Part shown: piece after piece, positions 1-64,000 of the stretch
Layout of the letters: every line of letters starts with the position of its first letter
Position numbering within the stretch: the first letter of the stretch is position 1
NCBI GenBank assembly: GCA_019454045.1
Contig: SKCR01049635.1
Coordinates: forward strand, 124,001 to 188,000
Direction of reading: 5' to 3'
From: Zanthoxylum bungeanum
Taxonomy: Eukaryota; Streptophyta; Magnoliopsida; Sapindales; Rutaceae
Length of the DNA: 64,000 nt
Position numbers and translations under genes: made by a program
The notes under the pieces: model-generated
The model's database searches: none
Seen by the model: only the letters and a program-made list of their open reading frames with translations
What the model was told of the DNA's origin: nothing

Positions 1-552
1 TGATGGATGTGATTGGTTAGTCAAAGAGTGTTAAACACTCAAGCTCACATTTGTCATTTGGAATGACAAATTTGCCCATTTGACTTTTTGTTTTTGGTAT
101 ATGTTTTTTTGGAAAAACATATTACAAAACAATTTAATCACAATTAAAACTTTCTCCTCTCTTTCTCTCCCTCTCTCTCACGCATTTTCTGGTTTCAAAA
201 CAGGCAGTCCACTGCCGTGAAACACAAGGGAAAATAGGGAAGCAAAGTGTGGTTTTGTGGCAAAACAAGAGTGCTAGCACACTCCGGGATCAATGCGAAG
301 GTGATAGGGAAGTCCCCCCATGAGTTGGGAACCATTTCGGAAAGCTTGGAGCTTGATTTTGGTGACCAAAACCGAACCAGTGGCTGTGTTTTACTGCTAC
401 TGCGTGAGCAGTTCATGAAGGGCAGTGAGCTCGTTTTTGTTGCCCAAATCGTCTCTCAACCGCTCGATGTAAGTATTCCGCAACTTCGTCGTTGTATTCG
501 CTTGTGTTTCATGCTTAGATTTGATCTTGGGACCTCTAGAAAATCCAACACC
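1..552 (+). repeat. 3' tail of a Copia LTR (fragment)
   Basis: This stretch matches the downstream part of the Copia LTRs in this window: the T-rich stretch, the CT-rich run at about 150-180, a GCTAGCAC motif at about 273, and GGTGATAGGGAA at about 300. It ends in CCAACA at about 552, a plausible LTR terminus. The next base begins LTR sequence that belongs about 185 bp into the LTR, so two partial LTRs are joined head to tail. The two ORFs overlapping bases 195-606 show no protein family I recognise and I treat them as chance. Confidence 0.7.
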
Positions 553-2003
553 ACGAAGGTTTAATAATTTAATATCCCTAGTCAGAGTATTATTGAGATT
601 GGACATCGATAATGCATAAAAGACTAGTATTACACTTGTGCGCGTTGTGAGGGCATAACGACATAGTTCTCATATATTTGGGTATAAGATACTCATGCAA
701 GTGTAGTAGGAGGTTGTGTTTTACCGATGGTACGGGAAAACAGCTTCGCTCTGGATAGACCCATCGGAATTCCATTGGTAGTATGACTATGTGTCTATGG
801 AAGTCCAAAATCAGGGTAGGTGTATTTGGTCTTAACTTGAGACTTGCACCGCTAATACTTACGACAATCAACATACTTTGGTTTTAGGTCGTCCAGGGCT
901 TTAACAGGTTCTGTGTACACCTCTGCTGGGTATATTGAGAATCGTAGTGTGTTGGGTGTGATGTCAAGACGGAAGTATCACTCCAGTTATAGTGGAGATG
1001 ATGGTCACGTAGGATACGGAACTGGTTCTCTTATGTACTGCAGACATCGGGATAAAATGACTAGGTCATGTTTATCCGATTATAGAGACTAGTTACCAGA
1101 GATCCGATATGTGCTTCGTACGGGGCAGACACAATTCCAGCCCCAGGCCTAGCACGTAACATCCGATACTGGATCGAAATACGCAATACTACGTATACTA
1201 CGCCTGATATAGATCACATATTCCTGTAAGGATATTTCTGGAGAATTGGGTAGGCATGACGCTTTGATAGAAGCCAACCTTGTCTTGTAAAGCGGTACAA
1301 ACGTAGTACGGGGTACTTACGTGTTCAGATAGTCCGACGACCGGATTTACTGCCAACATATCCGGGGATCTCATGGGTCGCTTCCTGAAGATTCACCGAT
1401 GACGTATGACTCGCACTTTATTAATCTGGGATTAATTAAATGGGAGAGAAAATTAATCTGGGATTAATTACGGAGATATTTTATCTGGGATAAAATATCA
1501 TTTAAAGAGAGAAAATGATTAATTTGAAATTAATCGATTAAAATAATATATTCGATATATTAAACGAAATTGAATTTCGACGTGGAATTGAAATTAGATT
1601 TTAATTCGGGCGAACGAGTTAATTTAGAATTAATTCGTTAGTGACGTGAATAGTGATATCGCTAGGCATAATCATTTAATTACGTCGCAACGGAAAATTC
1701 GTTAATTTGGAATTAGCGAACCCGAGCTCGGGAGTGTTTGCGAGCGCACTCACATTTCGAATTCAAGTGCGACTCGCAAGTCACATCAAGCGTCAAATCA
1801 TTAGTCACATCAAGCGTCAAATCACATGTCACTTTGAGTGATGTGACAACTTGTCACTTGATTGATTGATGGTGGTAGATGGATAAGCTTTAATGCTTGT
1901 ACTTGTTTGACTTTTTGAAAATCAAATAATTGGTATATGTTTAATTGTTTTTGGAAAACAATTAACTAATACACATTTTCCATCTCTCTCTTTTTGGTTC
2001 ACG
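553..2003 (+). mobile_element. Cop1 5' LTR, truncated at both ends
   Basis: The segment is closely similar to 7474-8500 (the Cop1 3' LTR) and to the LTRs of Cop2 and Cop4. It starts about 185 bp inside the LTR and stops near 2003 before the LTR end. It then joins leader sequence directly, so the LTR terminus and the tRNA primer site are missing. Bases 1421-1720 hold the array of short dyads with TGG or TAG spacers described in the findings. Confidence 0.8.
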
Positions 2004-2934
2004 TTGTTGGCCAAAGTCAAGACCACTTCTTGTCCATCGACATTGATTACGAAGCTTGCCATGGTCAATGGGTCGCGCTTAACTGGGATCACTAAGTTTT
2101 TTGTGCCAAAGCCAAGACTTAGTTGATTCAGAGGAAAAAGGTTAGGTAATACATTGGATGTATTGGCATATATAAGATATATGTTTCAGACTTGGATGTC
2201 CCCCTATTGGATCTAAGAATTGGATTGGATCCAATTGATCTTAGAGATCTACCTAGTTAATTATCATACAATTTGTTGGCCAAAGTCAAGATTGTGTGAT
2301 ATTTAACGGGATCCTAGCCCGCTAGGAAACACGGTTTCCCGAGTACTCGCAGAGGGTTAGAGGCTCGCCGAAAAATAGTGGGAGGCAAGAATTGAATTTT
2401 CAATATTCGTTTAATTACTTTCCATACGCGCTCAATCAAATATCATTCGTCATATAAATTAAATGTTAGTTGGACTAATATTTAAATCGTTGTTTTAATT
2501 AACCGTTAGACTGTATTCAAACTATTCATTTATAGTTGATTTTATAATTGGATTATAGTAATCAATATAATTGATTTTAATCTATTAAATTATAGTTGAT
2601 TAAATAGTTGGACTATTGTAATCATTATAATAAATAGTACCTAAATCGTTGATTAAATAGTAGGGGTGAGCAAAACCGGTTTCGGTTCCGGTTCCGCATG
2701 GAACCAGAACCTACCCAGAAAAATTCGGTTCCGCACTAAGTGGAATGGAACCTACCCAATTAAACAGGGTACCCTATTATTCGGTTCCAATCTGGTTCCG
2801 GTCCGGTTCTGAATTACCCTATTTTAAAATATTTTAATGAAAACTACATTCCAATACGAGTCCGTAAGAAAAAACGGGGACCATATAATAATTTTTTAAG
2901 TACTATGGTGATTTCTGTATACAATGCTTTTACA

Positions 2935-3036
2935 GAAAATGAAGAGCAGAAGCAAGAGGCATGGCAGAGCTTCTGCCAATTTAATTTGCCACCTATTGAT
3001 GCTCAGTCCATGATCAAATTTAGCACTTCACAGTAG
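2935..3036 (+). pseudogene. Exon-like fragment 1 inside the hAT element
   Basis: A short open stretch follows a good 3' splice-site context (pyrimidine-rich, then TTTTACAG at 2928-2935). It encodes about 33 residues with protein-like composition, including QKQEAWQSFCQFNLPPIDA, and ends at a TAG. I do not recognise the family. Together with fragment 2 it suggests that part of a host gene was captured in the transposon. It could also be chance. Confidence 0.35.
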
Positions 3037-3173
3037 ATTATATTATGTCTTGTGGAGAAAAATTTAGAAATTCATTATCATGTAATTCTGTCTTTCTCAT
3101 GATTATATTATGAGTGACAATGTTGAAATAATGTGGTCAATTTGATCATGTTTCCCCCTCTTTAATTTATAGG

Positions 3174-3416
3174 CCCAAACTTAAAAACTTTAAGAACTTC
3201 GTTATTCGAAAGCAGAACAAGGAGCTATTAATTTGCCAACAAAATATTTCCGCAGTCTCAATGAGGACTTCTAGCAACAAATATGACCCAGATTCGAAGA
3301 GCCCGGGACCTTATCTGAAGTTGAACTTTGTGCGCTCTAGAAGAAACAAGCACAAGCAGGTCCATAAAACACCAAATGCTTGGCTGTGGCATCTTATTCC
3401 TACAATTATCTCATAA
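3174..3416 (+). pseudogene. Exon-like fragment 2 inside the hAT element
   Basis: An 80-codon open frame follows an intron-like acceptor (TTTAATTTATAG ending 3172) and contains a CAG|GT donor context at 3360. The encoded stretch is rich in Lys, Asn and Ser and includes DPDSKSPGPYLKLNFVRSRR, which reads like real protein rather than AT-rich noise. It has no ATG at its start, as expected for an internal exon. The family is not recognised. Confidence 0.4.
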
Positions 3417-3744
3417 TCACCTTCTTAGTATTTGTCTATTTGATTTCACAGTTACAAGCACATGATATCAGCAGAAATAATGTGGTCAAGTTGATGTGAA
3501 ACCATTTCCATGGTCTAGTTCTGGTTCCGATCATTTTGGAACCGGAACCTACCCGGATAAAATCGGTTCCTTCATTTTTGGATCCGGAACCTACCCGATT
3601 ACAACCGGTTCCGGTTCCAAACCCGGAAAATCGGTCCGGTTCCAACCGGTTCCGGGTAGACCCGGAACCGTTGTTCACCCCTATTAAATAGTTGGACTAT
3701 TAAAATCAAGATAAAATTGAAAGATTGACATTTAAAACATAATC

Positions 3745-4385
3745 CTAGGGAAAATGTATTTAAATGGTTTAATTTTCAAATTGGGAATAAATTTCAGGAT
3801 GGTCCTGGAAAATAATAAGTTGTTTTATTTGGTAAAATAACATATTAAGCCTAAGCCCGGAGTTAAGCAAATAGTAGAGCATAATCTTTGGAAGATTTAT
3901 GTGATGATAACTTAAGTGCTTAATCCATTAAGCTTATCGCATTAGACTCCTTAATTTCTGAATCAAAACTAAGGATTAGATCCTTAAAGTATGATAATGA
4001 AATTGAAGGATCTTCAAAGAATCTATCCTTAGATTTTAGAAGTACTAAATTGCAATACTTAACTCTTGGAGAGTTAATGACTATTCTCAAGGAGATAAAG
4101 TCAAAGTTTGCAATTAGGCAAGTAGTGCAAGGCGCACCTTACTTCGATATTCTAGAAGGCCAAGGCTTGGCCAAAGGCTTCTGGAATGTGAAAAAGGGCA
4201 AAGGCAAAATCATTATAATCTTCTAGGAAGATAAATGACATATCCCAAAAATGTCTGCCTAAATGTGGCAAACGGGATCGCGGAAGCGTGACTGCCGTTT
4301 GGACAAAGCAGACATGAAGGAATTGAAGACGAGCAAGGCTCTGACTTCAAATATGTTTGTCATAAATATATTCACTACTAGTATT
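3745..4385 (+). pseudogene. Cop1 gag remnant
   Basis: This is nucleotide-level similarity to the Cop2 gag (14462-15268) without an open frame. Gag codes for the nucleocapsid precursor of the retrotransposon particle. About 200 bp of the gag core (equivalent to Cop2 14808-15003) is missing: AGAAGTACTAAATTGCAA at about 4040 runs almost directly into CTCTTGGAGAG at about 4064. Cop4 shares the same junction. The zinc-knuckle part is still traceable near 4250-4330. Confidence 0.75.
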
Positions 4386-7265
4386 AAAATTGTATTTTAG
4401 ATACTCAGTGTGATATAAATATGTATTGATGTTCAGAATCTGTTTTGAACAGGATACTGACCTCAATTGAGATTTAATCTGCGGATTGGAAACGGGACGA
4501 AAGTCGCTATTTTAACCATAGATACCTAACTTTAGGAACTACCCTCGGGTGTGTACTTAAATTAGGGAACTGTTATAATGTAACTAGTTTGATTAGGAAC
4601 ATTATCTCTATATCAGTGTTTAATCCGTTGCGGATTGACCATTATATTCTAGAACACTAAAGTGTTTTATTATATAAGGATGATATTGAGATAAACACAT
4701 TAGATGTGAATAACAACATTTATATTTTGAATATAAATAAATCTCAAATATATAACATGACAAACAAACAGCTCAAACTGATTTGATCAGAAGAAAACAT
4801 ATAGTGGCATTGTTGTCTCGGACGCAATTAAACAAGAATCGTATATCCGCACTTTTGAAGAGTGGGTACTAGGACTGATTTAATCCCATTCAAATAAAGT
4901 CTACGAATCTAGTTTATTGGGCAAAGTGCCTAAAACACATTTACTTGGTAAAAGTGTAAGTGCCACCGATCTGTTAGCCCTAGTTCATAGTGAAGCAAGT
5001 GGGCCCATGTCTAGCTAGGCTAGAGATGGATATGAATATTTCGTGACCTTTACGGATGTGGCATCGCATTGTGGTTATGTGTTTCTTTTGAAACACAAAT
5101 CAGAAACTTTTACAGTTTTCGACACGAAATAGCATAAACAGATCGACTATAGTATTAAACCGTCACGGTGAGACCGTAATGGAAAATAATTAGGCAATAA
5201 GTTTCTAATATACTTGAAAGAGTATCGTATTCTTTCAATGAGGACTCCTCACGGAACACGTCAATATGACGGTGTGTCCGAACAAAGTAACCGAATTTTG
5301 TTGGACATGATAAGGTTAATCATGAGTCGCTCTGAGCTACCATTTCCTTCAACGGATAAGCATTAGACAGTGCAAAACTTATTTCGAATAAGGTTCCATA
5401 AAAATCTGTTTGACAGATTTCATATTAGATATGAACAGGAAAGAAACTGGGTTTTCTCATTCCTGAATATTTGGGTATGCTAGGCATATGTTTGGATTAT
5501 ACCAAACTAGAACCCAAATTGGATAAGTGCCAATTGTAGGTTATCCTAGGGATACCATAAGTATAGTACTTATACAACTCACAAGAGAATAATTAGATTG
5601 TTACTCACCATGCGGTCTTCCTAAGAGGAATACCGATATGCAGTGGCAAGTGGGAGGATAGTAAAACTCGATGAAAATCAGAGTAATACTATTCCAGGCA
5701 CCGATTTCTAATGGAACATAAATATTTCATCAAGGATGAAACTATACCATAATCTTCGAATACACAAGAACCACGTATTTCGGAGAGAGTCAGAAAATAA
5801 CCTGGGGTATGGGTTTCTGATCTCACCTCATTAAGATGTCAATCTTATTGAGGTATACCAACTGACTACGTATGAGGAAGTGATACAAGGTATCGACTCC
5901 CTTATTATGGCAAAGTGCCATGAGTCCGAAATGGATTCCATGTATATCAACTATGTTTTGATACTAGTTGATGTACCGCAAGGCATTGTGCCTATTGGTA
6001 CTGTATAAGTGTTCAAGGAAGACATACATGGAAGGCAACATACCAACGTATTAAGCTAGGCTTGTAGCGGAAAGGTATCGTTATCAACATTGTGTTGATT
6101 ACGATTCAACCTTTTACCTGTTGCCACGGTAAATCGATTTCAATAATGCTTGCTAATGTTGCATGTTTCATTTATGAAATATGTCAGCTTAACGGGAAAA
6201 TCGCTTTCCTTAAACGGAAACCTTATGGAGGATGTTTATAACATCCTGACGGTTTTATCGTACCAAAACTAGCAAACAAGGTTTGCAGGTTATTCGATCT
6301 ATGTTTAGATTGAAGCAAGCATAAGTTCTTGGAATTGTCGTTTTGATGTGATCATAATGGTTTATGATTTAATTCAAAACAAAATGATTCTTGTGTATAT
6401 AATAGGGTTAGTGGGAGCACACTGATAGTGGCTGTCCTATAAAATAATGATAATAATATGTCATTTCTTGGAAATGATATTCCCATAAATACAATCGGCG
6501 AAAGCTTGGCTTTCATGAAAACTCTCCGAGAAATCATACATTGAAAAATGTACGTGACCTGGTGTCTCATACGCTTTGAGCATATGGAGTTACAAACAGG
6601 CCAATCCAAATACAATCGGCGAAAGCTTGGCTTTCATGAAAACTCTCCGAGAAATCATACATTGAAAAATGTACGTGACCTGGTGTCTCATACGCTTTGA
6701 GCATATGGAGTCACAAACAAGCCAATCCAATTGATAGTCACTGGATTGAAGTTAAGAACATCCGTTAGTTTCTTAGAGAACTAAGGATGCTGCCTTAAAC
6801 TATGGAGATGGAGAACTTTAAGTGATTGGGATCACTGTAGCAAGTTTCCTAAACTGATTAAACGACTATAAGTCGCAAAACGGTACTATACAGTTTGAAT
6901 AACGAAACAGTGAGCTGGAAATCTTCCAAGCAAGATACTGTTACCGAATAAACAACAAATGCGGAATATTGCTGCAGCTGAGGCAGCAATAGAAGCCTTC
7001 TGGGTCGATACAAAACCTAATTAGATTAGATATAGTTCTGTTAGCAGTTGAGCTAGGCTGCAACGCAGGCTAAAGAATTAATGGTCTCATCAACGATCCA
7101 GATATATACTTCGATATTCATCTGATTCGTTCGGATCATACATCGTGGCGATGTGATGATCGAATAAATCGCATCAGATGATAATTATGCTAATCCGCTG
7201 ACGAAAGCCTTTTCTTAGTAATTTGAGCCAACCGTACATAGTTCGGGTGTAAGACACTCGAATGA
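4386..7265 (+). pseudogene. Cop1 pol remnant (protease, integrase, RT, RNase H)
   Basis: The region is collinear with Cop2 pol. The pre-integrase zone is at about 4790-4930, the integrase core at about 4970-5450, RT at about 5820-6500 and RNase H up to about 7265, but no frame stays open for more than about 90 codons. A TAG in the integrase (CTAGCTAGGCTAG near 5013-5025) is shared with Cop4. A 121-bp tandem duplication sits at 6487-6728. Nothing here could make a working polyprotein. Confidence 0.8.
6487..6728 (+). repeat. 121-bp tandem duplication in Cop1 pol
   Basis: Bases 6487-6607 and 6608-6728 are nearly identical, each starting AAATACAATCGGCGAAAGC and ending GCCAATCC. The duplication lies at the RT/RNase H boundary and is not seen in Cop2, Cop4 or Cop5, so it arose locally. 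Confidence 0.92.
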
Positions 7266-7289
7266 CTGGCTATAGGTCAAGTGGGAGAT

Positions 7290-8500
7290 TGTTGGACAAT
7301 TATGACCCATAGCGTCACTATTCGTACAGATCATGGTGTTGTTGTACGAATTAACTATGTGACAAAGGAGATTGCACTCTTATCATTTGTGATTAGATCA
7401 CCTAGATATATAAATGATAGGAGGTCCCTATGATTTGTTTCTGGATTGAGAATGATATGAGACAGTATCAGTCCACGAAGGATAAATCATTAAATATCCC
7501 TAGTCAGAGTATTATCGAGATTGGACATCGATAAATACGTAAAAGACTAGTATTACACTTGTGCGCGTTGTGAGGGAACAACAACATAGTTCTCATATAT
7601 TTGGGTATATGATACTCATGCAAGTGCAATAGGAGGTTGTGTTTTACCGATGGTATGGGAAACAGCTTCGCTCTGGATAGACCCCCTCAGAATTCCATTG
7701 GTAGTATGATTATGTGTCTATGGAAGTCCGAAATCAGGGTAGGTGTATTTGGTCTTAACCTGAGACTTGCACCGCTAATACTTGCGACAATCAATATACT
7801 TTGGTTGCGGTCGTCCAGGGCTTTAACAGGTTCTGTGTATGCCTATGCTGGGTATATTGAGAATCGTAGTGTGTTGGGTGTGATGTCAAGACGGAAGTAT
7901 CACTTGAATCATATGGAGATGATGGTCACGTAGGATACGGTACTGGTTCTCTTATGTACTGCAGTCATCGGGATAAAATGACAAGGTCAGGTTTATCAGA
8001 TTATGGAGACTAGTTACCAGACATCCGATATGTGCTTCGTACGGGGCAGACACAATTCCAGCCCCAGGCCTAGCACGTGATCATCCGATACTGGACAGAA
8101 ATACGAAATACTACGTATACTACGCCTGATGTAGATCCTTTATTCCTGTAAGGATATTTCTGGAGAATTGGGTAGGCATGGCGCTTTGCTAGAAGCCAAC
8201 CTTGTCTTGTAAATCGGTAAAACGTAGTACTTGGTACTTACGTGTTCGGATAGTCCGACGATCGAATTTACTGCCAACATATCCGGGGATCTCATGGGTC
8301 GCTTCCCGAAGATTCACCGATGACGTATGACTCGCACTCTAAATTAATCTGGGATTAATTAGAAGAGAGAAAATTAATCTGGGATTAATTGCGGAGATAT
8401 TTTATCTGGGATAAAATATTAATTAAAAAGAGATAACGATTAATTTGGAATTAATCGATAAATTAATATATTCGATATATTAAACGAAATTGGATTTCGA
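7290..8500 (+). mobile_element. Cop1 3' LTR, truncated at its 3' end
   Basis: The LTR starts TGTTGGACAATTATG directly after the polypurine tract AAGTGGGAGAT (7279-7289), the classic Copia arrangement. It matches the 5' LTR through the dyad array (8342-8500) and then stops abruptly at 8500, where minus-strand Athila-like gag begins. About one third of the LTR is missing. The ORF at 7637-7933 is conserved LTR sequence and not a gene. Confidence 0.88.
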
Positions 8501-8791
8501 ATGAAAGTTTTGCTGAATCATCTGAATGAAAGTTTTGATGTCACCTGCATTTGCTGGTAAGGGAGGAAGTACAATACAGGAAATGAGGCCATCAACCACC
8601 GGAATGGTTCTGTCTCGAATGGGAATTGGTGGTGCAACCTCCAAAGGTTCAGGTTCCATGTTAACAATTGCTTCTTGGCCTTCTCGCCTTTCCATTCTCA
8701 ACTGTCTGATGGTTCTTTCAATTTCTGGGTCGAGCGGTCGGAGTTCAAAGCTTCTGGTTCGTCTCATGAAGTTTCTGAGAACCTGAAACAC
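8501..8791 (-). pseudogene. Ath1 gag, N-terminal fragment
   Basis: The minus strand encodes about 95 residues that match the start of Ath2 gag (46819-47076), with RSFELRPLDPEIERTIRQL and the conserved block PIPIRDRTIPVVD. Gag is the capsid/nucleocapsid precursor of the Athila-like Gypsy element. The likely start is the ATG at about 8768, just after a splice-acceptor-like CTTGTGTTTCAG that Ath2 also has. The frame is cut off at 8501 where Cop1 LTR begins, so only the first fifth or less of gag survives. Unlike Ath2, this copy has no early stop. Confidence 0.85.
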
Positions 8792-8875
8792 AAGAAAACA
8801 AAAACAATAAGTAAAAAGAAATTAGATACAAGTAAAGGTATCTAACCTTAAAACTAACAGTGAAAGATAAATAAG

Positions 8876-8893
8876 TCCCCGGCAACGGTGCCA
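8876..8893 (-). other. Ath1 primer-binding site
   Basis: The minus strand reads TGGCACCGTTGCCGGGGA, one base different from the intact site in Ath2 (TGGCGCC...). It lies 6 bp from the LTR end. Athila elements are known to use a site of this kind, complementary to the tRNA-Asp 3' end. Confidence 0.85.
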
Positions 8894-9819
8894 AAAACTT
8901 GACCGGCGTAAACACACACGTATAACGCAAGCGTACGTATCGTTCAAGTAGTAAAAAAAGTATCGATCCCACGAAGACTTAATACCTAAGCTATTAATTT
9001 TATGAGGTCAAATGATTACTAGTATCTAACAGGTTGTTTGATTGATTTGAAATGGAGACGATTCTAAATTTAAAAACAAGTAAATAAAATTGTTTGAAAG
9101 TAGGTTTTAAGAAAATTCAATATTAAAAACTACCTAGAGTTGTGATTTCTTCCAATATCATTTTAAAAATGAAGTGGTTATCTTAAAGTTGGGTAATATA
9201 TTGATTTATTAACTTGGAACACTAAATTATGTAAAAGCCTCTTCCGATGGTCAATTACAAATACCTAATATAATCCAATTGAACCATATGTCTATGTCAA
9301 CCAAATTACCTAGATTCATTAAGATTAAGTTCCAATTTGGCTACCCCCGCCCGACAGGTATATTCCTATCATGTAAGGAAATCTATTAAATGGTTATCTA
9401 TCCTCAAGGAAGATCGTGGGCTATTGAGTCTAAGGTCTTAAATTTAAAATCCCTATGTCTAGTTCATTTTAAGTTTACCTAGTCAATTTTATTAGTGGCC
9501 AGTTAATAAAAAGCATTAAGATTAAGACTCAATAAATAAATCTTTATATTACCCAAACTATAATCTAACCTCTTATAAACCGGTGATATTAGATTTCATC
9601 ACAACCCTAGATAACTAACTTAGTTACAACACATAGCTAGGGCTGGTAAAAACTTAAAAGACATAAAATAAAATTACTAAAAAGTAAATGCGGAAAGATA
9701 AATGCAATAAAATAAAATGTTAAGGTTAAAGGAATTAACTTCTACTATTTACTATTTAGATATCTCCCATAATATAATATATATACTTGTGATAATTTTC
9801 CCAACCAACCATATAGGCG

Positions 9820-10060
9820 GTAACCTGATTAAATCAAATTAAGTCCAACCAGCCATTAAGGCGGTAATATTTGTCTATAATCCAGCCATAAAGGCGGAAC
9901 CAAAATAAACCAGCCATAAAGGCGGAACCAAAATTAACTTTCCCTATAGGCGGAACCAAAATTAAATTACCAACCGACCAATCTGGTGGTATCCTTGATT
10001 AGTCAGGTTTAAACCAGATTACAATGAATTATCAACCGACCAATCTGGCGGTATCCTTTT
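9820..10060 (-). repeat. Short tandem-repeat tract in the Ath1 LTR
   Basis: Five or more degenerate units containing CAGCCATAAAGGCGG or CCGACCAATCTGG recur every 27 to 45 bp. The same tract in the solo LTR (58105-58239) has become a regular 27-bp array. Confidence 0.75.
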
Positions 10061-10334
10061 TAAGTCAAAATTTAAATAGTTTATATATTATATTAAATGG
10101 AGATGAATCTAAATAGCAATAGTAAAAGAATTACCTTTCACCTAGCAGGGGGAAGTTACCTCCTCATGGTAAATAGTAAAAACTGTAAAAATAAAGAAAG
10201 TAAATTACTATTATTACAAAACGTAATTAAAATTTAATTAAAAAACTTAAATTAAAGAAACTAGAGAGAGAAACTCCCTATTTACATCAAAGAAATGAGA
10301 GAGAATGGTACAACTGAAACTGAAATCTCGAGCT

Positions 10335-10345
10335 CAATTTATAGG
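10335..10345 (-). promoter_or_regulatory. TATA-like box of the Ath1 LTR
   Basis: The minus strand reads CCTATAAATTG. The same motif stands at the equivalent place in the other Athila-like LTRs (57725, 45183 and, on the minus strand, 57101-57110), so it is the likely core promoter, with transcription starting roughly 30 bp further along the minus strand. Confidence 0.55.
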
Positions 10346-10369
10346 CATCAGTAGGGTCTGGGCGTTGCG

Positions 10370-10680
10370 ACACGCGTTGATCTTCGACACGTGTTGCTTG
10401 GCTTTACGAGATCGTGACACGTGGCACTGTTATGTCGGCAGTTGACTTTTTGATGTCGGTAAAATGTGATGGCGACACGTGTCTGGGCGCATTTTAGTGT
10501 GATCTGCTGAGATTTTGACACGTGGAAGGTGCATTTTAGCCTAGATGATGATTGTCGGCATCTTAGGATGATGACACGTGGTAGGCACACGTTAGCATAT
10601 CTTCTGTGATGGTGACGCGTGGCACGACGCACTTTAGCAAAGTCAACTTTTCAGATTCTGACACGTGGACCAGGTGCATG
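10370..10680. promoter_or_regulatory. Cluster of ACACGTG (G-box/ABRE-like) sites in the Ath1 LTR
   Basis: GACACGTG occurs six times in about 300 bp (near 10386, 10418, 10474, 10514, 10571 and 10659), with GACGCGTGG variants between. It lies just upstream of the TATA-like box in the element's direction. CACGTG cores bind plant bZIP and bHLH factors; a role in stress or ABA response is inference. Confidence 0.55.
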
Positions 10681-10930
10681 TTAGCAAGGACTCGGCGCAC
10701 GTTAGGCGTCGCGACGCCAAGGGTTTACGCGTCGTGACGCGCCCAAAATTACGAAAATGCCCTTTTTCCAATTTTCACTGTTTTGCTTCAAATCACCTCC
10801 AGAATGTCCTGAAACTTTATTTATCTACAAAATAACACAAAACACATCAAAATATTAACAAAACTCAAGAAACTATACAAAATATTAGTTTAAAATGAGT
10901 GGGAAATAGTGATAGATTTACCACTCATCA

Positions 10931-12313
10931 ATAATACTTACGACAATCAATACGCTTTTGTTTTTGTTGTCCGGGGCTTTAATAGGTTATGTGTACGCCT
11001 CTTCTGGGTTTACTGAGAATTGTAGTGTATTGTGTGTGATGTTAGGATGGAAGTATCACTTCAGTCATATGGAGATGATGATCACGCAGGGATACAGAAC
11101 TGGTACTCTTATATGCTGCAGCTATCGGGATAATATGACAAGGTCATGATTATCCGATTACAGAGACTAGTTGCTAGTGATCCGATATATGCTTCGTATG
11201 GAGCAGACACAATTCCTGCCCCAGGCCTAGAATGTGACATCCGATACTGGATCGTAATGCGCAAGACTTAATATACTATGCTTGATAATGATTATGTATT
11301 CCTTAAAAGAATATTTCTGGAGAATTGGGTAGACACGGTGCTTTACTAGAAGCTAACTATGTCTTGTAAATCGGTAAGAATGTGCTACTCGGTACGCACA
11401 TGTTCGGATAGTCCGACGACCGGATTTACTGCCAATATATCCAGAGATCTCATGGGTCGCTTCCCAAAGATTCACCGATGACATTTGACTTGAACAGAAT
11501 TAATCTGGGATTAATTATGAGAGAGAGAAAATTAATCTAGGATTAATTGCGGTAAGAATTTATCTGGGATAAAATTCGGATATAAGAGAGAGAACTATTA
11601 ATTTGGAATTAATCGATTAAATAATATATTGGATATATTAATTGAAATTAGATTTCAAATCGGAATTAAAATTGGATTTTAATTCGGGTGAACGAATTAA
11701 TTTAGAATTAATTCACAAACGACTTTCGTAATAATTTTGCGAGGCATTATTATTTAATTAAATTGGATTTAATTACGTCGCGACGAAAAATTTGTTTAAT
11801 CGGATTAAACGAACCCGAGTCCGTAGTGTGTTATGCAAGCCCACTTGAATTTTGAATTTAAAGTAGGGCCCACCAACTTACATCATTAGTCACCTTTTTG
11901 GTGATAGAAGTTGTTGGTGCATTTTGGTGGAAACTTGTAAAAAACATTTCCCTTTTGTAAGACATATACCAACTTTTGATTTGGTAATTGGTAATTGATT
12001 TTAGAAATCAAATACACAAAAAAAAATCTCTCTCTCCCTCTATTGCAATTGTCGTGACTCTCTCCCTCTCTTAGAGTTTTTGTTGCAAAAATTCTTGTGA
12101 GCTAGCACTTCAAAGAGTGAATCAAGGTGATAGGGAAACCAATTCATTGAGTTTGGAACACAAAGAAAAGCTTGGCGCTCTTCACCAACATACAAATTTT
12201 TGAAATCCATCATCCAAGCCAATCAATGTAAGTTTAATTCCGCAATCTTATTTTTGATTATTCACACACTAAATCTACTTAGAGATCCTTGTCTTGTTCT
12301 AGGAACACTAACA
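10931..12313 (+). mobile_element. Cop2 5' LTR, 5' end missing
   Basis: It matches the Cop2 3' LTR (27575-29449) from about position 483 onward and ends at GGAACACTAACA (12313). The first 480 bp were lost where Ath1 abuts. The dyad array occupies 11498-11810. Confidence 0.9.
11498..11810. repeat. Array of short dyads with 3-nt spacers in the Cop2 LTR
   Basis: About ten inverted repeats follow one another with arms of 6-10 bp around a 3-nt spacer. Examples are AATTAATC-TGG-GATTAATT (11498), the same with TAG (11530), ATTAATT-TGG-AATTAAT, AATATAT-TGG-ATATATT, TTGAAAT-TAG-ATTTCAA, GAATTAATT-TAG-AATTAATTC, TAATTAAAT-TGG-ATTTAATTA and GTTTAAT-CGG-ATTAAAC (11794-11810). All Copia LTRs of this type in the window carry the array; see findings. 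Confidence 0.9.
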
Positions 12314-12327
12314 ATGATATCAGAGAC
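12314..12327 (+). other. Cop2 primer-binding site (degenerate)
   Basis: ATGATATCAGAGAC follows the LTR end directly. Plant Copia elements normally have TGGTATCAGAGC, matching initiator tRNA-Met; this copy keeps ATCAGAG and has decayed elsewhere. Confidence 0.7.
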
Positions 12328-14461
12328 TTTTCTAAGCATGATTTAGTTTTAGGGTTTATATACTTTAATTTGGGGTTTTTGTGTTTGGAGCATGATTTCT
12401 CCAAATTGGTTGTTTGGTTGAGCTTGGATGATGATGAATTAGGTTTATGCATCTTAGGAATTGAGAAAATGAATTGGATAAAAATTTCCCTAATTTCCTT
12501 AAGCTTGGCCGAAACTACCCTAGCATGTATCATGGTGATTTTTTGAAAATTAGATAATTGGATGTGTTGTTGGCATGAAATGTATAATAGATGTTGATTT
12601 AATTGGATTGAAATCAAATTGTGTGATAATTTCTTGTCAAAAACCCTGAGCATGATAAGCATGTATAGATTGATTTTAATTCAATTGTGTTGGGCATGAA
12701 TTGAATATATTAAAGCATGATTAATTAGTTTAATTGATGTTTTGGAAATATTGGTTTAACTAATTAATTATGGAAATTACACTTTAATTAATTAATATGA
12801 TATTTAGAATATTATGTTAATAATAAAATTAGTCTTTAAATTGGATTGGGCTAATATTGTTGTATTTGGGCTTAATGGGCTCGGTTGGGCCAAACTTGGT
12901 TTAAGACAATTGGATTGGATCCAAATTGGGCCTAAAACCATTCCATAAAGTCCAAATATAATAATTGGGCCTTGGAATTTGGGTTTGATCCATATTGGCC
13001 AAAGCCCATGCCTTAAGAATTAATTAAAAGCCCATTGGACTTCAATTAAATTGACATTGGATGTTAATTGGGCCTTTGAGACCCATTAAGATTGGATTTA
13101 GAATCTAAGTCTAAAAGACACATAAATAAGTGTAATGATTTAATTTGGAATTAAATTAGAATTAGTATTGAATACAAATTAAATTGGATTTAAAAAAAAT
13201 TGTAGTTCGATATAATTCAAGAATACGTACTTTGAGTATTTATTCTTAAACGAGTTGGACTCGCGCAAATCAAATCGTTGTTTGAACATTAGATGATCAT
13301 TAATTCAAAGATTAATTAATTGGATTAGATTGATTGAATAACATGCTTTGTGTGAATACATGGATGTATTGTATGAATAATGTATATCAGATGGATATTA
13401 GAAGGGTGAGGGCAATTTTGGAAATTATTGTAATAAATTTAGAATTTATTAAATTAGACCTGTGTGTCCAGCCTATTATCTCTATTCTCTTTGTACTTCT
13501 CTTCTTACCAATTCCCCTCAATGCAAATGAGGTTTCTTTATTGTATTATGTAATTGGGTAGAAGTAAGAATATTGCTAGCGGGAGATAGGAAAATGAGAG
13601 ATTTATTCTAGGAACAAATTGTTACATATCCATCCGCATATCATTATTAATTTATTTCGTGCCTTATTATGCTTTTAGAATGCATGCTTAAGGGTGTATG
13701 ATGAGACCTAATCAAAGATAATAAATTGGTTGCCAATTTATGCAAAAAAACCCTCAATCAAATATTAAGCGTTTTTCCTTCCATTGAGTGGTTCTTTCTC
13801 AAGATCCAAGATTGGCATTGGTTTGTTGGCCAAAGTCAAGATCAATGTCCATCGCAGATGTTTTTGAACCACGAAGGCTTTGTTACATATCGCATGTCTT
13901 GGGCAGTTGTGACTTGTTGGCCAAAGTCAAGGTCACTTCTATACATCGATGTGGATTACGAAGTTTTCCCACTGTTAATGGGTCGCGCTTAACTGGAATC
14001 ATTAAGCTTGTTGAGCCAAAGCCAAGGCTTAGTTGATTCAGATGAAGAAGTTAGGAAATATATTGGATATATTTACATATATTGGATATATGTTTCGGAT
14101 TTGGAGGTCCACCTACCAGATCTAGGAATTGGATGGGATCCAATTGATCTTAGAGATCTACCTAGTTAAGTTTCATACAGCTTGTTGGCCAAAGTCAAGG
14201 TTGTGTGTTATTTAACGGGATCCTAGCCCACTAGGAAACTAGGTTTCCCGAGTACTCAACAGAGGGTTAGAGGCTCGCCGAAAAATAGTGGGAGGCCAGT
14301 ATTAAATTTGCAATTTCGTTTAATACTTTCCAAACACGCGCTTTCAAATTATTTTCGTCATTATATATTTATATTAGTTGGACTAATATTTTATTGTTTT
14401 CTTTTAACAGTTGGACTGTACCTGAAATTGTTAATTGAATAGTTAAACTATTGCGATTAAG
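12328..14461 (+). other. Cop2 long untranslated leader
   Basis: The leader is about 2.1 kb, long for a Copia element. It has no gene-like frame. It contains a TTGGGCC-rich, AT-rich half (12800-13100), then three copies of TTGGCCAAAGTCAAG (13827, 13918, 14185) plus a degenerate fourth (14016). The end (14225-14300) matches the Cop1 and Cop4 leaders. The frames at 12289-12546, 13334-13561 and 13726-14036 are not conserved as proteins. Confidence 0.75.
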
Positions 14462-15268
14462 ATGGCTAAAAAGATCAACGTTAGGGACATTATCATGGGC
14501 GAAAATGTCTTTAACAGGGTGAACTTTCCTGACTGGGATATGAACCTCAGGATTGTCCTGGGGGCTGAGAAGATGCTCTATACGATAGAGAGACCTCTTG
14601 GGCCTAAGCCCGGAATTGAGCAGCCACTTGAGCTTGAGCTTTGGAAGACTCACAGTGATGACAATTCAACTGCTCAATCCGTCATGCTTGCTGCAATGAC
14701 CCCACAATTTCGTCATCAAAACAAGGTATTGGATCCCCACGAAATGATGTTGAAATTGAGGGACCTTCACCGATCTAACCTTAGATCGCAGAAGTATGAG
14801 TTGCAGAAGAAGCTCTTTCGCTCTCGTATGTCAGAGGGTACATCTGTTGAGCACTATGTGTCACAGATGATTGCTGACATCGAACAAATTGGTCAGCTAG
14901 GCATAACCTTTGAGGCTGAGATTTCTATAGATTTGATTTTACAGTCTCTTCCTGACAGCTGGAGCGGGTTCATCATGAACTATAATATGATGAACCAAGA
15001 AAAGACTCTTGGAGAGTTGATGGCAATGCTGAAAGAGGCAGAAAATGAGTTTTTAAAGGGCAAGAAGCGCGAGGCGCACTTCGATTCGACATCTCAAAAT
15101 GCCAGAGCTTGTCCAAAGGGTTCTGGAGGTGTGAAGAAGAAGAAGAGAAAGGGAAAGGCCAAATCATCAAAGTCTTCTGGGAAGGAAAAAGACAAATCTC
15201 AAGATGTCTGCCTACAGTGTGGAAAACGGGGTCACTAGAAGCGTGACTGCCGTGAGTACAAGGCGCAC
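14462..15268 (+). pseudogene. Cop2 gag, nearly intact
   Basis: The ATG at 14462 opens MAKKINVRDIIMGENVFNR and the frame runs 258 codons. The middle is the retrotransposon gag helix-rich domain (residues ~60-190, with LRDLHRSNLRSQKYELQ and LILQSLPDSWSGFI). A basic KKKKRKGKAKSSKSS stretch follows, then a zinc knuckle (CLQCGKRGH) is interrupted by TAG at 15236-15238 before KRDC. In Cop5 the same position is Trp, so one G-to-A change ended the frame. Gag packages element RNA into cytoplasmic particles. This is the best Copia gag in the window and was functional until recently. Confidence 0.9.
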
Positions 15269-17844
15269 ATGAAGGAAGTGAAGGCGGGCAAGGCTCCGAC
15301 TTCAGGTATGTTTGTTATTGAAATAAACATGTCTACTTCTAGTTTAAAAAATTGGATTTTTGATTCTGGTTGTGGTACTCATATATGTACTGATGTACAT
15401 GATCTGCAGATTAGTAGGAGACTGGCTTCAGGAGAGATCGACCTCCGAGTTGGAAAAGGGACTAGAGTCGCCGTTTTGGCTGTTGGGACCTATATTTTGG
15501 AACTACCCTCGGGGCATGTACTTACTTTATCAGACTGTTATTATGTACCTAGTTTGACTAGAAACATTTTATATGTATCTTGTTTGACCCAATGTGGGTA
15601 TACTTTTGTATTCATAAACACATGGTGTTTTGTTTATAAAAATGATTTTGAGATATGCAGTGCTGATGTTAATAATGGTCTTTATATTTTGAATATAAAT
15701 CAATCTCAAACATATAACATGACAAACAAAAGGCTCAAAATGAGTAAAATAGATGAAACTTATCTGTGGCATTGTCGTCTGGGACACATGAACAAGACTC
15801 GTATATCCACACTTTCGAAGAGTGTATACTTAGACGGATTTGATAAAAATTCATATGACGTCTGCGAATCTTGTTTATTAGGAAAGATTCATAAAACACC
15901 TTTTAGCGGTAAAGGTGTTCGGAAAATTATGGTTATGTGTATCTAATGAGACACAAGTCGGAAAATTTTGAGAAATTCAATGAGTTTCGACACAAAGTAG
16001 AAAAACAGACCGGTAAAAGTATTAAAACATTGCGGTCGGACCGCGATGGAGAATACTTGAGCAATGAGTTTCTTGATTACCTGAAAGAGTATGGTATTCT
16101 TTCACAGTGGACTCCTCCCGGAACACCTCAATGAAATGGTGTGTCCGAACGGAGAAACCAAACTTTGTTGGACATGGTAAGGTCAATGATGAGTCGCACA
16201 GAGCTACCAATTTCCTTATGTGGATATGCATTGAACAGTGCAATACTTATTTTGAATAAGGTTCCGTCAAAGTTTGTTCAACAGACTCCATATGAAATAT
16301 GGACAGGAAGGAAACCGATTTCTCATTCCTGAAGATTTGGGGATGCTTGGAATACGTTAAACGTTTGGATGGTACCAAACTAGAACCCAAATCGGATAAG
16401 TGCCTATTTGTAGGTTATCCTAGGGAAACCAAAGGATATTACTTCTACAACCCACAAAAGAACAAGGTATTTGTTGCTCTACATGAGGTCTTCCTCGAAA
16501 AGGAATTCCTAAATGCAGTGGTAAATGGGTGGAAAGTAGAACTCGATGAAAATCGGAGTGATACTGTTTCTGGCACCGATTCCTTAACGGAACATGAATA
16601 GTTCATCAGAGATGAGACTGTACTATAATCTTCTGATACACAAGAAATGCGTAGATCGGAGAGAGTCAGAAAATAACCTGAGAGGTACGGGTTTGTGATC
16701 TCACCTCATGTGGATATTAATCTTATTGAGGATAATGAGCAGGCTATATATGAAGAAGCGATACAAGGTATCGACTCCACTTTATGGCAAGATGCCATGA
16801 AGTCCAAAATGGATTCCATGTATACCAACCACGTCTGGGCACTGGTTGATGCACCAGATGGCGTAAAGCCGGTTGGTTGTAAATGGGTCTTCAAGAAGAA
16901 GACTGACATGGATGGAAACATACAAACGTACAAGGTAGGCTTGTAGCGAAAGGGTATCGTCAATGACATGGTGTCGATTACGATGAAATTTTTTCACCTG
17001 TTGCCATGATTAAATCCATTCGGATAATGCTTGCTATTACTGCATATTTCAATTATGAAATATGGCAGATGAACGTCAAATCTGCTTTCCTTAAAGGAAA
17101 CCTTTTGGAGGATGTTTATATGCAATAGCCTGACGGTTTTGTCGTACCAAAACATGCAAACAAGGTTTGCAAGTTAAATCAATCCATTTATGGATTGAAG
17201 CAATTATCGCGTTCTTGGAACCAATGTCTTGATGAGATCATAAAAGAATATGATTTCATTCAAAATGAAGATGATTCTTGTGTATATAAGAAGGTCAGTA
17301 GGAGCGCACTAACATTCATTGTCCTTTACATTGATGATGTATTGCTTATTGCCAATGACATTCCCATGCTACAATCGGTGAAAGCTTGGCTTTCATTAAA
17401 ATTCTCCCTGAAAGATCTCGGAGAAGCAGCCTTTATTCGGGAATAAGGATCTACTGGGATAGATCTAGAAAGCTGCTTGGACTCTCCCAGAGCTCGTACT
17501 TTGACAAAGTGTTGAAGAGATTCAACATGGATCAGTCTAAGAGGGGACTGCTGCCAGCGTCATATGAAGTCTCTCTATCTAAGGACATGTGTCCTAAAAC
17601 TAAAGATGAGAGAGATAACATGAGTCAGATCCTGTTCGCTTCTGCTGTCGGATCGATCGTGTATGCCATGATATGTATGCGACCTGATGTCTCATACGCT
17701 TTGAGCATGTGCAGTCGCTATCAGGCTGATCCAGGTGATGGTCACTGGGTTGCGGTTAAAAACATTCTTAAGTATCTTAGACGAACTAAGGATGCTTTCT
17801 TAGTCTATGGAGATGGAGAACTTGAGGTGACTGGATTCACCGAC
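15269..17844 (+). pseudogene. Cop2 pol, 5' part (protease, integrase, RT, start of RNase H)
   Basis: The protease active-site region is WIFDSGCGTHICT (about 15353). The pre-integrase zinc domain ends CRLGHMNKTR...CESCLLGK (about 15770-15885). A deletion then joins FSGKG to MVMCI near 15920, removing the integrase residues that Cop5 keeps (HSDLYGP to FTDDAS), including catalytic Asp. The integrase resumes at 15937 ([12 protein letters not shown]). Stops lie at 16132 and 16944, and a frameshift at about 16310. RT contains YIDDVLL (about 17325). RNase H starts at about 17400 and is cut after GFTD by Tat1. It cannot act as a polyprotein. Confidence 0.9.
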
Positions 17845-18334
17845 TGTAGACAGCAGAAACTGACGATGTTGTTCTAGGCTCGCGGCCTAGTTGGGAGTAC
17901 GAAATAACATGGAGTCGCCACCCGGTGTGAACCGGGACAAAGATTTAAGGCCGCACTCACCCCTCGCAAGGGAAGACCTCAAACCGTTGGGTTCGGAATG
18001 GTCCCTTACTTATGTCACTTGTGATGATATGATTTGTGCAATGAATTAATCAAGTCTACTCAATAATCATGCTCAAGGATACTTAGATCTAATCATGCTT
18101 TCATCCAAATAACTCCACGTAATGTAACACAACGAGCATATTGAGCCATTAAATCAACATGTATAAATCATTATCCTAACACATCATAAACTAATAATAT
18201 GCATAAGGAACAACCTAAATATGCTTTAACAAATAAATAACAAACTAAATTATACCATGCTTTAAATAATAAACGAATAACCTAAAGACTATAACATGCT
18301 CAAATACAAATTTGGATGAGACGAGATACGTGCA

Positions 18335-18442
18335 TCTTAAGTGGTACATGTCATTGTATCCCGAGGGCAGACCATACTACCGTCCATTCGGAATCGGCTA
18401 TGGAATTTACGTCCGAGTTTCCATCCGATATACCACAAAAGG
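18335..18442 (-). other. Structured 96-bp block, copy A (Tat1 3' LTR)
   Basis: The core 18341-18436 opens GTGGTA and closes TACCAC, which pair. Two A's on each side form an internal loop, and outer TCTT (18335-18338) pairs with AAGG (18439-18442), one pair being G-U. Inside, ATCGG plus ATGGAA (18393-18405) pair with TTCCAT plus CCGAT (18419-18429). Four more copies are at 25670, 32072, 62589 and 63501. The two overlapping plus-strand frames here are a side effect of high sequence conservation. Function unknown. Confidence 0.75.
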
Positions 18443-19256
18443 GAACATATATCCCGCTCATCCAACAATCACATCATGCCTCAAACGACTCTCATGCAAT
18501 TATATACCAAAATAAATAAAATAAAAATAAAGAAGATAAGTAAAAAGGGTGCCCTCAGGTCTAACCTCTTTTGTCGTCTCAAGAAAGGGCGTTACACGTC
18601 CGTTGGAAGGGAGATTGATCCAATGCTTTTCCGATTTGTCTACTCAACGTCTTTCCTCGCTGCTTTGATGCTCGGGCTGCTGTTTCAAGTCCGTTTTGCT
18701 GCTGTTTCGCTGCTACGTTTCAGGTCACTGTTTTGGTGATTTAGTGGACTGTTTTGGGCGATTTGGAGGGCTTAAGGGTTGCGGTTTCCTAAGGTATTCT
18801 AGGGGAACTCTATGCAGATTTTTAGGATGGTGTCTAGGTGATTTTAGGACTGTTTTGTGGGCTATGGACGCAACAAAAACTGACCAGAACAGAAGGTGAA
18901 CTGCGGCAGTTCACAGGTGCAGTGAGGGCGTTTTAGTGGCTACTTTGGGCGCTGAATTGGGGCTATGAATGGGGGTATTTTGTGCGACCTTGGGGCTGTA
19001 TTAGAGGCTTATTTTAAGGTGTTTTAGGGCTGTGAATGGTGGCTGGAACTCGGCAATGGAGGGCTGTGTTTCAGGCTTGGGCGTGAGAGGGGATTGGTGA
19101 AGAAGAGGAGATGCGGCAATGGAGGTGTCTTGGTTTGGTGTTGCGGCAATGGAGGCTTTAAGGAGGGCTTTGGGCGTGTGATGGAGGCTTCAAAAAGTGC
19201 TTGGACGTGCTTGATAGAGGGATATGTGCTAGGGTTTGAATGGGTGGTGAAGGCTT

Positions 19257-19267
19257 CTTTTTATAGG
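19257..19267 (-). promoter_or_regulatory. TATA box of the Tat1 3' LTR
   Basis: The minus strand reads CCTATAAAAAG, a strong plant TATA match, repeated exactly in the other LTR at 26586-26596. Transcription should start near 19230 and run toward lower coordinates, placing the 96-bp block in the transcribed LTR leader. Confidence 0.65.
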
Positions 19268-19980
19268 CAAAGAGAGGAGACTTTCCTTATTAGATTAGGA
19301 AAGAATCTCCTAATTGGTGTCTAACAAGGAATAGATCTCCTAATTGGGATTTGTGATTGGATTTGATCTGGTAAGGATTTGATTTGATTTCTTCTAATTA
19401 GGAATGGATTTTATTTGATTTAAACATGTGATAAATATGCATTTACCTATTTAGAAGGCATTTGGGCGTGAATCACTCTCCCTTGGGCATGGATTTGGTT
19501 TGACTTGGTTTGATTTGGGTATTTGGGTTTGGTTTGGGTTTGGTAGGTGGTCTATGGGGGTTTTGGGCCTAAGATGAGCTTTGAAACGGAAGTCCAACAA
19601 ACAACCGAAGCTAAACAACGAGGTTAAATCCAAGGAAAATTCCATTTTCCAACTTTACCCTTCCAACGTCCGTTTCCCGCGACTTTCATGACTAAAGAGG
19701 TAGTTGCCTGCATATGAGACTCATCATTGGGCTAATGTGTAAAAATGCAATGCCTACAGTCGCCCCCACTTTGATGGGACTTGTGCAGTGTGTGACAATG
19801 ACAATCTTATCAAAGTACATGCAATGCATTTTCACTTACCTGGCTCGCCAGCTGCCACCTGATTTGCCTGCTGTTTCGAACTGAGTTGATTGTGCGATGG
19901 GTACCTCGACCCTGGGACGCATCCCGGAACTGCTAATGACAACTGGGGCACCTCGACCCTCGAACTGATGATGTACTGGG

Positions 19981-20522
19981 CACCTCGACCCTGGGTACGC
20001 ATCTCGACCCGGAACTACAAACGACAACGGGGGCACGCATCTCGACCCTGGGCACGCATCTCGACCCAATACCGCTGACAATAGGGACCTCGCCCTGAAT
20101 ATGATGATGTAGTGGGCACCTCGACCCTGGGTACGCATCTCGACCCGGAACTACAAACGACAACGGGGGCACGCATCTCGACCCTGGGCACGCATCTCGA
20201 CCCAATACCGCTGACAATATGGACCTCGCCCTGAATATGATGATGTAGTGGGCTTCGCCCCTGGGCACGCATCTCGACCCGGAACTACAAACGACAACGG
20301 GGGCACGCATCTCGACCCTGGGCACGCATCTCGACCCAATACCGCTGACAATAGGGACCTTGCCCTGAATATGATGATGTAGTGGGCACCTCGACCCTGG
20401 GCACGCATCTCGACCCGGAACTACAAATGAAAATGGGGGCACGCATCTCGACCCTGGGCACACATCTCGACCCAATACCGCTGACAATAGGGACCTCGCC
20501 CTGAATATGATGATGTAGTGAG
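19981..20522 (-). repeat. 136-bp minisatellite in the Tat1 3' region (four copies)
   Basis: Units start at 19981, 20117, 20253 and 20387 (periods 136, 136, 134 and 136). Each contains two or three copies of ACGCATCTCGACCC and a GAATATGATGATGTAGTG end. The array lies between integrase and the 3' LTR. Plant Tat-lineage elements are known to carry variable tandem repeats there. Long open frames across it only reflect the repeat (a stop-free GC-rich unit) and should not be called genes. Confidence 0.93.
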
Positions 20523-20655
20523 CTTCGCCCCTAGACTGATACTGATATGGGCCTCGCCCCCAGACTGATGCTGATTATGGGCCTTGCCCCCAGACTGATA
20601 CTGATGTGGGCCTCGCCCCGAACTGATGTGGGCCTCGCCCTCAAACAGATACTGA
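20523..20655 (-). repeat. Short GGGCCTCGCCCC repeats beside the minisatellite
   Basis: Roughly 30-bp units of GGGCCTCGCCC followed by CAGACTGATACTGAT recur about five times, a different period from the neighbouring array but sharing its CTCGCCC word. Similar words reappear at 21555 and 21640. Confidence 0.8.
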
Positions 20656-21875
20656 CGTTTATATTTCCAACTATTGTATTGCTTCTCCTCGAGATAGCCT
20701 TGGTAGCTAAACATATTTTCGTCCTCAACGAATGCTTCATGTCAAAACCCGAGAACCTTCAAAGTACTCGATATACTAAAACCCGATCATCTGAACATGT
20801 GATCTAAACTAGACTCCTAGTGAGTGTGTGCAAAGGCTCTTTTGTAGCTTATTCCTTAAGCAAGTCAACTTAATGATTTCGCGTCGGAGAATCGGACTGA
20901 TGGGTCTAACCAACCTGGATGTCTAGGTCACATTCTGTGATTTCTTCGGCATACTCAACATGATATGGTCCTCTTTATTTTGCTTTTGTCTCTTTCTTTT
21001 CATTATTATTTTTTTTTCTTTTTTTCTTCCCTTTTCTTTTTCTTTCTTTCTTTTTTTTCTTTTTTTTTTCTTTTGACTCACCTACCCTTTAAGGTAGCAT
21101 TTCTCCTCATGGTGGTCCTAATACTCGCCCATGGGTAGCTTCACGCTTATCGGTTATAGGCGGTCTTTTTTTTTTATTTTCTTGTCATCGCAGAGACTGT
21201 CTTTCTTTATTTCCAACCATATCATGTATCGTAGCGTACGTAAACCAGGGTGGACACCCAAGCAAACGGTCATTCATCGATCTACCATCTCTTCAGCTAG
21301 TCATCTCATCAACCGCTCGGGCTTCTAATGTTGAGATACCTTTTATCAAGTGCTTCATGAGTCTAGCCAGGATCAATCTATTCAGAATACCGGATAAGAG
21401 CACGTCTCGCACTTCTCGTTTCTAAGGCTTCTCCCTACAGCACACAATGTCATCACCGGACATATGTTTAACCATCAAAAACTTCTCTCTCACTCATTTT
21501 TTTTTTCACTCACTCGCTCTAAGGAATTCTTCCTCTCTACTGCTGACCATGTGGGCTTCGCCCCCGGGATCCAGACCCGAAATTCAAACTCAAAATGGGC
21601 CTCAACCCTCAGATCACTATCTGAATCTTAACACCGATGTGGACCTCAGCCCTAGGATTTCTACACAAATTCAATACAGTGCTTTCGCTGTTTCTGATTG
21701 GCTTGCCTTTGCCGCTTTCTCTTTTCTTCTTCGATACCTGTGAATATAAAATAAAAAACACAAAACTCACAAAAAAGGGAATGCAATAATGGGTTATATG
21801 TGTGCATGCATGCAGGAGTTCTCCTTATCCCGTTGGGTTAGGTCTTCTGCGGGTGACTATTCAGTCTTCTGTCCC
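20656..21875 (-). other. Tat1 untranslated 3' region with a long pyrimidine tract
   Basis: No protein-like frame is visible. Bases about 20976-21074 are almost pure C/T on the plus strand, so the element RNA has a purine run of roughly 95 nt here, well upstream of the normal tract next to the LTR. The remainder is low-complexity sequence between integrase and the tandem repeats. Confidence 0.7.
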
Positions 21876-24308
21876 TCAGGCAAAATACAACTTCAATCTG
21901 TCAATATTGATCGGCTCGGTGAACTCATTCCCTTCCAAGTCTGACACTCTCATTGCTCCATTTCCCATTACCTTCTGAACAATGTATGGTCCTTCCCAAT
22001 TTGGTCTGAACTTCCCTCTTGGGTCTGTCGTCGACGGCTTCGACTGCTTAAGCACTAAATCACCCTTCTTGACTTTAGAAGGACGTACCTTCTTATTAAA
22101 TGCTCGGGCTAACCTCTTCTGATACATTTGCATGTGATGCAAGGATTTCATCCTCTTCTCGTCCATCAATGCTAACTGCTCAAACCTCTGCGAGGTCCAC
22201 TATCATTCAGGCAACTCCGCTTCTGCTAATACCCGTATGGACTGTATTTCAACTTCCACCAGTAATACCGCTTCCATTCCATAGACCAAAGAGTAAGGCG
22301 TAGCTCCTGTTGCTGTCCTCACAGAAGTTCTGTACCCCCACAGGGCATATGGTAGCTTATCAGCCCAATCTTTGTAATTCTCTATCATCTTTGCCAGAAT
22401 CGTCTTTATCGTCTTGTTGGCTACTTCAACTGCTCCATTAGCTTGCGGCCTGTATGGTGAAGACTTATGGTGACCTATCCCATACCTCTGTAACATTGCT
22501 CTGGTCTCTCCCTGAAACTGGACTCCATTGTCTGTGACCACGTGGTGCGGCATACCATACCGATAAATGAGATTCTGAGCTATGAACTTGGCCATCTATT
22601 TTGCCGTAACATTGCAGAACGACTCGGCTTCTACCCATTTCGAGAAGTAATCCACTGCCACCACTATAAAGCGATGTCCGTTCGACGCATTCGGCCGAAT
22701 TTCTCCGATCATATCTATTCCCCATACTGAGAAAGGCCACGGTTCTGACAACCCGTGCAACTCCGTGAGCGGAAAATGATTCAAATTCCCATGCGCTTGA
22801 CAATCATGGCAGTGTTTCACCAATTTCGCGCAGTCAGTTTCCATGGTTGACCAGTAAAAGCCTTGCCTCACAATCTTGCGGGACAAGTTCAATCCGTTCA
22901 TATGCGGTCCACAGACACCAGTATGTACTTCTTCCATTATCCTCTGAGCTTCTTCCTCCCTCAAATATTTCAGCTGAATACCATTGGCCTTCCTCTTGTA
23001 GAGTTCTCCCTTCAGACTCACATACTGAGAAGCCCATTTCTGAATGGCTATTCGGTCTTTTCTATTAGCTTCATCTGGGAGTTCCTTATGCTCCAGATAC
23101 CTCTGAATATCATGATACCAAGGTTTTCCATCGTTGACCTCTATTTCCGATACCCGCTCTATCTCATAAATAGGCTTACTCGCCGTCGTCAACACAAGTG
23201 GTCTCATCACCAATTTCTCTTGATTCTCCCAGGTTGCGGCTAGCGTCGCCAATGCATCTGCCATCTGATTTTCTTCCCGAGGCAAGTGCTGAAATTTACA
23301 GTTAGGGATAGCCTGTGCTAGGTTTCTGAGGTGGAATAAGTACGGCTTCAACCGTTCTTCCTTTAACTCCCATTCTCCTTGCATCTGTCGGATCACCAAA
23401 ATCGGGTCTCCATAAACCTCCACGTTTGTAGCTCTCAAGGCTGTCAATGCAGTCAACCCAAATGCACATGCTTCATATTCAGCCATGTTATTAGTTACTC
23501 CGAATGTTAGCCTTTTGGCCATAGGCAAAGTCTCTCCCCCAGGGGTTACTATTATGATTCCGATTCCGGCTCCTTTACAGTTCACTGCTCCGTCAAAATA
23601 CATCTTCCATCCTTGGACTGCTATAGCTTGGATTTCTTTGTCGGGGAACTCAAACTTGTACTGATCCCCTTCGACAGGTTGCAATGCCAAGAACTCTGCC
23701 ACGGCTCGTCCTTTAATCACCTTGGAAGTGAGATACTCAATATCAAATTCTGTCAGCAGTACCAACCATCTGTCCAATTTTCCAACTAGTGAAGGCACTG
23801 AATGCAGGTACTTCAAAGGATTCTCCTTTGCGACCACTTGGATCTTGTAAGACTGGAAATAGTGGCTTAATTTCCTGGACGCCCATACTACTGCCAGACA
23901 AATCTTCTCCACTTCCTGATAGCGAGCTTCGTACGGAAGCAACTTTTTACTGAGGTAGTAGATGGCGTGCTCTACTCCTATCTCATCGGCTTGTACCATC
24001 ATCGCCCCCAGCGCTTCGGGTTCAATAGCCAAATGAAGCACCAAAGGTCTGCCCTGTTTCGGAGGTCTCAGAATGGGAGGTTTCACCAAATATTCCCTTA
24101 TTCTGTCAAATGCTTCCTGACACTGCTTGTTCCACTTTACCGACTGATATTTCCTCAACAACTTGAAGATAGGCTCACACACTGACGTCAACTTTGCAAT
24201 GAACCGACTGATATACTGGATTTTCCCAAGGAATGCTCTGACTTTTTTTTTTCTAACCCAACGGGTATCCATGATGGCTTTTAAGACACAAGGGTTAACA
24301 TGATGCAT
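21876..24308 (-). pseudogene. Tat1 pol: RT end, RNase H, second RNase H, integrase
   Basis: Reading the minus strand from 24308: the last RT residues and GFLG-like FLGKIQYISRFIAK, then the Gypsy RNase H (ALGAMMVQ, YQEVEKICLAVVWA), then a second RNase H (YFDGAVNCKGAGIGI, TNNMAEYEAC, REENQMADALATLA). The integrase zinc finger (HTGVCGPH...CHDCQ) and core (WGIDMIG, VTDNGVQF, NKTIKTIL) follow, then the C-terminal NWEGPYIVQ domain. The second RNase H marks the Tat lineage. An in-frame TAG near 22596 and two adjacent stops near 22190 break the frame. Gag, protease and nearly all RT are absent upstream. Confidence 0.95.
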
Positions 24309-25150
24309 GTATGCATGCGATGCATGAGATGTATGCGATGCATGGAATATATAAGTTGGCCCATTATCATTTTAAAGCATTCAATCGCACCATTGCGCGG
24401 TGCAAACTTGTCCCAGTTGAAAAGGCCCAACAGGTTTACACTTTGCGATGATATGGCTAAATGACTTCGAATGATAAGAGGCCCATTCACAAAATGGCTC
24501 ACCGGTATTTTAGAAGCTTTTGGCCCAACTGTCAAAGGGCACGAACTTGTCCCAGTTTAAATGGCCCAACAAGTTCACATCTTTTGACAAAATGTCCAAC
24601 TGGATCCAAATGGTGGCGGTCCAACACACAAACATAAAATAAACAACTACCGGTTTTTCATGGCTAAATTCCACAAGTGGGTTCACGGGGCGCGGACAAA
24701 GGCTCTCGCTGACGAAGGTTTGCCCACAACCAGGACTCCCCACTCAAGGGTTCAAGCGACCAAGTGAGTGCACCTTTTTTATACCTTACGGTACGTGCCA
24801 ACGAGTTACAGTGTGTGACTAACTGTCGAATGGATTTCTCGTTGTAGATTCCCCAGAGGGAGGGTGGAGCGAGGCTCTCTTAAGTACCCAAGCCCCTTAG
24901 GCTCTTATCGCTTGGTGTCAGGAATAAACAACGAGTCCTCCAAACTAGTCTGTCACAACGAGCTACAAGTAATGATTTATCTAGGTGCCTTCACAGCTTT
25001 TCCCCGAAGGGTAGTGAGTGAAGGAAGACACCCAACCATCACCTAGCTTCAACAAAGCCTTTGATTAACCCCCTCAACCCACTATAGAAATGGTCAACTA
25101 ATGCACAAATTATACACATCACAAGACATGATATCGAGGCCGATTCTCTA
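24309..25150 (-). other. Tat1 leader abutting truncated pol
   Basis: The stretch between the PBS and truncated pol has no gag. It starts at an ATGCAT-rich microsatellite (24301-24345) that marks the deletion junction. A direct repeat of about 35 bp containing CTTGTCCCAGTT recurs 137 bp apart (24406 and 24543). No gene is seen; the frames at 24281-24743 do not resemble proteins. Confidence 0.7.
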
Positions 25151-25170
25151 GATCCCCAGTGGAGTCGCCA
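25151..25170 (-). other. Tat1 primer-binding site
   Basis: The minus strand reads TGGCGACTCCACTGGGGATC, three bases (GTC) from the LTR end. It begins TGG as the complement of a tRNA CCA end. I do not assign the tRNA with certainty. Confidence 0.85.
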
Positions 25171-25173
25171 GAC

Positions 25174-27087
25174 TGTAGACAACAGAAACTGACGACGCTG
25201 TTCTAGGCTCGCGGCCTAGTTGGGAGTACGAAATAACATGGAGTCGCCACCCGGTGTGAACCGAGACAAAGATTTAAGGCCGCACTCACCCCTCGCAAGG
25301 GAAGACCTCAAACGTTGGGCCGTTCAGATGGTCCCTTACTTATGTCACTTGTGATGATATGATTTGTGCAATGAATTAACCAAGTCTACTAATAATCATG
25401 CTCAAGGATACTTAGATCTAATCATGCTTTCATCCAAATAACTCCACGTAATGTAACACAACGAGCATATTGAGCCATTAAATCAACATGTATAAATCAT
25501 TATCCTAACACATCATAAACTAATAATATGCATAAGGAACAACCTAAATATGCTTTAACAAATAAATAACAAACTAAATTATACCATGCTTTAAATAATA
25601 AACGAATAACCTAAAGACTATAACATGCTCAAATACAAATTTGGATGAGACGAGATACGTGTATCTTAAGTGGTACATGGCATTGTATCCCGAGTGCAGA
25701 CCATACTACCGTCCATTCGGAATCGGCTATGGAATTTACGTCCGAGTTTCCATCCGATATACCACAAAAGGGAACACATATCCCGCTCATCCAACAATCA
25801 CATCATACCTCAAACGACTCTCATGCAATTATATACCAAAATAAATAAAATAAAAATAAAGAAGATAAGTAAAAAGGGTGCCCTCAGGTCTAACCTCTTT
25901 TGTCGTCTCAAGAATGGGCGTTACACGTCCGTTGGAAGGGAGATTGATCCGATGCTTTTCCGATTTGTCTACTCAACGTCTTTCCTCGCTGCTTTGATGC
26001 TCGGGCTGCTGTTTCAAGTCCGTTTCGCTGCTGTTTCGCTGCTACGTTTCAGGTCACTGTTTTGGTGATTTAGTGGACTGTTTTGGCGATTTGGAGGGCT
26101 TAAGGGTTGCGGTTTCCTAAGATATTCTAGGGGAACTCTATGCAGATTTTTAGGATGGTGTCTAGGTGATTTTAGGACTGTTTTGTGGGCTATGGACGCA
26201 ACAAAAACTGACCAGAACAGAAGGTGAACTGCGGCAGTTCACAGGTGCAGTGAGGGCGTTTTAGTGGCTACTTTGGGCGCTGAATTGGGGCTATGAATGG
26301 GGGGTATTTTGTGCGACCTTGGGGCTGTATTAGAGGCTTACTTTAAGGTGTTTTAGGGCTGTGAATGGTGGCTGGAACTCGGCAATGGAGGGCTGTGTTT
26401 CAGGCTTGGGCGTGAGAGGGGATTGGTGAAGAAGAGGAGATGCGGCAATGGAGGTGTCTTGGTTTGGTGTTGCGGCAATGGAGGCTTTAAGGAGGGCTTT
26501 GGGCGTGTGATGGAGGCTTCACAAAGTGCTTGGACGTGCTTGAGAGAGGGATATGTGCTAGGGTTTGAATGGGTGGTGAAGGCTTCTTTTTATAGGCAAA
26601 GAGAGGAGACTTTCCTTATTAGATTAGGAAAGAATCTCCTAATTGGTGTCTAACAAGGAATAGATATCCTAATTGGGATTTGTGATTGGATTTGATTTGG
26701 TAAGGATTTGATTTGATTTCTTCTAATTAGGAATGGATTTTATTTGATTTAAACATGTGATAAATATGCAATTACCTATTTAGAAGGCATTTGGGCGTGA
26801 ATCACTCTCCCTTGGGCATGGATTTGGTTTGACTTGGTTTGAATTGGGTATTTGGGTTTGGTTTGGGTTTGGTAGGTGGTCTATGGGGGTTTTGGGCCTA
26901 AGATGAGCTTTGAAACGGAAGTCCAACAAGCAACCGAAGCTAAACAATGAGGTTAAATCCAACGAAAATTCCATTTTCCAACTTTACCCTTCCAACGTCC
27001 GTTTCCCGCGACTTTCATGACTAAAGAGGTAGTTGCCTCCATATGAGACTCATCATTGGGCTAATGTGTAAAAATACAATGCCTACA
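25174..27087 (-). mobile_element. Tat1 5' LTR, 1,914 bp
   Basis: It has the same length and ends as 17845-19758 and is nearly identical. The 96-bp block is at 25670-25765 and the TATA box at 26586-26596. The flanking CCGAC (27088-27092) completes the target duplication in Cop2 RNase H. Frames at 25641-26068, 26423-26653 and 26780-26974 repeat those in the other LTR and are not genes. Confidence 0.96.
25664..25771 (-). other. Structured 96-bp block, copy B (Tat1 5' LTR)
   Basis: The core 25670-25765 has the same pairing as copy A, with GTGGTA/TACCAC, the AA/AA internal loop and the inner hairpin. As the partner LTR it is not independent evidence. Confidence 0.75.
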
Positions 27088-27560
27088 CCGACGCAAGTTT
27101 CCAAACCGATAAAGACGACTCTAAGTCGCAATCTGGGTACATATTTTGTTTGAACAACGGAGCAATGAGCTAGAATTCTTCCAAGTAAGAAACTGTTGCC
27201 GATTCAAAAACAGTAGTGGAATTTATCGTTGCAGCTGAAGCAGCAAAAGAGGCAGTTTGGATCCGTAAATTCCTAATTGGAATAGGAGTAGTTTCGTTAG
27301 CAGCTGAGTTCATTCCTTTGTATTGTGACAATTACGGGGTTATAGCACAGGCTAAAGAACCGCGGTCTCATCAACGATCCAAGCATGTACTTTGACGTTT
27401 CCATCTGATTCGTGATATCATTCATCGTGGTGATATAAAGATCGAAAAGATCGCTTCAGATGACAACATTGCAGATCCGCTGACGAAAGCTGTTTCTCAG
27501 CAGAAGTTTGAGCGACATGTACATAGTTCGGGTGTTAGATACTTGAGTGATTGGCTATGA
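27088..27560 (+). pseudogene. Cop2 pol, RNase H 3' part
   Basis: This continues the RNase H interrupted at 17844. After the duplicated CCGAC it encodes the usual Copia RNase H end, with EAAKEAVWIRKFLI and DNIADPLTKA, and terminates at TGA 27558-27560. Frameshifts near 27150-27210 and 27390 break it. The polypurine tract AAGTGGGAGAT follows at 27564. Confidence 0.85.
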
Positions 27561-27574
27561 GCCAAGTGGGAGAT

Positions 27575-29449
27575 TGTTGGATAATTATGACCCATAACAT
27601 CACTATTTGTAAAAGACATTGTGGTTTTTGTACAAATTAACTATGTGACAAATGAAATTGCTATTTTATCATTTTCTAATTAGATTACTTGAATATATAT
27701 AAATGATAAAAGTCCTTATGATTAGTTCCAGATTAATAAGATATGAGACACTATCAATCCACGAACGGTTTAATCATTAAATATCCATAGTCGAAGTATT
27801 ATCAAATTAACTATGGACATCGATAATGCGGAATAGACTAGTATTTCACTTGTGCGAGTTATGGAAGCTTAACGATATAGTTCTCATATATTTAAGTATT
27901 GGATACTTATGCAAGTGTGATAGGAGGTTGTGTTTGCAGATGGTATGGAAACAGCTTCGCTCTAGATAGATCCATCGGAATCCCATTGGTAGTATGACTA
28001 TGTGTCTATGGGAATCCGAATCAGGGTAGGTGTATTTGGTCTTAACCTGAGACTTGCATCGCTAATACTTGCAACAATCAGTACGCTTTGGTTTTTATCG
28101 TTCGGGGCTTTAACAGGTTCTGTGTACGCCTCTTCTGGGTTTACTGAGAATTGTAGTGTATTGGGGGTGATGTCAAGATGGAAGTATCACTTCAGTCTTA
28201 TGGAGTTGATGATCACGCATGGATAAAGAACCGGTACTCTTATATGCTGCAACTATCGGGATAATATGACAAGGTCATGATTATCCGATTATAGAGACTA
28301 GTTGCTAGTGATCCGATATATGCTTCGTACGGGGCGGACACAATTCCAGCGCCAGACCTAGCATGTGACATCCGATAATGGATCGTAATGTGCAATACTT
28401 AGTATACTACGCTTGATAAAGATTATGTATTCCTTAAAAGAATATTTATGTAGAATTGGGTAGGCACGGTGCTTTGCTAGAAGCCAACCATGCCTTGTAA
28501 ATCGGTAAGAACGTGGTACTAGGTACGCACATGTTCAGATAGTCCGACGACCTGATTTAATGCCAACATATTCAGAGATCTCATGGGTCGCTTCCCAAAG
28601 ATTCACTGATGACATTTGACTCGAACAGAATAAAATCTGAGATTAATTATGAGAGAGAGAAAATTAATCTAGGATTAATTGCGGCAAGAATTTATCTGTG
28701 ATAAAATTCGGATAGAAGAGAGAGAACGATTAATTTGGAATTAATCGATTAAATAATATATTGGATATATTAATTGAAATTAGATTTCAAATCGGAATTA
28801 AAATTGGATTTTAATTTGGGCGAATGAATTAATTTAGAATTAATTCGCAAGCGACTTTCGTAATAATTTTACGAGGCATTATTATTTAATTAAATTGGAT
28901 TTAATTACGTTGCGACAGAAAATTCGTTGAATCGGATTAAACCAACCCGAGCCCGTAGTGTGTTATGCAAGCCCACTTGAATTTTGAATTTAAAGTGGGG
29001 CCCACCAACTTACATCATTAGTCACCTTTTTGGTGATAGAAGTTGTTGGTGGATTTTGGTGGAAACTTGTAAAACACATTTGCCTTTTGTAAGACATATA
29101 CAAACTTTTGATTTGGTAATTGGTAATTGATTTTAGAAATCAAATACACAAAACAAAAATCTCTCTGTCCCTCTCTTGCAATTGTCGTGACTCTCTCCAT
29201 TTCCCTTAGAGTTTTTGTTGCAAAAATTCTTGTGAGCTAGCACTTCAAAGAGTGAATCAATGTGATAGGGAAACCAATTCCTTGAGTTTGGAACACAAAG
29301 AAAAGCTTGGAGCTCTTCACCAACATAATAAATTTTTGAAATCCATCATCCAAGCCAATCAATGTAAGTTTAATTCCGTAATCTTATTTTTGATTATTCA
29401 CACACTAAATCTATTTAGAGATCCTTGGCATGTTCTAGGAACACTAACA
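27575..29449 (+). mobile_element. Cop2 3' LTR, 1,875 bp, complete
   Basis: It starts TGTTGGATAATTATG and ends GGAACACTAACA. The dyad array lies at about 28625-28948. It is the complete reference LTR for this Copia type. Because the 5' LTR lost its start, the target duplication cannot be checked. Confidence 0.93.
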
Positions 29450-30144
29450 TGTATTCCCTTCCATGATCTGATTGTAGAGTTTTGATCATCTTACCTAATT
29501 GTTTGTCAACCTCAGCACAATACTATTTGAACTTTTCAAAAGTATCTGACTTGAACTTTTGAAAAGTATCTGACTTATATTACATTAGGTAAAAATACCC
29601 ATATCTTGAATAATCGTCAATAAATATGACGAAGTATTCATAACCGCCTCGGGCTCTTACATTCACCGGTCCACAAATTTCTGAATGTATTAGCTCAAGT
29701 GGTTGATTGGATCTTATACCTTTTCCAAGGTCTCTTGGTCATCTTTCCTTCTAGACATGATTCACAGCCTGGTAAAGTTCCAAGCTTTAACTAGTTTAAG
29801 GCTCTATTTTTTATCAACCTATCTATCCAGTCAAGGCTGATATGACCAATTCTAAGATGCGACAAATATGTGTCGTAGTGAGAAATATTTTACCATTTTG
29901 TTTTAGGTTTTTCAGCCTTAAACATTTCAGTGTTGAGGAGTGACCTGTGTGTTAACGATCTTAACACATATAAATTATTTTTTGAGTTTCCTGTGTATAT
30001 GGTTAATCTATTTCTACAAACAATAATCAAATTACTATTAAAAGAAACCGAAAAATCATCATCCAAAAATTTGGAAATAGAAATCAAATTCCTGCAAAAA
30101 TCAGGAATGAATAACACATTGTCTAAATTTAAATAACTATTATT
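29450..30144 (-). pseudogene. Cop3 pol fragment (pre-integrase and integrase start)
   Basis: The minus strand encodes the end of protease/pre-integrase (FIPDFCRNLISISKFLDD, near 30100) and then the integrase core region (GGYEYFVIFIDDYSRYGY, near 29600-29660) with stops and frameshifts. The sequence differs clearly from the Cop1/2/4/5 type, so this is another Copia lineage. It is cut at 29450 by the Cop2 LTR, and RT and RNase H are absent. Confidence 0.85.
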
Positions 30145-31179
30145 TTAAAAAAAATTCGAAACTCCCACTGCTCTTGCTAAAACTGAATCCCATATCCCGA
30201 CCTTCATGGTGTAGTCACCATCAACAAGGTCCCTCCATAGGTCAAGTAGCTGTAAAGAAGAACAAACATGGTTAGTGGCTCCAAAATCAACAATCCATGC
30301 AGATTTATCACCCTCCATTAAAAGAGATTCGATAACAAGTAAATCATATTTATTTGTAGCCTTCTTCTCTTTCAGCTCAGCAAGGTTTTTAAGACGTTTC
30401 CTTTTCCAATGTACGTTTTTGTCGCAGTGGAAACACTTTCCCTTGGGCTTGGTAGTTTTAGAGCATTTCTTGTTCTTGTTCTTGTTCTTCTTCACAGGCT
30501 TCGCCTTAGCCTTCCCAGTGCCTGTCTTCTTGTTCTTGGCAGATGTAGAAGATTCTGCAACATTTGCCTCAACACTGAGCTTACGAGGATCCACAAGCAT
30601 AGACTCATAATGGTGAGCTCATTAAGAAGCTGGGTTAAAGTAAAAGACAACTTGTTGATAACATATTTGCTTTTAAACTGCAGGAAACTCTTTGGAAGAG
30701 TTTCCATAATCATGGTCACGTGGCTCCGCACGTCATTACGAGCTCCATGGGTTTCGATAGTATTGAGATAGGTCATCATCCTAAAACAAGCTCTCGGACT
30801 GATGTCCCTTCCTTCATCGTAGCAGTCATCGCTGAGACCAGAGCCTCATGACGCTTACGCTCTGAAGACTGTCCAAACATACCGTGCAATGACTCCATCA
30901 TCCGAGATACTGTAGTCATAGGCTCATGCTTTGCAGGAAGAACCTCAGACATCCCTGCTAACAAGTAGCAGTGGACCTTCTCATTAGTCACGACCCATTT
31001 TTGGTAGGCATCGTGTACAGCCTGGCTAGTATTTTTGGCCGACTCGGGAGGACATTCCTCCATTAGGACAAACTTAGGTCTTCAGTGACCAGGATAACGT
31101 TCATGTTACTTTTCAATTTGACATAATTTTCTCCCGTTAATTTATCGTTAGAGAGAATAGAAATTATCGGAGAAACCAT
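30145..31179 (-). pseudogene. Cop3 gag and protease
   Basis: The ATG at 31177-31179 opens MVSPIISILSNDKLTGENY, typical of Copia gag. A frameshift occurs near 31070, then EECPPESAKN and KWVVTNEKVHCYLL continue in another frame (30776-31063), then two more frames to 30145. A lysine-rich stretch (KAKPVKKNKNKNKK), a zinc knuckle with a damaged end (CFHCDKNVHWKR) and a protease start (WIVDFGATNHVCSS, normally DSGA) follow. It is non-functional. Confidence 0.88.
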
Positions 31180-32575
31180 GGCTGAAATAAAATAAAGTAA
31201 ACATGTATTTAATATTCATCACATAATTAAATATCAATCATTTTGGCATAAAATTAAATATGATGCATGGACCATGAATAATGAATTAGAAGCCCAAGAG
31301 AATTACTATGCCACATAAATCTATCACCCCACAAATAAGTGCCATTGTATGGTAGGTCAAGTATTTGCATGATAGATTGAGAAAATCTCGATTGATTAAT
31401 ATATATGGGAATAACTCTTATTCCTATATTAACCAACCACCGTTTGATTTGATCAAGGAATTTTGATTAACATTTAATCTTTCCTTTATGAGTGTGACCT
31501 GTCATTTCGGAACCCTTAGACTTAACTAGTGAAGTGCCGCTGTATGGTAGGTTAGTTCACCAGATACATTTAGAGTCCCTATCCTCTTGGAATCCAAACT
31601 TGATATTGACCCAAAATGGACACCATCCGCAGAGGGACGAAAACAAAGCCGTCTCGATGCGCCTTTTGAATCTCACGTTTTCAGACTAACAACAAAGATC
31701 GCAGGATGTATTGTTGTATATCCCTCTATCACTCACTATTTTAAAATTAAGGTTTCTATTTTAAAATATTTAATATTTTAATTTGCTAGTGTGAATAAAT
31801 TTATGGCGGCTAAATCATAACTCTAATTTACACTAGTACACTATTAGTGACCTTACCAGTTTTAACTCTTAAAATCTAACTTACTAATATCCATTAGTCT
31901 CTACTAATTATATTACTCAATTAAACTAATTTTAATTGAGCTAGTTTTAGTGACCTATTATATTTTTACTCTTAAAATATTGGAAAACTAACAAGTTTAA
32001 AATTTAAAATTATAAAGTGGTAAAAATTTTAATTAAACTATTTAATTAATCTAAGTGCGTTATAAAATCCAATGGTACGTGGAGTTGTATCCTGAGTGAG
32101 ACCATATTACCGTCCATTTGGAATCGGCTATGTAATTTACGTCCGAGTTTCCATCCTATATACTAATGGAATTCATGATGCACTTATTAAGCCCATTATA
32201 TGAGAATTTCCAATTTTAAACTATAAAACCAATTAATATAATTAATCATTTTTCATGCATACCATATTCCAATTTAACCATTTTAAATTATATAAAATCA
32301 TATTTTATGTCTAGAATATTTATGCAACCAAAGCATGTTATGACATGAGAAAATGCAAGAGTATGCACCCTAAGCTATATGACATGTTATTCAACATTTC
32401 AAATTAAACATATATACAACATAATTTTATTTTTATATTGACTGGGCTCTTACTTTTCCTATACTAATCTAATTAGTCCAAAAAATTCCCAAGGCATTCT
32501 TTGGTCTTCAAATCTTTGCTCCATAGTGGTGTTGGCTCATTTTGTGAAAAGGGTTAAGAACACTTTTCAACCTCT
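31180..32575 (-). other. Cop3 leader, containing structured block copy C
   Basis: About 1.4 kb of AT-rich sequence separates the primer site from gag. No gene is seen; the frames at 31254-31436 and 31587-31781 look random. The only distinctive part is the conserved block at 32072-32166. Confidence 0.65.
32068..32170 (-). other. Structured 95-bp block, copy C (Cop3 leader)
   Basis: The core 32072-32166 aligns without large gaps to the Tat LTR copies (CCGTCCATTTGGAATCGGCT against CCGTCCATTCGGAATCGGCT). Its ends TCCAATGGTA (32068-32077) and TACTAATGGA (32161-32170) pair over ten positions with one A-A mismatch and one G-U pair. Those bases differ from copy A but still pair. The host is a Copia leader, unrelated to the Tat LTRs. 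Confidence 0.7.
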
Positions 32576-32589
32576 CTCTTGATGCCAAT
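32576..32589 (-). other. Cop3 primer-binding site
   Basis: The minus strand reads ATTGGCATCAAGAG next to the LTR end GGTTCCTATA. It resembles the Copia consensus TGGTATCAGAGC (initiator tRNA-Met) with changes. Confidence 0.6.
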
Positions 32590-34196
32590 TATAGGAACCA
32601 CTTTCCTAACGCAGCAGAAACACGTTAGGCACCTAGGATCGGACTAGAAATTTTTTTCTGCCCTTCTCTCCTTAAAGCCGAATCTGACCAGCTCTCCCAC
32701 TGAAATTTTGCTTCTTGTTTTAAAAAACTTCAGCCCCGGAACAGTCCTTGAATAGCCCCCGAACATCAATATAAATCTGAACTCTTTGGACCCGAAATGC
32801 GCCCAGCTCTCAGCTCAAACCAGTCTTAATTTTCATCAATTTCCACTGCGTTTCAAGTCTGATTTTTCTGTTAAAAGCAGCCCCAACACAATCCTAAAAT
32901 ACCCTTACATATTCCCCAAAAATTCTGGATCAAAAGGAATTCGAATCGAGTCCTATTACAAATTTTTTGGTGGTGGCAGTGAGCAAATTTTACTCACTGC
33001 CGTGTGGTATGTAGATTAGAACATGATGATGAATTTGGTTCGACACCAAATAGCATTCCTTACTATATCTCGTCACCAATAGAAAATAGGGTGGGCTATA
33101 CTCAATATATTATCTCCAAATACTTTAGAGATTAAGGTGTCACACAAAGGTTTTAGGTTTTGATTATCTTTTTCTCTTGTTTTCTTTTTTCAACACTTGA
33201 GAGAATGCTTAGAACAAAGAGAAGGTGGCTAGGGTTAGAAATGGCTTAGGTTAGGCAAAAAAGGAAATCCAATTTTATTTATATACTTAGGGTTTTATTT
33301 CTAAAATAAAATAAATTTTTTCCCTTTTTCCCTTTATATACCACACTTGATTTTTTAAAATTTTGTAACAATAAGTTTTTAATTACCATAATTAAAAGAT
33401 GTTATAAAAATAAAGAGTTATTACCTTTTAAAAGGTGTAACTTCCAAAACCAATCCAAGGATTTCCAAAACCCATATTTGGAAATTCCAAATTTAAACTT
33501 TATTAAATTATATCATATATAATTTAATGACATGAAATTAACTATAATATAATTATAAAAACTATATATTAAACTTAACATATAGTTTAAAGTGTGACAA
33601 AATTAATATTATTAATCATATTAATAATATATATTATACATTTCTGAGTATATAATTGGACTATCCAATTATATTTAATCTGCTACAGTATATCGAGCTA
33701 GCACGAGGACCAAATGGACCTATGGTTCTGAGCTCCAATAATCTCGGATTATTAATTAAACTCTTAATTAAATATTCGGAATTATTAACTCCGGGTTACT
33801 CCATCAAAAACCCAAAGCCGCACTATAATTGTCACAGATAGATAAATAAAGCCGAACCGCGTCGATGTTCATCGATATAGTCATTACATATGGATTGGCC
33901 CTTCACGAGTATCTCATAATTAGAATCTGATCAGAATATCTGTTATATCCCTCTAATTATTTTTACCTTAAGTACTATTCATTCTCTAATGAATGTTTTA
34001 TTCATAACCTTTATGAATGTTAATCTTTTTATTCATAAGAGAAAGACTCGAGCACTCTAACCGTTCAAGTACCAAATCAACCATTAAGGAAGATACTCCT
34101 CTACTTCTTGCAAGAAGTAGTGAACTCCATATCTATGTAAAATGTCCCCAGCAACACACCAAACCATGTCCTCAAAGTATGTAGCTATTGGTCGGG
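32590..34196 (-). mobile_element. Cop3 5' LTR, proximal part
   Basis: The LTR runs from the primer site to the Cop4 insertion at 34197. Its remainder lies beyond Cop4 at 44096 onward. The frames at 32786-33019 and 33656-33841 are antisense to the LTR and have no recognisable product. Confidence 0.65.
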
Positions 34197-36220
34197 TGTA
34201 GGGTTTCTAGGTTATCCCAAGATCAAATTAAGCAATGAAAACATGTGAATACATCAAAGTTAAGTTGCGGAAATACTCACTTTGATCGGATTTGCGATGC
34301 GATGAACACAAAACTTTCTTACTCCCTTGAAGCTCACGACAATGCCCATCTTTGTGCTCCTTTGATTTTCGGTCAACCTCATTTGTGTGCTCCAAGCTCC
34401 AAGCTTTGTAAATGGTGATTCCATGCTCAAGTGTTTGTTTCCCTATCACCTTTGGATGACTCTTTAGTGTGCTAGCACCTTGGAAAAATTTGAAAAAATC
34501 CTTCCTTTGCTTGTTGTAGTTCTCGGCCAAGCCAAGAACTTGAGAGGAAAATGGCCCTTGGCCGAATATGAGGGAGAGAGAGAGGAGAGCAAGTTGTATT
34601 GGTTTTTGTATTTTGTTTTCTAAAAACATATACCAAAAATCATAACCAAAAAAGGTAAAAGCTTTTCCAAAAAACTTAAAACAATATTGGAGGCAAAATT
34701 GTAATTATTGCCCACAACCACCACCATCATGAATAGTGACAGGTTGTCAATCACCAAAAGGTGACTTGACATCCATCACTTAAAGTGACAGGTGATGTGA
34801 CGCGTGATGTGACTTATGGGCCGCACTTAATTCGAAATGCGAGTGGGCCCGCAAACACTCCCGGGCACGGGTTCGCTAATTTCGAATTAAAGAATTTTCC
34901 GTTGCGACGTAATTAAATCAAATTTAATTAAATAATTATGCCTAACAAAATTACTATTCACGTTAATTCTAAATTAACTCGTTCGTCCAAATTAAAATCC
35001 AATTTTAATTCCGCGTCGAAATCTAATTTCGTTTAATATATCGAATATATTATTTTATCGATTAATTCCAAATTAATCATTTTCTCTCTTTAAATAATAT
35101 TTTATCCCAGATAAAATATCTCCGTAATTAATCCCAGATTAATTTTCTCTCTCTACTAATTAATCCCAGATTAATTATGTGCGAGTCATACATCATCGGT
35201 GAATCTTCGGGAAGCGACCCATGAGATCCCCGGATATGTTGGCAGTAAATTCGGTCGTCGGACTATCCGAACACGTACGTACCTAGTACTACATTTTTAC
35301 CGATTTACAAGACATGGTTGGCTTCTAGCAAAGCACTGTGCCTACCCAATTCTCCAGAAATATTCTTAAAGGAATATGTAATCTGTATCAGGCGTAGTAT
35401 ACGTAGTATTGCGTATTGCGATCCAGTATCAGATGTCACGTGCTAGGCCTGGGGTTGGAATTGTGTCTGCCCCGTACGAAGCACATATCGGATCTCTGGT
35501 AACTAGTCTCTATAATCGGATAAGCATGACCTAGTCATATTATCCCGATAGCTGCAGCATATAAGAGCACCAGTTCTGTATCCTATGTGACCATCATCTC
35601 CACTATGACTGGAGTGATACTTCCATCTTGACATCACACCCAATACACTACGATTCTCAATATACCCAGAAGAGGCGTACACAGAACCGGTTAAAGCCCT
35701 GGACGACCAAAACCAAAGTATATTGTTTGTCGCAAGTATTAGCGGTGCAAGTCTCAGGTTAAGACCAAATACACCTACCCTGATTTGGACTTCCATAGAC
35801 ACATAGTCATACTACCAATGGAATTCCGAGGGGTCTATCCAGAGCGAAGCTGTTTCCGTACCATCGGTAAACACAACCTCCTATTACACTTGCATAAGTA
35901 TCCAATACTTAAATATATGAGAACTATGCAGTAATGCTCCCATAACACGCACAAGTGCAATACTAGTCTATTCCGCATTATCGATGTCCAATCTTGATAA
36001 TACTATGACTAGGGATGTTTTAATGATTAAACCTTCATGGATTGATACTGTCTCATATCATATCAATCCGGAACTAATCATATGGACTTTTATCATTTAG
36101 ATATCCCGATAATCTAATAACAAATGATAAAAGAGCAATTTCCTTTGTCACATAGTTAATTTGTACAACAACACCATGATCTGTACAAATAGTTATGCTA
36201 TGGGTCATAATTGTCCAACA
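34197..36220 (-). mobile_element. Cop4 3' LTR, about 2,024 bp
   Basis: In plus-strand reading it starts TGTAGGGTTTCTAGG and ends TTGTCCAACA, followed by ATCTCCCACTTGG, the reverse of the Copia polypurine tract. The dyad array lies at about 34870-35180 with CCA spacers. The flank TCGGG (34192-34196) compares with TCTGG at 44096-44100, a 4/5 match, so it is probably the worn target duplication. The 133-codon frame at 34228-34629 is LTR sequence and I do not call it a gene. Confidence 0.9.
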
Positions 36221-39130
36221 ATCTCCCACTTGGCCTATAGCCAATCACTCAAGTGTCCTACACTTGAACTATGTACGGTTTGCTCAAACTTCTGCTGAGA
36301 AACTGCTTTCATCAGCGGATTTGCATAATTATCATCTGATGCGATTTATTCGATCATCACATCGCCACGATGTATGATTCGAACGAATCAGATGAATAGT
36401 TGAAGTATATATCTGGATCGTTGATGAGACCATTAATTCTTTAGCCTGTGCTGTAGCCTAGCTCAGCTGCTAATAGAACTACTCCTAATATAATTATGAT
36501 TATTATCAATCCAAAAGGCTTTTATTGCTGCCTCAGCTGCATCAATATTCCGCTTTTATTATTTATTCGGTAACAGTATCTTGCTTGGAAGATTTCCAGC
36601 TCACTGTTCCGTTATTCAAACTATATAGTACCATTATTACGACTTATAGTTGTTTTTATCGGTTAGGAAACTTGCAACAGTGAACCCAGTCACTTCAAGT
36701 TCTCATTCTCCATAGCTCAAGAAAGCATCCTTAGATCATCTAAGATACTTAAGGATGTTCTTAACATCAATCCAGTGCCTATCACTTAGATTGGCCTGAT
36801 TGTGACTCCATATGCTCAAAGCATATGAGACATCAGGTCGCGTACATTTATTTCAATGTACGAGTTAACGGAGAGTTCCAAAAACTTTTAGATCTATCCC
36901 AGTAGATCTTTATTCCTAGAATAAAGGCTGTCTCTTCCAAGTAGTCTATGGAGAATTTTTCATGAAAGCCAAGCTTTCACCAATTGTATTATGGGAATGT
37001 CATTTCCAAGAAATGATATATCATCATTATATAGGACAATCACTTTCAGTGCTCTCCCATTAACCTCCTTATATACACAAGAATCATTTTCGTTTTGAAT
37101 TAAATCATACACCATTATGATTACATCAAAACGATAATTCCAAGAACGCAATGCTTGCTTCAATCCATAAATGGATCGATTAACCTGCAAACCTTGTTTG
37201 CTTGTTAAGGTACAAAAAAATCGTCAGGATGTTGTAAACATCCTCCAAAAGGTTTCCATTTAAGGAAAGTGATTTTGACGTTCAGCTGCCACATTTCATA
37301 AATGAAACATGCAGCATTAGCAAGCATTATCCAAATGGATTTAACCATGGCAACGAGTAAGAGGTTTTATCGTAATCGACACAATGTTGATAACGATACC
37401 TTTTCTCTACAAGCCTAGCTTTGTACGTTGGTATGTTGCCATCCATGTACGTCTTCCTTGAAGACTTATATTGTACCAATAGGCACAATGCCTTCCGGTA
37501 CAACAACCAATGTCCAAACTTGGTTGGTATACATGGAATCCATTTCGGACATCATGGCACTTTGCCATGATAGGGAATCGATACCTTGTATCACTTCCTC
37601 ATACTTAGCCAGTTCGTATTCCTCAATAAGATTGACATCTACATGAGGTGAGATCAGAAACCCATACCTCCCAGTTTGTTTTCGGACTCTCTCCGACTTG
37701 TGTGGTTCTTGTGTATTCGAAGATTATTAGTATAGTTTCATCCCTGATGAACTATTTGTGTTCCATTAAGGACTTAGTGCCAGGAACAGTATTACTCCGA
37801 TTTTCATCGAGTCTTACTTTCCTCCCACTTACCACTGCATATAGGTATTCCTCTTAGGAAAATCGCATTGAGAGCAACAATTAAATTTTTCTCTTGTGAG
37901 TTGTATAAGAACTATACTTTGGTTACCCTAGGATAACCTACAAATTAGGCACTTATCCGATTTGGGTTCTAGTTTGGTATCATCCAAACATATGCCCAGC
38001 ATTCCCAAATCTCCAGGAATGAGAAAACCCGGTTTCTTTCCTGTTCATATCTAATATGTAGTCTGTCAAACAGATTTTTCATGGAACCTTATTCAAAATA
38101 AGTATTGCACTGTTTAATGTGTATCCCTAGAAGGAAAATGGTAGTTCAGAGCGACTCATGATTAACCTTACTATGTCCAACAAGGTTCGGTTTCTCTGTT
38201 CGGACACACCGCTCAATTGAGGTTTTCCGTGAAGAGTCCACAGTGAAAGAATACTATACTCTTTCAAGTAATTGAAAAACTTATTGCTTAACTATTTTCC
38301 ACCACAGTCCAATCGTGATGTATTAATACTCTAGCCGATCTGTCTGTCTACTTCGTGTAAAAACTCTTTGAATTTATCAAAAGTTTCCGATTTATATTTC
38401 ACAAGAAACACATAACCATAACGCGATGCCACATCCGTAAAGGTTACAAAGCGTTCATATCCACCTCTAGCCTAGCTAGATATGGGCCCACTTACATCAC
38501 TATGAACGAGGGCTAACAGATCGGTGGCACTTGTACTTTTACCAAGTAAAATGTGTTTTAGGCACTTTGCCTAATAAACTAGATTCGTAGACATCATTTG
38601 AATAGGATCAAATCCGTCCTAGTATCCACTCTTCAAAAATGTGGATATAAGAGTCTTGTTTAATGTGTCCCAGACAACAATGCCACAAATAAGTCTCATC
38701 TGATCAAATTAGTTTGAGCTATTTGTTTGTCATGTTATACGTTTGAGATTTATTTATATTCAAAATATAAATACTGTTATTCACATCTAATGTGTTTATC
38801 TCGATATCATCTTTATAAAATAAAACACTTTAGTGTTCTAGAATATAAAGGTATACCCACAACGAGTTATACTCTGATATAGAGATAATGTTTCTAGTCA
38901 AACTAGTTACATTTTAACAGTTTCCTAATTTAAGTACACACCCGAAGGGTAGTTCCTAAACTTAGGATTCTACGGTTAAAACAGTGACTCTCGTCCCGTT
39001 TTCGATTCGCAGATCAATCTCAATTGAAGTCAGTATCCTGCTAATCAGCAGATTCTGCACAACAGTACATATCTTATGTACAATACTTAGTATCAAAATC
39101 CAATTTTGAAACTAATAGTGAACATGTTTA
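36221..39130 (-). pseudogene. Cop4 pol remnant
   Basis: It is collinear with Cop1 and Cop2 pol on the minus strand: RNase H (about 36300-36850), RT (36900-37650, with NRSIYGLKQALRSWNYRFD near 37180 and a damaged YNDDISFLGND in place of YIDDVLLIAND), and integrase (about 38000-38600). Frames are short throughout. An in-frame TAG in the integrase (CTAGCTAG near 38473) is shared with Cop1. Confidence 0.85.
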
Positions 39131-39790
39131 TGACAAACATACTTGAAGCCGGAGCCTTGCCCCACCTTCAATTCCTTCATGTCTTCCTTGTCCATACGGC
39201 AGTCACGCTTCCAGTGACCCCGTTTGCCACAGTTTAGGTAGACATATTGGGATATGTCCTTTATCTTCCCAGAAGACTGTGATGATTTTGCCTTTGCCCA
39301 TTTTCCACACCCCAGAAGCCTTCGGCCACGCCTTGGCCTTCTGGGATGTCGAAATAAGATGCGCCTTGCGCTTGTTGCCCTTTTGCAAACTCTGGCTTTG
39401 TCTCCTTGAGCATAGCCATTAACTCTCCAAGAGTTTTCTATTGCATTTAGTACTTCTAAGATCTAAGTATAGATCTATGAAGATCTTTAATTTCATCATC
39501 AAGGTACAATGATCTAATCCTTAATTTTGATGACGGAATTAAAGTATCATTGCATTAAGTATAAAAGATTGAGCACTAAAGTTATCATCACATGAATATT
39601 CCAAAGATCATGTTCTACTATTTGCTCAACTCCGGGTTTAGGCTCGAGACGTTTCTCTATCAAATAGGGTAACTTCTCAGTTCTCAGGACTATCCTGAGG
39701 TTCTGTTCCCAATCTGAAAATTAAAGCCGTTTAAAGACATTTTTTACCCAGGTTATGTTTTAAACGTTAATCTTTCAGTTATCTTGATTG
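39131..39790 (-). pseudogene. Cop4 gag remnant
   Basis: The zinc-knuckle neighbourhood is traceable (39190-39390, encoding KAHLISTSQKAKAWPKASG). The central gag is missing about 200 bp at exactly the place where Cop1 lacks it (AGAAGTACTAAATGCAAT against CTCTTGGAGAG, near 39433-39455). Frame is lost. Confidence 0.8.
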
Positions 39791-42067
39791 CTATAGTCCA
39801 ACTATCCAATCAACGATTTCAGGTACTATTTAATATAATGATTACTATAGTCTAACTATATAATCAACTATAATTTGATTATTTAAATTCAAATATATTG
39901 ATTACTATAATCCAATTATATAATCAACTATTATTTGAAATAGTTTGAATACAGTCCAACTGTTTATTTAAAACAACGATTAAATATTAGTCTTACTAAT
40001 AAATATTTAAGTATTGACAAAAAATGAAATGAGCGCGTATTGGCAAGTATCTAAATGAATTTAAAAATTTAATACTTACCTCCCACTATTTTTCGGTGAG
40101 CCTCTAACCCTCTGTTGTGTACTCAGGAAACCTTGTTTCCTAGTGGGCTAGGATCCCGTTAAATAACACACAACCTTGACTTTGGCCAACAAGCTGTATG
40201 ATACTTAACTAGGTAGATCTCTAAGATCAATTGGATCTCATCCAATTCCTAGATCCAGTTGGTGGACATCCAAGTCCGAAACATATATCTAATATATGCC
40301 AATATATCCAATATATTGCATAACCTTTTTCCTCTGAATCAACTAAGCCTTGGCTTTGGCACAACAAACTTAATGATCCCAGTTAAGCGTGACCCATTGA
40401 CCTTGGAAAGCTTCATAATCCATGTCGATGGACAAGAAGTGATCTTGACTTTGGCCAACAAATCACAAATTGGACAAGACACCGATATGGAACAAAGCCT
40501 TCATGATTCAAACACATCTGCGATGGAAAAAGGCCTTGACTTTGGCCAACAAACCAGTGCCAATCTTGGATCTTGAGTAAGAATCACTCAATGGAAGGAA
40601 AAACGCTTAATATATGTTGAGGGTTTTTCACGTAATTGGCAACCAATTAATTATCTTTGATTAGGTCTCATCATACACCCTTAACATGCATTCTAAAAAC
40701 ATAATAAGGCGCGTAAATAAATTAATAATGATATGCGGATGGATATTTAAAACAACTTGTTCCTAGAACAAATCTCTCCATTTCCTCTCTCCCGCTAGCA
40801 CAAACCTTACTTCTACTCAATTACATAACACTTCTAAAGAAACCTCATTTACATTGAGGGGAATAAGTGAGAAGAGAAATACAAAGAGTCAAGAGGTAAT
40901 AGGCTGGACACGCAGGTCCAATTTAATAAATTCTAAATTTATTACAATAATTTCCAAAATTGCCCTCACCCATCTAATATCCATCCGATATACATTATTC
41001 ATACATCGCATCCATGTATTCACACCAAGCATGTTATCAATCAATCTAATCCAATTAATTAATCTGAAATTAATGACCATCCAATGTTCAAACAACGATT
41101 TGATTTGCGCGAGTCCAACTCGTTTTAAGAATAAGTACTCAAAGTACGGATTCTTGAATTATATTAAACTACAATATTAAATCCAATTTCATTTGTATTT
41201 AATACTAATTCTTTATTTAATTCCAAATTAACTAATTACACTTTATTAATGAGCCTTTTGCGACTTAGATTCTAAATCTAATCTTTACGGGTCTCAAAGC
41301 CCAATTAACATCCAATGTCAATTTAATTAAAGTCCAATGGGCTTTCAATTAATTTATAAGGCATGGACTTTGGCAACCAAAGCCCAATAAGGAATCACCC
41401 TTTTGCCAAAAATCAATTTAGGCCCATTAGGCTCAATTAAAATTTTAAAGGTCCATTTTATTATATTTGGACTTTATGGATATGGTTTTGGGCCCAATTG
41501 GATCCAACCAATTAACCTAAACCAAACTTGGCCCAACCAAGACCATTAAGCCCAAATACAACCTTAAAAGCCCAATTCCAAATTTAGCCCAATTAATTTA
41601 ATTACAATATTCCAACTATCATAATTAAATCAATTAAAGTGTATAGCCATAATTAATTAACCAAATTAACATTTCCAAAATACCAATTTACTTAATTAAT
41701 CATGCTAATCATCATCAACACATGTCCAACATTATTGAATCAAAAAATCAATTCATTTCCATGCTTCTTATTCACGGAAATTTGGGGTTTTTTTTGTCAA
41801 TTCCGAATTCAATCCAATTGAATATTAAATCAACATTTCCCAAGTCTTTCAAGTCATCCAATGATCAAAAAACAAAATTACCATGACTTTAGGGCAACAT
41901 CAAACTTTCGGCCAAGCCTAGTTTTTGGGGAAAAATTGATCCAATTCAATTTTCATCAAATTGATCATGCATAAAACTATGTTATCATCATTCAAGAATA
42001 TTCAAACAATCAATTTCATCCAAACATTCTCAAATCAATTTTACCCAATTTTTTACCCTAAATCAAA
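39791..42067 (-). other. Cop4 leader
   Basis: It matches the Cop2 leader in reverse: AGCCTCTAACCCTCTG at about 40099, CTTGACTTTGGCCAA at 40173, 40446 and 40535 with a variant at 40350, then the GGCCCA-rich half at 41280-41590. The primer site next to the 5' LTR is missing. No gene is seen; the frames at 40259-40576 and 40854-41180 are repeat-derived. Confidence 0.75.
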
Positions 42068-44095
42068 AATTGGGTTTCTAGGTTATCCCAAGATCAAATT
42101 AAGCAATGAAAACATGTGAATACATCAAAGTTTAGTTGCGGAAATACTCACTTTGATCGGATTTGCGATGCGATGAACACAAAACTTTCTTGCTCCCTTG
42201 AAGCTCACGGCAATGCCCATCTTTGTGCTCCTTTGATTTTCGGTCAACCGCATTTGTGTGCTCCAAGCTCCAAGCTTTTTAAATGGTGATTCCATGCTCA
42301 AGGGTTTGTTTCCTTATCACATTTGGATGACTCTTTAGTGTGCTAGCACCTTGGAAAAATTTGCCTCAAATCCTTCCTTTGCTTGTTGTAGTTCTCGGCC
42401 AAGCCAAGAACTTGAGAGGAAAATGGCCCTTGGCCGAATATGGGGGAGAGAGAGAGGAGAGAAAGTTGTGTTGGTTTTTATATTTTTTTCTAAAAACATA
42501 TACCAAAAATCCTAACAAAAAAATGTAAAAGCTTTTCCAAAAAACTTAAAACAATTTTGGAGGTAAAATTGTAATTATTGCCCACAACCACCACCATCAT
42601 TAATAGTGACTGGTTGTCAATCACCAAAAGGTGAGTTGACATCCATCACTTAAAGTCACATGTGATGTGACGCGTGATGTGACTTGTGGGCCGCACTTAA
42701 TTTGAAATGCGAGTGGGCCCGCAAACACTCCCGGGTTCGCTAATTTCGAATTAAAGAATTTTCCGTTGCGACGTAATTAAATCAAATTTAATTAAATAAT
42801 TATGCCTAGCAAAATTACTATTCACATCGCTAGCGAATTAATTCTAAATTAACTCGTTCGCCCGAATTAAAATCCAATTTTAATTCCGCATAGAAATCTA
42901 ATTTCGTTTAATATATCGAATATATTATTTTATCGATTAATTCCAAATTAATCGTTCTCTCTCTTTAAATAGTATTTTATCCCAGATAAAATATCTCCAT
43001 AATTAATCCCAGATTAATTTTCTCTCTCTACTATTTAATCTCAGATTAATTATGTGCGAGTCATACGTCATCGGTGAATCTTTGGGAAGCGACCCATGAG
43101 ATCCCCGGATATGTTGGCAGTAAATCCTTTCGTCGGACTATCCGAACACGTACGTACCTAGTACTACATTTTTACCGATTTACAAGACATGGTTGGTTTC
43201 TAGCAAAGCACCGTGCCTACCCAATTGTAAAGAAATATTCTTAAAGGAATATGTAATATGTATCAGGCGTAGTATACGTAGTATTGCGTATTGCGATCCA
43301 GTATCAGATGTCACGTGCTAGGCCTGGGGCTGGAATTATGTCTGCCCCGTACGAAGCACATATCAGATCTCTGGTAACTAGTCTCTATAATCGGATAAGC
43401 ATGACCTAGTCATATTATCCCGATAGCTGCAGCATATAAGAACACCGTTTCCGTATCCTACGTGACCATCATCTCCACTATGACTAGAGTGATATTTCCA
43501 TCTTGACATCACACCAAATACACTACGATTTTCAATATACCCAGAAGAGGCATACACAAAACCGATTAAAGCCCTGGACGACCAAATCCAAAGTATAGTG
43601 ACTGTCCCAAGTATTAGCGGTGCAAGTCTCAGGTTAAGACCAAATACACCTACCCTGATTCAGACTTCCATAGACACATAGTCATACTAACAATGGAATT
43701 CCGAGGAGTCTATCCAGAGCGAAGCTGTTTCCGTACCATCGGTAAACACAACCTCCTATTACACTTACATAAGTATCCAATACTTAAATATATGAGAACT
43801 ATGCCGTTATGCTCCCATAACACGCACAAGTGCAATACTAGTCTATTCCACATTATCGATGTCCAATCTGGATAATACTCCGACTAAGGATATTTTAATG
43901 ATTAAACCTTAATGGATTGATATTGTCTCATATCTTATCAATCCGGAACTAATCATATCGACTTTTATCATTTATATATCCCAGTAATCTAATTACAAAT
44001 GATAAAATAGCAATTTCCTTTGTCACATAGTTAATTTGTACAACAACACCATGATCTGTACAAATAGTGATGTTATGGGTCATAATTGTCCAACA
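42068..44095 (-). mobile_element. Cop4 5' LTR, about 2,024 bp
   Basis: It is closely similar to 34197-36220 over its length, ending CCAACA at 44095. Its inner end (TGGGTTTCTAGG, 42071) lacks the TGTA terminus and the adjoining primer site, a small deletion. The dyad array lies at about 42735-43040. The LTR pair shows many differences by eye, so the insertion is old. Confidence 0.9.
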
Positions 44096-44570
44096 TCTGG
44101 ATTGCAACATCAACCTCACCTTTGTAAATCAAATGACATAGCCTGCCATGCAGGAGTTCATAGTACACTCATGATTAAGATCAATCCATATATGACCATC
44201 TATTAGATTAAAATGAATTTCTTTATTTAACAGATATTATAAAAAACTCATTTCTATCTAGGTCCAGTCTTTTATGATCGCATCATATAAGGTGCCTTCA
44301 TTTTCTTGTCTCCATATGGACAATCTCGGATCAAAGTTTCCATATAATTATAGAATGGACCGCAGCTATAGATAAAGAGCAAACAAAGTACCGCTTTGTT
44401 TGCTCTCTATGAACTATTTTAGATTACTAACTTCAGACTTAAATCCTCTTATGTATGACACTCATACATTGACACTCATACACTAAGTCTGAAGGAACAT
44501 GAGTAATCTAGGGTAAACAAGATAATTTACAATATACGATATTAAACAAACACTATGATAAATAAATAAT
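44096..44570 (-). mobile_element. Cop3 5' LTR, distal part
   Basis: This is unique-looking sequence between Cop4 and Ath2 that I assign to the rest of the Cop3 LTR because Cop4 is flanked by a worn duplication (TCGGG/TCTGG). A possible LTR start, TGTTTAATATC on the minus strand, ends at 44548. The remaining 22 bp are AT-rich flank. Confidence 0.5.
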
Positions 44571-46687
44571 TGATGAGCGGAAAATATGTAAATATTTACC
44601 GCCCCTTTTACTTAATATTTTGTTTAGTTTCTCGGGTTTGATGAACGTTTTGATATGTTTTAGTTTATTTTGCAGATAAAATAATATTGGGACTTAATGA
44701 AATCATTTAGGACGAAATATGGGTCAAATAAGGGCAAAAATTGGACTTGACATATTAATTTCGGAGATTGGAAACTTGAAAGGGCGTTTTAACGAAGTGC
44801 AGTTTTGGAAATTAAAGTTTTGTGCATCTGTCGTAATTTGGGCATAACGTTTTACTCCGATATCGGATTGAGCTGATTGAAGTTCCAGATTAAAGAAGAC
44901 GCAAAGATCTACAGCTTTGAAAGAAAAAATCATTTCGAATTCTGAAGATTTCATGCCCGAAATTGATGAACCATCCAGAAGTGTGTTGTGTGTAATTATT
45001 AAAGTCACTTTCAATCATTTTCAAAGCAATAAAATAAATTAATAAATAAATAATAAAAATTATCAAATCATCACCAAACATGATAAGAGATTAGTGGAGC
45101 AATTAATAATGGATTTGGTGGAGCAATTAGTGGAGCAATTAATAATTGATTTGGTGGATGATTTGATGGAGGCAAAATTTTGCCTATAAATACCAAGCCA
45201 TTTCATTTGTAAAATTCATACTTTTTTCTAAGGAATTCCTTATGAATACTAAGAAGATTGTATCTTGTTTGTTTATTTACAGCTTTTAATAATTAATTTC
45301 CGCTTTCGCACTTTCTTTTCTTTACTTTTCAGTTTTTACTTTCCGCAATTTACTTTTACGCACAGTACTTTTCTTTCTTTAATTTTCAGTTTTTACTTTT
45401 CAGTAATAAGGAGGTAACTCCCCTTTGCTGGGGTAAAATATAAAACTTTTATTACTAATATTTAGATTAATCTCCCTTAATTATAATATATAAACTAGTT
45501 AACCCCTGACTTAACGAGGATACATCCATATTGGTCGGTTGGTAATTATTTAAATTGGTTTTAACCTGACTAAACTGGATACCGCCTGATTGGTCGGTTG
45601 GTAATTAATTATTAATTTGACTTAATCTGGATACCGCCTATATGACTGGTTGGTAATTATCATGCAAAGTTAATATATTATATTAAGGGAGATATCTAAA
45701 ATAGAAGTAATAAAAGTGGATCCTTTTACCTCAACATTTTCTTTTATTGTACTTTTACTTTATTTACTTTTCAGCAATTTACTTTCAGCATTTACTTTTC
45801 AGCAAGTTACTTTCAGTAATTTACTTCCAGCATTTACTTTTCAGTAATTTAATTTCGGCATTTACTTTCCGTCATTTACTTTTCAGCAATTTAATTTTCA
45901 GTATTTTACTTTATGTCTTTTATTTTATTTAAGTTTTTTTTACTCCCCGTAAATATGTGTCGTAACTAAGCCAGTTATCTGAGGTTGTGATAAAATCCAA
46001 TATCACCGGTTTATAAGGGGTTAAATTATAGTTTGGGTAATTTAAGGGTTTACTTATTAAGTCTTAAGCTTAATGCGTCTTGTTAATTGGCCACTAATAA
46101 GATTGATGTGGTAAATCTAAAATAAACTTGACAAAGGAATTTTAGGTTTCAGCCTTAGACTTAATAGCCCATGATCTTCCTTGAGGATAGATAACCCTTT
46201 AATAGATTTCCTTACAGGATAGACATATAACTGTCGGGCGGGGGTAGCCATAATTGGAACTTAAACTTAATGAATCCAGATAATTTGGTTGATATAGACA
46301 TATGGTTCAATTGGGTTAAACTGGGTATTTGCTTCTTACCATCGACAGAGGCTTTTGCATAATTTAGTGTTCCAGGTTAGTAAACATATTTATTACACAA
46401 ACATAAAATAACCACTTCATCTTTAAAATGATATTGGAAGAAATCACAACCCTAGATAGTTTTTAATATTGAATTTTCTTAAATCCACTTTCGAACAATT
46501 TTATTTACTTGTTTTTAAATTTAGAATCATCACCATTTCAAATCAATCCATCAACCTGTTAGATACTAGTAATCATTTGACCTCATAAAATTAATAGATT
46601 AGATATTAAGTCCTCGTGGGATCGATATTTTTATACTACTTGAACGATACGTGCGCTTGCGTTATACATGTGTGTTTACGCCGGTCA
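44571..46687 (+). mobile_element. Ath2 5' LTR, 2,117 bp
   Basis: The LTR starts TGATGAGCGGAAAA and ends TTACGCCGGTCA, matching Ath1 and Ath3. A TATA-like CCTATAAATA lies at 45183. Bases 45740-45930 hold imperfect TTTACTTTTCAGCA repeats, and 45510-45660 the TGGTCGGTTGGTAAT/ACCGCC words seen in the other LTRs. The matching 3' LTR is absent. Confidence 0.93.
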
Positions 46688-46693
46688 AGTTTT

Positions 46694-46711
46694 TGGCGCC
46701 GTTGCCGGGGA
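46694..46711 (+). other. Ath2 primer-binding site
   Basis: TGGCGCCGTTGCCGGGGA stands six bases after the LTR end. It is the site typical of Athila elements (tRNA-Asp). Confidence 0.93.
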
Positions 46712-46818
46712 ATTATTTATCTTTTACTATTAGTTTAGGGGTTAGATACGTTACTTGTATCTAATTTCTGTTTACTTATTGTTTTTGTTTTCTTGTGTTT
46801 CAGGTTCTCAGAAACTAC

Positions 46819-48503
46819 ATGAGATGAACCAGAAGCTTTGAACTTCGACCGCTTGACCCAGAAATTGAAAGAACCATCAGACAGTTGAGAAGGGAAAGTA
46901 GAGAAGGCCAAGAAGCAATCATTAAAATGGAACCTGAACCGTTGGAGGTTGCACCACCAATTCCCATTCGAGACAGAACCATTCCGGTGGTTGACAGACT
47001 CATTTCCTGTATTGTACTTCCTCCCTTACCAGCAAATACGTGTGACATCAAAACATGCATTCAGATGATTCAGTAGTCAGTTCAGTTCAGAGGGAATGCA
47101 ACTGAAGATCCTAATGCCCACATCAGTAACTTCCTGGAAGTTTGCGGTACTTTCAACTACAACAGAGCATCAGAAGAAGCAATGAGACTGTGTGTTTTCC
47201 CATATTCCTTGAAGGACAGAGCTAAAGCTTGGCTACATTCACTACCAGCAGGTTCTATCACAACTTGGAACACTTTAGCCACCAAATTTCTTGCAAAGTA
47301 CTTTCCACCAGCCAGAACTGGAAAGCTGAGGAATGACATCACATCTTTTGTGCAACAAGACTCAGAAACTCTCTACGAAGCTTGGGAAAGGTACAAAGAT
47401 TTTCTTCGGAAATGTCCTCACCATGAGATTCCAAAATGGCTTCAAGTCCAAACATTATATAATGGACTTTCTGGAATAATGAGAACCACAATCTATGCTA
47501 CTGCTGGAGGAGCCTTAATGGCAAAAGGAGAAGATCAGGCCTGGGACCTAATCGAAGAATGGCCAACAACAATTCCTTGTGGCCAACAGAAAGGAGCATG
47601 ATCCAAAGAATTGCAGGAATTTATGAAAGTGGAGCCAATACAGCAGTCAACGCCAAGCTAGATCAAATATGCAAATTCATGGAGACTCTTACCACTGGAT
47701 CCACAAGTTCACCATATGGAGGAGCACCAGAGTCGAACCAACTTGAAGAGACGGTGAATTATGTCAACAATTACAACAGACAGGGGAATAATCCATATTC
47801 CAACACCTACAACCTAGGGTGTAGGAATCATCCCAATTTTTCATGGAGCAACAATTCAGGCCAACAGCAGAACTATCCACCACCTGAATTCCAACAACAG
47901 AACAAAAGCCAGGAGCAGGAAAATGAACTAGGAATAACAGAAGTGTTGACCCACTTGAAAAAGATAGAAGCAAAACACGACTCTCAAACAACAAGATATG
48001 ATACTATGTTTCAATCTCAAGCAGCAAGATATGATGCTATATTTCAATCCCAAGCAGCATTAATTCAAAGTCAATATGCTTATATTAAAGCACTGGAGAA
48101 TCAAATTGGACAACTGGAAAATGCTCAGAGTTACAGACCGCCAGGTACCCTTCCTAGCAACACAGAGCCAAATCCAAGAAACATGGGGAATGAGCAATGT
48201 CATGCCATCATGATAAAAAGTGGTACTGAAATCAACAAAGATGTTGGAGCCAAAACAGCTGTTGAGGAAGTTTCAAAAGAAACAAAGCAACAGATGGAGG
48301 AAAAAGAAGCAAAGGAAAAAGAACAGATCATTCCACCTCCACCTTTTCCTCAACGTCTTCAGAAGAACAAATTGGACAAGCAGTTTTCTCGGTTCCTGGA
48401 GATCTTCAAAAAGCTGCATATCAACATCCCATTTGCAGAAGCCTTGGAAGAAATGCCTAGTTATGTCAAATTCATGAAAAACATTCTTTCACGAAAATGA
48501 AGA
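46819..48503 (+). pseudogene. Ath2 gag
   Basis: The frame starts just after a splice-acceptor-like TTCTTGTGTTTCAG (46790-46803). It has PLDPEIERTIRQL, PIPIRDRTIPVVD and then the retrotransposon gag domain (FPYSLKDRAKAWLHSLP, FLAKYFPPARTGKLRNDI, at about 47200-47340). The C-terminal half is Gln-rich and ends VKFMKNILSRK. Stops occur at 46825 (third codon), 47074 and 48498, and a 1-bp deletion near 47563 shifts frame. Gag would form the particle core. Otherwise it is well conserved at protein level. Confidence 0.92.
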
Positions 48504-51500
48504 TTGGGAGACTACGAAACAGTAGCATTAACGGAAGAATGCAGCGCCATCATTCAGAGGAAACTTCCCCCGAAGTTGAAAGATCATGGCAGTTTCACTG
48601 TCCCATGCACCATTGGAGAACATTACATCGGTAAGGCTTTATGTGATCTAGGTGTGAGTGTTAACTTGATGCCTTTTTCTATTTTTAGGAAATTGCAGAT
48701 TGGAGAAGCAATGCCTACCTCAGTTTCATTGCAACTTGCTGACCGAACACTCGCATTTCCAAGAGGTGTTGTTGAAGATGTGATGGTCAAAGTAGACAAA
48801 CTAATTCTCCCCACAGATTTCATCATCCTTGACATGGAAGAAGACAAAGAAATACCTATCATTCTTGGGAGACCATTCTTGGCTACAAGTAAAAATGTGA
48901 TTGATGTGCAAAAATGAGAACTGACCATGAAAGTGCAGGACCAAGAAGTGACCTTTAATGTTTTCAAAGCCATGAAATTCCCGAGCGATGAAAAAGAAGA
49001 AGAATGCTTCAGAGTTGATGTTATTGATAATATTGTTCAAAATACTGAGCCAAATCCCACAGATACACTTGAAGCTTGCATCACCAACATGACTGACAGT
49101 GAGCTAGATGCTGAAATCCTGGAATGTATCAACTACCTTGACAAACCATTCTGATTCAAAGCAACACCACCAGTTGAAAGCTTGGAACTGCCAAAGAAAG
49201 ATCGAATCAAGCCTTCGATTGAAGAACCACCACAGTTGGAGCTGAAGTTACTTCCGAGTCATCTCAGGTATGCATTTCATTGGAAAATCTTCTGAATTAC
49301 CTGTTATTATTTCTTCTTCACTAACATTGGATCAGGAAGAAAAGATACTGAGAGTGTTACGAGAGCACAAGAAAGCCATTGGCTGGACTATAGCAGACAT
49401 TCGAGGCATTAGTCCATCATTTTGCATGCACAAGATCTTGATGAACGATGAGTACAAACCCACAGTGGAACATCAACGGAGACTCAATCCAATCATGAAG
49501 GAAGTCATGAAGAAAGAAATCATCAAATGGTTAGATGCTGGCATCATTTACCCATCTCAGACAGCAGTTGGGTAAGTCTTATGCAGTGTGTGCCGAAGAA
49601 AGTAGGAATTACTGTGGTCACCAATGAAAAGAACGAGCTAATCCCAACAAGAACAGTGACTGGATGGAGAGTATGCATGGACTATAGGAAGCTGAACAAA
49701 GCCACGAGGAAGAACCATTTTCCGCTACCATTCATTGACCAGATGTTAGACAGATTGGCAGGATATGAATTCTATTACTTTCTTGACGGATATTCAGGGT
49801 ACAATCAGATTGCCATCACACCAGAAGATCATGAGAAAACCACATTTACATGTCCCTATGGTACTTTTTCTTTCCGCAGGATGCCATTTGGATTATGTAA
49901 TGCCCCTGCCACATTCCAGCGTTGCATGATGACCATATTCTCAGACATGCTGGAGCAGAGTATGGAGGTTTTTATGGATGACTTTTCTGTGTTTGGAGAT
50001 TCTTTTGACCATTGTTTGCAAAATTTAAAACATGTGTTACAAAGGTGCGAAGATACAAACCTGGTACTCAACTGAGAGAAATGCCACTTCATGGTGCATG
50101 AAGGCATTGTTCTTGGACATCGGATCTCACAAAAGGGGATTGAGGTAGACAAAGCAAAGATAGAGACAATTGAAAAACTACCTCCACCAACATCAGTTAA
50201 AGGTATTCGAAGTTTTCTTGGACATGCAGGTTTTTACGGGAGATTTATCAAAGACTTTTCCAAAATTGTAAAACCTCTTTGCAATCTTCAGGAGAAAGAT
50301 GTGCCTTTCAACTTCACCAAAGAATGCCAGGAAGCTTTTGAGATCTTAAAACAGAAGCTGGTCTCTGCCCCCATCATAGTAGCACCAGAATGGACCCTTC
50401 CATTTGAGGTAATGTGCGATGCTAGTGATTTTGCTGTAGGAGCAGTTTTGGGACAACACAAAGCAAAGATTTTCCACACCATTTACTACTCCAACAGAAC
50501 TCTGAATGAAGCTCAACTCAACTACACAACCACTGAAAAGGAGTTGCTTGCAGTTGTGTTCGCTTTTGACAAATTCCGCTCTTATCTGTTGGGTCCCAAA
50601 GTGGTGGTCTACAAAGATCATCCAGCGATCAAATATCTGATCACGAAGAAAGATTCGAAACCCAGATTGATCCGTTGGATACTTCTTCTACAATAATTTG
50701 ACGTGGAGATTCGAGACAGGAAATGGACAGAGAATCAGGTGGCAGATCATCTATCGTGGCTCAAGAATAGAGAAACAGCTGACAAAAATCTGTCAATCAA
50801 AGAAACTTTTCCAGATGAACAGCTGTTTGCCATGAAACAACAGGAAGTCCCTTGGTATGCTGACTATGTCAACTATATTGTGTCAGGAAAATGGCCGTTG
50901 GAATGGACAACTCAGCAACGGAAGAAGTTTTTCAAAGAAGTCAAACATTATGTCTGGGATGAGCCTTACCTGTTCAAATGTTATGCTGATCAATTATTGA
51001 GACGATGTGTTCCATAGGAGGAGGTCAACAGTGTTCTGCAGCACTGTCATTCATCACCATATGGCGGACACTTCAGCAGAAACAAAACTGCAGCCAAAGT
51101 CCTTCAATCAGGTTTGTTCTGGCCCACTCTTTTTAAAGATGCTTATCTTTTTGCTTTTCAATGTGACTGGTGCCAGAGAACGGGAAATATTTCCAGGAGA
51201 AACGAAGGACCGTTGCAAAACATTCTAGAAGTGGAAATATTCGATGTGTGGGGTATAGATTTCATAGGACCGTTTGTTCCATCATTCGGAAACCTGTACA
51301 TTCTGGTTACTGTAGACTACGTCTCCAAATAGGTTGAAGCAATTGCATTTCCATCCAATGATTCAAAAGTGGTGATCAAATTCCTGAAAAAGAACATTTT
51401 CACTCGGTTCGGAACACCTCGTGCAATCATCAGTGATGATGGCTCTCATTTCTGCAACAGATACTTCGATGCACTCCTATCCAAATACGGAGTTACTCAC

Positions 51501-52139
51501 AAGGTTGCCACGGCTTACCATCCACAGTCAAATGGACATGTTGAGGTTTCAAACAGGGAAATCAAAAGAATCCTAGAAAGAACCGTTGGATCAACAAGAA
51601 GACACTGGTCAACAAAACTAGATGATGCATTATGGGCCTACCGGACAGCTTACAAGACACCCATTGGTATGTCCCCATATCGATTGGTGTTTGGGAAATC
51701 ATGCCATCTGCCAGTTGAGCTTGAGCACAAGGCATACTGGGCACCGAAGAAGTTAAATTTTGATTCACAAGTTGCAGGAGAGAAAAGACTTCACCAACTC
51801 AACGAATTGGAGGAATTTCACCTACAGGCTTATGATAATGCCAAATTGTACAAGGAAAAGACCAAAAAATGGCATGACAAAAAAATAGTGCACAGACAGT
51901 TGGAACCAAGGCAGTAGGTGTTGTTGTACAACTCGAGGTTGAAACTTTTCCCTGGAAAGTTGAAATCTAGGTGGTCAGGTCCATTTGTGATCAATCAGGT
52001 TTTACCTTATGGAGTGGTTGAGTTACTGGATCCAAATACCAACAACACATTCAAAGTTAATAGTCAGTGTGTCAAGCACTACTGGGGAGAATCATTTAAG
52101 CGACAAAAAGAAAGTGTTACACTTTCAGATCCAGCTTAA
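48504..52139 (+). pseudogene. Ath2 pol (protease, RT, RNase H, integrase)
   Basis: The order is Gypsy-like. Protease has CDLGVSVNLMP (about 48648). RT has YFLDGYSGYNQIAI (49780), FRRMPFGLCNAPATFQ (49875) and the catalytic VFMDDFSVFG (about 49970). RNase H has [14 protein letters not shown] (50415) and [15 protein letters not shown] (50533). Integrase has the zinc finger H...CDWCQR (51165), WGIDFIGPF (51250), [10 protein letters not shown] (51430) and SNREIKRIL (51550), and ends with WSGPFVI near 51975. Stops at 48915, 49153, 50074, 50695, 51015, 51330 and 51915, and indels near 49265 and 49545, disable it. Several stops replace Trp. Confidence 0.95.
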
Positions 52140-52277
52140 CGTTCGAGAAGTCAAGTCTGGCTGACGACTTTAAACTTAGCGCTCGCAGGGAGGCAACCCA
52201 TGCAATTTGTGTATATATTGTGATCTGGTGTGTTTTATTTTTATGTGTTTAATTTTTGCAGGTTTAGTCATTTCACG
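52140..52277 (+). other. Ath2 post-pol region with splice-acceptor-like site
   Basis: AGCGCTCGCAGGGAGGCAACCC (52178-52199) resembles a conserved word found after integrase in Athila-type elements. A pyrimidine-rich TTTAATTTTTGCAG (52248-52261) just before the next ORF looks like a 3' splice site, as expected if the downstream ORF is made from a spliced RNA. Confidence 0.5.
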
Positions 52278-52630
52278 ATGGAAGAAGCTCTCGCAAATCT
52301 TCACAAGAAATTTCATTCTCTCCCTCAAAAATCTCTAATGAAAGTCTACAAAGCTCGCTTGGAACGGATGAGACTACTGATGATCAAAGGTATTTCTACT
52401 GACATTCGTTGGATTATTGAAGCACGGGTTCGATTGGCAGGTGAGTCTTCTGACTCTTTTATTTCACATCTGTCTGGCTTAGGAAGGATCACCTATGCTA
52501 AAAATGTGCTCGCATGTGTTGTAATACTCATTGTCGTTCTTTAGGAATGGTGTCTAATAACTGCGAAGATAAGATTAATTTCATTAGGGATGGCTTGAGT
52601 AAGGAGTCTTTGGATGACTTAAGTTTTTAA
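52278..52630 (+). CDS. Unknown ORF downstream of Ath2 pol, apparently with one intron
   Basis: An ATG at 52278 starts a 54-codon exon (MEEALANLHKKFHSLPQKS...). It ends at a textbook donor CAG|GTGAGT (52440/52441). The 104-bp stretch to CGTTCTTTAG (52544) behaves as an intron: joining the two sides keeps frame and reads 82 codons to TAA at 52628-52630, the last few perhaps in Cop5 sequence. It is polar and helix-prone with no signal peptide or membrane segment. It sits where Athila elements carry a third, env-like ORF, but no envelope feature is visible. It may be a remnant of that ORF or a captured host exon. Family not recognised. Confidence 0.35.
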
Positions 52631-55128
52631 GGATATTCTTAACCGCCATCCAGTGAACATCACCTGGATCGGCCTGATAGCGACTACACATGCTCAAAGC
52701 ATAGGAGACATCAGGTCGCGTACATATCATGGCATACATGATCGATCCGACTGTCGAAGCGAACAGGATCCGACTCATGTTGTCTCTCTCATCTTGAGTT
52801 TTAGGACACATGTCCTTAGATAGAGTGACGCCATGTGACACTGGCAACAGTCCCCTCTTAGACTGTTCCATGTTGAATCTCTTCAACACTTTGTCAATAT
52901 ATGTGCTCTGGGAGAGTCCAAGAAGCTTTCTATATCTCTCCCGGTAGATTTTTATTCCCAGAATAAAGGCTGATTTTCCCAGATCTTTCATGGAGAATTT
53001 TAATGAAAGCCAAGCTTTCACCAATTGTAGCATGGGAATGTCATTGCCAATAAGCAATACATCATCAACTTAAAGGACAATGAATGTCAGTACGCTCCCA
53101 CTAACCTTCTTATATAAACAAGGATCATCCTCATTTTGAATGAAATCATATTCTTTTATGATCTCATCAAAACGTTGGTTCCAAGAACGCGATGCTTGCT
53201 TCAATCCATAAATGGATCGATTTAACTTGAAACTTTGTTCGCATGTTTTGCTACGAAAAAACCGTCAGGCTGTTGCATATAAATATCCTCCAAAAGGTTT
53301 CCGTTAAGGAAAGTGGTTTTGACATCCATCTACCATATCTCGTAATCGAAATATGCAGCAATAGCAAGCATTATCCGAATGGATTTAATCATGGCAACAA
53401 GTGAACAAGTTTCGTTGTAATCGACACCATGTCGTTGACGATACCCCTTCGCTACAAGCCTAGCTTTGTACGTTTGTATGTTTCCATCCATGTAGGTCTT
53501 CTCCTTGAAGACCCATTTACAATCAATAGGCTTTACGCCTTCTGGTGCATCAACCAGTGTCCAAACTTGGTTGGTGTACATGGAATCCATTTCGGACTTC
53601 ATGGCATCTTGCCATAAACCGGAGTCGATACATTGTATCGCTTCCTCATACGTAGCCGGTTCGTCTTCCTCAATAAGATTAATATCCACATGAGGTGAGA
53701 TCAGAAACCTATACCTCTCAGGTTGTTTTCTGACTCTCTCCGACCTACGCGGTTCTTATGTTTTCGAAGACTGTGGTACAGTCTCATCCCTGATGAACTG
53801 TTTATATTCCGTTAAGGATTCTGTGCCAGGAACAGTATCACTCCGATTTTCATCGAGTTCTACTTTCCTCCTACTAACCACTGCATTTAGGAATTCCTTC
53901 TCAAGGAAAACCGCATGTAGAGCAACAAATACTTTGTTCTCTTGTGGGTTGTAAAAGTAATATCCTTTGGTTTCCCTAGGATAACCTACAAATAGGCATT
54001 TATCCGACTTGGGTTCCAATTTGGTACCATCCAAACGTTTAACGTATGCCCAGCATCCTCAAATCTTCAGGAATGAGAAACCCGGTTTCTTTCCTGTCAA
54101 TATCTCATACAGAGTCTGTTGAACAGACTTTGACGGAACCTTATAAAAAATAAGTATTGCACTGTTCAATGTATATCCCTAGAAGGAAATAGGTAGCTCT
54201 GTGCGACTCATCATAGACCTTACCATGTCCAATAAAGTTCGGTTTCTCTGTTCGGACACACCGTTTAATTGCGGTGTTCCGGGAGGAGTCCACTATGAAA
54301 GATTACCATACTCTTTCAAGTAATCGAGAAACTCATTGCTTAAGTATTCTCCACCTCGGTCCGACCGTAATGTTTTAATACTTTTGCCGGTCTGTTTTTC
54401 TACTTCGTGTCAAAGGTTTCCGACTTGTGTCTCATAAGATACACATAACCATTACGCGATGCATCATCCGTAAAGGTTACAAAGTATTCATATCCACCTC
54501 TAGCCTGGCTAGACATGGGCCCATATAGGTCACTATGAACGAGGGCTAACAGTTCGGTAGCACGTGCACCTTTACCGCTAAAAGGTGTTTTAGGCATTTT
54601 TCCTAATAAACAAGATTCGCAGACGTCATATGAATTTGGATCAAATCCATCCAAGTACCCACTCTTCGAAAGTGTGGATATGCGAGTCTTGTTAATGTGT
54701 CCCAGACGACAATGCCATATATAAGTTTCATCTTTGTTACATAGTTTAAGCCTTTTGTTTGTTACATTATATGTTTGAGATTGATTTATATTCAAAATAT
54801 AAAGACCATTATTCACATCAGCACTGCATATCTCCATATCATTTTTATACATAAAACACCCAGTGTTTCTAAAAACAAAAGTATAGCCACATTGGGCCAA
54901 TAAAGATACAGATATAATATTCCTTGTCAAACTAGGTACATAATAACAGTCTGAAAGATTAAGTACATGCCCCGATGGCAATTCTAAAATATAAGTCCCA
55001 ACAGCCAAAATGGCGACTCGAGTCCCATTTCCAACGTGGAGGTAAATCTCTCATGAGGTCAATCTCCTGCTAATCTGCAGATCCTGCACTTCAGTACATA
55101 TATAATTACCGCAACCTGAATAAAAAAT
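52617..55128 (-). pseudogene. Cop5 pol (protease to RNase H start)
   Basis: The minus strand carries the same Copia type as Cop2. Protease/pre-integrase (54400-55008) has FYVPSLTRNIISVSLL-like and WHCRLGHINKTRISTLS. Integrase keeps HSDLYGP and FVTFTDDASRNGY, which Cop2 lacks. RT starts at 53689 (VDINLIEEDEPATYEEAI, WVFKEKTYMDGNIQTYKARL). The RT end and RNase H start run to about 52617 (CTRPDVSYALSMCSRYQADP). Frameshifts and stops separate the blocks. It is truncated inside RNase H at the Ath2 junction. Confidence 0.88.
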
Positions 55129-55822
55129 CTAATTTTTAAAACTAGAAGTAGACATGTTTATTTCGATAACAAACATACCTGAAGCCGGTGCCTTGCCTGC
55201 TTTGATTTCCTTCCTGTGCGCCTTGTACTCACGGTAGTCACACTTCCAGTGACCCCGTTTGCCACACTGCAGGCATACATCTTGGGAATTGTCCTTAGCC
55301 TTCCTAAAAGACTTTGATGATTTGGCATTGCCCTTCTTCTTCTTTACACCTCCAGTTGCCTTGGGCCAAGCCCTCGGAGATTGAGATGTTGAAACGAACT
55401 GCACCTCGCCCTTTTTGCCCTTCAATAGCTCTTTTTCTGCTTCGCGCAGCATTGCCATCAGCTCTCCAAGAGTATGGTCTTGGTTCATCATATTGTAGTT
55501 CATGATGAACCCGCTCCAGTTGTCGGGAAGAGACTGCAAGATTAAATCTATAGAAGTCTCAGCCTCAAAGGTTATGCCTAGCTGACCCAACTGTTCAATG
55601 TCAACAATCATCTGTGACACATGGTGCTCAACAGATGTACCCTCTGACATTCGTGAGCGAAAAAGCTTCTTCTGCAATTCATACCTTTACTATCTAAGGT
55701 TAGATCGATGAAGGTCCTTCAATTTTTCCATCATAGTATAGGGATCCAATCTCTTGTTTTGGCGATGAAATTGAGGGGTCATCGCAGCGAGCATGACAGA
55801 TTGAGCAATTGAGTTGTCATCG
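55129..55822 (-). pseudogene. Cop5 gag, N-terminus missing
   Basis: A frame of 182 codons (55129-55677) contains FRSRMSEGTSVEHHVSQM, LILQSLPDNWSGFIMNYN and the zinc knuckle CLQCGKRGHWKCDY, in which the last Cys has become Tyr. Upstream, 55678-55822 continues with damage and ends at DDNSTAQS where the Ath3 LTR begins. This copy retains the ~200-bp gag core that Cop1 and Cop4 lack. Confidence 0.88.
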
Positions 55823-57136
55823 TGACCGGCGTAAACACACACGTATAACGCAAACGCACGTATCGTTCAAGTAGTATAAAAATATCGATCCCACGAGGAC
55901 TTAATTCCTACTGTTGCTATTAATTATTGATACTATTTAATTACAAGTATCTAATTATAGGGAGAAGGGAATTGATTGCTTTTGGTTGGTTGAATGTGGA
56001 TTTGCTAATTAAAATAAAAACAGACTCAAAAGAAAATACTAAGGAAAATAAAAGAAAGACTCAAAGATCTAGGGTCGTGACTCCACAAAATATTATTATG
56101 AAGATGAATTGATTCTCTTATAAATGTGTAATAAATCAGCTTGCTAACCTGGAACACGAAAATATGCAAAATCCTCTGTCGATGGTCAGACGCAAATACC
56201 TAGTATAACCCAATTGAACCATATGTCTATGTCAACTAAATTACCTGGATTCATTAAGATTAAGTTCCAATTATAGCTACCCCCGCCCGACAGGTATATG
56301 TCTATCCTGTAAGGAAATCTATTAAAGGGTTATCAATCCTCAAAGAAGATCATGGTCTATTGAATCTAAGGCTGAAAACTAAAATCTCCATGTCTAGTTC
56401 ATTTTAAGTTTACCACATCAATCTTATTGGTGATCAGACATCAAGAAGCATTAAGCTTAAGACTCATTAAACAAACTAAATAATTACCCAATAAATAATT
56501 AAATGAATTATTAAGCCTAGTAAATTGTGTTTCATCATTTCCCTAGAATAAAATAAAATACTGGGGTTAGAGGATTCGCATTTAATATTTCTTATCTAGG
56601 AATCTCACTTATTATAATATATAAATTATTTTCTGTTCTGCTTTCTCAGGAATTAATAATATTAAACATTTAAAAACAGCCATATAGGCGGTAATCCATT
56701 TAGTCCAATAACACCAGTCATATAGGCGATAATTATCTGTCAAATAATGACCAGCCATATAGGCGGTAAAGTAATTTATATTTAGACCAATCATATAGGC
56801 GGTAATAAAGTCTGCCATTAATTAATCCGGTTAAATTATAATTTATAAATTATAATTAAATGAGATTTACCTAGATAATTATATAAAATGTTTCACCTTT
56901 TACCCCAGTGGTAAATTAACTACAAAACATAAAGTAAAAAAGTAAATAAAATTTATTACAAAAAGTAAAAGTGCATAATTAAAAATACTAAAAGTAAAAA
57001 TGCTAAATTAAAATTACAAAAACTAAAACACACAAGATGCAATCCTTAGAGTCCTTACAAAACTCAAGGAAGACATGATTCAAATTCTGAAATCGAGCTG
57101 AATTTATAGGCGCGGATAGGCTTCCAGCGTCGCGAC
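55823..57136 (-). mobile_element. Ath3 3' LTR, part 1 (split by a solo LTR)
   Basis: In plus-strand reading it begins TGACCGGCGTAAAC, the reverse of the family's LTR end. It includes the short-repeat tract (CAGCCATATAGGCGG, 56680-56810) and a TATA-like CCTATAAATT on the minus strand (57101-57110). It stops at GCGAC (57132-57136), the target of the inserted solo LTR. Part 2 is 59130-59862. Together they make about 2.04 kb. Confidence 0.93.
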
Positions 57137-57429
57137 TGATGAGTGGTATTTATATCACTATTTCCCACTCATTTGACCTAATGTTTTGTATTGTTTCTCG
57201 AGTTTTATGAACGTTTTGATGTGTTTTGTTGTTATTTTACAGATAAATAAAGTTTGGACAGCACTGGAGGCAATTTAGGGCAAATCCGGACAAAAATGCG
57301 TCAACTGGAATAATTTCGTGTTCTGCGCGTCGCGCCGCGCATAGCCTTGGCGTCGCGACGTCCAGCCTGCGCCGAAGTTGCTAAAATGCGCCGTGGTCAA
57401 CGGGTCAACAATTTGAAAAGTTGACTTTG

Positions 57430-57665
57430 CTAACGTGCGCTTTGACACGTGTCACCATCACAGAAGACTTGCTAATGTGCGCTGGATGCCACGTGTCAAC
57501 CATTTAACCGTGCCGACAGTTGCCGACAGTGACGTCAGCATGACGTCAGCAATGACGTCATGAACAGTGCCACATCATCAGTCTGACGTAAGCAATGACG
57601 TCATGAACAGTGCCACGTCATCGGATAAGATCTCAGCCGACAAACCAGCAAGTGACACGTGTCAC
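57430..57665 (+). promoter_or_regulatory. TGACGTCA and CACGTG cluster upstream of the TATA box in the solo LTR
   Basis: TGACGTCA occurs at 57530, 57541, 57553 and 57596, with TGACGTAA at 57584. The span 57541-57626 is a 43-bp tandem duplication. CACGTG lies near 57446, 57490 and 57656. The cluster ends about 60 bp before the TATA-like box at 57725. TGACG pairs resemble as-1-type bZIP (TGA factor) sites; activity is inferred only. Confidence 0.55.
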
Positions 57666-58104
57666 TGTAGCTGGCGTCGCGACGCTGAACCCTTGCGCGT
57701 CGCGACTCCCAGACCCTATCGACGCCTATAAATTGAGCTCGAGATTTCAGAATTCAGTATCCCATCCTCTCTCTTCAATTCCTTCTAAAGAGAGAGTTTC
57801 TCTCTCTAAAAGTCTTTAGTTTTTACTTTTTTTTTAGTTTTGTAAATAATTTTAATTACTTTTTGTAATAATAGTAATTTTATTTTTACTTTTTACTTTC
57901 TTTTACAGTTTTTACTATTTACTTTTTACTTTTTACTGTTTTTACTATTTACCGTGATGAGGTAATTTCCTTATGTTCGGGTGAAAGGTAATTTCTTTTA
58001 CTATTACTATTTAGATTAATCTCCCTTAAAAATAATTTATTTACTATTTAAATTGGACTTAATCAGGATACCGCCAGATTGGTCGGTGGGTAATAAAACA
58101 TATA

Positions 58105-58239
58105 TTCCGCCTTTATGGCTGGTTATTTTGGTTCCGCCTTTATGGCTGGTTATTATGGTTCCGCCTTTATGGCTGGTTATTATGGTTTCGCCTTTATGGC
58201 TGGTTATTTTGGTTCCGCCTTTATGGCTGGTTGATATTA
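58105..58239 (+). repeat. 27-bp minisatellite in the solo LTR (five units)
   Basis: TTCCGCCTTTATGGCTGG recurs every 27 bp, five times. Since 27 is a multiple of three, it makes a false ORF with a nine-residue repeat (PPLWLVIMV). Degenerate forms are in the other LTRs of the family. Confidence 0.93.
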
Positions 58240-59129
58240 ATCACAAGTTTTTATATTATTTTAATGGGAGATATCTAAATAAGTAGTAGTAGAAATAATT
58301 CCTTTTACCTTAACATTTTATTTTATTTTTACTTTTCAGTATTTTTATTTTTATGTCTTTTATTTTTATGTCTTTACTAGTCCTAGTTATGTGTTAGTTA
58401 TCTAGGGGTTGTGATGACTTTTAATATCACTAGTTTATAAGGGATTATTTTATAGTTTGGGTAATTTATAAGTTTACTTATTAAGTCTTAAGCTTAAAGC
58501 TTCTTATTGTCTGATCACCAATAAGATTGATATGGTAAATCTAAAATGAACTAGACATAGGGATTTTAGGTTTCAGCCTTAGACTTAATAGCCCACGATC
58601 TTCCTTGAGGATAGATAACCCTTTAATAGATTTCCTTACAGGATATGAATATACCTGTTGGGCGGGGGTAGTCATAATTGGAACTTAGACTTAATGAATC
58701 CAGGTAATGTGGTTGACATAGGAATATGGTTCAATTGAGTTATACTGGGTATTTGTAATTGACCATCGGAAGAGGCTTTTACATAATTTAGTGTTCCAGG
58801 TTAGTAAACTGATTTATTACACAAACATAAAATAATCACTTCATCTTTTAAATGATATCAAAAGAAATCACAACCTTAAGAACTTTGTGTCTTTTATTTT
58901 CCTTAGTATTTTCTTTTATCTTTTTATTTATTTATTTAGCAAATCTTCAATCAACCAAATCAATCAAGCAATCAATTCCATTCTTCCTTTAATTAGATAT
59001 TTGTAAATAAATAGATTCAATAATTAATAACAACAGTAGGAATTAAGTCCTCGTGGGATCGATATTTTTATACTACTTGAACGATACGTGCGCTTGCGTT
59101 TTACGTGTGTGTTTACGCCGGTCAGCGAC

Positions 59130-59862
59130 GCCAGTGCTTTTTGGTCGGGGCATGCTGAGGTGATGACACATGGTGATTCTGGATAAGGTGACATGTGGCA
59201 AGGTGGTTGGAGCTCAATTATTGTGACACGTAGTGGCTTCTGATTGGTCGGCTCAGATTCTTATCCGCCACGTGTCGATTTCGGATAAGTGAGCCAATAA
59301 TTGATGCTGACGTGGTGACACATGGCAAAGTGACTGTCGGCACCATAGAATTGCGACACGTGGCACGCTGTGATTTTTTGATGATGACGTGGAGATGACG
59401 TGGCATTTTGACTCGGTCAACCGGTGATGTGGACGATGACGTGGCTGACAGGTGGAGTGACACAAGGTGACACATGGCGATGGCGACTATCGACATTGTA
59501 TGATGATGACACGTGGCACGGCGCACGTTAGTAATCGGCTGTGATGGTGACACGTGGCACGGCGCACGTTAGCAAAGTCAAATTTCTCAGATTCTGACTT
59601 GTAAACCCGGCGCACGTTAGCACTGTTCGGAACATGTTAGGCGTCGCGATGCCAAAGGATTGTGCGTCGCGACGCGTGAAATGACATTTGTCATTTTCGT
59701 CCAATTTTCACTGTTTTGGCCCAAATCACCTCCAGAGTGTCCTGAAACTTTATTTTTCTACAAAATAACACAAAACACATCAAAATATTCACAAAACTCA
59801 AGAAACTATACAAAATATTAGGTTAAATGAGTGGGAAATAGTGATATAATTACCACTCATCA
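59130..59862 (-). mobile_element. Ath3 3' LTR, part 2
   Basis: This continues the split LTR to its start, TGATGAGTGGTAATT on the minus strand (ending at 59862). It contains another ACGTG-rich cluster (59160-59560, with GACACGTGGCAC near 59345, 59508 and 59549). The frames at 59218-59553 lie in this cluster and are not genes. The polypurine tract GGTTTGGGGGTG (minus strand) follows at 59863-59874. Confidence 0.93.
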
Positions 59863-61150
59863 CACCCCCAAACCTAACATTTTGCTAGTCATCGAACAAA
59901 ACATAGAATAAAATAACATAAACATCTTTAAAATAAAATTAACTAAGCCACTTTCGTAGGGATCACGGTTGCATTTAGTGTGTGCCTAGGTGTCCCTAGT
60001 GGACGGGTTATAGTCTCGTGATGGCTTACAACAACAATACCCACAAACGTTTTACAAAAGTAAAAATGTAGTGAAACTAATGCACACAAAAGCAAAAAGA
60101 CAAGCGAAAATAGAATAAAGAAGTTAGTGACTAATCAGGTGAAATTTCTACTCCAAGTTACTAGTTGTTTTCTTTCTTTCTAAATTACTGAATAAGTAAA
60201 TTCTCCGATTATATTTACCATTATCCATATACACAGCCAACAAAATATTAAACAACTTATTTTTGCCCACAACAGTCATAAGTGCAGTTGGTAAGAGAGT
60301 AATATTTTTGTTCTAAAGTTTTATCAGAATTCACACCTTTTTGTAGCAATGGAATAATTTTTCTGATTTTTTCTTTGATTTTTGATTTTTGATTTATTTA
60401 TATACAATAACTTCCATCTATGTAGGGAGTGTTAGGTCGGTGACTCCCAAACCAGTTGGCTTTAGGGCACCAGGTGTTAAGACACCCCTACGGAATTAAT
60501 TACTCAGACTTCAGATATATATATTTTTGCAGCATCTTTGATCCAAGTAGCGAGCTTTGGGCCAGTGACTCCCAAACCAGTTGGCTTTAGGGCACTAGGT
60601 GTTAAAACACCCTTACAGACTTAATAACTCGGATCTCATAATTTTTTTTTTACTCCATCACTTTTTGAGATGCTTCCTCCAATTAAACTAGAGCACTGAA
60701 TATTACAAACTTTTCAATTTTAGCTCATGTCCGTATGTTACTATGCATGTTGATAATATCTGCCAACTGAGCAAATGAAGATCTATTTTAGTCAGTTTTA
60801 TGGAGAATTTACAAATTAAATAATTTAAAATGAAATAAACAAAAACTAACTTGTTTCAAAAATGGTTTAAGATACGTCTCAGGAGTGAAAACTCCTTACA
60901 CATCTATCTCTTACCAATTTTACCTTTTTAGTCAAACTAAAAACAACACAAAATATTTTTGTAATTTTTGAAAATTTTTCAAATTTTTTTTGTATTTTTC
61001 GAAAAAATTTGGACTAAAATAAAAATAACACACAAACTAAAAACAAGGTACTGATCAACTAATTCCCTCCCCCAAACCTAAATGAGACATTGTCCCCAAT
61101 GTCTTAAATAGTAAAAGGAGAGTTAAGAAGGTCGTACCTGGTTAGCTGAA
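59863..61150 (-). other. Ath3 internal 3' region
   Basis: No coding frame is seen. It holds two polypurine tracts on the minus strand (59863-59874 beside the LTR and about 61060-61078), a hairpin-forming GACATTGTCCCCAATGTC (61087-61104), and a direct repeat of about 128 bp (GTGACTCCCAAACCAGTTGG at about 60440 and 60568). The ATTGGGGACAATG word is common near the end of Athila-type elements. It is truncated before any recognisable pol, where the LOG-like fragment begins. Confidence 0.75.
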
Positions 61151-61163
61151 AATCTATGAAAAA

Positions 61164-61719
61164 TTACCGATTAAGATCTATGTCCAATTTACGCTTCTTA
61201 CCACGATCTCTATCTGACCAGCTCAACTTGGAAAGAATAGGGTCGATTTTGGTTCAAAGGCTTGGATTTTGTCAATTAATTCTTCGGTCTTTGTTGCAGT
61301 CAGGAAAATATCATGTACTGATTTTGTGACGAACTCATGTCTTTTTGCTTCCGCAAGAAATACAAACAGGAAATCGAAAGAATGTTCAATGTTGAGTAAT
61401 CCAATGGGCTTTCTATGAATGTTCAAGTGCGCCCATGATGCCACTGTGAATATTTCTTCAAATGTTCCGAGCCCACCTGGTAAAGCAATAAACGCATCAG
61501 CAGTATTGACCATTTCAAGGAGTTGTTCAGACATCCCCGAGACAATACGTTCATCTCCATTTGTTTTTCCGATTATATGTTCGTCCGCCAAAGTTTTTGG
61601 AATGATTCCCAAAACATGACTGCCACCATCCTGAACGGCTTTTGAAATGCTTCCCATCAATCCAAGATTGCCACCGCCATATACTAGGTGCATATTTCGT
61701 TCTGCTATGACTTTCCCCA
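61164..61719 (-). pseudogene. LOG-like (cytokinin phosphoribohydrolase family) gene fragment
   Basis: An open frame of 165 codons (61223-61720) matches the LOG family, whose members cleave cytokinin riboside 5'-monophosphates to free cytokinin. Visible motifs are LVYGGGNLGLMG (residues 12-23), SHVLGIIPKTL (34-44) and the signature PGGLGTFEE (81-89). The family's first ~35 residues, with FCGSS, are missing. The Arg-Lys of the usual MHxRKxxM is replaced (MSEQLLEM), so canonical activity is doubtful even in the source. After STLFFPS the frame stops, but the +1 frame reads on (LSKLSWSDRDRGKKRK) to a stop at 61164, so a 1-bp indel shortened it. No intron is visible, although plant LOG genes have several, which suggests RNA-mediated capture. 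Copia RNase H abuts upstream. Confidence 0.85.
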
Positions 61720-61913
61720 ATTAGGAATTTACGGATCCAAACTGCCTTTTTTGCTGCTTCAGCTGTAGCAATATACTCTGCTTCTGTTGTTGAATCGGCA
61801 ACTGTCTCTTGCTTGGAAGATTTCCAGCTTACTGCTCCGATATTCAAACAAAATATGTACCCAGATTGCGACTTACAGTCGTCTTTATCGGTTTAGAAAC
61901 TTACATCGGTAAA
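61720..61913 (-). pseudogene. Cop6 RNase H fragment
   Basis: The minus strand encodes Copia RNase H: GAVSWKSSKQETVADST then TEAEYIATAEAAKKAVWIRK, ending in FLI, where it runs straight into LOG-like sequence. The upstream edge (61913) is the Tat2 LTR. It is close to the Cop2 RNase H at 27095-27290 but better preserved. Confidence 0.88.
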
Positions 61914-62582
61914 TGTGGGACACAGAAACTGGATGACGCATGCTGTCCCGGGCTCGCGACTCGGTCGGGAGTACGGAGTAGCCACAGGGGACTAAACCGG
62001 AGAATAATGGAGTCGCCACCCGGTGTGAACCGGGAAAATGAGATTTAAGGCCGCACTCACCCCTCGCAAGGGAAGACCTCAAACCGTTGGGTTCGGAATG
62101 GTCCCTTACTTATGTCACTTGTAATGAAAGGATTTGTGTAATAATTTAATCAAGCTTAAGTAACACTTATTTCCAAGAGTATAATGCTTCTAAATTCATA
62201 TGCGCAAAAATAAAACTTACACCTAAATTTGCATATATTTCACATCTAAGATTGCATGCTTGAAAATACGTCAAAATAGCAACGAACATACAACTTCATT
62301 GGCATATTGTATTCATGGAAACACAAGCACACACTAACCACGCAAGCACACATAAAAGCGAATCAAATAAGGGCGAACATGTGATTTCATAGACATATCA
62401 TTCTTATATGTGCGGAAGCAAAAACAAATAGCCATTACATGTCCATGCGTAAATAAAAGGGTCAACTAAGTACATAATGCAAAAAGACACTTAAGGATGC
62501 AATTAGGCATTAAAGTAAGCATGCTATGACGTGGTGCAAATGAAGATAACTAATATGGACACAAACACACATGTGAGCACTT

Positions 62583-62690
62583 TTCCAAGTGGTACGTGTA
62601 ATTGTATCCCAAGTACAGACCGCACTACTGTCCATTCGGAATCGGCTACGGAATTTATGTTTGGGTTTCCATCCGATATACCACAAGAAA
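62583..62690 (-). other. Structured 96-bp block, copy D1 (Tat2 LTR)
   Basis: The core 62589-62684 has GTGGTA/TACCAC, the AA/AA internal loop and an outer helix TTCC/GAAA with one mismatch. The inner hairpin keeps ATCGG/CCGAT; ACGGAA against TTCCAT pairs through a G-U in the element-sense RNA. Confidence 0.7.
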
Positions 62691-62784
62691 TAATACTCAA
62701 ATGCTATCATGACATGGATATATGAATTGTAATACGTTAAGCCAAGACTAAGGGATAGATGATGCAATCAATATATGAAAGACG

Positions 62785-63425
62785 CGGCAAATATCGTAGT
62801 AAAGGTAGCTTTTTAGGCTTTTCTTTCCCCAAATGGAGAACCTTTTTAATCCAACACAATAAGCCCATGCACTTTTTATTACAATGCGTACAAAGATAAA
62901 GATAACTATATGAAACTTCGTATACCCGATTGAACACATCTTACATTCAACCGAATATACATCAACCGGCACGGCAAAGTATCGCGGTAAATGGTTTTAA
63001 CCCCTCCAAATAGGGGACCTTTAATCCGACTTACTAAGCCAATGCGCTCGATCGCATCATGCATACAAAGAATAAAGACAATAATATCAAACTTAGTATG
63101 CCCGATTGAACATATCTTACATTCAACCGAATACACATCAACCGGCGTGGCAAAGCATCGTGGTAAAGGGTTTTAACCCCTCCAAATAGGGGACCTTTAA
63201 TCCGAATTACTAAACCCATGCGCTCGATCGCATCATGCATACAAAGAATAAAGACAATAATATCAAACTTAGTATGCCCGATTGAACATATCTTACATTC
63301 ATCCGAGTATACATCGACCGGCGCTGCAAAACATCGTGGTAAAGGATTTGAACCCCTCAAAATAGGGGACCTTTAATCCAACTTACTAAGCCCATGCGCT
63401 CGATCACATCATGCATATAAACAAT
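62785..63425 (-). repeat. 177-bp tandem array in the Tat2 LTR (about 3.7 copies)
   Basis: CCCCTCCAAATAGGGGACC or close variants occur at about 62826, 63000, 63178 and 63354, giving periods of 174-178 bp. Each unit also has GCCCGATTGAACATATCTTAC and CATCAACCGGC. The first unit is the most diverged. The array lies between structured blocks D1 and D2. Confidence 0.9.
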
Positions 63426-63497
63426 AAACATGCGGAAATCAAGTGACGAATAATAAATAAATCAAAGCAACATAAAACAAAGAATGCACCGTTTACT

Positions 63498-63599
63498 CAA
63501 GCGGTACGTGGAGTTGTATCCCGAGTACAGATCATACTACCGTCCATTCGAAATCGACTATGAAATTTATGTCCGGGTTTCCATCCGATATACCGCGAG
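63498..63599 (-). other. Structured 96-bp block, copy D2 (Tat2 LTR)
   Basis: The core 63501-63596 is closed by GCGGTA/TACCGC. Both sides changed relative to the other copies (GTGGTA/TACCAC), so pairing is kept. The outer helix is CTC/GAG across an AA/GA internal loop. Two changes in the inner hairpin become G-U pairs on the minus-strand RNA. Confidence 0.75.
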
Positions 63600-64000
63600 A
63601 GTTGATACATCTTTCATTTTATTCCAAGGCCACAACATACAATATTTCGTAATACATGCATATTTATCTACTCAAGGGCCACAACATGCATTTTAACATA
63701 ATAACCATACGAACAATACTCAATAAATAATAAAAATAAAACTGAAAATGAGTGTGAAAAATACCCTCAGGTCTAACCTTTTTTGCCGACTTTCGGACTT
63801 GCGTTTCACGGAGATCGGAAGGGTTAAAGCTCCTTAACTTTCCCGGTTCACTGGTTTGCTTTTTCCCTCGCTGTTTCGCTGCTCAAGCCACTGTTTTGAC
63901 TTCGTTTTGCTGCTGTTTGTGATGTATTTTCTACTCACTGTTTCTGGACAGTTTCGGTGACTGTTTTGGGGTGTTTTAGTCTCGGTTTGGGGTACTGTTT

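Follow-up and report, generated by a model that had tools for sequence, protein, structure and literature searches.

A compact structured hairpin RNA is common to Tat elements of the Ty3 (Gypsy) superfamily and to Copia-type elements, as both the flank contexts and the reading of individual elements indicate, and we propose that it is a cis-acting hairpin that binds a host factor, has roles in the handling of full-length RNA and has been exchanged between lineages (probability roughly 0.45, slightly less than even). By sequence it belongs, as a fixed part, to the LTR retrotransposons that carry it; similar cores occur in three or more element lineages that are otherwise unrelated, and their place in the element varies. 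That such unrelated elements carry it suggests a single cell component that all of them reach by way of the hairpin. Each of the three lineages (Tat, Copia-type and Sirevirus-like) has its own Gag, and a host protein would therefore be the most likely common partner; a host RNA-binding protein would be the simplest choice, presumably with a role in the export or handling of unspliced RNA. The structured RNA lies in element sense, and its position suggests that it is present in the transcripts. Because it occupies both 5' leaders and a 3' non-coding position, a role in export, stability or cytoplasmic routing of unspliced full-length RNA would fit best.

The window, that is the whole 64-kb stretch of DNA analysed, contains five copies (c1 to c5; Table 1). 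Their cores lie on the minus strand, in element sense, exactly where the first-pass annotation had placed them (nhmmer E 1.8e-28 to 3.4e-33), and the near-constant length that it reported is confirmed (96, 96, 95, 96 and 96 nt for c1 to c5). A nhmmer profile made from the five copies found no sixth in the window, the next match having an E of 2.7. The covariance model R1, whose training set included four of the five window copies among others, scores the sense strand at 106-143 bits, while the opposite strand reaches no more than 21. All five copies are thus real, but they do not occupy five independent settings: c1 and c2 belong to the two LTRs of one Tat element, and c4 and c5 share a second Tat LTR; its U5 end agrees with that of the first element. 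Within this second LTR, c5 is the positional equivalent of c1, and its upstream flank clusters with those of c1 and c2.

Table 1. Hairpin copies and host-element features in the window
Feature	Position	Strand	Basis or remark
Hairpin copy c1, outer stem and core (core 18341-18436)	18312..18465	-	Fold, flank duplex, family covariation of outer stem
Hairpin copy c2 (core 25670-25765)	25641..25794	-	R1 142.7 bits
Hairpin copy c3 (95-nt core 32072-32166), somewhat decayed	32052..32186	-	R1 105.8 bits
Hairpin copy c4 (core 62589-62684), second copy within second Tat LTR	62567..62704	-	R1 140 bits
Hairpin copy c5 (core 63501-63596), first copy within second Tat LTR	63472..63622	-	R1 140.4 bits
3' LTR of Tat element, with c1	17832..19758	-	98.0% identical to 25160-27087
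5' LTR of same Tat element, with c2	25160..27087	-	TATA-like TATAAAA at 26594
Tat pol piece: RT RNase H, second RNase H (RVT_3), integrase zinc-binding domain	22596..24308	-	Pfam
Broken Copia-type coding region 3' of c3	29580..31179	-	Weak gag, Pol_BBD and integrase matches, under Pfam cut-offs

Structure and covariation of the hairpin

The predicted structure is larger than had been claimed, with about 20 outer pairs in the best-sampled family in addition to a rod-like core. Read from the base, it starts with a family-specific outer stem, a usually U-U/U-U internal loop and a helix GYGGUAU/GUACCRC (altered in Copia-type copies). A large internal loop, nearly constant in its letters, leads on to a rod formed by CCCGG/UCGGG, RUA/UGY, YCRUA/URYGR, GCCG/CGGU and UCC/GGA, usually closed by GAAU; the stem letters change with pairing largely kept. 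The paired ends first described for the five copies are present, yet they form just the inner part of a stem reaching roughly 20-29 nt on either side of the 96-nt core. The adjoining internal loop, originally given as purine-purine, proves to be mostly U-U/U-U once it is read in the element-sense RNA.

RNAalifold, applied unprompted to 23 representatives, returned a single rod-like core, in which 94.2% of cells pair and the covariation score is 0.242, against 0.055-0.088 for slid partners. A further 40 copies were retrieved once the structure had been fixed; among their cells 94.0% are paired and 61 carry double changes, as compared to 24.1 in shuffled alignments (0 of 500 as high) and 1-24 with slid partners; the asserted compensatory changes therefore exceed both kinds of control in this count. 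Pairs changed on both sides number 9 in these 40 copies versus 8.3 when shuffled (220 of 500 as high), indicating that the same few pairs carry the signal. Among the 23 representatives the number of double-change pairs is reached in 22 of 500 shuffles and that of further pair types in 444; the latter is also reached in 181 of 500 shuffles for the 28 outer stems of family A and in 171 of 500 for the later 40 copies. By these measures of pairs and pair types, which the counting tool describes as the safer ones, covariation is weak. On a tree of 129 copies, 15 double changes fall on the same branch, whereas re-pairings average 4.5 and none of the 2000 reaches 15. The rod alone (P3-P7) accounts for 7, a count that is not decisive, being reached by 84 of 2000 re-pairings and equalled by a slide of -1. 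A strict tree-based null retains 2 of 31 pairs at E<0.05 and, taken over all 5,778 column pairs, none; five of the six top-scoring column pairs belong to the structure. The claim of a conserved RNA with compensatory changes is thus upheld by the cell counts and by the tree, but not by the strict null for most pairs, nor for the inner helix.

This inner helix, in which ATCGG and ATGGAA had been paired with TTCCAT and CCGAT, was rejected. In the later 40 copies it does no better than shuffles (218 and 260 of 500 reach the observed pairing and covariation, respectively), it has one double change on the tree and none of its pairs is changed on both sides among the 23 representatives. Its 5' strand could pair in another way with the same 3' strand; this alternative is uninformative, since transitions keep such pairs as G-U automatically. 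The rod-like core fold fares better than the inner helix. Folding energies of the core with 0 or 6 nt of flank are weak, with z from -2.3 to +0.1 in sense and similar values on the opposite strand, and the Sirevirus-like copies take another minimum-energy fold once longer flanks are included.

The flanks directly outside the 96 nt pair in element sense, and their letters differ by family. In family A (28 copies), the outer stem has 20 pairs and is 92.3% paired, with 31 double-change cells versus 12.4 in shuffles (0 of 500 as high) and 4-7 with slid partners, and with 7 pairs changed on both sides versus 3.9 (16 of 500 as high). For the outer stem on the tree of 129 copies, there are 11 same-branch double changes against 5.5 (24 of 2000 re-pairings as high). 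In 7 of 13 representatives the outer duplex surpasses all of its shifted controls, and in 4 it does no better than 13-70% of them; in 8 of the 13 the sense strand gives a stronger duplex than the antisense strand.

The element-sense strand is also favoured by the kinds of change observed. Starting from Watson-Crick pairs on the trees, 84 core changes lead to G-U and 55 to A-C (p 0.009), and 32 against 16 do so in the outer stem (p 0.015), in agreement with the remark that several changes give G-U pairs in the element-sense RNA. Paired cells contain 708 G-U versus 101 A-C, or 225 versus 101 without the four nearly fixed G-U pairs (483 cells). Conservation is 0.947 in unpaired core columns and 0.892 in paired ones, and the value for the loop is overstated, since the search pattern behind 40 of the sequences fixes 18 letters, most of them in the loop, and touches 2 of the 31 pairs. 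Within families, in four hand-chosen sets, the core is 0.89-0.93 identical as compared to 0.73-0.82 for nearby flanks (28-110 nt away); between families, core identity is 0.78-0.90 and the flanks are near the shuffled background.

Host elements and exchange between lineages

The element bearing c1 and c2 has a second RNase H before its integrase (Pfam), an arrangement that we take to be the mark of the Tat lineage, and the TATA-like box of its 5' LTR is located about 830 nt ahead of the c2 core. Several other features were observed around these LTRs. A stretch of about 148 bp near the 3' ends of the two Tat LTRs (17909-18054 and 62007-62154) is 94% identical in LTRs that are otherwise divergent; it is a strongly conserved part of U5. 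Between c5 and c4 there are three tandem copies of a unit of about 175 bp (62884-63428); by folding energy alone, a single unit gives -43.7 kcal/mol in element sense and might represent another structured RNA. Next to the first Tat LTR, tandem repeats of about 136 bp (19905-20532) overlap an open frame, and next to the second lies a piece of a Lysine_decarbox/LOG-type host gene (61223-61720, minus strand). Elsewhere, the window includes a plant C/D snoRNA, snoR71 (47323-47429, minus strand, 47.4 bits).

The leader of a Copia-type element contains c3, which has a PBS-like sequence near 32588, identified by eye, on one side and a gag-like start at 31179 on the other. The coding pieces follow the copia order, all with scores under the cut-off (Retrotran_gag_2 18.5, Pol_BBD 20.2 and rve 13.8 bits); the frames are broken, two of the six pieces have no Pfam match and the first ATG is about 890 nt past the hairpin core. 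The third lineage is represented by locus L204, the one locus of its family that was read. Five GGGGGAG tracts are found downstream of its hairpin, the last at an LTR-like end starting with TG, with a TATA box beyond; multiple PPT copies upstream of the 3' LTR, a Sirevirus trait, are thus present as DNA tracts at this one locus. We call L204 Sirevirus-like because the tracts and the LTR-like end fit the arrangement outlined in the abstract of PMC2829016. The L204 hairpin precedes the 3' LTR by about 1.45 kb, within 3' non-coding sequence. The suggestion that a 5' leader RNA would contain the block consequently applies to Tat and Copia-type elements, but not to the Sirevirus-like family.

The hairpin is abundant. 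The gapped pattern GGATGGAAACN{50,60}GGATACAA occurs at 62,593 places in the 3.96-Gb assembly (31,342 + 31,251), and its reversed control at none. Flanks of about 110 nt on each side were read for 40 of the first 45 among the matches listed (first contigs), five being skipped since their core resembled a neighbour's. Recurring contexts account for 39 of the 40: two Tat LTR sites, a Tat-linked site and the Copia-type leader. By upstream flank, 23 copies group with c1, c2 and c5, 10 with c4 and 4 with c3. The downstream flanks of L193 and L209 group with that of a third copy in L133, which there follows a Tat LTR end. L204 stands alone among the 40 by flank and belongs to a high-copy family: with a 314-nt L204 query, all 40 scored matches span flank, core and flank (itself included; the others 93-97% identical). 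The first table of copies left out six that were partial or cut.

Core comparisons, in which families were assigned by a rough flank rule, point to exchange. The nearest relative of the Sirevirus-like core is a Tat core (93.8%), and that of the Copia core L107, outside its own family, is the core of a different Tat family (91.8%). The c3 and L186 cores are 0.887 and 0.897 identical to the Sirevirus-like core, a closeness similar to that within their own family, and more than one path of exchange would agree with these values. Judging from these similarities, two or more transfers of the core between lineages are likely; recombination or template switching would presumably be the route. Tentatively, one may go further and regard it as in effect a plant constitutive transport element, a single hairpin for binding a host factor, exchanged at least twice among unrelated LTR retrotransposons of both superfamilies, re-seated on a new pairing stem each time and now present in more than 60,000 copies in one genome.

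Alternative explanations

A packaging or dimerisation signal, recognised by Gag or through shared particles, is the least improbable of the alternatives, though we think it unlikely. Retroviral packaging regions contain several hairpins. A location within the 5' leader, as in Tat and Copia-type elements, would suit such a role, as would the many Tat loci with two copies and the one with three (45 and 1 of 90 fetched loci). However, the Gags of three lineages would need to recognise one motif, and the usual apical loop, GAAU, is not palindromic. The confinement to the 5' leader that is expected of a retroviral-type packaging signal is not seen either, as the high-copy Sirevirus-like family has its hairpin before the 3' LTR at the one locus read.

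The hairpin might also serve translation in a long leader, by internal entry or a ribosome shunt at the stem, which we hold to be rather improbable. The leaders are indeed long, with the hairpin about 0.8-1.2 kb after a TATA-like box assumed to be the promoter (further TATA-like motifs exist), and in c1, L103 and L107 a short ORF ends 5-6 nt before the assumed base of the stem. This arrangement is inconsistent, being found in just 3 of 11 representatives, and the shunt was set aside; nor does a translation element fit a 3' non-coding position.

Identity between cores from different lineages reaches 94%, which implies that exchange happens and raises the question of a functionless passenger, homogenised by recombination between elements. 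We give this little credence: the exchange of cores leaves unexplained both the pairing of outer stems that differ in sequence and the higher identity of the core within families.

Short inverted ends and presence in unrelated elements could equally evoke a DNA-level inverted repeat or a MITE-like transposon inserted into several elements, but this is very improbable. Instead of scattered insertions, which would have undermined the RNA reading, they recur in a few families: 39 of the 40 sampled copies lie in few recurring contexts and the 40th represents its own family. With joined Copia flanks, 40 places were scored; 35 show a pair of half matches separated by 65-98 nt of unread sequence, 2 have one half, and 3 (L226, L224 and L225) match across the junction, without a core-sized gap. 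L226 keeps the 3' half of the core, which nhmmer detects there. By alignment, L224 and L225 keep about a dozen bases of the 3' end of the core and lack part of the 5' stem, and nhmmer did not find the core in these two. From their sequences, all three look like deletions and not like ancestral empty sites. Unrelated sites with empty counterparts, as expected of a MITE, were not found among the copies sampled and the places scored. Moreover, outer stems that differ in letters and yet pair are the reverse of what a MITE would give, and the G-U excess is strand-specific. A free transposon was therefore rejected. L224 and L225 are on different contigs, are alike over the 398 bases read and share the same deletion of most of the core; a hairpin-less Copia copy may thus itself have been copied.

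A self-cleaving ribozyme of an undescribed class is equally hard to credit, despite nearly constant loop letters and variable outer stems, since the ribozyme-like fold first envisaged matches no described ribozyme in Rfam at threshold and cleavage in the leader would presumably destroy the genomic RNA.

Comparison with known systems

Rfam 15 has no match to the hairpin, its near-misses being far below the cut-off. Two exact patterns and one gapped pattern had no match in IMG/VR; another gapped pattern had 14, which are unlike the block (best E 0.74). In bacteria, 79 matches to 16-mers, by estimate about the number expected by chance (best profile match E 0.005), were dropped. In the literature, at the level of titles and abstract openings, we found no description of such a hairpin common to unrelated elements.

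Sireviruses offer one point of comparison. According to the abstract of PMC2829016, they have PPT copies, CGG-CCG repeat boxes, an inverted repeat at the PPT/3'LTR junction and an integrase signal. Like these motifs, the hairpin is a highly conserved non-coding sequence in divergent plant LTR elements; they belong, however, to one Copia genus, and that abstract names neither this hairpin nor a sharing with Ty3 elements. Retrozymes, as presented in a portion of PMC4918200, are small non-autonomous elements with hammerhead ribozymes in plant LTRs of about 350 bp. Retrozymes and the present hairpin are both cases of a structured RNA motif within plant LTRs, but the hairpin has no hammerhead match in Rfam.

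The route by which unspliced RNA of plant LTR retrotransposons leaves the nucleus and enters particles is an open question. A recent review notes, in sections of PMC12786077, that direct work on the export of LTR-element RNA in plants is lacking. If the host-factor reading is true, RNA-level modules would move between the Ty3 and Ty1 superfamilies, with outer stems that differ by family and still pair, and the hairpin, a compact RNA kept across unrelated plant elements in tens of thousands of copies, could be used as bait for the host factor. The same sections of PMC12786077 describe plant pararetroviruses whose structured 5' leader (about 482-608 nt) recruits TREX. The hairpin resembles this leader as a structured RNA of a plant retroelement, with export as its candidate role; unlike that leader, it is compact, common to LTR elements and also found outside leaders. 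Closer in kind are the RTE of mouse IAP, the MTE of musD and CTE-type elements, which, again from those sections, mediate export of full-length RNA via host factors. The plant hairpin differs from them in lacking an Rfam match and in having cores in three lineages and two superfamilies. It is, as they are, a structured cis-acting RNA on LTR elements, and the likeness may extend to its role; by this analogy, the IAP RTE and the musD MTE would be its nearest precedents (PMC12786077, in the sections cited).
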